A stretch of DNA of 27,267 nt, taken from positions 1 to 27,267 of IMG/VR virus record IMGVR_UViG_3300045996_000833; one strand, given 5' to 3'. Below the pieces are notes generated by a model. It was given only the letters and a program-made list of their open reading frames with translations. It was not told the origin of the DNA and did not search any database. This document shows, piece by piece, positions 1 to 27,267 of this stretch (positions within the stretch are counted from its first letter, which is position 1; each line of letters begins with the position of its first letter). The DNA is from a virus. A program made the translations under genes and the position numbers.

Positions 1-93
1 GCCAAAGACCTTCAGTGGCGCTGGTTAGCCGTCAGAGAATGGCGCGTGGTCGAGAGCGACGAGCCGGTGAACGAGCCCGCGCCCGTCAATTAA
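1..93 (+). CDS. 3' end of an unidentified rightward gene (partial)
   Basis: The first frame is open from base 1 to a TAA at 91-93 and encodes 30 residues with a mixed, protein-like composition (two Trp-containing segments, then an acidic and Pro-rich tail ending EPAPVN). The start lies before the window. No family can be named from so short a tail. A second plus-strand frame is open to about 170 but gives an Arg-rich, low-complexity translation, so I prefer this one. A hairpin at 124-168 follows it, consistent with a gene end. Confidence 0.45.
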   Translation, partial: AKDLQWRWLAVREWRVVESDEPVNEPAPVN

Positions 94-121
94 AAGCCGC
101 CTCGGGATTTATGCCGGACGG

Positions 122-553
122 CTATCGGCCATCGGTGCCGGGTTTTTTCCCGGTTCCCCTTGGCCGATGAACTTTTGCTGGCGCCACCTCTCCCCGCGCA
201 ATCGCGTTCGCCTCTTCAAGGCCGCGAATCATCCTTTCGCCGAGCGTCGATGTATTCTTGCGCTTGCGCCCGCGTGAGGCCGGGGCCGCGCGCTTTGTCC
301 CACGCTTCCCAGTTGTTCGCCTCGCGCGCCGCTTCCCAAGCTTCTCTGCCTGAGACCGCAGGTCGTTCAGAAGCGACATCAGCCAGAACTCGGTCGCGGA
401 TAGCCGCGTAGTCCGTGTAGGTTTGCGCCGTGCCGTCCTTCTCCGCACGCGCGTCTTCACCACGACCGGCAGCACGATAATCTCGGCAGACTTTTCCATC
501 TTGCATCGCGGCGATTTCGTCCTGTCTGGAAAGGGGAGGATCACTGCCGTCAT
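122..553 (-). CDS. Arg/Lys-rich small protein, possibly a truncated antitoxin-like regulator
   Basis: The translation is 143 residues, starting MTAVILPFP, a start often seen in small rhizobial proteins. A very basic central part (about 33-100) is followed by TLGERMIRGLEEANAIARGE (103-122) and VAPAKVHRP. That last part resembles the stretch that precedes the helix-turn-helix in HigA/YiaG-type antitoxins as I remember them, but no helix-turn-helix follows, so the gene may be truncated or divergent. The start has no clear Shine-Dalgarno sequence. A second leftward frame (216-560, 114 residues) overlaps it and cannot be fully excluded. Function unknown. Confidence 0.5.
   Translation of the reverse strand: MTAVILPFPDRTKSPRCKMEKSAEIIVLPVVVKTRVRRRTARRKPTRTTRLSATEFWLMSLLNDLRSQAEKLGKRRARRTTGKRGTKRAAPASRGRKRKNTSTLGERMIRGLEEANAIARGEVAPAKVHRPRGTGKKPGTDGR
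124..168. terminator. Nested hairpin between convergent gene ends, possible terminator
   Basis: Outer arms ATCGGCCA (124-131) and TGGCCGAT (161-168) pair perfectly. Inside them CCGGG (138-142) and CCCGG (149-153) pair around a loop of six T. The structure overlaps the last codons of the leftward gene and follows the rightward partial gene. No long T-run follows on either strand, so strength is uncertain. Confidence 0.35.
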
Positions 554-560
554 GGTTCAC

Positions 561-814
561 CGTTGTGGTGAGGAAAGGGGTCAGGCGACACCGAGCATTG
601 AGGCCCTCATACGATCCGCTGCCCCATTTTCCACTTAGGGTTTACAATGTGAGGGCGCGTCGAAGATGAGGGGCTGGCTCTGATGCCGCCTGATTGGATT
701 TGGGGTGGAGCGCGCCTCACGGTCGGCCCAGGTAAGCAAGCCCATGCTGACGCATTATGCGCGGGGCCAGACCTTCAGTGAGCGCCGTTACCAGCGCATA
801 GACACCCTAAGCTG
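561..814. other. Stretch without a supported gene
   Basis: No convincing gene is seen here on either strand. The plus strand has one short open stretch (GTG near 704 to TGA at about 813, ending HYARGQTFSERRYQRIDTLS), which could be the remnant of a longer gene but has no ribosome-binding site and no upstream continuation past a TGA near 680. A TACAAT at about 643 resembles a -10 box but has no matching -35. Confidence 0.4.
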
Positions 815-855
815 AAAAGAAAAAGACCGACGGGCGGGGGGCCACAGTCGGTCTT
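815..855 (-). terminator. Rho-independent terminator, leftward
   Basis: Read leftward, AAGACCGAC (855-847) pairs perfectly with GTCGGTCTT (831-823) across a 15-nt loop and is followed at once by a U-rich run (TTTTTCTTTT type). This is a strong intrinsic terminator. It closes the leftward replication operon and also ends any transcript from the promoter at 908-937. Confidence 0.85.
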
Positions 856-901
856 GAGTTGTTCACACAGGAAGGGCGCTCCAAACACACTTCGGAGCGT
901 G
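816..901 (-). ncRNA. Candidate small RNA of about 86 nt
   Basis: A leftward promoter (908-937) predicts transcription starting near 901, and the terminator at 815-855 would end it. The predicted RNA has a 5' hairpin (CGCTCC/GGAGCG, arms at 894-899 and 877-882), a linker of about 20 nt, the terminator hairpin and a U tail. It holds no start codon with a ribosome-binding site. This is inferred from promoter plus terminator only. The terminator alone could serve the upstream operon. Confidence 0.4.
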
Positions 902-907
902 ACAAAA

Positions 908-937
908 TACATAGCACATATGTGTCATCTAGGTCAA
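908..937 (-). promoter_or_regulatory. Leftward promoter with palindromic operator-like spacer (copy A)
   Basis: TTGACC (937-932) and TATGTA (913-908) are separated by 18 bp that contain the perfect palindrome CACATATGTG. The same layout recurs at 24775-24804, ahead of a membrane-protein gene, with conserved flanking bases. The -35 overlaps the last codons of the 71-residue gene at 929-1144. Confidence 0.55.
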
Positions 938-1144
938 CCCCTCGGGCGTAGTATCCTGTGGATAAACCCACCGATGTCTGCTGATTGCGTCTTCCTTTGC
1001 CACGCAGGCTACGCTGCCGCCTGTGGCGAGCCGCTCGACCAGCGCCCACACGAAATCGCTGTCCTCGTCCCACTCCTCGGGCATGACGCTGTAGTACCAA
1101 GGCTGATTCGTGGGACTAAATATCCATAGCGGATTACGTTTCAT
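929..1144 (-). CDS. Small hypothetical protein, last gene of the leftward operon
   Basis: This 71-residue protein starts MKRNPLWIFSP and is rich in Trp and acidic residues. The ATG at 1144 lies inside the end of the DUF6456-like gene, an 11-bp out-of-frame overlap, which suggests coupled translation. The stop is a TAG at 929-931. No motif or membrane segment is seen. It is the last gene before the terminator at 815-855, and its 3' end carries the -35 of a leftward promoter. Function unknown. Confidence 0.6.
   Translation of the reverse strand: MKRNPLWIFSPTNQPWYYSVMPEEWDEDSDFVWALVERLATGGSVACVAKEDAISRHRWVYPQDTTPEGLT
957..965 (-). promoter_or_regulatory. Perfect DnaA-box match
   Basis: The leftward strand reads TTATCCACA, the consensus DnaA box, about 20 bp upstream of the promoter at 908-937 and inside a small gene. 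A second exact match lies at 24809-24817, next to the related promoter. Binding by host DnaA or by the phage DnaA-like protein is an inference. Confidence 0.4.
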
Positions 1145-1739
1145 CGTCCATATCCGGTTGAGGCTCCTTGTGCCCCATGTCCTTGGCGTAACCAAACACG
1201 ACCGCGAGCGTGTCGAGGCATTCCCTGAACCGCCGCCCCATCGCGAGACTGTCCCGCACCGAGGTCTGCCCGCGCTTGACCGCGCATTGCTGGAGCGACA
1301 GGCAATCCGCCAGCACGTCACGCACCAGCTTCTCACCGATCATCCCCAGAGCATGCATCGCCTCCTTGAGCTCGTCCGAGGCTTGGATCTGGGTGTCGGT
1401 CACCGTCGATTGCGCGATCTGCCCGCCATCAACCGCATCCTTCGACGGATCAATCGCCTGGACGGTATGCCCCTGGGAAAGCTCCCATAACCGCTGCCAG
1501 CGGCGACCGGCCATGTACTGGCAGTGGTCGATCCATCTGCGGTTATGCATGGCCGCGAGTGGATCATCCCGCAGATTACGCACCACGGTGATCTGGACCC
1601 CCTTCTCATAGGGATCTTCCACATCAACGACAGCAATCCGAGCGCCCTTCGTGATGTCGATGGCCCTGCGGTCATGCGGCACCGGACCCTTCGGACCAGC
1701 CAGCGTGACAGCAGATCGTTTCAGTTTTCGCCGCGCCAT
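1134..1739 (-). CDS. DUF6456-like phage protein
   Basis: This 201-residue protein has the pattern I remember for DUF6456 proteins of alphaproteobacteria and their phages: AGRRWQRLWEL, AIDPSKDAVDGG, a helix with GEKLVRDVLADCLSL, and a C-terminal GRRFRECLDTLAVVFGYA. The molecular function of the family is not known to me. In bacterial members the domain is often tied to DNA-binding regulators, but no helix-turn-helix is visible here. The ATG at 1739 follows GGGGAGAG. Position in the replication operon suggests an early role in DNA metabolism or regulation. Confidence 0.7.
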   Translation of the reverse strand: MARRKLKRSAVTLAGPKGPVPHDRRAIDITKGARIAVVDVEDPYEKGVQITVVRNLRDDPLAAMHNRRWIDHCQYMAGRRWQRLWELSQGHTVQAIDPSKDAVDGGQIAQSTVTDTQIQASDELKEAMHALGMIGEKLVRDVLADCLSLQQCAVKRGQTSVRDSLAMGRRFRECLDTLAVVFGYAKDMGHKEPQPDMDDET

Positions 1740-1787
1740 TTGCTCTCCCCATTTTAATCTCCCCAGATTGGTTCAAATCACGCCCGG

Positions 1788-2663
1788 CTACGCTGCCCCA
1801 CCCTCGATGACTTTCAGACGCTGCGGTGGCCAGCGGCTTTGGAATTGGAAACCCCTGCCCTCCAGTTCTCGTTGGCTGAGAACCCTGAGAAACGCCTGAT
1901 TATTGTTATCTCGCGCCCATGTGCGCCACGCTTGGAACTCTGGGCTATTTGGAAGCGCAAGGTAGGCATCCAGATTAGGGGCCTCGGGCGATGTTTTCCC
2001 GAGATATTCCACCGCTTTGCGGCACCAGTTTTCCCAGCCAGCCGACCAGTCAACGAGTCGCCTGTCGTTGGACTTGGCGTGGCTGCGGAACTTGCCGAAC
2101 TCTGTTTCAATTTCCCGGCTGTTCAGCCCTTGCTTTCTCGCGAAATCTCTATCTTCCGCTGAAAGCAAAAAGCCATCAGGAAACGGGGTGCTTGGTTTCT
2201 TCCGAGATTTTGGCTGGGGAGCAGGCGCGTTAGCGCCCCCTTCTTCTTTCTTACTTGGTGAAGGTGAAGGTGAAGGTGCATCGCCAAGCATTGCATCGGG
2301 TATGCTTGGCTCATGCTCCATGCATGGCTTATTCCATCTCGCCTCTGCTGCTGCTTTACCCTTTTCCTTAGCCTTTTCAGACTTTTCCTTGGCGATTGCT
2401 AGCTCCTCGTCGATCCGCTCATGTCGCCACTGTGGATCGAAAAAAGCAGCGAGTGTGGCCCGCATTTTTCGGAACTCACGTACCTCCATTTTGGTGATCT
2501 GGGCCATCTGCCGATCATCTTCATGCGGCAGCGATCCATTCGACCAGTAGTGCATAATCAGGTGAAGGTACGCTCCGCTCTGAGCGGCATTCAGATGCGC
2601 CGTGCGCTTCAAATAGTCGCCGATGTAAAGCGGCATCCATGTCGTCGGTGATGCTGCGCTCAT
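1788..2663 (-). CDS. DUF1376 (YdaU-like) phage replication protein
   Basis: This 291-residue protein begins with a DUF1376 domain (about 9-90): WMPLYIGDYLKRTAHLNAAQ, then a helical YLHLIMHYW and a small winged-helix-like segment. A Lys/Glu-rich helix (87-108) and a Pro/Ser-rich linker lead to a C-terminal domain (about 165-220) with FPDGFLL and WSAGWENWCRKA, similar to C-termini of phage DnaT/O-like primosomal proteins. DUF1376 proteins usually sit where lambda O would be and are taken to act in replication initiation or helicase loading. Its ATG overlaps the preceding stop as ATGA, and it is followed after 48 bp by the DUF6456-like gene. Confidence 0.8.
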   Translation of the reverse strand: MSAASPTTWMPLYIGDYLKRTAHLNAAQSGAYLHLIMHYWSNGSLPHEDDRQMAQITKMEVREFRKMRATLAAFFDPQWRHERIDEELAIAKEKSEKAKEKGKAAAEARWNKPCMEHEPSIPDAMLGDAPSPSPSPSKKEEGGANAPAPQPKSRKKPSTPFPDGFLLSAEDRDFARKQGLNSREIETEFGKFRSHAKSNDRRLVDWSAGWENWCRKAVEYLGKTSPEAPNLDAYLALPNSPEFQAWRTWARDNNNQAFLRVLSQRELEGRGFQFQSRWPPQRLKVIEGGAA

Positions 2664-2947
2664 TCCTTCCCTCCCTCTTCATCCTTGCCGCCCTCGTCGA
2701 TCTTGACGATTCGCAGCCGCCGTTCCGGTCTGGTTGACCCAAGATCTACGTTAACGTCGAAGGGCCGGTCGATCAGCGCCTGGACGAAGTCATCGTGATC
2801 GACGACGTCTTCCTCCACGTCAGGCACCTCAAAGGACATCGTGATTGCCACGTTCTCCACATGCCAACCGCGATCCAGATATTTCGGCACGTCCTCAGCA
2901 TTAACGGTAACGTAGACCTTCGATGGGTCTTTGTTCTTCAGCGGCAT
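2660..2947 (-). CDS. Hypothetical acidic protein
   Basis: The 95-residue protein starts MPLKNKDPSKVYVTV. I chose the ATG at 2947 because it overlaps the methyltransferase stop by 10 bp. A longer form from 3007 would be nested in that gene. The sequence looks like a small alpha/beta fold with a highly acidic middle (VEEDVVDHDDFV) and a charged GGKDEEGGKE tail. No known motif is visible. It is coupled at both ends, overlapping the methyltransferase before it and the DUF1376 gene after it (ATGA), so it is very likely translated. Function unknown. Confidence 0.65.
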   Translation of the reverse strand: MPLKNKDPSKVYVTVNAEDVPKYLDRGWHVENVAITMSFEVPDVEEDVVDHDDFVQALIDRPFDVNVDLGSTRPERRLRIVKIDEGGKDEEGGKE

Positions 2948-3477
2948 TCCAGCCCCCCATATGCCAGTGTTGGCGGTCCTTGGTGTTTCCAGTCCCAGAT
3001 AAACCACGCATGATTATACGACGGAGATCCAGTGGTGTTCTCAAACCAGCGTATGCGACGCAGCAGCACGAGCTTCTTCGCGAATTGCTTGGACTGGAAA
3101 AGATGCTGACGGGTCTGTGCGTGGTCGAAATCGGTGCGGAGAAGCATCGCCACCATGCCCTGATCGCGCGCCGTGGCAGTCAGGCCGCGCTGGATAAACT
3201 CATCAGCGAGGCCGTATGGCGGATTGGTGATGATCGCCTCGGCATTGTCGCAGCTTTGCAGGAAGTCCACCGGATGCTTCCCGCTGATGTCGGAGCCATA
3301 GACGAGGCAGTCCAAGCCATCGCACAGTTCGCGCACCATCTTCCCTGAGCCACACGCCGGTTCCCAGATCAAACGGATGTCGCGACGGATGTGAGGGATC
3401 AGGGCGCGCGTCACCCAGGCCGGTGTCTCGTAGAGATCGTTTGCCTTGCGCTCGTAGCCGCTGTCGCGCTGGCTCAT
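2938..3477 (-). CDS. Class I DNA methyltransferase (probably adenine-N6)
   Basis: From the ATG at 3477 the product is 179 residues. A SAM-binding motif I (EPACGSG, 39-45) is followed by the catalytic NPPY (85-88), the order of gamma-type amino-methyltransferases. The entry segment YETPAWVTRALIP (16-28) is common in phage adenine methyltransferases. The chosen start overlaps the preceding stop (TGATG) and follows GAGGGAG; an in-frame ATG at 3498 would be seven codons longer. No restriction partner is present, so it is a solitary enzyme, perhaps for protection from host restriction or for mimicking host methylation. The recognition site cannot be read from the sequence. Confidence 0.85.
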   Translation of the reverse strand: MSQRDSGYERKANDLYETPAWVTRALIPHIRRDIRLIWEPACGSGKMVRELCDGLDCLVYGSDISGKHPVDFLQSCDNAEAIITNPPYGLADEFIQRGLTATARDQGMVAMLLRTDFDHAQTRQHLFQSKQFAKKLVLLRRIRWFENTTGSPSYNHAWFIWDWKHQGPPTLAYGGLECR

Positions 3478-3818
3478 CAGAATGTCTCCCTCGTCCAACC
3501 ATTGCCCTTCTTGGTGACGGCAATGAACCGGAATGGAAAGGTGGCAGCAGCGACCTTGATCTTCACGCGGGCATCGTCCTGCCAGAAGCCTTTCACCTCG
3601 TGCATTTCGAGGAAGCCGTCCTTTGGCAGCACGGCGAAATCACAGGTGTAGAACGTCTTGTCGGCGAGGCGCAGCTTGACAGCCTCGAACATGTACCACT
3701 CGATCTCCCCGGCCATTTGCAGTTGCTTGAGATAGACCCCGTACGCCGCCTCGGTTTTGTTCATCGTGCCGACAGGCAGACGGCCAAGGGCAAGGCGGGA
3801 GCGGTTGAAGGGCATCAT
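3477..3818 (-). CDS. DUF1064 PD-(D/E)XK nuclease (resolvase-like)
   Basis: The product is 113 residues. After a basic start, GTMNKTEAAYGVYL (17-30) gives the conserved helix with Glu23. Then come a beta hairpin with Asp60 (TCDFAVL) and HEVKGFW (73-79), which supplies Glu74 and Lys76. This D...ExK pattern and size fit DUF1064, a phage family within the PD-(D/E)XK fold often suggested to resolve or trim branched DNA. Two adjacent ATGs (3818, 3815) overlap the GcrA stop. The next gene starts on its stop codon, so all are cotranslated. Confidence 0.8.
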   Translation of the reverse strand: MMPFNRSRLALGRLPVGTMNKTEAAYGVYLKQLQMAGEIEWYMFEAVKLRLADKTFYTCDFAVLPKDGFLEMHEVKGFWQDDARVKIKVAAATFPFRFIAVTKKGNGWTRETF

Positions 3819-4258
3819 CACGCAGCCCTCCGTGGCCGCACCATCGTGTTGATGGCGTGGCAGGACGGGCACCAGGGCCCGCCCGTGGTCTCGTGGCCGC
3901 AGTAAACCGCAAAGGCATCGCCACCGGTGCCGACGACGTTCTTGCACTGGCCGCGACGGAGTTCGAGAAATGGAATCCGCAGAGGCTCAATCGGGAGTTC
4001 GACAGCCTTGAGCGACTGGGGCTGAAGGCGCACCTTGGGCCGAAGCCTCCTTGGCTTTCTGTCCCTGGCCCCCTCTGGCCGACCGTTCTTGGGTGCAGAC
4101 AGGGGGATGTGATTGCGGTGGCAGACGCCAATGATCGCGTTCTTTGTGAACTCGCCGCCAAAGGCATACGACATCCCCCTCGCCATTGAGGATGCCGCCA
4201 GCTTCGCCGCGCTCATCGCCCGCAGCAGGTCGAGGTGGTCTTCCGTGTAGGTGGTCAC
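3818..4258 (-). CDS. gcrA: GcrA-family cell cycle regulator
   Basis: The product is 146 residues. The N-terminal YTEDHLDLLRAM (4-15) and FTKNAIIGVCHRNHI (38-51) match the helix-turn-helix of GcrA, whose usual motif is WT...L...TRNAVIGKVHR. The C-terminal segment holds Cys105, Cys120, Cys130 and Cys133-His134, matching the conserved Cys-rich tail. In Caulobacter, GcrA binds sigma70 RNA polymerase and activates promoters with methylated GANTC sites; phage copies are thought to redirect host transcription. The start is a GTG at 4258 behind AGGAGCAAATC. It follows the dnaA-like gene after 9 bp. The family call is strong; the role in infection is inferred. Confidence 0.85.
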   Translation of the reverse strand: MTTYTEDHLDLLRAMSAAKLAASSMARGMSYAFGGEFTKNAIIGVCHRNHIPLSAPKNGRPEGARDRKPRRLRPKVRLQPQSLKAVELPIEPLRIPFLELRRGQCKNVVGTGGDAFAVYCGHETTGGPWCPSCHAINTMVRPRRAA

Positions 4259-4267
4259 GATTTGCTC

Positions 4268-4792
4268 CTATGGTTTCATCGTCGGGACCAGATCGCGGAT
4301 GCGGTCTAGGTCGCGGTGCAGTTCAGGCTGGTCGAAGAGCCGCTCTCTGACCCTCTCGATGCCGTGCAGGACGGTGGTGTGGTCGCGGCAGAGCTTCTGG
4401 CCCATCATGGGCAGGCTCAGATGGGTGAGCTCTCTGCCGAGGTAGCAGGCGACTTGGCGGGCAAGGACGACCTGCTTTTGACGGCGGTTGGCGCGCATCT
4501 CGATGATGGAGATTTGGTAGTATTTGGAGACCGCGCGCATGACCTGCATGAAAGTCGCGGGTCTGTCGGCTGGGTCTTCTTGTTCTTCCTTGAGGGGTGG
4601 TGGCGGGACCTCTTCTTGCAGGGACGGTGCCTGCGGCGGTTGTGGCGGCGGGTCATTCGATGGCGAGAAGGGGATGACAACAGCCGATGGCTTTGGCTTT
4701 GGTGGCGGGATCAATCCCAGCCGTCTGCGCCGCAGGTAGAGTTCCTGCTTGGGTGTCAGAGTTGGTGCTTTAGGCGACTCGGCAAGTGACAT
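4268..4792 (-). CDS. DnaA domain IV-like DNA-binding protein without ATPase
   Basis: The 174-residue protein has a Pro-rich disordered first half (1-80) and a C-terminal domain (about 82-168) matching DnaA domain IV, the DnaA-box-binding part. The signature CRDHTTVLHGIERV (135-148) corresponds to the RDHTTV element of host DnaA. The AAA+ module is absent, so it can bind DnaA boxes but not form the ATP-dependent initiator filament. It may tether replication proteins to a phage origin or compete with host DnaA. The ATG at 4792 follows CAGGGAGAGG; a longer TTG start at 4900 lacks such a site. It heads the main part of the leftward operon. Confidence 0.85.
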   Translation of the reverse strand: MSLAESPKAPTLTPKQELYLRRRRLGLIPPPKPKPSAVVIPFSPSNDPPPQPPQAPSLQEEVPPPPLKEEQEDPADRPATFMQVMRAVSKYYQISIIEMRANRRQKQVVLARQVACYLGRELTHLSLPMMGQKLCRDHTTVLHGIERVRERLFDQPELHRDLDRIRDLVPTMKP

Positions 4793-5067
4793 GATACCTC
4801 TCCCTGAACGTCTGTTAACCTTTGTGCGCCTTTTGTTCTCCTCAAGGGTACACAAATACCCCTGCGACACGGGCCACACTTCACAAACGACACGCTTCAA
4901 CGAGACATCAGCCCCCCATACAGGCGGATGTTTACTTCTTACTTGTTAACCGCCTTGGTGTCCCCTCCAAGGTGCCGGGATTGCCTTGCACGGGTTCCCG
5001 GCGACCCGTTCGTCCGGCGTTAAAGCTTAGGGGTCAACTCCACGTTAGGCCCCTCGCCTGCAAGCTC
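4793..5067 (-). other. Structured 275-nt leader ahead of the dnaA-like gene
   Basis: No gene is supported here. Several inverted repeats line up: GCCGGGA (4974-4980) with TCCCGGC (4996-5002), CCTTGG (4953-4958) with CCAAGG (4967-4972), and a GGGTA/TACCC pair around 4847-4861. None has a U-run that would make it a clear terminator. A TTGACC at 5037-5032 resembles a -35 box but lacks a good -10. The stretch would be the 5' leader if transcription comes from the switch promoter upstream. Confidence 0.4.
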
Positions 5068-5157
5068 CTATTCTCCGTCCTGAGCCGCGCCAAACGCGAC
5101 CCAGTAGAACGCAAGGCACAGAATGACGTAGGCGAGTGCCCAATTAATCCACAGCAT
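5068..5157 (-). CDS. 29-residue single-span membrane peptide coupled to the repressor
   Basis: The ATG at 5157 overlaps the stop of the Cro-like gene as TAATG, and the frame runs to a TAG at 5068-5070. The peptide is MLWINWALAYVILCLAFYWV (1-20) followed by AFGAAQDGE: one strongly hydrophobic helix with a short polar C-terminus. The coupled start and clean membrane-helix composition argue for a real gene. No family is recognised. Small membrane peptides beside phage switches can act in superinfection exclusion or lysis timing, but nothing here proves that. Confidence 0.55.
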   Translation of the reverse strand: MLWINWALAYVILCLAFYWVAFGAAQDGE

Positions 5158-5399
5158 TATGCTACCTCCAGTAGCTGCGCCAGATCCGGTCGCAGGCTCT
5201 TTGGCGGAATCCCCGTGATTTTAGAGACCCGTGGTACGAGGCTGGCGTCGATCTTTCGCAGGCCGGTCTCCCACCGGCTGATGGTGATGTTGGTGACGCC
5301 CAGTCGCAGCCCGAGCTCATACTGAGAGGTGCTGGTGACGGTGCGCCAGATTTTCAGCGGGTGTTCTTCGGCTGGCTGGCGGGTCTGTTTTTTTCTCAT
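5157..5399 (-). CDS. Cro/CI-type helix-turn-helix repressor
   Basis: The 80-residue protein has one XRE-type helix-turn-helix: SQYELGLRLGVTNITISRWETG (25-46, SQ.ELG..LGV....ISRWE) and a tail PPKSLRPDL common in Cro/YdaS-like phage regulators. No oligomerisation or autocleavage domain is present, so it is the size of Cro. It is transcribed with the replication genes, the position of Cro in lambda-like phages. The ATG at 5399 has no Shine-Dalgarno sequence, and the likely -10 box (TTAAGA, 5412-5407) puts the transcript start at about the ATG, so the mRNA may be leaderless. It probably controls the divergent promoters beside it. Confidence 0.85.
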   Translation of the reverse strand: MRKKQTRQPAEEHPLKIWRTVTSTSQYELGLRLGVTNITISRWETGLRKIDASLVPRVSKITGIPPKSLRPDLAQLLEVA

Positions 5400-5516
5400 G
5401 GCGTATTCTTAAACCAGAACGGCCAATGCCGTCAACCCCAAAATATTTTTGCCAACCCCCTTGCTTTCCTTACCGGGCTGGTTTAATGGTGGGTCATAGA
5501 TCAAAGGGAGCAGGAC
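5400..5516. promoter_or_regulatory. Divergent promoter/operator region (genetic switch)
   Basis: Leftward promoter: TTGACG (5435-5430), 17-bp spacer, TTAAGA (5412-5407). Rightward promoter: TTGCTT (5461-5466), spacer of 15-16 bp, TTTAAT/TTAATG (5482-5488). The motif CTGGTTTAA lies over each -10 in the same orientation relative to transcription (leftward copy 5417-5409, rightward copy 5478-5486), so the two copies form a large inverted repeat. Midway is the palindrome AAAATATTTT (5440-5449). Binding by the adjacent Cro-like protein is inferred. Confidence 0.65.
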
Positions 5517-5520
5517 ATGA
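5494..5520 (+). repeat. Duplicated ribosome-binding leader, copy 1
   Basis: TCATAGATCAAAGGGAGCAG and the following GACATGA carry the Shine-Dalgarno GGGAG and the ATG of the first early gene. The same sequence with one A fewer lies at 5933-5957, ahead of the third early gene. Confidence 0.7.
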
Positions 5521-5732
5521 CCATCCTTTCGCATTTCGAATACGCCGTGCGGCGCGTTCGCTGGCTGCGCTGCTCCGGCGAACCACGTTCCGAGCAAGAG
5601 CGCGTTGCGAACCTCTATCAGCGCAACGTTGGCCTCGACGCGCGCCAAATACTCGCGGAAGCGGACAAGCCCGGCAGCGTTGACCGCCAAGGGGCACCCA
5701 ATCCGCTGTTTTCACCGGAGCGCCAGCCATGA
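5517..5732 (+). CDS. First early gene, hypothetical 71-residue protein
   Basis: The ATG at 5517 follows GGGAGCAGGAC about 40 nt after the predicted rightward promoter. The product starts MTILSHFEYAVRRVRWLRCS and is basic in its first half, with an RQILAEADKPGS stretch later. No motif or membrane segment is recognised. It ends in an overlap with the next start. As the promoter-proximal gene of the early operon, it is where lambda-like phages carry antiterminators or host-takeover proteins, but the sequence itself shows neither. Confidence 0.7.
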   Translation: MTILSHFEYAVRRVRWLRCSGEPRSEQERVANLYQRNVGLDARQILAEADKPGSVDRQGAPNPLFSPERQP

Positions 5733-5938
5733 CCACAGACGACAAGACCTACAAAACCCGTAGCAGCGCGATCCGCGCCGCGCGGCAGGCTTGCCGGAAA
5801 GTGTTTGGCCCGTACTACCAAGCTTTCGAAGGACCGGACTTTTACATCCATCCAGATTCCAGCCCGACACTCGATTGGTTTGGCTACCGTTGGTACTTCG
5901 AACTCAGCCCGACAGTACGCGAAGCAAGTAACTCATAG
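5729..5938 (+). CDS. Hypothetical 69-residue early protein
   Basis: The ATG overlaps the previous stop (ATGA). The product begins MTTDDKTYKTRSSAIRAARQ, a basic helix, then an aromatic half (YYQAF, FYIHPDSS, WFGYRWYFEL) with the look of a small beta-sheet domain. I recall similar small proteins in alphaproteobacterial phages but no assigned function. Its last codons and TAG stop lie inside the second copy of the duplicated leader (5933-5957). Confidence 0.7.
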   Translation: MTTDDKTYKTRSSAIRAARQACRKVFGPYYQAFEGPDFYIHPDSSPTLDWFGYRWYFELSPTVREASNS

Positions 5939-5957
5939 ATCAAGGGAGCAGGACATG
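5933..5957 (+). repeat. Duplicated ribosome-binding leader, copy 2
   Basis: This copy matches 5494-5520 over TCATAGATCAA, then GGGAGCAGGACATG, with one A missing. It supplies the stop of the preceding gene and the Shine-Dalgarno and ATG of the next. Confidence 0.7.
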
Positions 5958-6215
5958 CCGACAACCACCGACACCACCCGCAGCAATCTCATCGCTGGTG
6001 ATCAGAGCGCGGACGTTGAGGCGGCCATTGATAGCGTCCTGAGAGCGCAGGGAACTCGGCTTTCCAACTACATGCCAAGCACGCAAGCCAAGATAAGGGA
6101 AGCGATGGCGTCAGTCCTCGTCGGCGCACGGGCGACCGCTGTGGCGGAGTATTCGACAGGAAACAAGCGATGGCCCCGTGAAGAAGATGACGAGAACAAC
6201 GAGGAGGGCGCATGA
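5955..6215 (+). CDS. Hypothetical 86-residue early protein
   Basis: The start at 5955 is chosen for the strong GGGAG site in the duplicated leader; the frame stays open upstream to 5805 but only by shadowing the preceding gene. The product starts MPTTTDTTRSNLIAGDQSAD, looks helical in the middle (SVLRAQGTRLSNYMPSTQAK, then IREAMASVLV) and ends with a very acidic tail (REEDDENNEEGA). No family recognised. The next gene overlaps it by ATGA. Confidence 0.65.
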   Translation: MPTTTDTTRSNLIAGDQSADVEAAIDSVLRAQGTRLSNYMPSTQAKIREAMASVLVGARATAVAEYSTGNKRWPREEDDENNEEGA

Positions 6216-6412
6216 CCGCCCCCATCACCCCTGAAGAACTGGCAATCGCCCAATGGCTCAAAGAGGTGGAGCGGAGAGCAATCGAGCAATGGCTGATCGA
6301 GATGGAGCGGAAAGAGGCGCGGATGCCAGCGCCTAAGTGGTGGCAAGATTCCTATCTGGACGGAGATTATGTGCGCGTTGGTTCCAGGCAATCACACGAA
6401 TGGGGAGAGTGA
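6212..6412 (+). CDS. Hypothetical 66-residue early protein
   Basis: It starts with an ATGA overlap on the preceding gene. The product opens with a charged amphipathic helix in which LAIAQWLKEVERR (10-22) is followed by the similar AIEQWLIEMERKE (23-35), suggesting a tandem duplication of a 13-residue helical unit. The rest is PAPKWWQDSYLDGDYVRVG. No membrane segment or known motif. Function unknown. Confidence 0.7.
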   Translation: MTAPITPEELAIAQWLKEVERRAIEQWLIEMERKEARMPAPKWWQDSYLDGDYVRVGSRQSHEWGE

Positions 6413-6413
6413 A

Positions 6414-6734
6414 ATGGGGACAACTACCCTCACGGAAAGCAGCACGAACATGACTGGTGATCCGAACGCCGTAGCGCGCTGCTGCCGCATCTCCGCGACC
6501 ATGTTGGAGATGGCGGACAACGGAGAAACCTACGAAGGCGCAACGCTCAAGCGCATTCGGGATGCAAACAACGGACAGGCTCAACTCCTTCGCGCCGCCG
6601 CCGACATTTCGGATGAAATGCTGGCGGCGCTGAAGGATGCGACATACGCGCTCGCGCTCCATGCGCATCACACCGGCAACGAGGATTGCCTGAAAGCAGC
6701 CCGCGCCGCCATCGCGAAAACAGAGGGCCGCTGA
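6414..6734 (+). CDS. Hypothetical 106-residue early protein
   Basis: The ATG at 6414 (MGTTTLTESSTN) lies just after GGGGAGAGTGAA, so I prefer it to the upstream in-frame codon at 6369. The protein is mostly helical: NAVARCCRISATMLEMADNG, LKRIRDANNGQAQLLRAAAD, ALKDATYALALHAHHTGNED. No catalytic or zinc-binding pattern stands out. The next gene starts one base after its stop. Function unknown. Confidence 0.7.
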   Translation: MGTTTLTESSTNMTGDPNAVARCCRISATMLEMADNGETYEGATLKRIRDANNGQAQLLRAAADISDEMLAALKDATYALALHAHHTGNEDCLKAARAAIAKTEGR

Positions 6735-6735
6735 C

Positions 6736-6921
6736 ATGGACGACCACAGCATCCGATACGAGCAGGACGTGCAGAACGAATGGGTCTGGCGGGCCATCTG
6801 CACGTGTGGCGAGACTTTCAGCGGCACAGTCAGAGAGGTCTTTGCTGCCGCCGCCGACCATTTCGACAAGGTTGACGCGGAAGCTGCCGCACTCAGGGAC
6901 GAACAACGGAGGGCATCATGA
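6736..6921 (+). CDS. Hypothetical 61-residue early protein with CTCG motif
   Basis: It begins MDDHSIRYEQDVQNEWVWRA and contains a single CTCG knuckle (22-25), followed by ETFSGTVREVFAAAADHFDK, a helix. The pattern recalls half of a treble-clef zinc finger, but a second pair of ligands is missing, so metal binding would need a partner. The gene is packed between neighbours with 1 bp before and an ATGA overlap after. Function unknown. Confidence 0.7.
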   Translation: MDDHSIRYEQDVQNEWVWRAICTCGETFSGTVREVFAAAADHFDKVDAEAAALRDEQRRAS

Positions 6922-7139
6922 CCACCAAGCCAGACATGCCAACGCAGGAGCAGATTAACATCGCCGTCCATTGGCTTCAGTCCAACGAGGGCGACGTGGA
7001 AGAGCAGGCCGCATGCGAGGCCGTCGCCGACTGGATCAATGCGCTCGTGTTCAACGCCTATCTCCTCAAGGCCGCGCGTGAGGCCGGGGTGCCGGTGGCA
7101 AAGGTCCGCAAGAAGCTTCTGGAAAAGATTGGAGAGTGA
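6918..7139 (+). CDS. Hypothetical 73-residue early protein
   Basis: The product starts MTTKPDMPTQEQINIAVHWL, then SNEGDVEEQAACEAVADWIN, and ends with a basic helix VAKVRKKLLEKIGE. Similar INIAV.WL..NEGD...AC..VADW proteins occur in alphaproteobacterial phages as I remember, without a known role. It is all-helical with no membrane segment. Start by ATGA overlap. Confidence 0.75.
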   Translation: MTTKPDMPTQEQINIAVHWLQSNEGDVEEQAACEAVADWINALVFNAYLLKAAREAGVPVAKVRKKLLEKIGE

Positions 7140-7140
7140 C

Positions 7141-7320
7141 ATGCACACCTTCCGATATGTAAGTGAAGACAGGCTCTGGGTCGTCGGTCACTACCAGCCC
7201 AATCAAATGGACGGCGGCGCGTTCTGGATCTCCATGCGTGACTGTTCCAGCAAGGACGAGGCCGCAGCTTGGGTCTCCTACCTCAACGGCGGCACCATCC
7301 CGAAAGTAGAATACCGATGA
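7141..7320 (+). CDS. Hypothetical 59-residue early protein
   Basis: The ATG at 7141 is one base past the previous stop and follows GGAGAGTGAC, which decides this start over the open frame upstream. The product reads MHTFRYVSEDRLWVVGHY, then GGAFWISMRDCSSKDEAAAW and VSYLNGG, a small beta-beta-alpha layout (strands, then a helix with KDEAAAWVSYLN). No function known. Confidence 0.75.
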   Translation: MHTFRYVSEDRLWVVGHYQPNQMDGGAFWISMRDCSSKDEAAAWVSYLNGGTIPKVEYR

Positions 7321-7514
7321 CCACAACAGGAACCTGCGACGTATGCGAGACCAAGGACGTGGAGATCTCGCGCTATGACCTGAGCGGGCTCGAAACCTGG
7401 GCCTGCAATAAATGCACAGGATGGGACGACGATCCGATTCAACGGGAGATCGAGCGCGACACGCGCAATGCCATTTCACTGGGGAAAATGTTCACGACTC
7501 TTTTCAAGGGCTAG
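7317..7514 (+). CDS. Small zinc-ribbon-like protein, 65 residues
   Basis: It starts by ATGA overlap. Two CxxC knuckles, Cys7/Cys10 (CDVC) and Cys30/Cys33 (CNKC), are 20 residues apart, the spacing of a rubredoxin-like zinc ribbon. The tail (IQREIERDTRNAISLGKMF) is a helix. Small zinc ribbons in early phage operons often bind nucleic acid or RNA polymerase, but that is inference from the fold only. Confidence 0.75.
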   Translation: MTTTGTCDVCETKDVEISRYDLSGLETWACNKCTGWDDDPIQREIERDTRNAISLGKMFTTLFKG

Positions 7515-7535
7515 TATTCAACCGGGGTTTATGCC

Positions 7536-7880
7536 ATGACGGGCAATTATAACAGGTCATCGTTAGCCGACGTTCTGGACGATGCTGCCGATTTCATCAG
7601 AGACATTGACGGCGGGAACCGCGAGGAGGTCACGGGGTGGAAAAGCGAAGAGGCGATGGCGACGTGGCTGAACATCCTGAGCGCACGGGCCTATGCCAGC
7701 GAAATGCTGGTCGAGCTCAACCGCGCCGCCTCAGAGCATAAGGACGCTGCGGTGCTGTTGCGGGCACGGCATCCGCAGATCGCCGAGATCTATGACCGCG
7801 CGTCTGCGCGCATTCGGGCGCTGATAGCGCGGGCCGACAATATTCGGGTCGTACTGAAGAATGGAGGACTGTTGCTATGA
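7536..7880 (+). CDS. Hypothetical 114-residue helical protein
   Basis: The ATG at 7536 gives MTGNYNRSSLADVLDDAADF; another ATG lies five bases upstream in a different frame. The protein appears all-helical, with SARAYASEMLVELNRAASEH and IAEIYDRASARIRALIARAD as amphipathic helices. No known motif. A 21-bp gap precedes it, one of the few in this operon, and the next gene overlaps by ATGA. Confidence 0.7.
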   Translation: MTGNYNRSSLADVLDDAADFIRDIDGGNREEVTGWKSEEAMATWLNILSARAYASEMLVELNRAASEHKDAAVLLRARHPQIAEIYDRASARIRALIARADNIRVVLKNGGLLL

Positions 7881-8131
7881 TTGGCTTTGATGAACTGCAA
7901 CGGAAGGTCGAGGATCGCCTCGCGGATTCCGTCGAGCATCGCGTGTCGATGGAGATCGTCGCGCTGGAGAATGCCGTCACCAACCTGTGGCGGATGCTTC
8001 TCGGCACTGACCCTGCCCTGCGGGCAGAGGTACTGAAGAGGGAACTGGAGATCTGGCCCGCAGCCGGAAACCTGCGCGCCCTGATCGAGGAAATCCGCGA
8101 CCGCAACGACAATACAAAGTGGAGGGTGTGA
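7877..8131 (+). CDS. Hypothetical 84-residue helical protein
   Basis: The product starts MIGFDELQRKVEDRLADSVE and continues as long helices (VSMEIVALENAVTNLWRMLL, LRAEVLKRELEIW, LRALIEEIRDRND). It could form a coiled coil. No family is recognised. It is tied by one- and four-base overlaps to both neighbours, so it is probably cotranslated with the next 55-residue protein. Confidence 0.7.
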   Translation: MIGFDELQRKVEDRLADSVEHRVSMEIVALENAVTNLWRMLLGTDPALRAEVLKRELEIWPAAGNLRALIEEIRDRNDNTKWRV

Positions 8132-8298
8132 TGAACTTTATCTTGTTCGAGCTTGCCTGTGAAATGTTGGGCGCTCTGAAAGATCTGAGTCTCTACCGCG
8201 ACGAGGAATCGGCGGAGGCCGCAGACGCCATCATCGCCAAGGCCGAGGCTGCCGGGATTGTCGTCCCGATTGTAGTCCCCGTGGTGGAGGTGGAATGA
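8131..8298 (+). CDS. Hypothetical 55-residue protein ahead of the recombination genes
   Basis: The ATG at 8131 shares a base with the previous stop (TGATG) and follows GGAGGGTG, a good ribosome-binding site. The product is MNFILFELACEMLGALKDLS, an acidic helix with EESAEAADAIIAKAEAAG, and a Val/Pro-rich end. It ends by ATGA overlap with the RecB-like gene. The coupling at both ends supports it despite its size. No function can be assigned. Confidence 0.65.
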   Translation: MNFILFELACEMLGALKDLSLYRDEESAEAADAIIAKAEAAGIVVPIVVPVVEVE

Positions 8299-9047
8299 GC
8301 GCCTTCGCACGATATGGCATCGAGCGCCTGTCGCCATCGAGCCTGAACTGCTGGATCTCATCCCCCGGTATATGGGCGCTGAGATACCTCGGCGGGCTGA
8401 AGGAAGAAGGCAACGCCAGCATGTGGCGCGGCTCTGCCGTCGAGGCGGGGCTGCACCGCATCTTACTTGGCATGGGGTTAGAGCATGCCGTCGGCGACAT
8501 GTACGAGGAATATGATCAACGCTGTCAGGGCGAGGTGTCGGACCTGATCGAGAAGGAAGCCAAGTTGCTGGAGCCGATGCTGAAGGTGGCGCACGACTGG
8601 TACACCCAGATCCCTGGAGAGGTCTCGCTCGCGGCCACGCAGCTTAAGGTGGAGACAAGGCTCGACGGGGTCAGCATCCCGATCATTGGGTATCTGGATT
8701 TCACCTTCATGGAAGGCCCAGACATCGACTGCAAGACCACCAAGGCCTGCCCGTCGAAGCCTCGGCCCGACCACGTCAGGCAGCTTGCGCTGTACTGGCA
8801 GGCACGCCGGCGACCACAGTCCCTGCTCTACATCACCGACAAGAAATACGCCCACTATGTGGTGCCCGAGGAAGACCTGAGACAGGGCATTGTGGACCTG
8901 ACACGCGCGGCACAGTCGCTTGAGCGGTTCCTGACGTTCGTGCCTGACGCCGACACTGCCATCCGCTCACTGCCGATGGACACGGAGTCATTCATGTTTT
9001 CCGACGCAGCGCGCCTGAAGCTGGCGCAACTCAACGAGGTGTTCTGA
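8295..9047 (+). CDS. RecB/Cas4-like PD-(D/E)XK exonuclease
   Basis: The 250-residue protein has the order of a RecB-family nuclease: SPSSLNCW (13-20), RGSAVEAGLH with His54, GYLDFTF with Asp135, DIDCKTTK with Asp145 and Lys147, and QLALY with Gln163 and Tyr167. These correspond to the metal-binding Asp, the (D/E)xK pair and the QxxxY motif. No iron-sulphur cysteines of Cas4 are seen. Standing next to a Rad52-type annealing protein, it is probably the 5'-3' exonuclease that makes single strands for recombination, the role of lambda Exo. Confidence 0.85.
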   Translation: MSAFARYGIERLSPSSLNCWISSPGIWALRYLGGLKEEGNASMWRGSAVEAGLHRILLGMGLEHAVGDMYEEYDQRCQGEVSDLIEKEAKLLEPMLKVAHDWYTQIPGEVSLAATQLKVETRLDGVSIPIIGYLDFTFMEGPDIDCKTTKACPSKPRPDHVRQLALYWQARRRPQSLLYITDKKYAHYVVPEEDLRQGIVDLTRAAQSLERFLTFVPDADTAIRSLPMDTESFMFSDAARLKLAQLNEVF

Positions 9048-9784
9048 TGTTGTTCTCTGACAAACAGATAAAGGATCTGGCTGCGCCGCTCAGTGCGAGC
9101 CACGTCAAGAGCCGCAAGCAGGGAGGGCGATACCTGTCCTACATCGAGGGATGGTGGGCCATAGCCGAGGCCAACAGGATCTTTGGCTTCGATCAGTGGA
9201 ACCGTGAGACCTTGGAAATCAAATGCGTTGCCGATGCAGAGCGCACTATCGGTGCTGGCAGGGATGCCGGATGGGGCGTGACCTACACGGCGAAGGTCCG
9301 CATCACCGTTGGTGGGATCGTGCGCGAGGGTTGCGGCACGGGCCACGGCATCGACCGCGACAGGGGCTTGGCGCATGAGAGCGCATTGAAGGAAGCCGAG
9401 ACCGACGCGATGAAAAGAGCGTTGATGACCTTCGGCAATGCCTTCGGGTTGGCGTTGTACGACAAGGAACAGGCCAACGTCGTGGATGACACGCCGCCGG
9501 CGAATGCCGCCACCAAGGGTGTCTCTGCGAAGTCGCCGCCTGTCGATGAGTTTGGATTGGAGGCTCACCCCACCATGGCGAAGAACGCTGCCGAGTATGT
9601 CGCGCTGGCGAAGAACGCGATGAAGACATCGAAGAACCTGAAAGACCTTCAGCAGTGGTGGGGCGTGGAGAAAGCCAACCGCGACAAGTACAAGCTGAAA
9701 CCGGGAGAGGGCCCCGGCCTGGATCTGATTATTGCTTATGAGGATCTCAAGGACGCCTTCAAATCTGAAACCGTAGGAGGATAA
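9047..9784 (+). CDS. Rad52/22-family single-strand annealing protein
   Basis: The 245-residue protein has the Rad52-family fold features: a basic N-terminal region with VKSRKQGGRYLSYIEGWWAI (20-39), FGFDQWNRETLEI, beta strands (GVTYTAKVRITVGG), GTGHGID, and the helix ALKEAETDAMKRALMTFGNA with FGLALY. This core is in the first 145 residues; the rest is a linker and a helical C-terminus. Phage Rad52-like proteins anneal complementary strands in recombination and DNA-end repair. It is coupled to the nuclease upstream (TGATG) and followed after one base by an SSB-tail protein. Confidence 0.85.
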   Translation: MLFSDKQIKDLAAPLSASHVKSRKQGGRYLSYIEGWWAIAEANRIFGFDQWNRETLEIKCVADAERTIGAGRDAGWGVTYTAKVRITVGGIVREGCGTGHGIDRDRGLAHESALKEAETDAMKRALMTFGNAFGLALYDKEQANVVDDTPPANAATKGVSAKSPPVDEFGLEAHPTMAKNAAEYVALAKNAMKTSKNLKDLQQWWGVEKANRDKYKLKPGEGPGLDLIIAYEDLKDAFKSETVGG

Positions 9785-9785
9785 A

Positions 9786-10025
9786 GTGGCATACGAGCAG
9801 AGAGACAACTCAGGCGCAGTCTTCGTCAATGACAAGGACGGCGTGGAATCGCGACCGGATCGCACCGGCACCGCGATGATCGGCGGGAAGATGTATTACA
9901 TCTCAGGCTGGCTGAAGAGTGGAAGCAAGGGACCGTTCCTGAGCCTCGCCTTCAAGCCGGTCGAGGAGAAGGCGAAGAAAGCGCCCCCGACGAGGAGCGA
10001 GCTCGACGAGGAGATTCCCTTTTAA
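9786..10025 (+). CDS. Small ssDNA-binding-like protein with SSB-type acidic tail
   Basis: The product has 79 residues, beginning at a GTG behind GTAGGAGGATAAA. A compact beta-rich body (RTGTAMIGGKMYYISGWL, GPFLSLAFKP) is followed by a short linker and the C-terminus LDEEIPF. That ending is nearly identical to the DDDIPF tip of bacterial SSB, which docks DNA-repair enzymes. The body is shorter than a full SSB OB fold. I recall similar proteins in many phages. Its place directly after the nuclease and Rad52 genes supports a role in recombination or replication. Confidence 0.7.
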   Translation: MAYEQRDNSGAVFVNDKDGVESRPDRTGTAMIGGKMYYISGWLKSGSKGPFLSLAFKPVEEKAKKAPPTRSELDEEIPF

Positions 10026-10026
10026 G

Positions 10027-10341
10027 ATGGACAATCGCCCCATCTCGGAGCAGTTCCGCACCGTCGGTGACCAGTGGGTTGATGCCGATGCTGCCGCGAA
10101 TCTGTTGGAGGAGTTGAAGTCAGCCCACTTGGCGCAATGGATGCTCGCACTGGGCGACATGCCCGTCAGTCGAGCGGAGATGCAAGTGAAAGGATCAGAA
10201 CAATGGCAACGCTACATCGAGAGAATGTGTCTTGCCCGCCGAGAAGCGAACCTCCTGAAGGTCAGGAAGGAAGAACTGAACATGAGGGCCCAGGAGCAGA
10301 ACAGCGCAGAGGCTACCCGCCGAGCGGAGATGAAGATCTAG
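10027..10341 (+). CDS. Hypothetical 104-residue protein
   Basis: It begins one base after the SSB-tail gene (MDNRPISEQFRTVGDQWVDA) and appears helical: AAANLLEELKSAHLAQWMLA, then RYIERMCLARREANLLKVRK. The N-terminal part and the SAEATRRAEMKI end resemble proteins found next to phage recombination genes, with no known activity. Its last 139 bp overlap the start of the DnaJ-type zinc-finger gene in another frame. Confidence 0.7.
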   Translation: MDNRPISEQFRTVGDQWVDADAAANLLEELKSAHLAQWMLALGDMPVSRAEMQVKGSEQWQRYIERMCLARREANLLKVRKEELNMRAQEQNSAEATRRAEMKI

Positions 10342-10475
10342 GCTGCGCGTGCGAGGGCACCCGCGAATGCGTTTCCTGCTGGGGCGACGGTTATGTCTGG
10401 GCTGGCGATGAGGAAGACGAGCCGTGCGATGAGTGTGGTGGCACCGGCTTTTGTCAGCGGTGCAATGAGGAGTGA
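10203..10475 (+). CDS. DnaJ-type zinc-finger small protein
   Basis: The 90-residue product has a hydrophilic first half and a Cys-rich second half: CAC (48-50), CVSCWGDG (56-63), CDECGGTG (75-82), CQRC (84-87). Two elements match the CxxCxGxG repeat of DnaJ. The start at 10203 follows AAAGGA at a spacing of 8 nt. Because no start codon exists after the upstream gene ends, the two must overlap by at least 116 nt out of frame, unless a frameshift joins them. Single DnaJ-like zinc fingers in phages probably bind proteins or nucleic acid. Confidence 0.6.
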   Translation: MATLHRENVSCPPRSEPPEGQEGRTEHEGPGAEQRRGYPPSGDEDLGCACEGTRECVSCWGDGYVWAGDEEDEPCDECGGTGFCQRCNEE

Positions 10476-10776
10476 GTTCTCGACCAAGACCCAGACCGCA
10501 GCCCTCAAGCGCAGCGATGGTCGATGTGAGGGTTGCGGGTGTCTTTTGGTGCCAGCGTTCACGAACTACGACCACGACAAGCCGTGTGGGCTGGGTGGTG
10601 ACAACTCGCTAGAGAATTGCAGGGTGCTATGCAAGACGTGCCACAATCTAAAGACACACAAGAGCGATCTCCCGCGCATGCGGAAGGCCGACCGGCAACG
10701 AAAGAAAGCCTTCGGCATCAGGAAAGCGAAGCGCCGGATTCCCGGCAGGAAGTTCAATGGGATGCCGAGCAGATGA
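10465..10776 (+). CDS. HNH endonuclease
   Basis: The 103-residue product has an HNH core: CEGC (21-24), YDHDKPCGLGGDNSLENCRV (35-54) with His37 as general base and Asn51, and CKTCH (56-60) with the second zinc pair and a metal-ligand His60. The start at 10465 overlaps the previous stop by 11 bp, as ATGAGGAGTGA. The last 40 residues are very basic (RMRKADRQRKKAFGIRKAKR), suiting DNA binding. Small HNH enzymes in early phage regions may nick host or rival DNA or be homing-like; no intron is seen. Confidence 0.85.
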   Translation: MRSEFSTKTQTAALKRSDGRCEGCGCLLVPAFTNYDHDKPCGLGGDNSLENCRVLCKTCHNLKTHKSDLPRMRKADRQRKKAFGIRKAKRRIPGRKFNGMPSR

Positions 10777-10781
10777 CGTTC

Positions 10782-10835
10782 TTGGCGCAAATGGCGCATT
10801 GCTTACGCGCCAAAGTTGACCAGGATTTTCTTTAT
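10782..10835 (+). terminator. Weak hairpin between the HNH and exported Gly/His-rich genes
   Basis: TTGGCGC (10782-10788) pairs with GCGCCAA (10807-10813), and a short TTTTCTTT lies about 12 nt later. The distance to the T-run is too long for a standard terminator. It sits in the largest gap (101 bp) of this part of the operon and could give partial termination or RNA processing. Confidence 0.25.
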
Positions 10836-10877
10836 GTTCCTGGCGAAAGTTTTCTAGCAACCAACAGGAGGCTACCG

Positions 10878-11123
10878 ATGAAGACGATAATTACAGTGCT
10901 TGCGTTTCTCTCGTTCAGCTATGGGCAGATCGCCATCGCTGGTGGTGGTGACAGGCCAGTCGGCGGCGGCGGTGACAAGCCGGTCGCTGACGGTGGTGGG
11001 CATTCCGGCAATCACGGCAAGGGCGGAGGTCACTCTGGCGCTTCCGGTGGGAAGGGCGGAGGGAATGGTGGACATGGCGGTGGACACGGCGGCGGTCATG
11101 GTGGCGGGCGCGGTGGACGATGA
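10878..11123 (+). CDS. Exported Gly/His-rich repeat protein
   Basis: The 81-residue product begins with a classical signal peptide (MKTIITVLAFLSFSYGQIA, cleavage likely after AIA at about 21) and continues as almost pure Gly/His/Ser repeats of the GGHGGG type, ending GGGRGGR. The ATG at 10878 follows CAGGAGG. The mature part has no fold and could bind metal through its histidines or coat a surface. A secreted low-complexity protein is unexpected among early DNA-metabolism genes. The next gene starts by ATGA overlap. Function unknown. Confidence 0.7.
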   Translation: MKTIITVLAFLSFSYGQIAIAGGGDRPVGGGGDKPVADGGGHSGNHGKGGGHSGASGGKGGGNGGHGGGHGGGHGGGRGGR

Positions 11124-11566
11124 GCGAGGCCACATGCAAGAGGTGCGACGGCAAGCGCGAGTGGCGCGAAGGCATGGGCTTCGGCCTCTATTGGTGCCCA
11201 ACGTGCTTTGCTTGGGGCAACGGCAACGACACTTGGGGTCGGGTGACCGATGAAAGCCCGCCGAGGGTACAGAGTGAGATTGAACCGACATTTCCGTTTG
11301 ACAGTTCAGGCTATTTGCAGGGCCTGATTGACGGGGCCGAGGCCGAGATTGAAACCCTTCGCGCCGAGGTCGAACGCTGGCATCAAAGATGCGTCAGAAC
11401 CGAGGAAGCCCTGCAAGCTGCTGACAGGAAAATAGGAGAGCTTTCCATGCAAATTGTAGAGTTGCAGAAGGCAGTCCAGTTCTGGAAGGCGTCTGACGAG
11501 GCCAAGTTCAAAGCTCTGTGCGAGGCCGTAGATCGCGCTGACGATATGCGGAGGAATAAGCCATGA
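11120..11566 (+). CDS. Zinc-finger plus coiled-coil protein
   Basis: The 148-residue protein has an N-terminal zinc ribbon (Cys6/Cys9 and Cys26/Cys29 in CKRC and CPTC), a linker, and a long helix from about 66 to 130 with heptad-like spacing (AEAEIETLRAEVERWHQRCV, LSMQIVELQKAVQ). It probably forms a coiled-coil dimer with a metal-binding head. No specific family is recognised. It is coupled at both ends to the exported protein and the next large hypothetical. Confidence 0.65.
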   Translation: MSEATCKRCDGKREWREGMGFGLYWCPTCFAWGNGNDTWGRVTDESPPRVQSEIEPTFPFDSSGYLQGLIDGAEAEIETLRAEVERWHQRCVRTEEALQAADRKIGELSMQIVELQKAVQFWKASDEAKFKALCEAVDRADDMRRNKP

Positions 11567-12480
11567 CTGACACCCCAGACTATGCGGAACTGATAGGGAG
11601 GCTGCGGGACCCTCTCGTTGCTGATGACGTGTTGTGCATTGACGCCGCCGACGCCATAGAACGCCTGAAGGGGGATGTGGCGGAAAAGGATAGAGAGATA
11701 AACGAGGCACTTCAATTAACGGAAAGCTGTTCAACGCTGAAGGACATGGCGTCAGCCTGCATCGAAGGGGCGATCTGGAAGCATCGCGCCGAAGCCGCCG
11801 ACGCCATAGAACGCCTGACGGGAGAGGTGGAGGATAGTGGAAAACTAATCCAAGACCTTGAAAAGCTCTATGACGAATACCGTGAGCGCGCTCTAGCCGC
11901 CGAAGCCCAACTCTCCCAAGCCAAGGCAGCGGCGCTGGAAGAAGCGGCGCGGTGTGTGCCGTCGAACTGGTGTGACTCGATGCTTACTGGCCCGGACAAG
12001 GTAGCGGAGTTCGATGACGGTCCCGCCGTCGAGCTATTGCTGAATGCAGTTCGCAACCGCATCCGCGCCCTCATCGACACCCCCGCTCCCGCCCCAGAGA
12101 GTAACCCGGTGCAAGGTGCAGAGCCTGTTGGCAAGCATCCGCTGCGAACAGCAGGCCGAACAGTGGGTGCAAATCCCGCGACCGGGGCCGCTCCCGCCCC
12201 AGAGAGAAAGGAGGGGGCCGACTATTCAGCCCTCACGCGCGAGGAGATCGAATACGTCGATCCGAAATGCGAGGAGTTGTTCAAACGGAGCCGCCCCGCC
12301 CCTATGGGGGAGGAGGAGATAGCGCGGATTATTCTTGACGCATGGCTTTTGCCTGACAGCAGCGAATGGCATCGCAGCGCCGCCCGCAATGTCATTGCAC
12401 ACATTAAAAGGGCCGTTTGGGGCAATTGTCTGGAACAAGCCCGCGCCGTCATCGCCCACATTAACGGGGGAGCCAAATGA
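11563..12480 (+). CDS. Repeat-containing Ea22-like hypothetical protein
   Basis: The 305-residue helical protein starts MTDTPDYAELIGRLRDPLVA, like many variable phage early proteins of the Ea22 type. It is modular: AADAIERL occurs twice, encoded by a perfect 25-bp direct repeat (11644-11668 and 11794-11818), and APAPE occurs twice, encoded by a 19-bp repeat (12083-12101 and 12188-12206). VIAHI also occurs twice near the end. Coiled-coil segments fill 55-130. Such genes are fast-evolving mosaics with no known activity. Confidence 0.65.
   Translation: MTDTPDYAELIGRLRDPLVADDVLCIDAADAIERLKGDVAEKDREINEALQLTESCSTLKDMASACIEGAIWKHRAEAADAIERLTGEVEDSGKLIQDLEKLYDEYRERALAAEAQLSQAKAAALEEAARCVPSNWCDSMLTGPDKVAEFDDGPAVELLLNAVRNRIRALIDTPAPAPESNPVQGAEPVGKHPLRTAGRTVGANPATGAAPAPERKEGADYSALTREEIEYVDPKCEELFKRSRPAPMGEEEIARIILDAWLLPDSSEWHRSAARNVIAHIKRAVWGNCLEQARAVIAHINGGAK
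11644..11818 (+). repeat. 25-bp perfect direct repeat, 150-bp period, inside a gene
   Basis: The unit at 11644-11668 (GCCGCCGACGCCATAGAACG plus CCTGA) recurs exactly at 11794-11818. The 150-bp offset is 50 codons, so the repeat is in frame and recombination between copies would delete a module without breaking the gene. Confidence 0.8.
12083..12206 (+). repeat. 19-bp direct repeat, 105-bp period, inside the same gene
   Basis: CCGCTCCCGCCCCAGAGAG at 12083-12101 recurs at 12188-12206. The offset is 35 codons, again in frame, and encodes the duplicated APAPE linker. Confidence 0.8.
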
Positions 12481-12695
12481 AACTCAGCATCCCAGGGTTT
12501 GCCGAATACGTTGACCGCTGCGCCGCGTCCCCTACGGGTTGGGCCATTTGGCAACGCTATCCGCATTCGCATTGCACGTGCCGACCGTCCATCAATCTCA
12601 CTCCGCACCTTGAGGTATCCAGCGGGCCGGAACTTTTAATTGTACGACCGGACGGGATTGTGGAACGACGACCGGCGAAGGAGCCAAAGCAATGA
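12477..12695 (+). CDS. Hypothetical 72-residue protein
   Basis: It starts by ATGA overlap as MKLSIPGFAEYVDRCAASPT, with Trp and Cys residues in the middle (GWAIWQRYPHSHCTC) and a beta-like VSSGPELLIVRPDGIVERR end. No motif of known function. It overlaps the next small gene by four bases. The compact, coupled position supports expression. Confidence 0.65.
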   Translation: MKLSIPGFAEYVDRCAASPTGWAIWQRYPHSHCTCRPSINLTPHLEVSSGPELLIVRPDGIVERRPAKEPKQ

Positions 12696-12856
12696 CCCGA
12701 CCCGACCCTATCGAGTGGAACGAAGTTGAGAAGCTTCGGGAGTGGCGAACCGCTGACCATGCGGACGTTATCACACTTTCGCGCCATGCCGTTTGCTGCG
12801 TTCTGAATGTTCTCGAATTTGCTCTCGCTCAGTCGGCAGAGAGGCCGAAGCCATGA
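12692..12856 (+). CDS. Hypothetical 54-residue protein
   Basis: The ATG at 12692 overlaps the preceding stop (ATGA) and the frame ends at 12856 on the next ATGA. The product is MTRPDPIEWNEVEKLREWRT followed by a hydrophobic helix around CCVLNVLEFALAQ. The overlaps at both ends and the protein-like composition support it. No family recognised. Confidence 0.55.
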   Translation: MTRPDPIEWNEVEKLREWRTADHADVITLSRHAVCCVLNVLEFALAQSAERPKP

Positions 12857-13018
12857 GCGCCATGTTCGATTTCATCTCTGGCAAGAAACAAGGGAGGGTT
12901 GCCGAACAAGGCCGCTAAAGCCGACAAGTCGGAAGATGCGATGCGATTTTCGCAGGCCGCATTGAACGCAGCTAACGCGATGTGCTCTCTCGGCAGCGCA
13001 AAGACTAACGAACAATAG
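12853..13018 (+). pseudogene. Possible frameshifted small gene
   Basis: An ATGA-coupled start at 12853 reads MSAMFDFISGKKQGR and then stops at 12918. In another frame the sequence from about 12893 continues without interruption as LPNKAAKADKSEDAMRFSQA and on to a TAG at 13016-13018. Removing one G from the GGGAGGG run near 12892-12898 joins the two into one protein of about 54 residues. The alternatives are a genuine short peptide plus an unrelated open stretch, programmed slippage, or a sequencing error. Confidence 0.35.
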
Positions 13019-13022
13019 CGTA

Positions 13023-13053
13023 TTGGCGGCTCGTTGCAAAGGCGGGCCGCCAA
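13023..13053 (+). other. Intergenic hairpin
   Basis: TTGGCGGC (13023-13030) pairs perfectly with GCCGCCAA (13046-13053). No T-run follows, so it is not a standard terminator. It ends about 20 nt before the next ATG and may affect RNA stability or processing. Confidence 0.35.
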
Positions 13054-13074
13054 GCCTGAATAAAGGATAGGAAG

Positions 13075-13329
13075 ATGAGCGATGTCTATCTAACAGTGAG
13101 CCGGGACAGGTGGACGAATGGCTTGCAGCTTTCGATTGATACCGAAAACCACGGTTACAGAATTGCTGGTCCTAAATTTAATGGCTCCAGCACCACGCTG
13201 ATCAAGCACAAGTTGAACGCGCGGGACGTAAGCGAAATCCAAAGCTATCTCGATGCCGCCACACGTAGCGCTCGGGTGACCGATGATCCTACGCAAAGCC
13301 CACAGAGTGAGATTGAAGATGAGGACTAG
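13075..13329 (+). CDS. Hypothetical 84-residue protein
   Basis: The ATG at 13075 follows AAAGGATAGGAAG. The protein begins MSDVYLTVSRDRWTNGLQLS, with beta-strand character (GYRIAGPKFNGSSTTLIKHK), a helix with ARDVSEIQSYLDAAT, and an acidic SEIEDED tail. This beta-then-helix layout is common in small phage proteins of unknown role. It overlaps the next gene by 11 bp. Confidence 0.7.
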   Translation: MSDVYLTVSRDRWTNGLQLSIDTENHGYRIAGPKFNGSSTTLIKHKLNARDVSEIQSYLDAATRSARVTDDPTQSPQSEIEDED

Positions 13330-13600
13330 CCAACACCGCGGCGGGAAAAATCATCCTGCAATTAGCGACACGGAGAAAGGTGCAGCGCCCGTTGAAGCCG
13401 TTGCGGAGAGCGCAGACTTCGGCCCCGCATACGATGGCGAAGATTACGTTACGCTGACGTTCCGCGTTCCCAAAGAACAGGCGGCAATTCCTGGGATTTG
13501 GGACTTAATCCCGCGATGCCCCGGAACGCTGGATTGGGCTGTCACAAAGCATCCAGACAAAGCCGAAGCGCGTTACGCCGAGCAACGGACAGAACGATGA
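13319..13600 (+). CDS. Hypothetical 93-residue protein
   Basis: I take the ATG at 13319 (MRTSQHRGGKNHPAISDTEK), which overlaps the preceding stop, over the longer start at 13283. The second half, DYVTLTFRVPKEQAAIPGIW and LIPRCPGTLDWAV, looks like a folded domain; the first 35 residues look disordered. No family recognised. It overlaps a 22-codon coupled peptide by ATGA. Confidence 0.6.
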   Translation: MRTSQHRGGKNHPAISDTEKGAAPVEAVAESADFGPAYDGEDYVTLTFRVPKEQAAIPGIWDLIPRCPGTLDWAVTKHPDKAEARYAEQRTER

Positions 13601-13665
13601 CCGCACAGGCATCCGCAGCGGCAGAAGCCTCTCGTGACCCCCCTCCTCCTCAGAGAGATAGATGA
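13597..13665 (+). CDS. Possible 22-residue linker peptide gene
   Basis: The frame starts on an ATGA overlap with the gene before and ends on an ATGA overlap with the large gene after. It encodes MTAQASAAAEASRDPPPPQR and two more residues, low in complexity. The double coupling suggests it is translated, perhaps only to carry ribosomes to the next start, where AGAGAG lies close to the ATG. It may have no function as a peptide. Confidence 0.4.
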   Translation: MTAQASAAAEASRDPPPPQRDR

Positions 13666-14873
13666 AAATAGGTTCCCTCGACTGGACGCCCGGCATCGAC
13701 AACAGCGAGCGCCCTTACTTCGCAACGTCCGACCCGAATGAGGTTACCCATCGCCTGCAACTGACGGCTGGCACGAAAAAGGTTGTGCTTGGCTTTAATC
13801 GGAACGGCGGCGGGCTCATGTGGAGCAATAAGCTCTACTGGTTTGAAGGCTTCCCCAACGGCACCCAGATCGGCGTTGGCGGCTATGGCCGCTCGATGCT
13901 TGGCTCGATCCGCTCGCGCCTGCAACACGGAATGCACAACCCGATCCAGTCCGGTCGGCATTATAATATCGGCGTTCCGGTCAAGGTGGTGCAGACGGCG
14001 AGCTCTGTCTTGGTTCCGCAATTCAGGGCACCGTTGTGGGACGACCAAGAATGGCCCTTTCGCAACCACAGAAGTGAGTTTGATTTCTCCGCGCTAACGA
14101 CCGACATCTCGGCGCGGTGCGGCATCCCTGCCTTCTCGCATGAGGAGTATTTTGTCTGGGCGCGAAAGCCAGAGGCCATGCTGGAGTTCCAATCCGGCAT
14201 CATCCCGAAGGGGCCGTACCTGGGAGAGCCGATCATTGACCCGAGCGTTATCATCAGTGACATTTCAATGCGGGATGGTGTGCAGACGCCCGCGACCTTC
14301 GATTACTCATTCCTCGTGCAGACCATCAAAGGCTTGCGCCCACCCATCGCATTCAAATGGCTGCACACAAGGCAGAACGGCCAGTGGGTTGTGCAGATGT
14401 TTGAGGATGATGGTATTGCGAGCCGCGCCTATATCCCCACGCGGGATTATTATTATCAGGACGGCACCAAGGTCCATCAGGGAAGGCGCAACTTGGACAT
14501 GGCCCTGCACATTCTTTCAACTGATCCCGATCCTGACCTCGGCGTGGCGCAGGGTCTTTTCATACCCGTGCTTGACCCGCTCAATGAGTTGCAGATCAAG
14601 GCAATCGACACCGGAACCGGGCAGGTGTTCTGGGAGGAAGACAGGCGCTTTAATTTTATGATGGCCGTGAGCAAGGAAGTCAGCGCGAGCTACAAGGGAC
14701 CAGCGTTTCTTGTGAACTTGGCGCGCACCAACATTGCCGGGATGCTCTCGCCCGATTCGGCGACCGCTGTTTACAACAGGCCGTCAGTCGAAGCGATCAC
14801 CAATCGGTCAATCGTGATGTACGGGACACCAACTGAAATCTATAACGCCTGCGTCGATGGGCTTTGGAGGTGA
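13662..14873 (+). CDS. Large unknown protein (403 residues)
   Basis: It starts MKIGSLDWTPGIDNSERPYF and is rich in aromatic residues and glycine, with many beta-type stretches (KVVLGFNRNGGGLMWSNKLY, GRHYNIGVPVKVVQTAS, IAFKWLHTRQNGQWVVQMF) and a conserved-looking HEEYFVWARKPEA. There is no signal peptide, membrane segment or nucleotide-binding motif. I do not recognise the family. It is by far the largest gene of the rightward operon and is followed by a Tat-signal protein whose Shine-Dalgarno overlaps its stop, so the two probably act together. It could be a structural, adsorption or lysogenic-conversion protein. Confidence 0.75.
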   Translation: MKIGSLDWTPGIDNSERPYFATSDPNEVTHRLQLTAGTKKVVLGFNRNGGGLMWSNKLYWFEGFPNGTQIGVGGYGRSMLGSIRSRLQHGMHNPIQSGRHYNIGVPVKVVQTASSVLVPQFRAPLWDDQEWPFRNHRSEFDFSALTTDISARCGIPAFSHEEYFVWARKPEAMLEFQSGIIPKGPYLGEPIIDPSVIISDISMRDGVQTPATFDYSFLVQTIKGLRPPIAFKWLHTRQNGQWVVQMFEDDGIASRAYIPTRDYYYQDGTKVHQGRRNLDMALHILSTDPDPDLGVAQGLFIPVLDPLNELQIKAIDTGTGQVFWEEDRRFNFMMAVSKEVSASYKGPAFLVNLARTNIAGMLSPDSATAVYNRPSVEAITNRSIVMYGTPTEIYNACVDGLWR

Positions 14874-14875
14874 AG

Positions 14876-15154
14876 ATGGATATGAACCGCCGCAAGCTCA
14901 TCACGGGGATAGGGGTTAGCCTATTGGCTGCGCCTGCTATCGTGCGCTATTCGTCGCTGATGCCGGTGCGCGGGATAATTGTCCCGGTTAGCAACGATGT
15001 TACTGTGGCAGGGATTCCCCGGACGGCGCTTCTGTCCGTCGCGGACGGCGAATACCGGATCAATGGCGGGGCTTGGACATCCTTGCCCTCTAGGGTATCG
15101 CCCGGAGACATCATCAGCATCCGAGGTACTACTACAGTAACTTTAGGCAGTTAG
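14876..15154 (+). CDS. Tat-signal exported small protein
   Basis: The product has 92 residues from the ATG at 14876, five bases after TGGAGG, which overlaps the stop of the gene before. The N-terminus MNRRKLITGIGVSLLAAPAI (from residue 3) is a twin-arginine signal: RR, a hydrophobic stretch, and a likely cleavage region near residue 25. The mature part (LLSVADGEYRINGGAWTSLP, VSPGDIISIRGTTT) resembles the beta-sandwich repeat found in large secreted proteins. Its stop overlaps that of the convergent gene. I recall similar Tat proteins in alphaproteobacterial phages, of unknown function. Confidence 0.7.
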   Translation: MDMNRRKLITGIGVSLLAAPAIVRYSSLMPVRGIIVPVSNDVTVAGIPRTALLSVADGEYRINGGAWTSLPSRVSPGDIISIRGTTTVTLGS

Positions 15155-15507
15155 TCGTACTGCCTCGACCTGATCTCCCCGGCAACGGCGGCATATCCTG
15201 CCCCGTCAATATAATCATCGGGGTTGAAGGCTCCGGTCAGGCGGCGGGCGACTTTCAGCAACTCCATCATGTTGGCAACGTCATGGGCGTCTAGCTCAAC
15301 CTCTGTGATGCGGGCGCGGGCCATTAGGTAGCCGTTCCACACGTCAGCGATGGCTTTGTGGTTCTGCACGCTGTCCCCGTGGGTGCTGCTGCGGTCCCCG
15401 TTCACCAGCTTGGCAGCCTCTACACAGATCTCGCTTGCCGTCTTCGGCGTGGGCTTCGCCGCAAGTTGCTCCAAAAAGATGTCGCCTGGGCTGCGCTCGA
15501 CAGTCAT
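15151..15507 (-). CDS. DUF6378-like phage protein
   Basis: The 118-residue protein contains EAAKLVNGDRSSTHGDSVQN, VWNGYLMARARITEVELDAH, DVANMMELLKVARRL and GAFNPDDYIDGAGYAAVAGE. This is the pattern of a widespread phage family I remember as DUF6378: GDR...HGD...N, then VA.MM.LLK.AR, then FN.DDY.D..GY. The many conserved His/Asp/Glu residues recall all-alpha NTP pyrophosphatases, but no activity is established to my knowledge. It is the last gene of this leftward block and meets the rightward operon tail to tail with a 4-bp overlap and no visible terminator. Confidence 0.7.
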   Translation of the reverse strand: MTVERSPGDIFLEQLAAKPTPKTASEICVEAAKLVNGDRSSTHGDSVQNHKAIADVWNGYLMARARITEVELDAHDVANMMELLKVARRLTGAFNPDDYIDGAGYAAVAGEIRSRQYD

Positions 15508-15698
15508 TCCCCCTCCACTTCCTTTAGCTCGGCCTGCGCTGCCATGATGATCGCGGCAAGCTGGGCCAGCCCATAGATCATTAGGATAGTCGGCCCACCG
15601 TCCGTGGCATGATAGACGTGGATTTCCCGGTTCTCGCCGTTCTCCCTCACCGTCGTTTTTGTGGCGATGACTCGGAACTCTTTGATGGGTTCAGCCAT
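15504..15698 (-). CDS. Hypothetical 64-residue protein
   Basis: The ATG at 15698 (MAEPIKEFRVIATKTTVREN) follows AAAGGA at a spacing of 8 nt and is preferred to the upstream open frame. The first half looks like beta strands (REIHVYHATDGG) and the second is a hydrophobic helix (TILMIYGLAQLAAIIMAAQA) ending in a charged tail; it may be a buried or membrane helix. It overlaps the DUF6378-like gene by ATGA. Function unknown. Confidence 0.6.
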   Translation of the reverse strand: MAEPIKEFRVIATKTTVRENGENREIHVYHATDGGPTILMIYGLAQLAAIIMAAQAELKEVEGE

Positions 15699-15803
15699 AG
15701 CACGAATCCTTTGCTCCATGAGCAATATTGAACAGTATTCCACAGGGGATGAACGTAGGGTGACCAACGCCACAGGAGGTGGCGAGGCATGACTGATGAG
15801 GAA

Positions 15804-16184
15804 TCAAGAGAGTTCGAGGTCTACAGGGTCAAGGTAATGTATCGGCTTCTTGTTGGCCCTGAAGTAGCGGATCTCCTGTTCGATGCCGTGCGAACTGTCC
15901 CATCCGTCGAACATGGCAACGACGAGGGCGTCACAGACGTCTAGGAAAAAGTCATCCTGCTCCATCCACAGATCAATATCCATCGGGTCGAGGTCTGAGT
16001 TGTTCTCGCAAAGGCTGTGCGAGTGAGCGATGGGTGAGAACACCTTGACACCCTCGGCAACAAGCTCTCCGCCGAGCCGTGACGCCTCGACCCATGCTGC
16101 CTCCGGTCCTTCGCGATAGCGAGAGTAGGGCGACGCCAGATAGATGCAGCGGTACTTGCGGAGAAGAGCGAGCGGTTGTGTCAT
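15804..16184 (-). CDS. DUF1937 protein (nucleoside deoxyribosyltransferase-like)
   Basis: The 126-residue protein carries IYLASPYS (14-21), VKVFSPIAHSHSL (46-58), a Trp/Asp-rich stretch with WMEQDDFFLDVCDALVVAMF (73-92), then GWDSSHGIEQEI. This matches DUF1937, related to nucleoside 2-deoxyribosyltransferases: YLASPYS at the nucleotide site, the CDALVV strand and the S.GI..EI helix. It may modify or salvage nucleotides. It starts by overlap with a small membrane-protein gene upstream. A 105-bp gap separates it from the gene downstream. Confidence 0.8.
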   Translation of the reverse strand: MTQPLALLRKYRCIYLASPYSRYREGPEAAWVEASRLGGELVAEGVKVFSPIAHSHSLCENNSDLDPMDIDLWMEQDDFFLDVCDALVVAMFDGWDSSHGIEQEIRYFRANKKPIHYLDPVDLELS

Positions 16185-16330
16185 CTATTGCCCCCCATCC
16201 ACACCGTGATAACCGAAGCGGCATATAGCAGCATCGTGGTTGCTATCCATACTTTCCCCTCGTGGTAATACGCAGCCGCTGCCGTGAGGTAGCAGATGCC
16301 AGCCGCCCACATGGCGTATTGTGAAATCAT
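16181..16330 (-). CDS. 49-residue two-helix membrane protein
   Basis: The ATG at 16330 overlaps the metallopeptidase stop (ATGA), and the TGA overlaps the DUF1937 start (ATGA). The product has two hydrophobic segments, about 4-22 (YAMWAAGICYLTAAAAYY) and 27-45 (VWIATTMLLYAASVITVWM), joined by HEGK, with both ends on one side. Coupling at both ends supports it strongly. It could be a small holin-like or superinfection-exclusion protein, but it lies outside the lysis cassette. Function unknown. Confidence 0.6.
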   Translation of the reverse strand: MISQYAMWAAGICYLTAAAAYYHEGKVWIATTMLLYAASVITVWMGGNR

Positions 16331-16668
16331 AGGAGCGCGTCCGTGATCCACGCATTCAGGTCGGGGTTGTCTCTCAGGAGGATGGCGATGCCGGTCGCGA
16401 GGGAGGTGACGATCTGCTCCTCGCTTGGGTTCTTGTTCAGAACGCGCTCTCCCCAGATCGCATGCAGGATCTCGTGCAGGAGGGTGTCGGCAGCGAACTG
16501 GCTGGAGGGCGGCTTGCTGTCCAACTGGATCTTCTGCTCAGTGAAGATGCACAGGCCGTTCTGTTTTGTGCCCTCGTCCATCAGGTTATCGACCACCTCG
16601 ATCTCGTAGGTGAGAAGGCCGACGCGCACCTTGCGGGGAAGGCGAGCCATGAGAGCAGCAACAGTCAT
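16327..16668 (-). CDS. SprT-like zinc metallopeptidase-type protein
   Basis: The 113-residue product starts at the ATG at 16668, which overlaps the exonuclease stop. It has a small beta-sheet N-terminus (VRVGLLTYEIEVVDN), then QKIQLDSKPPSSQFAADTLL and HEILH (65-69), an HExxH zinc site inside a helix. A third ligand is not obvious. The pattern IQL......TLLHEILHA.W is common in small phage proteins related to SprT/ImmA-type peptidases. There is no signal peptide, so it acts in the cytoplasm, perhaps on a repressor or replication protein. Confidence 0.7.
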   Translation of the reverse strand: MTVAALMARLPRKVRVGLLTYEIEVVDNLMDEGTKQNGLCIFTEQKIQLDSKPPSSQFAADTLLHEILHAIWGERVLNKNPSEEQIVTSLATGIAILLRDNPDLNAWITDALL

Positions 16669-17414
16669 AACGCCCCCTTCTTGATTGTCTCTCCGAGGAA
16701 CCATTTGCCGCAGCCCTGACAGTGCATGCGCTGACGCTTGCGGACTTTCGATGTGTCGATGCCGCGTCGTTGCACGTTGGTTGAGCGGCAGGTTGGGCAG
16801 CCGGGGGCGTCGTCGTATGCCGTCATTGACGGATGCGACTTGTCCCACATTTTTAATTTTTCATAGACGTTGCAAAGTAGATCGATATCGCGCGAGTTGT
16901 ACCGGCGCATGGCGCGCCAAGATTTCGGATCGTCGCGATCCATGCAGCCGATCCACATGTCCATGCCGGTATGCACAAGCTTGGACCCGCAATTTAGATA
17001 GCGGCCAATATTGTCTAGCTTGTTGGAGTCAAACTTGAACTGCCGCGCGATCTTGAGAGTGTCTATTGATTTGAAGGGTGAGGGTGGCGGGTAGCCGTTG
17101 ACGATCAGGCGGGCCTTGATCTTTTTTTCGTCGAAGGCGACGCCATTGTGCGCCGCCACGATGTCTGCCCGGTCGAGGTCTTTCCAGAGGTCGGCGCAGA
17201 GAGCCTTGTCTGATTTCTTATTCTTGGAGTAGCCGGGATAGTCTGGGAGGGCGTGGGTGGTGATTTTCTTTTCGCCCTGCCACTTGATCGCGTAGCAGAG
17301 GATGTATGTCGGTTCCAGAACGTGCACGATGCTTGTTTCGTGCAGTGGACCCCACGAATACCCGAGGATCGGCGCGGTTTCTATATCAATGAAAGCGACC
17401 CGTGGGGCTGCCAT
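16665..17414 (-). CDS. DEDD 3'-5' exonuclease with C-terminal zinc ribbon
   Basis: The 249-residue protein has ExoI FIDIETAP (8-15, Asp10, Glu12), ExoII IVAAHNGVAFDEKKI (85-99, Asp95) and ExoIII YNSRDIDLL (172-180, Asp176), the DEDDy order of RNase H-like 3'-5' exonucleases. The last 45 residues add a zinc ribbon (Cys206/Cys209 and Cys232/Cys235) with a basic VRKRQRMHC stretch. No polymerase domain is attached, so it is a stand-alone proofreading or degradative nuclease. The ATG at 17414 follows GGAGCAGTGA. It heads the leftward block ending at 15151. Confidence 0.85.
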   Translation of the reverse strand: MAAPRVAFIDIETAPILGYSWGPLHETSIVHVLEPTYILCYAIKWQGEKKITTHALPDYPGYSKNKKSDKALCADLWKDLDRADIVAAHNGVAFDEKKIKARLIVNGYPPPSPFKSIDTLKIARQFKFDSNKLDNIGRYLNCGSKLVHTGMDMWIGCMDRDDPKSWRAMRRYNSRDIDLLCNVYEKLKMWDKSHPSMTAYDDAPGCPTCRSTNVQRRGIDTSKVRKRQRMHCQGCGKWFLGETIKKGAL

Positions 17415-17536
17415 TCACTGCTCCAGTTCTGCTGGTTACGGGGACGCACGAAAGTGCCGCAAATCACTTTTTGTTACACGTAACTCCTAGCAAACAGAGC
17501 GACGACTGCTGCTAAGTCATTGATCTTTTCCGCGAG
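17415..17536 (-). promoter_or_regulatory. Upstream region of the exonuclease block, with GTTAC/GTAAC inverted repeat
   Basis: No gene is seen. GTTACACGTAAC (17473-17484) has perfect 5-bp arms around two bases, about 60 bp upstream of the exonuclease start, a possible operator. I do not find a convincing leftward -35/-10 pair, so the promoter of this block is not located. Confidence 0.3.
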
Positions 17537-17578
17537 CAACAATAGTGCGAAAGTCAATATGCTATAATGCTATTGTTG
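17537..17578 (+). promoter_or_regulatory. Rightward promoter framed by an inverted repeat
   Basis: A perfect TATAAT lies at 17563-17568. The 9-bp arms CAACAATAG (17537-17545) and CTATTGTTG (17570-17578) flank it, covering the expected -35 position and the transcription start. The -35 itself is weak (about 17540-17545). The layout suggests a promoter controlled by a repressor or activator that binds the arms. Next to it, ATGCTATA and ATGCTATT form a short tandem. Confidence 0.55.
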
Positions 17579-17626
17579 GTTGGGAATGGTCCCACCAGCG
17601 GGCTGTTTGAAATCGTGGAGATGAAC

Positions 17627-17872
17627 ATGGGCTGGATTACAAATCCCGCACCCGGCACCGAACTCGGACCATGCAAGGAGCCGTGCAAGCACAAAGACTG
17701 CGAGCAAGCGCGGATCGACGCGACGGCAGAATGCTATCTCTGTCACAAGCACATCGGTTACGAGACGAGGTATTACTGCGATACTCACTATGACGACGCC
17801 GGGAAACTCACGGCTAGGGTCTACTCTCACATGACCTGCGCCCTAAAGTCCTTCCGAGAAAAGATAGCTTAA
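17627..17872 (+). CDS. Cys-rich small protein in a stand-alone unit
   Basis: The 81-residue product starts at the ATG at 17627, six bases after GTGGAG; upstream in-frame starts lie before or too near the predicted transcription start. It holds Cys16, 20, 25, 36, 39, 51 and 71 plus several His (PCKEPCKHKDC, ECYLCHKHIGYETRYYC, SHMTC), a likely two-zinc treble-clef or ribbon fold. No signal peptide. It is the only rightward gene between leftward blocks and has its own promoter and terminator, so it is moron-like. Family not recognised. Confidence 0.75.
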   Translation: MGWITNPAPGTELGPCKEPCKHKDCEQARIDATAECYLCHKHIGYETRYYCDTHYDDAGKLTARVYSHMTCALKSFREKIA

Positions 17873-17878
17873 ACTCAG

Positions 17879-17907
17879 GCCGCGCTCTTAACCGGGCGCG
17901 GCTTTTT
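17879..17907 (+). terminator. Rho-independent terminator, rightward
   Basis: GCCGCGC (17879-17885) pairs perfectly with GCGCGGC (17896-17902) around a 10-nt loop and is followed by TTTTT (17903-17907). It lies seven bases past the stop of the Cys-rich gene and abuts the end of the convergent leftward late block. Leftward it has no good U-run. Confidence 0.9.
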
Positions 17908-18351
17908 CTATGCGTTACAGTCGCGGTAGATCGTGCGGAGCTCATCGCCCTCGACGTAGATCAGGTCGGGATGCTTGTTCTTTTCTGGATCGTCGCCGTC
18001 CCAGCCTTTGGCGCGGAGCAGAGCGCGCACCTTCTCGGGGTAGATGTTCCACGCCAATCTCGTTCCCTCGCTGGCATGCTCATCGTTGATCGAGTAGCGG
18101 GCTGAGTGGAAGGCGAGGCGGGCGCGTTCCGTGACGCAGACCTTGTCGTTCTCTAGGATGCCGGTGATGAGGGTGCAGGCAGAGATGCACATGCCGTCGA
18201 TCACGACATTCATGCCCCAGTCTTTCCACTGGTAGTATTTGGTTATGAACTCCAGCAGAGTGCCACCGGGATCAAACGTGATCCGCATGGCTGCGCTGGC
18301 GGGTGTCGCGACGAAGAAGGCGAACAACAATACGGCGGCGAAGCGGCGCAT
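17908..18351 (-). CDS. Exported ClpP/crotonase-fold-like protein
   Basis: The 147-residue product starts at the ATG at 18351, eleven bases after AAAGGAAG. A signal peptide (MRRFAAVLLFAFFVATPASA, 1-20) precedes a mature domain with VVIDGMCISACTLITG (49-64) and VCVTERARLAFHSARY (71-86). The GxCxSACT and FH elements recall alphaproteobacterial periplasmic proteins with a ClpP-like fold, where Ser57 and His82 would be the catalytic pair; a third residue is not clear. It is the last gene of the late block after the lysis genes. The role, perhaps in envelope proteolysis, is inferred. Confidence 0.7.
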   Translation of the reverse strand: MRRFAAVLLFAFFVATPASAAMRITFDPGGTLLEFITKYYQWKDWGMNVVIDGMCISACTLITGILENDKVCVTERARLAFHSARYSINDEHASEGTRLAWNIYPEKVRALLRAKGWDGDDPEKNKHPDLIYVEGDELRTIYRDCNA

Positions 18352-18454
18352 TACCTGGGCTTCCTTTTGTTCTGGTGAAGACGATGAAGACGACGAGGCC
18401 GACATACGCAAGCAACGCCAGCAACACGTTGGGAAGCCACCGCCGAAAGGGCAT
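18272..18454 (-). CDS. Small single-span membrane protein overlapping the next gene
   Basis: The 60-residue product has a clear membrane helix at about 7-27 (LPNVLLALLAYVGLVVFIVF) behind a positively charged start (MPFRRW), then an Arg-rich tail. Its last 80 bp overlap the start of the ClpP-like gene out of frame. The hydrophobic first half is convincing; the tail could be just a shadow of the signal peptide coding below it. It belongs to the lysis region and could be a holin or antiholin. Confidence 0.5.
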   Translation of the reverse strand: MPFRRWLPNVLLALLAYVGLVVFIVFTRTKGSPGNAPLRRRIVVRLLRRDTRQRSHADHV

Positions 18455-18469
18455 CGTGGCACCCCAGTG

Positions 18470-18688
18470 TTATCTGCTGCCAACCCACGGCAAGAGTTTG
18501 TGTATCCAAGACGCAGCGAACCCGGCCCCTGCGGCGACGAGCAGGAGAACCCATCTGGCTCCCCGCGCCTGCATCATCAGGTCGTGTAGGTCCGTGACTT
18601 TCTTGTGCGTGTCTTTGTGATCGTCTGCGAGGTGCCGCACCTGAACTTCAAGCGCGATCAACCTGTCCCTTGTGTCGTCGGCCATCAT
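18470..18688 (-). CDS. Coiled-coil plus C-terminal membrane helix protein (holin-associated type)
   Basis: The product has 72 residues from the ATG at 18688, which overlaps the spanin stop (ATGA); an ATG three bases later is possible. A charged helix (MADDTRDRLIALEVQVRHLA, then DDHKDTHKKVTDLHDLM) leads to a C-terminal transmembrane segment (WVLLLVAAGAGFAASWI). This heptad-then-anchor layout is common in phage lysis cassettes, where such proteins are annotated as holins or antiholins of haemolysin XhlA type. The exact role is not shown by the sequence. Confidence 0.65.
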   Translation of the reverse strand: MMADDTRDRLIALEVQVRHLADDHKDTHKKVTDLHDLMMQARGARWVLLLVAAGAGFAASWIHKLLPWVGSR

Positions 18689-18966
18689 TTCCAACACTTC
18701 TTTTTTTGGCCAACGCGGTTATGGGTGCGGACCTCGGTGACGGTGCGTTCCGTGTCGCCCTTCGCGCTGAAGGTTATGGGCCTCCAACCAGCACAACGAG
18801 CCTTGACGACTTCAGGGCTTTGGCCAGTTGTCACGGTTCCTCGGGTCGCGGCGCACGACGTCAGGAACATCGCGAGCAACATCACGCTCAGAGTCGGTGC
18901 GAATCTTTTCGCCGTCCTTGGCTTCTTGCTGAAGCTCCCAGAACCATTCCGATTTGCATTGTTCAT
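18685..18966 (-). CDS. Outer-membrane spanin subunit (Rz1-like lipoprotein)
   Basis: The 93-residue product starts at the ATG at 18966. A basic N-region (KKPRTAKRF) and hydrophobic stretch (LSVMLLAMF) lead to a lipobox LTSC (35-38), so Cys38 would be lipidated. The mature part contains ARCAGWRPITFSAKGDTERT and ends VGQKKKCWK, a pattern seen in alphaproteobacterial phage lysis lipoproteins. Its first 155 bp overlap the inner-membrane spanin gene in another frame, as Rz1 overlaps Rz. It is expected to link the outer membrane to the inner spanin and fuse membranes at lysis. Confidence 0.75.
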   Translation of the reverse strand: MNNANRNGSGSFSKKPRTAKRFAPTLSVMLLAMFLTSCAATRGTVTTGQSPEVVKARCAGWRPITFSAKGDTERTVTEVRTHNRVGQKKKCWK

Positions 18967-19048
18967 AACCAATACCCTTGACGTAGGAGAAGGCACCAAT
19001 GACGGTGCCCGCGAGGATGAGGAGAAGGACTATGTAGTGACCGAGCAT
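18812..19048 (-). CDS. Inner-membrane spanin subunit (Rz-like)
   Basis: The 78-residue product starts at the ATG at 19048, overlapping the endolysin stop (TAATG). An N-terminal membrane helix (HYIVLLLILAGTVIGAFSYV, 4-23) is followed by a charged periplasmic part (YEQCKSEWFWELQQEAKDGE, KIRTDSERD). It is shorter than lambda Rz. Placement right after the endolysin and the out-of-frame lipoprotein gene inside its 3' half identify it as the i-spanin. Confidence 0.75.
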   Translation of the reverse strand: MLGHYIVLLLILAGTVIGAFSYVKGIGYEQCKSEWFWELQQEAKDGEKIRTDSERDVARDVPDVVRRDPRNRDNWPKP

Positions 19049-19863
19049 TAGGGGGCTTTCTTCATGTTCGAGCGTTTGATCCAGACAAAGACGCCCGCAC
19101 CGATGACGACCGCGAAGATCCAGAAGGTGGGCTTTGAGGCAGCAGCAATACCGGCCTGAAGCAGGGTCTCCGGTGCCTGCGTGATGGCTTCCCACGCCTG
19201 GGTGAGCAGACCGATAACGCCAGCGCCGACACCGAGCTTTGCGCCCTCAGAGATACCCGACTTGGGTGCGCCTTCGGGGGCCTCGTGCGGCTTGGTGTCG
19301 TCGGGCTCCGGTGGCATCGCCGCGAGAGCAACAGTCCCTTCCGGTGGCGCGTCTACCTCAGTCTCTTCACGTCCCCACAGGGCCTGCTCTGCCGTGCGCC
19401 TGCGGACGAGGCCTCTCAGCACCTTGCCCTTGGAGCGGGTGTAGAGCGCGAAGGCATCGCGAGCGCCGTCATAGTCGCCAGCGTTGAGCTTCTTCAGCAG
19501 CGATGACTTTTGCAGGTTGCCGGTGCCACAGTTGAAGGTGAACGACACCAGGGCGTCGAACTGCCCCTGCGTCAGCGGCACCTTGACCAGACGGTTAACC
19601 GCCTCTTCGCATTCGTCGAGATCGACGTCGAGGATCTCAAGCGCTGTCTTCTCGGTGACGCGCAGGCCCTTGATGATCTTCAGCGGATGCTTGGCAGCGT
19701 CGGTGTGGCCATACCCGATGGTCAGCGTTCCCTTGACGGCCTCGCCATTCCACTCCCGATACTTGCCCTTCACCGGAGGGAGAAGGTCGTCATAGACGTA
19801 GCCGACGAAGGACTCGAAACTCTTGACGAGGTCGAGGCCCTTCTTGCTGATCTTGCGTTTCAT
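19048..19863 (-). CDS. GH24 lysozyme-type endolysin with C-terminal membrane segments
   Basis: The 271-residue product starts at the ATG at 19863, which overlaps the upstream stop. The T4/P21-type lysozyme domain (about 1-155) has Glu17 in KSFESFVGY, Asp25/26 nearby and TIGYGHT (48-54), then ALVSFTFNCGTGNLQKSSLL and GLVRRRTAEQALW. An insertion of about 18 residues lies between the catalytic Asp and TIGYGH. A Pro-rich linker and two hydrophobic helices follow (near 215-240 and 248-266), ending in IKRSNMKKAP. It cleaves peptidoglycan; the C-terminal helices would anchor it in the inner membrane until holin action. Confidence 0.9.
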   Translation of the reverse strand: MKRKISKKGLDLVKSFESFVGYVYDDLLPPVKGKYREWNGEAVKGTLTIGYGHTDAAKHPLKIIKGLRVTEKTALEILDVDLDECEEAVNRLVKVPLTQGQFDALVSFTFNCGTGNLQKSSLLKKLNAGDYDGARDAFALYTRSKGKVLRGLVRRRTAEQALWGREETEVDAPPEGTVALAAMPPEPDDTKPHEAPEGAPKSGISEGAKLGVGAGVIGLLTQAWEAITQAPETLLQAGIAAASKPTFWIFAVVIGAGVFVWIKRSNMKKAP

Positions 19864-20090
19864 TGTGGTTGGTTCTCTTTTGTAGCGGCCCTTGCGGCTG
19901 CCCAAGCGGGGACGAGATAGGCAACCACGCTAAAGCCGATGCCAGCCAAGACCCCGGCTGCGATTGAGAATGACCAAGACAGCGCGCTGGCGTGGAGAGA
20001 GTTGTCACCCTTGCCGTAGAGGATGATCCACACGATGACGCTGGCGCAGAACAGCAGGGTCACGATGGCGAAGATGATCTTGGATTTCAC
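19860..20090 (-). CDS. Two-span membrane protein, probable holin
   Basis: The 76-residue product starts at a GTG at 20090 that shares a base with the preceding TAG. Two transmembrane helices, IIFAIVTLLFCASVIVWIIL (5-24) and FSIAAGVLAGIGFSVVAYLV (about 41-60), are separated by a short polar loop, and the C-terminus (ARAATKENQPQ) is charged. It lies directly upstream of the endolysin with an ATGA overlap, the usual holin place. It competes for that role with the 61-residue neighbour. Confidence 0.65.
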   Translation of the reverse strand: MKSKIIFAIVTLLFCASVIVWIILYGKGDNSLHASALSWSFSIAAGVLAGIGFSVVAYLVPAWAAARAATKENQPQ

Positions 20091-20275
20091 TAGAGCGCCC
20101 CCAGCAATGCTGCCGCCGATGTGACGACGCTCGACGCGGTCCCGCAGCAGATGAGGCCGGTCAGGGTGCAATCTCTCCAGCCACTGGGCATCTCTGCCCG
20201 CAGGCTTTGGTAGATCACCCAGCCCATCCAACCCGAGAAGCAGAGCGAGACAGCAGCAAAAATCCACATGGGCAT
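20090..20275 (-). CDS. Two-span small membrane protein, holin or antiholin candidate
   Basis: The 61-residue product starts at the ATG at 20275, just after GATCGGAGA. Helix one is MWIFAAVSLCFSGWMGWVIY (3-22). Helix two is a Cys/Ala/Ser-rich stretch (LTGLICCGTASSVVTSAAAL). The linker RAEMPSGWRDCT is short. Two small two-span genes in tandem before an endolysin suggest a holin/antiholin pair, though the sequence does not show which is which. Confidence 0.6.
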   Translation of the reverse strand: MPMWIFAAVSLCFSGWMGWVIYQSLRAEMPSGWRDCTLTGLICCGTASSVVTSAAALLGAL

Positions 20276-20282
20276 TCTCCGA

Positions 20283-20642
20283 TCAGGCTTTGGGGTGACT
20301 GGGGGGCCAACCGTTGCAGTGCGCGAGCTCGTGCCGAAGCAGGCGTTTGTAGGCGGCGACGGTGACGACCTCGCCGGTCGAGAGGACCGTGCCGATGGCG
20401 GGCATCCACACCGTGCACTTCTCCGGCAACTCATCCATGAAGGCACAGGCATAGGCGAAGGGCGTGCATACGCTCCACGCGCTCAGGGTTCGCTCATCGG
20501 TGTTGTGCAGGATCAACTTGCCGGTGTAGGGACGGACGTATTTTGCAGGCGGTTCCGGCACATGACCGAGGGCGAATGCCGGAGGCTTGGCCCAAAGAAA
20601 AAGGCCGCCCAGAAGGACGGCCACGAGAGCAAGGTATCTCAT
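20283..20642 (-). CDS. Exported phage metalloprotease-like protein (HELAH)
   Basis: The 119-residue product starts at the ATG at 20642. A signal peptide or anchor (YLALVAVLLGGLFLWA) is followed by a domain with four Cys (59, 66, 76, 109) and the zinc motif RHELAHCNGWPPSHP (103-117), giving HExxH with His116 as a likely third ligand. I recall this RHE.AHCNGWP...H ending from alphaproteobacterial phage lysis and tail regions. It acts outside the cytoplasm, perhaps helping envelope degradation. No Shine-Dalgarno is seen; it starts five bases after the upstream stop. Confidence 0.7.
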   Translation of the reverse strand: MRYLALVAVLLGGLFLWAKPPAFALGHVPEPPAKYVRPYTGKLILHNTDERTLSAWSVCTPFAYACAFMDELPEKCTVWMPAIGTVLSTGEVVTVAAYKRLLRHELAHCNGWPPSHPKA

Positions 20643-20647
20643 CGGAC

Positions 20648-20791
20648 TTAGAAGACGAGGGCCACGGCTACTGCGCCGAGGAGAATAATCGCCGCCCAAA
20701 CCGGATGCGCCTTGACCAGCGCTACCAGCTTGCCGAATAGCTTCTTGTACCAAGGGGCCTTGTCAGACACGGGGGTGTCACCGATAGCCAT
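20648..20791 (-). CDS. 47-residue membrane peptide
   Basis: The ATG at 20791 follows AAAGGAA and the frame ends in TAA at 20648. The product is MAIGDTPVSDKAPWYKKLFG, a basic helix KLVALVKAHP, and a C-terminal membrane segment VWAAIILLGAVAVALVF. A good ribosome-binding site and clean anchor composition support it. It opens the lysis cassette after the tail-fibre genes. It could be a pinholin-like or regulatory peptide; no family is recognised. Confidence 0.65.
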   Translation of the reverse strand: MAIGDTPVSDKAPWYKKLFGKLVALVKAHPVWAAIILLGAVAVALVF

Positions 20792-20827
20792 TGGAGTGTT
20801 CCTTTGTTGGAGGGGTTGGGGTTACGC

Positions 20828-22636
20828 TTAGACAATCCTGTAGGTGAAGGTAAAATTGATGCTGTGGTTGGCTGTCGTCTGAGCCAAGAAGTTGAACGAC
20901 GCGCGGTTCGCTATGGAGCCGTTGATCGCAACAGCTTGATTGACGGCGGCGGCGGCTCCAGATCCACCAAGCTGCTGTTCAGCAGAAAAGGTGGAGGCAA
21001 TAGGCAGCGTCAGGCGAACCTCAGTTGCCGTGCCCGCTGCTGCGGTAGGATCGACGTTGACCTTCCCAGACACGGTAACGACGTCACCGATCCGCATATA
21101 CTGACAGGCGAATGCGGTGCTGGCTGCGACGTTGGCGTGGTCGGTAACGGTTGGCGTGTAGATGCTGGCTTCTTGTGGCGTGGGCAGGGCGGCTATCGCA
21201 GCAGAGGCCGCTGACACCTCATCATCGAGAAGTTCCAGAACGTTTTGAACGTCTTCCCAAGCGGCTGCGTATGGCTCTACCAATACTTCATCAGCGCGGG
21301 GCGCATTCAGGTTCTTTATATACTGTATGATCGTTAAGCTTGATGCTTGAATGTTCTCGGCAACGGCAATCACGCGGTAATAGGTGTAGCCAGACGGAAG
21401 ATCTGGCTCCCCATTTCCGTTCAGCGCACATTGCGACACATCAACAGACCCGTCGCTGTCCTTTCGGATCAGACAGATGGCGTAGAGACCGCCGCCATTG
21501 GCAAAGGTGACAAAGCCGCCGCGCCCGTAGGTAGCGCCAGCGGCACCCAGTGCTGCTCCGGTATCGCCAGCGGTATCCGTTGTGGGCAGGAAGTTCTGAA
21601 AGACGGTCGCCGAGGCGCGATTGATAATAGAGGGGTGGCCGAGGCTACTAAAAAGAACACCAAATAGTGCCGTAAGCTGATCGTCGAGATCATCAAGGCT
21701 TGGTGCCGATCCAAAGTCGGTCAGGAACGCCGTGCCCGTTCCGGTGACAGCCGTGCCAGCCGACGTCACCGTCCCGGCAAGCGTTGCCGACACGACGTAG
21801 GCACCGGCATTGGTGCCAGCCACGAAGACCTCATCAAGCCTCTTGGTTATGCGAGAGGGCAGGAAGAGGTCCACGGTGTCCGTGCTGTCGCGCACAGATC
21901 CAGCGGTGATGTCGATGTCGGTTGTCGGGGCGGATGCGTTCTTGGTAACGCGCAGGCCCTGAATGGCGTAGTATTCGATCTTGTTCTGGGGGGCGTCGAG
22001 TAGCGCAATCGCCCAGGCAGAATAGGACGTCGATACGGTGGCGTTGGTGGCGTTCTTGGTAACGATCAGCGTCGTGCCGCTGTAGGCTTCGACCCTGCCA
22101 ATGAGCGCAATCGAGCGGTCCTCAATCGGAAACATCAACAGCTTGCCGCCGACCGGAAAGAACTTCCCGCTCGACACCGTGAAGGTGAACGGACCTGCCC
22201 CAGTCGGATCGACCGAGGTGAGTGACGTGTCCTTTGTGATGCCGTGCTTTGGCCTCGCAACAACCTGGATCTCCCAGTTGCTGGAGGTAATGTTGCCAGC
22301 CTGAGAGATGTCCTCGACATGCAGCGTCAGCAGCGTTGGCCCGCTCGCGTCCTTGTCGATGATCTCGGCCCACATGAAGGCGCTGACATCATCCATCGAG
22401 GTGACGAGGACGTCGTCGCCGATACGGAAGCTGTTCAGTTCGTCGTCAATGGTGAGGAGGTGAACGCCAAGGGCAATCGTGGTCTCGGTGTGCGAGTAAG
22501 CCACCGCGCCGAACCGCCCCTTGTAGGATAGCTCCGCAACGTCAACCTGACCAAAGATCGCCTTGCCGTCTTCGTCGAGCCCTCTGACAACCTGCCGCAG
22601 GTCCGATGGACGCTGTGGGCCAAAGACCTCGCTCAT
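20828..22636 (-). CDS. Tail fibre or tail appendage protein (602 residues)
   Basis: The N-terminal half is a series of beta-rich segments (SYKGRFGAVAYSHTETTIAL, TLLTLHVEDISQAGNITSSN, TKRLDEVFVAGTNAGAYVVS). The C-terminal part (about 490-602) has YTPTVTDHANVAASTAFACQ, YMRIGDVVTVSGKVNVDPTA and SINFTFTYRIV, the pattern of a phage tail-fibre tip that trimerises. Ser/Thr/Ala-rich content and lack of enzyme motifs fit a structural protein. It overlaps the gene upstream by ATGA. It is probably a receptor-binding or fibre component. Confidence 0.7.
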   Translation of the reverse strand: MSEVFGPQRPSDLRQVVRGLDEDGKAIFGQVDVAELSYKGRFGAVAYSHTETTIALGVHLLTIDDELNSFRIGDDVLVTSMDDVSAFMWAEIIDKDASGPTLLTLHVEDISQAGNITSSNWEIQVVARPKHGITKDTSLTSVDPTGAGPFTFTVSSGKFFPVGGKLLMFPIEDRSIALIGRVEAYSGTTLIVTKNATNATVSTSYSAWAIALLDAPQNKIEYYAIQGLRVTKNASAPTTDIDITAGSVRDSTDTVDLFLPSRITKRLDEVFVAGTNAGAYVVSATLAGTVTSAGTAVTGTGTAFLTDFGSAPSLDDLDDQLTALFGVLFSSLGHPSIINRASATVFQNFLPTTDTAGDTGAALGAAGATYGRGGFVTFANGGGLYAICLIRKDSDGSVDVSQCALNGNGEPDLPSGYTYYRVIAVAENIQASSLTIIQYIKNLNAPRADEVLVEPYAAAWEDVQNVLELLDDEVSAASAAIAALPTPQEASIYTPTVTDHANVAASTAFACQYMRIGDVVTVSGKVNVDPTAAAGTATEVRLTLPIASTFSAEQQLGGSGAAAAVNQAVAINGSIANRASFNFLAQTTANHSINFTFTYRIV

Positions 22637-23190
22637 TCTGTGAAGGTGTCCATTTCATAAAGGAAGACAGACGCGCCGGACGTCACGAGGTAGCCCGACG
22701 TCCTGTTCGCCGTTCCAGCCTGCGCGACAGCAGTAAGGCGGTAGGTCGAGACATACGGGCCCTTCTGCACGGCGAATGGAACAATGCCGCCGCCGCTCGA
22801 CGATACGTTGTAGGCGACGAGAACCGCACGCGAGCGGTCGATGGTGAAGGTGATGTCGTCAGACAGGGCGTAGCCGTTGCGCGTCAGAGATACGGCATCG
22901 GCTCCACGGAAGGTGACGTTGGTCGGTGTGGCAGACGAATCGTAGAGGTCGCTTGTCGTTGCGTTGGCAGCAAGAGAGATGGTGACCTTGCTCAAGGTTA
23001 CTGTGCCGCCTGGCGCGATGGGCCCGCGCAGGCGCAGCCTCACCTTTGTGCCGCTGCTTTGAAGAAAGTAAGGCATGTATTTGGTGACGAAGGTGTAGCC
23101 AGCGTAGTTGTGGTCTACCGTCGGAACCAGCGTCGGAATACACGGCGAGTATTTCGCCGCGTCGAACGAGGTGCTTACGAAGTAAGCCAT
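22633..23190 (-). CDS. Beta-rich virion-type protein (185 residues)
   Basis: The product is Ser/Thr-rich and appears all-beta: GYTFVTKYMPYFLQSSGTKV, LRGPIAPGGTVTLSKVTISL, DITFTIDRSRAVLVAYNVSS, TSGYLVTSGASVFLYEMDTF. There is no signal peptide or enzyme motif. It is coupled to fibre-like genes on both sides (TAATG before, ATGA after), so it is probably a fibre chaperone, connector or small appendage. Family not recognised. Confidence 0.6.
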   Translation of the reverse strand: MAYFVSTSFDAAKYSPCIPTLVPTVDHNYAGYTFVTKYMPYFLQSSGTKVRLRLRGPIAPGGTVTLSKVTISLAANATTSDLYDSSATPTNVTFRGADAVSLTRNGYALSDDITFTIDRSRAVLVAYNVSSSGGGIVPFAVQKGPYVSTYRLTAVAQAGTANRTSGYLVTSGASVFLYEMDTFTE

Positions 23191-24392
23191 TAGACGCGCG
23201 TCCCGATGAGGTAGACCTTGAGGCCGCGAGCCGTGCCGTCGCCCACAGCATCGACGTCGATGGTGATCTCGGCATCGTCAGCAATCGCGCTGTCGCTGAT
23301 GACGGCAGGAACCGCAGCGGTGGTGCTTGTCTTCTCACCGTTGTCGATGGTGAGCTTGGTCGAGATGACCGTCGTGCCGCTCTCATTGATGTCCACTGTC
23401 ACAACGGTTCCACTGGTCTGCGCGACGGTGAGAGAGGCGCGAACCGCCGACAGCGTCATCGCGTAGGGCATGCGGAAGGTGATCTTATTGGTTCCGCTGA
23501 TGACAACGGAGTTCTCGTCGGTGACGGGGATGATGAGGGATTCCGTCCTCGCCTTGATGGCTGCCGTCATGGAGGAGACAGCGGGCACACGCGCGGTGTC
23601 GGTGCCGGTGATGGCCTCTGCATCGGTGGCGAGCTCCGCCGTGCCAGCATAGGCATCCGTGGCAGCCTGCTTGATGTTGTCGAATGCGGTCGCCGCCACT
23701 GCAACGTCTGAGAGGTTATTGGCAGCCAGCAAGTCGCCCGCGCCAGCGACCCATGTCGCGTCTGCGCGCAAGACCTTATTGGCCGCGATCTCGGCAGCGG
23801 TCGGTCCCGGCACCAGACCTTTGAGATCCTGCGCCACGACGTTGAGGATCGCTGTGGCCTGAGTTGCGGTCAGGTCCGTGGGAACACCCGTGCCAGCCCC
23901 GACAGCGCGTCCCTTGATGGTGGACTGAGCCATGTCGGCTGATTCGGCGTTGGTGACCAGCGTGCCAGCGGTCCAAGTATTCAGAGCGGTGCGGCGAACG
24001 ATGCCCGTGGTGGCTAGCGCCTCAACCGCCGTCAGATCGCCGCCAAGGCTGGAAGAGGGGGTAAACTCGGCCCAGGTGATGGTTGACGTCCCCACCACAG
24101 GCGGCTCCGCAGAGACCGTGCAGTTGTATTGCTTGCCAGCATTGGTTGACCCGCCGGTGACGTAGACCGCCGTGCCGGTAAGAAAATCCTGGGCCGCATC
24201 GAAGTCGGTTGCCCGCTCCCACGCACCGCTGGACGACACATAGATGCCGTTCTCGGTGGTGTCGGTCTGGTCCTTGACCAGAACGCGGTCTTCTGACGTG
24301 AGCGTCCCGTCGATGGTTTGCTCTGCCGACAGCGTGATATTTGCCGTCGTGGCAAGCAATACGGGTTGCTTCCAGCCTCGTTCTGCTGACAT
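23190..24392 (-). CDS. Tail-fibre-like protein (400 residues)
   Basis: The N-terminus (QPVLLATTANITLSAEQTID, DRVLVKDQTDTTENGIYVSS, WERATDFDAAQDFLTGTAVY) is a module I know from many phage tail fibres and appendages. The middle is Ala/Thr-rich with LRADATWV and LSDVAVAATAFDNIKQAA, typical of fibre shafts. The C-terminal domain (about 285-400: TFRMPYAMTLSAVRASLTVA, VVTVDINESGTTVISTKLTI, then ADDAEITIDVDAVG) is a beta-sandwich, possibly carbohydrate-binding. The ATG at 24392 sits 15 bp after a terminator-like hairpin. Confidence 0.75.
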   Translation of the reverse strand: MSAERGWKQPVLLATTANITLSAEQTIDGTLTSEDRVLVKDQTDTTENGIYVSSSGAWERATDFDAAQDFLTGTAVYVTGGSTNAGKQYNCTVSAEPPVVGTSTITWAEFTPSSSLGGDLTAVEALATTGIVRRTALNTWTAGTLVTNAESADMAQSTIKGRAVGAGTGVPTDLTATQATAILNVVAQDLKGLVPGPTAAEIAANKVLRADATWVAGAGDLLAANNLSDVAVAATAFDNIKQAATDAYAGTAELATDAEAITGTDTARVPAVSSMTAAIKARTESLIIPVTDENSVVISGTNKITFRMPYAMTLSAVRASLTVAQTSGTVVTVDINESGTTVISTKLTIDNGEKTSTTAAVPAVISDSAIADDAEITIDVDAVGDGTARGLKVYLIGTRV

Positions 24393-24406
24393 TGATCGAT
24401 CATCCC

Positions 24407-24440
24407 CAAAAGAAAAGGCCCCCCGAAATGGAGGGCCTTG
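24407..24440 (-). terminator. Rho-independent terminator or attenuator just before the fibre genes
   Basis: Read leftward, AAGGCCCTCC (24439-24430) pairs with the GGGGGGCCTT arm (24424-24415) across a 5-nt loop, followed by a U-rich run (TTTTCTTTT, 24416-24408). The first codon of the 400-residue gene is only 15 bp further on, leaving little room for a new promoter. Confidence 0.8.
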
Positions 24441-24467
24441 TTAACCTTCTCGCACCACGGGTACGGA

Positions 24468-24767
24468 TTAGTTCATTAACGCTCTCGGCAACCCCATGAT
24501 CAGGATCGCCATGAAACCGAGAAGGACGAAGCCCGCCCAGCGCGGCATATTCCGTGCCTTCTTCAGGACCAGCGGCTCTCCGCCCGGCGCGTCCATGACC
24601 CACCCCACGCCGTAGATGACGACCCACAAAGCCGCCAGACCGGTTAAGAATGTGCCGATATAGTTGGGGGCAAAGTGTGCCGGTGCCGCCTCGGTTACGA
24701 GGTAAGCCCCAGCCGCCCAGACGCATGTGGCCAGAACTGCCAGCCTAGAACGCATGGTTGTAAACAT
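24468..24767 (-). CDS. Three-span membrane protein, possibly leaderless mRNA
   Basis: The 99-residue product has three hydrophobic helices: about 8-26 (LAVLATCVWAAGAYLVTEA), 35-57 (NYIGTFLTGLAALWVVIYGV) and 78-95 (GFVLLGFMAILIMGLP), with a loop GGEPLVLKKARNMPR. No family is recognised. The promoter at 24775-24804 predicts transcription starting at about 24768, next to the ATG at 24767, and there is no Shine-Dalgarno, so translation may be leaderless; the ATG at 24755 is an alternative. It lies alone between that promoter and the terminator at 24407-24440. Confidence 0.65.
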   Translation of the reverse strand: MFTTMRSRLAVLATCVWAAGAYLVTEAAPAHFAPNYIGTFLTGLAALWVVIYGVGWVMDAPGGEPLVLKKARNMPRWAGFVLLGFMAILIMGLPRALMN

Positions 24768-24774
24768 AACAAAT

Positions 24775-24804
24775 ACAGTACCACATATGTGACACCAAGA
24801 TCAA
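24775..24804 (-). promoter_or_regulatory. Leftward promoter with palindromic operator-like spacer (copy B)
   Basis: TTGATC (24804-24799) and TACTGT (24780-24775) flank an 18-bp spacer holding CACATATGTG. Aligned with copy A (908-937), the GGTTGA start, the palindrome and the TGTATTT after it are all conserved. Its transcript would start at about the ATG of the membrane protein. Confidence 0.6.
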
Positions 24805-24808
24805 CCAG

Positions 24809-24817
24809 TTATCCACA
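24809..24817 (+). promoter_or_regulatory. Perfect DnaA-box match
   Basis: The plus strand reads TTATCCACA, five bases from the -35 of promoter copy B. With the match at 957-965, both copies of the promoter have a DnaA box upstream, but in opposite orientation and at different spacing. Confidence 0.4.
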
Positions 24818-24822
24818 GGGGA

Positions 24823-27267
24823 CTAATCCGGCGTATTGATGGCGTAGCGCAGCATTTGCCTCAAGCCGATGTAGGTGTGCCAAGGAAGGATTCTTTCCAT
24901 GGCATTGACCTGACCCTGTGTCGCCTCGTCGCCGTCCTTCCACTTCCGAACGGCACCGCTTGCGGACATGATGTCCTGACCAAGCCCGACAGTGGGTCCG
25001 AGCAAAGCCCCGACCTCGTTGCGGCTCGCCACCTTCTGACCCATCGAGCCGGTCTCGTCCCACATCTTCAGCGGGGAGGTGATCGGGTTCATCCCGAAAG
25101 CCTTCTCGATGGTGTTGGAGATCTCGAACGGAACCGCGAACAGGCCAGCGCGGTCGGCACCGTTGCCGATCCACTGGCCGGGATTGTCGAAGATGTTGGT
25201 GAGCTTCTCCTCGCGGTTGCCGAGTTGAGCCTTCAGATAGGTGATGAACATTCCCATCGTTGTGAGCGCAATCGCACCGCCGAGGAACCGCGTCTGGTCT
25301 TCCTGCAAGCCGCGAAGGAGGACACGCTGATGCGATGCCAGAGCAAAGCTCTTGAACTGAAGCAGGGCCTGTCCGGTCGGCGTGCTGGCGAAGAGTGGGG
25401 TGTCGGCCACGCCCTTCATCACGATGATGCTGTCAACGTCCTTATTCATGGCCGCGCGATAGGCGCGAACCACGACAGGGTCCGTCCAGTTGTCGGTGTG
25501 CGCGACCTTCACGCCATCGACATCCTCGCCGTGAGCGGAGAACTGGGCGGCAATGCGTTCAGCCATCGACTGGTCGATGCCGAGGTAGTTGAGGTAGGCC
25601 CTCTCCTTCGGATTGATCGAGGCGAAGTCTGCCACGTTCTTGAGGATGCGGTTCTGCGTCATCACCGACGCAACGCCCTGCATCCAGTCTGTCCACATGC
25701 GAATGCCGTTCCACTTGGACGACAGGTTCGTCATGTTCTCAAGGAACGCCTCCATCGGATGACGTGGCGAGTAGGGGTCCATGATGTCGGTGATGCTCGC
25801 CATGCGATGACCGAGGGCCACCTCACTGACGTTGCCTGCAAGTTGCGCTTCCGCAACCGCCATCTTGATGCCCTTCACATTGGTGACCAGTTGAGGGACG
25901 GTCTCCATGAATTGCTTCAAGCCATGCACCATGGCGGGGCGCACGACGTCGGTCAGAGATGCAGCAACCACCTCGCCCATCAGGCGGATGTAATTGAATG
26001 AGTTGAAGCCACGCACGATGCGGCGATAGTTGCGCTCGACCTGACCCTCGTTGCGTGTTCCGCGCAGAAGGTCGCGCAGGCCCTCGATGTCGGAAACGTC
26101 AGTCCTCTCGGCAGCGTCGAGCTTGGCTCTGGCCTTCTCATCCGGCGCGGCTGCACGCAGGGCGGCGTAATCGTCGCGGATCTTCTGGATCTGCTCCGCC
26201 ATATCGACCGACCCGAACTTCTGCGACAGTTCGACGTCCGCTCCCATGATGCGGGTATAGCGTCTGCCAATCAGTTCGACGTCGCTTTCGAGGAACTCCT
26301 CGACGAGCTCGTCTTGAATGTTGAACGTGCGTTCCTTCAGCGGGCCGCGCACCGACACCTTCACAAACTCGGGGCGAACAGCGTCCGTCCTCTTGCCCGT
26401 CAGGGTGTTGAACACGTCGTCGGCGATAGCGCGCGACGCGCCGTCGAGATCGTCGAACCGCGCTTCACGCTCGATCCTGCGCTCGATCAGGTATTCTTTC
26501 AGCTTGTCGCCCTCAAGCTTCGCGGACTTCGCCAAGGTCTCCTGATCGAACTCGCGCTTCCATCCCGGCGCGCTCTGGCGCACCCACGCGGTCACGATGG
26601 CCTTGAAGCGGCCCTCCTGCTGAACCAGCTTGTCACGGTTCCACATACGCGAGAGGTATGACGCGGCAGTCTCAACGGTTACATCCTCGGGCAGCACCTT
26701 GGCCTTGATCGCGGCTTCCTTCAGAGGATCGAATACCTTCGCCCGCCATTCCTTTGCGACCTTGGCAACGTGCGGATCGTCAGCGTCGTCACCGCGACGC
26801 ATGGCCTTGCCGACGGCATCGCGGAACTGGGTGCGGGTGAGATTGCCGCCACCTTTGCGGTAATCCGAATAGGCCCTGTTCGTCATCTTCAGAGCCTGCA
26901 CCAGACCGCCGTTCCACTCCTTCATGAAGGTCTCGACGGCCTGCTCTGATGCTACGTTGGAGAAGTTCTTCTTCATGTAGAGCGGGTTTTCGAACATCTT
27001 CACCGCAACGTCGCGGGCGAAGGCAGACGGGCTTTGCAGCAGGCGCAGAAGCGGGTTCAGCTTCTTGGTGGACTTCGCCACCGCACCGGCAGCCCTTCCG
27101 GCAATGGTGTTGCCCTCAAGGCTTGGCGGCTCGACCGAGGCGGCACCGGCTGATGCCCCGCGCATATTGGGCGTGGCAGCCTCAGCGATCTCCTGGTCGG
27201 TCGCGAGCATCCTGTCCATGACGCCACGGATGTCATCTGGGACGGGTTCGCCAAGGTCCGTTAGGTT
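24823..27267 (-). CDS. Large internal virion-type protein (5' end outside the window)
   Basis: The frame is open to the window edge, so 814 residues are visible and the N-terminus is missing; the ATG at 27219 is probably internal because the 16 codons before it continue smoothly (DLGEPVPDDIRGV). The protein is mostly helical and charged, with long helices in the middle and a C-terminal part (GQALLQFKSFALASHQRVLL, GGAIALTTMGMFITYLKAQL, FAVPFEISNTIEKAFGMNPI) like the C-termini of large podovirus internal or ejection proteins. No transglycosylase motif is visible in this part. It probably travels in the virion and is ejected with the DNA. This is inference from pattern and size. Confidence 0.65.
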   Translation of the reverse strand, partial: NLTDLGEPVPDDIRGVMDRMLATDQEIAEAATPNMRGASAGAASVEPPSLEGNTIAGRAAGAVAKSTKKLNPLLRLLQSPSAFARDVAVKMFENPLYMKKNFSNVASEQAVETFMKEWNGGLVQALKMTNRAYSDYRKGGGNLTRTQFRDAVGKAMRRGDDADDPHVAKVAKEWRAKVFDPLKEAAIKAKVLPEDVTVETAASYLSRMWNRDKLVQQEGRFKAIVTAWVRQSAPGWKREFDQETLAKSAKLEGDKLKEYLIERRIEREARFDDLDGASRAIADDVFNTLTGKRTDAVRPEFVKVSVRGPLKERTFNIQDELVEEFLESDVELIGRRYTRIMGADVELSQKFGSVDMAEQIQKIRDDYAALRAAAPDEKARAKLDAAERTDVSDIEGLRDLLRGTRNEGQVERNYRRIVRGFNSFNYIRLMGEVVAASLTDVVRPAMVHGLKQFMETVPQLVTNVKGIKMAVAEAQLAGNVSEVALGHRMASITDIMDPYSPRHPMEAFLENMTNLSSKWNGIRMWTDWMQGVASVMTQNRILKNVADFASINPKERAYLNYLGIDQSMAERIAAQFSAHGEDVDGVKVAHTDNWTDPVVVRAYRAAMNKDVDSIIVMKGVADTPLFASTPTGQALLQFKSFALASHQRVLLRGLQEDQTRFLGGAIALTTMGMFITYLKAQLGNREEKLTNIFDNPGQWIGNGADRAGLFAVPFEISNTIEKAFGMNPITSPLKMWDETGSMGQKVASRNEVGALLGPTVGLGQDIMSASGAVRKWKDGDEATQGQVNAMERILPWHTYIGLRQMLRYAINTPD

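Follow-up and report, generated by a model that had tools for sequence, protein, structure and literature searches.

A moron is defined as a gene that, on comparison of related phages, looks like an insertion into a phage operon (PMC2629481). Described examples include ant of the P22-like phages (PMC2629481) and STMMW_20121 of prophage ST64B (PMC7067206). The locus described here resembles these systems in its insertion in an operon, its antisense orientation to the flanking genes and its own promoter-like and terminator sequences. It differs from them in that it holds a single tiny gene, has one close comparator and, judged from sequence alone, carries no sign of a prophage or of activity in lysogens. 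The encoded protein also recalls a second described system. Com of phage Mu is a small RNA-binding zinc protein (PMC6483171), and the protein studied here is likewise a small, stand-alone phage zinc protein, although one with no sequence match in Pfam.

The window analyzed is the whole 27,267-bp virus record IMGVR_UViG_3300045996_000833, possibly a fragment, of a phage described as soil-type. An open reading frame (ORF) for an 81-aa protein with seven cysteines (17627-17872, stop included, plus strand) is the sole plus-strand gene within a minus-strand block. On one side lies the gene for a DNA polymerase exonuclease subunit (PHROG_403; 16665-17414), and on the other a gene for a predicted secreted protein (PHROG_19619; 17908-18351) with relatives in Bradyrhizobium and Sinorhizobium phages. 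Both were assigned by PHROG match, and both are on the minus strand, opposite to the ORF. The preliminary description of this DNA had placed a seven-cysteine ORF and a terminator in less than 400 bp opposite to both flanks, and this layout is indeed seen at 17537-17907 on the plus strand. The homology of the neighboring protein suggests, as a guess, a rhizobial host. The PHROG_19619 protein carries a conserved GxCISACTL motif and its kin are signal-peptide proteins of rhizobial phages; as a guess from this motif, it may be an extracytoplasmic hydrolase.

The insertion was defined by comparison with L002, a 46-kb record with the same gene order whose two flanking proteins are 66% and 70% identical to those of the window. 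The gap between the flanking genes is 27 bp in L002 and 493 bp in the window. Homology ends at the PHROG_19619 stop codon and restarts at the start of the exonuclease gene, so that the whole segment 17415-17907 is absent from L002. The zinc protein family was not found anywhere in the 46 kb of L002, nor in the records of three further relatives of the exonuclease (four in total). The proposal of a moron, and the suggestion to look for presence/absence variation in relatives, had both been made in the preliminary description. The reading as a moron is supported by the empty site of the syntenic relative, in line with the comparative definition and with one comparator showing the gene as inserted in the operon, and by the promoter-like and terminator sequences of the unit itself. 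With this one close comparator, insertion and loss at 17415-17907 are not separable. No terminal or target repeats flank the insert, the longest shared word being 5 bp. The word GCTATTG, common to the insert and the L002 intergenic stretch, was set aside as not significant (p 0.055). Neither the window nor three related records, all possibly fragments, yielded a tyrosine or serine integrase. A role in lysogens is therefore without support here, and the earlier ideas of lysogenic conversion and of expression outside the lytic program are conjectural. A search for a T7-type RNA polymerase was uninformative, its control being silent. The inserted segment also contains an inverted repeat, GTTAC-AC-GTAAC (17470-17490), upstream of the exonuclease start, and this repeat may contribute to a minus-strand promoter or an operator of the exonuclease gene.

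The features that would allow independent expression of the unit, as is usual for morons, read from the DNA letters only, are an extended -10 element lacking a -35 and a strong terminator. The element TGcTATAAT (17560-17568, plus strand; TATAAT at 17563-17568) lies about 60 bp upstream of the ORF. Two TGnTATAAT sites occur in the window against 0.1 expected. No -35 hexamer is recognizable upstream of TGcTATAAT, and the site is missing from the output of a stock promoter scan. Taken together, TGcTATAAT is likely a promoter. A ribosome-binding site, GGAG (17617-17620, plus strand), is positioned 6 nt 5' of the ATG. Downstream, the terminator hairpin (17877-17904, plus strand) has an 11-bp stem and a U-tract that extends as far as the PHROG_19619 stop codon on the other strand. 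Its folding energy is -20.7 kcal/mol (z = -5.2; 0/200 shuffles as good), which bears out the earlier label of a textbook terminator.

The perfect TATAAT inside a 9-bp inverted repeat that had been reported is exact. The left arm, CAACAATAG (17537-17545), and the right arm, CTATTGTTG (17570-17578, near the expected transcription start), are both on the plus strand. They are separated by 24 bp, start 33 bp apart and thus flank the -10 element on roughly the same face of the DNA. A 9-bp inverted repeat alone is uninformative, since such repeats are no more common than chance (4 exact repeats with loops of up to 40 bp in the window against 6.2 expected). The repeat is notable by its position only: the probability that such a repeat encloses a given TATAAT is about 0.002 under local composition and about 0.012 once all six TATAAT sites are counted, both post hoc figures. 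An operator common to the phage was considered and rejected, as no further exact copy of the half-site occurs in the window and none lies near the phage helix-turn-helix (HTH) gene at 5157-5399. Homologues of the ORF lack a similar arrangement upstream. Position aside, the term "operator-framed" used earlier for this promoter thus found no backing, and the repeat as an operator is unproven.

The 81-aa protein belongs, on the sequence evidence, to an uncatalogued family that is common in environmental phages. It had no Pfam match even at a limit of E = 1 and nothing significant in NCBIfam, PADLOC (0 families) or a PDB sequence search. In PHROGs the best match was not significant (E 0.55), and nine homologues and the L016 protein described below were also without a significant match there. 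None of the Pfam, PHROGs and NCBIfam matches passed the cut-off, and nothing in PHROGs marks it as a known phage structural zinc protein. A tblastn search against annotated phages returned no match for the protein, for two homologues or for the zinc domain of a third, and scanning viral and genome contigs with single sequences recovered no homologue. Two degenerate motif scans of viral contigs did recover about 30 homologues in phage contigs. Eight other records (L025, L031, L004, L006-L008, L010 and L011) were chance pattern matches and were dropped from the family. Since homologues exist, the ORF can be regarded as a real gene. Family members keep an open frame at 27-44% identity and follow the pattern G-P-C-x3-C-x-H-x-[DN]-C-x3-R-x2-A-x3-C-x2-C-x3-I-G-Y...H-x2-C, to which the 81-aa protein conforms. 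The family profile finds the window at E 4e-26, by construction, the window being one row of the alignment.

An alignment of 26 members contains 13 invariant positions, including C16, C20, H22, C25, C36, H68 and C71. C39 is nearly invariant, the second CxxC cysteine being absent from L044, and C52, one of the seven cysteines, is not common to the family. The putative ligands are thus C16, C20, H22 and C25, and C36, C39, H68 and C71; their pairing around zinc was inferred from spacing. Outside phage contigs, a member is encoded on a Rubrobacter tropicus plasmid, where it is annotated as hypothetical (58% identity to the homologue L042). The zinc domain is also present in two copies in one Acidobacteria MAG (L016, 957-1661; G001, contig 162), and searches of the Acidobacteria phylum yielded this one MAG and two weak matches only. 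In L016 the domain forms the N-terminal part of a 234-aa protein whose C-terminal 150 aa or so have no Pfam match, hinting that it could be the targeting module of a larger protein.

The genomic context of the homologues, called with a home-made gene caller, sets the window apart. At least 13 of the 25 phage homologues immediately follow a gene on the same strand, many sit among small same-strand genes, some lie close to replication or partition genes (DnaB or ParB), and no TATAAT occurs within 120 bp upstream of any of the 25. The autonomous arrangement is therefore a property of this phage and not of the family, and, judged by gene context, moron status is not intrinsic to the family.

Structure prediction had been proposed earlier as a check on the protein, and AlphaFold2 with the family alignment returned a confident two-zinc fold (pLDDT 95.5, pTM 0.80), a knuckle followed by a treble clef. 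The model contains an N-terminal C-x3-C-x-H-x2-C knuckle, a helix (23-33), the CxxC, a hairpin (48-55 and 61-68) and, beside H68-x2-C71, a further helix (69-80). The C-terminal part is predicted with high confidence to be a treble clef. The "zinc-type" assignment of the preliminary description is thereby strengthened, the eight putative ligands being conserved with the exception in L044; its statement that the family was unknown gives way to an uncatalogued family of about 30 members. In Foldseek, PARP-type fingers take the top ranks (probability 0.99, E 0.05-0.2; best E 0.05). A fold comparison with VIA placed PARP and RING domains level at Z of about 4 over 57-58 residues, values that may mean only a common arrangement, and the predicted likeness to PARP-type and RING fingers is weak but consistent. 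Some family members show sub-threshold local similarity to DUF2175 and RING-type domains in Pfam, yet the family lies well under the Pfam cut-offs and its eight-ligand order is unlike that of RING. The likeness to zf-PARP consists of a treble clef with CX2C...HX2C ligands and the Foldseek ranks. Against it, there is no Pfam match, identity is 12-16%, the N-terminal C-x3-C-x-H-x2-C site is extra and the hairpin of many members is shorter. A literature search found no phage precedent for zf-PARP. A weak match to an HNH nuclease of Cronobacter phage CR9 in a viral fold library was discarded, as the family, apart from its ligands and D24, conserves no additional His/Asp pair.

The joint best explanation, to which we assign a probability of about 0.6, is a moron encoding a non-enzymatic two-zinc binding module. 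The unit would be a cassette of one gene, antisense to the co-directional operon genes on either side. Host RNA polymerase would most likely transcribe it from the extended -10 element, and the terminator would keep the transcript from entering the PHROG_19619 gene in the antisense direction. The small two-zinc protein would then contact DNA, RNA or a host protein, presumably in early infection; all three are possible partners. Because no catalytic set is conserved beyond the zinc ligands, a binding module demands the fewest assumptions.

Other roles can be weighed against the same evidence. Tentatively, the protein could be a DNA-binding accessory factor that acts early or in connection with replication, for example at nicks or ends as PARP-type fingers do, and whose gene was merely relocated. 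The Foldseek ranks point this way, as do a DnaB gene two genes downstream of one homologue (L028), a ParB-like gene about 1.2 kb downstream of another (L049) and the polymerase exonuclease next door in the window. The CX2C-x28-HX2C spacing, which we take to match that of PARP-type fingers, was counted on the same side. The matches are nevertheless sub-threshold, Pfam zf-PARP is not matched, most homologues have the shorter hairpin and relatives of the exonuclease lack the gene altogether. We consider it unlikely that the protein is instead a Com-like regulator of phage or host expression, or a modifier of host RNA polymerase, with the inverted repeat as its autoregulatory operator. The placement of the arms about the -10 element, and its p of about 0.002, would suit such a regulator, but no Com or other regulator family was matched in Pfam or NCBIfam, the half-site is not repeated exactly in the window, homologues lack the motif upstream and repeats of this length occur at chance frequency. 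The ligand spacing of Mu Com differs from that of the 81-aa protein.

Equally doubtful is an anti-defense or superinfection-exclusion function through binding of a host defense protein. Accessory, antisense genes of variable presence in phages are often so employed (PMC7067206), and the family is scattered over unrelated phages and a plasmid; PADLOC gave no match, however, no defense or anti-defense gene was seen nearby, and relatives commonly sit in small-gene operons. That the unit is a fossil or cryptic insertion is highly improbable: the gene was not found in relatives of the phage, but the putative ligands and the ribosome-binding site are intact, the terminator is strong and the family, at 27-44% identity, has kept its open frame. 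A broader proposal, in which an uncatalogued phage two-zinc family acts early on host transcription or nicked DNA, was acquired independently as a self-regulated single-gene cassette and has a real operator in the inverted repeat, is distinctly improbable as a whole. A new class of small phage effectors would be defined if the target of the protein proved to be host transcription or DNA ends.

An orphan-looking ORF has become a defined phage family of some 30 members with a confident model and near-invariant ligands, from which mutants and binding assays can be designed. The locus also offers a clean pair of sites, one filled and one empty, for studying a minimal moron in a little-known phage group.

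Two minor observations were made elsewhere in the window. A 118-aa protein (15154-15507, minus strand) has a PHROG match labeled phosphofructokinase (E 2e-27), a label that probably misnames a domain of unknown function. Short stretches of DNA with 95-100% identity to L002 occur amid genes that are about 70% alike (13268-13317, 11345-11450, 11563-11609, 12060-12098, 13637-13665 and 8232-8269), and the block at 13268-13317 has two copies in L002 (8453-8502 and 8835-8879). These blocks are placed in small genes or at their ends and may serve as recombination linkers or represent shared modules.
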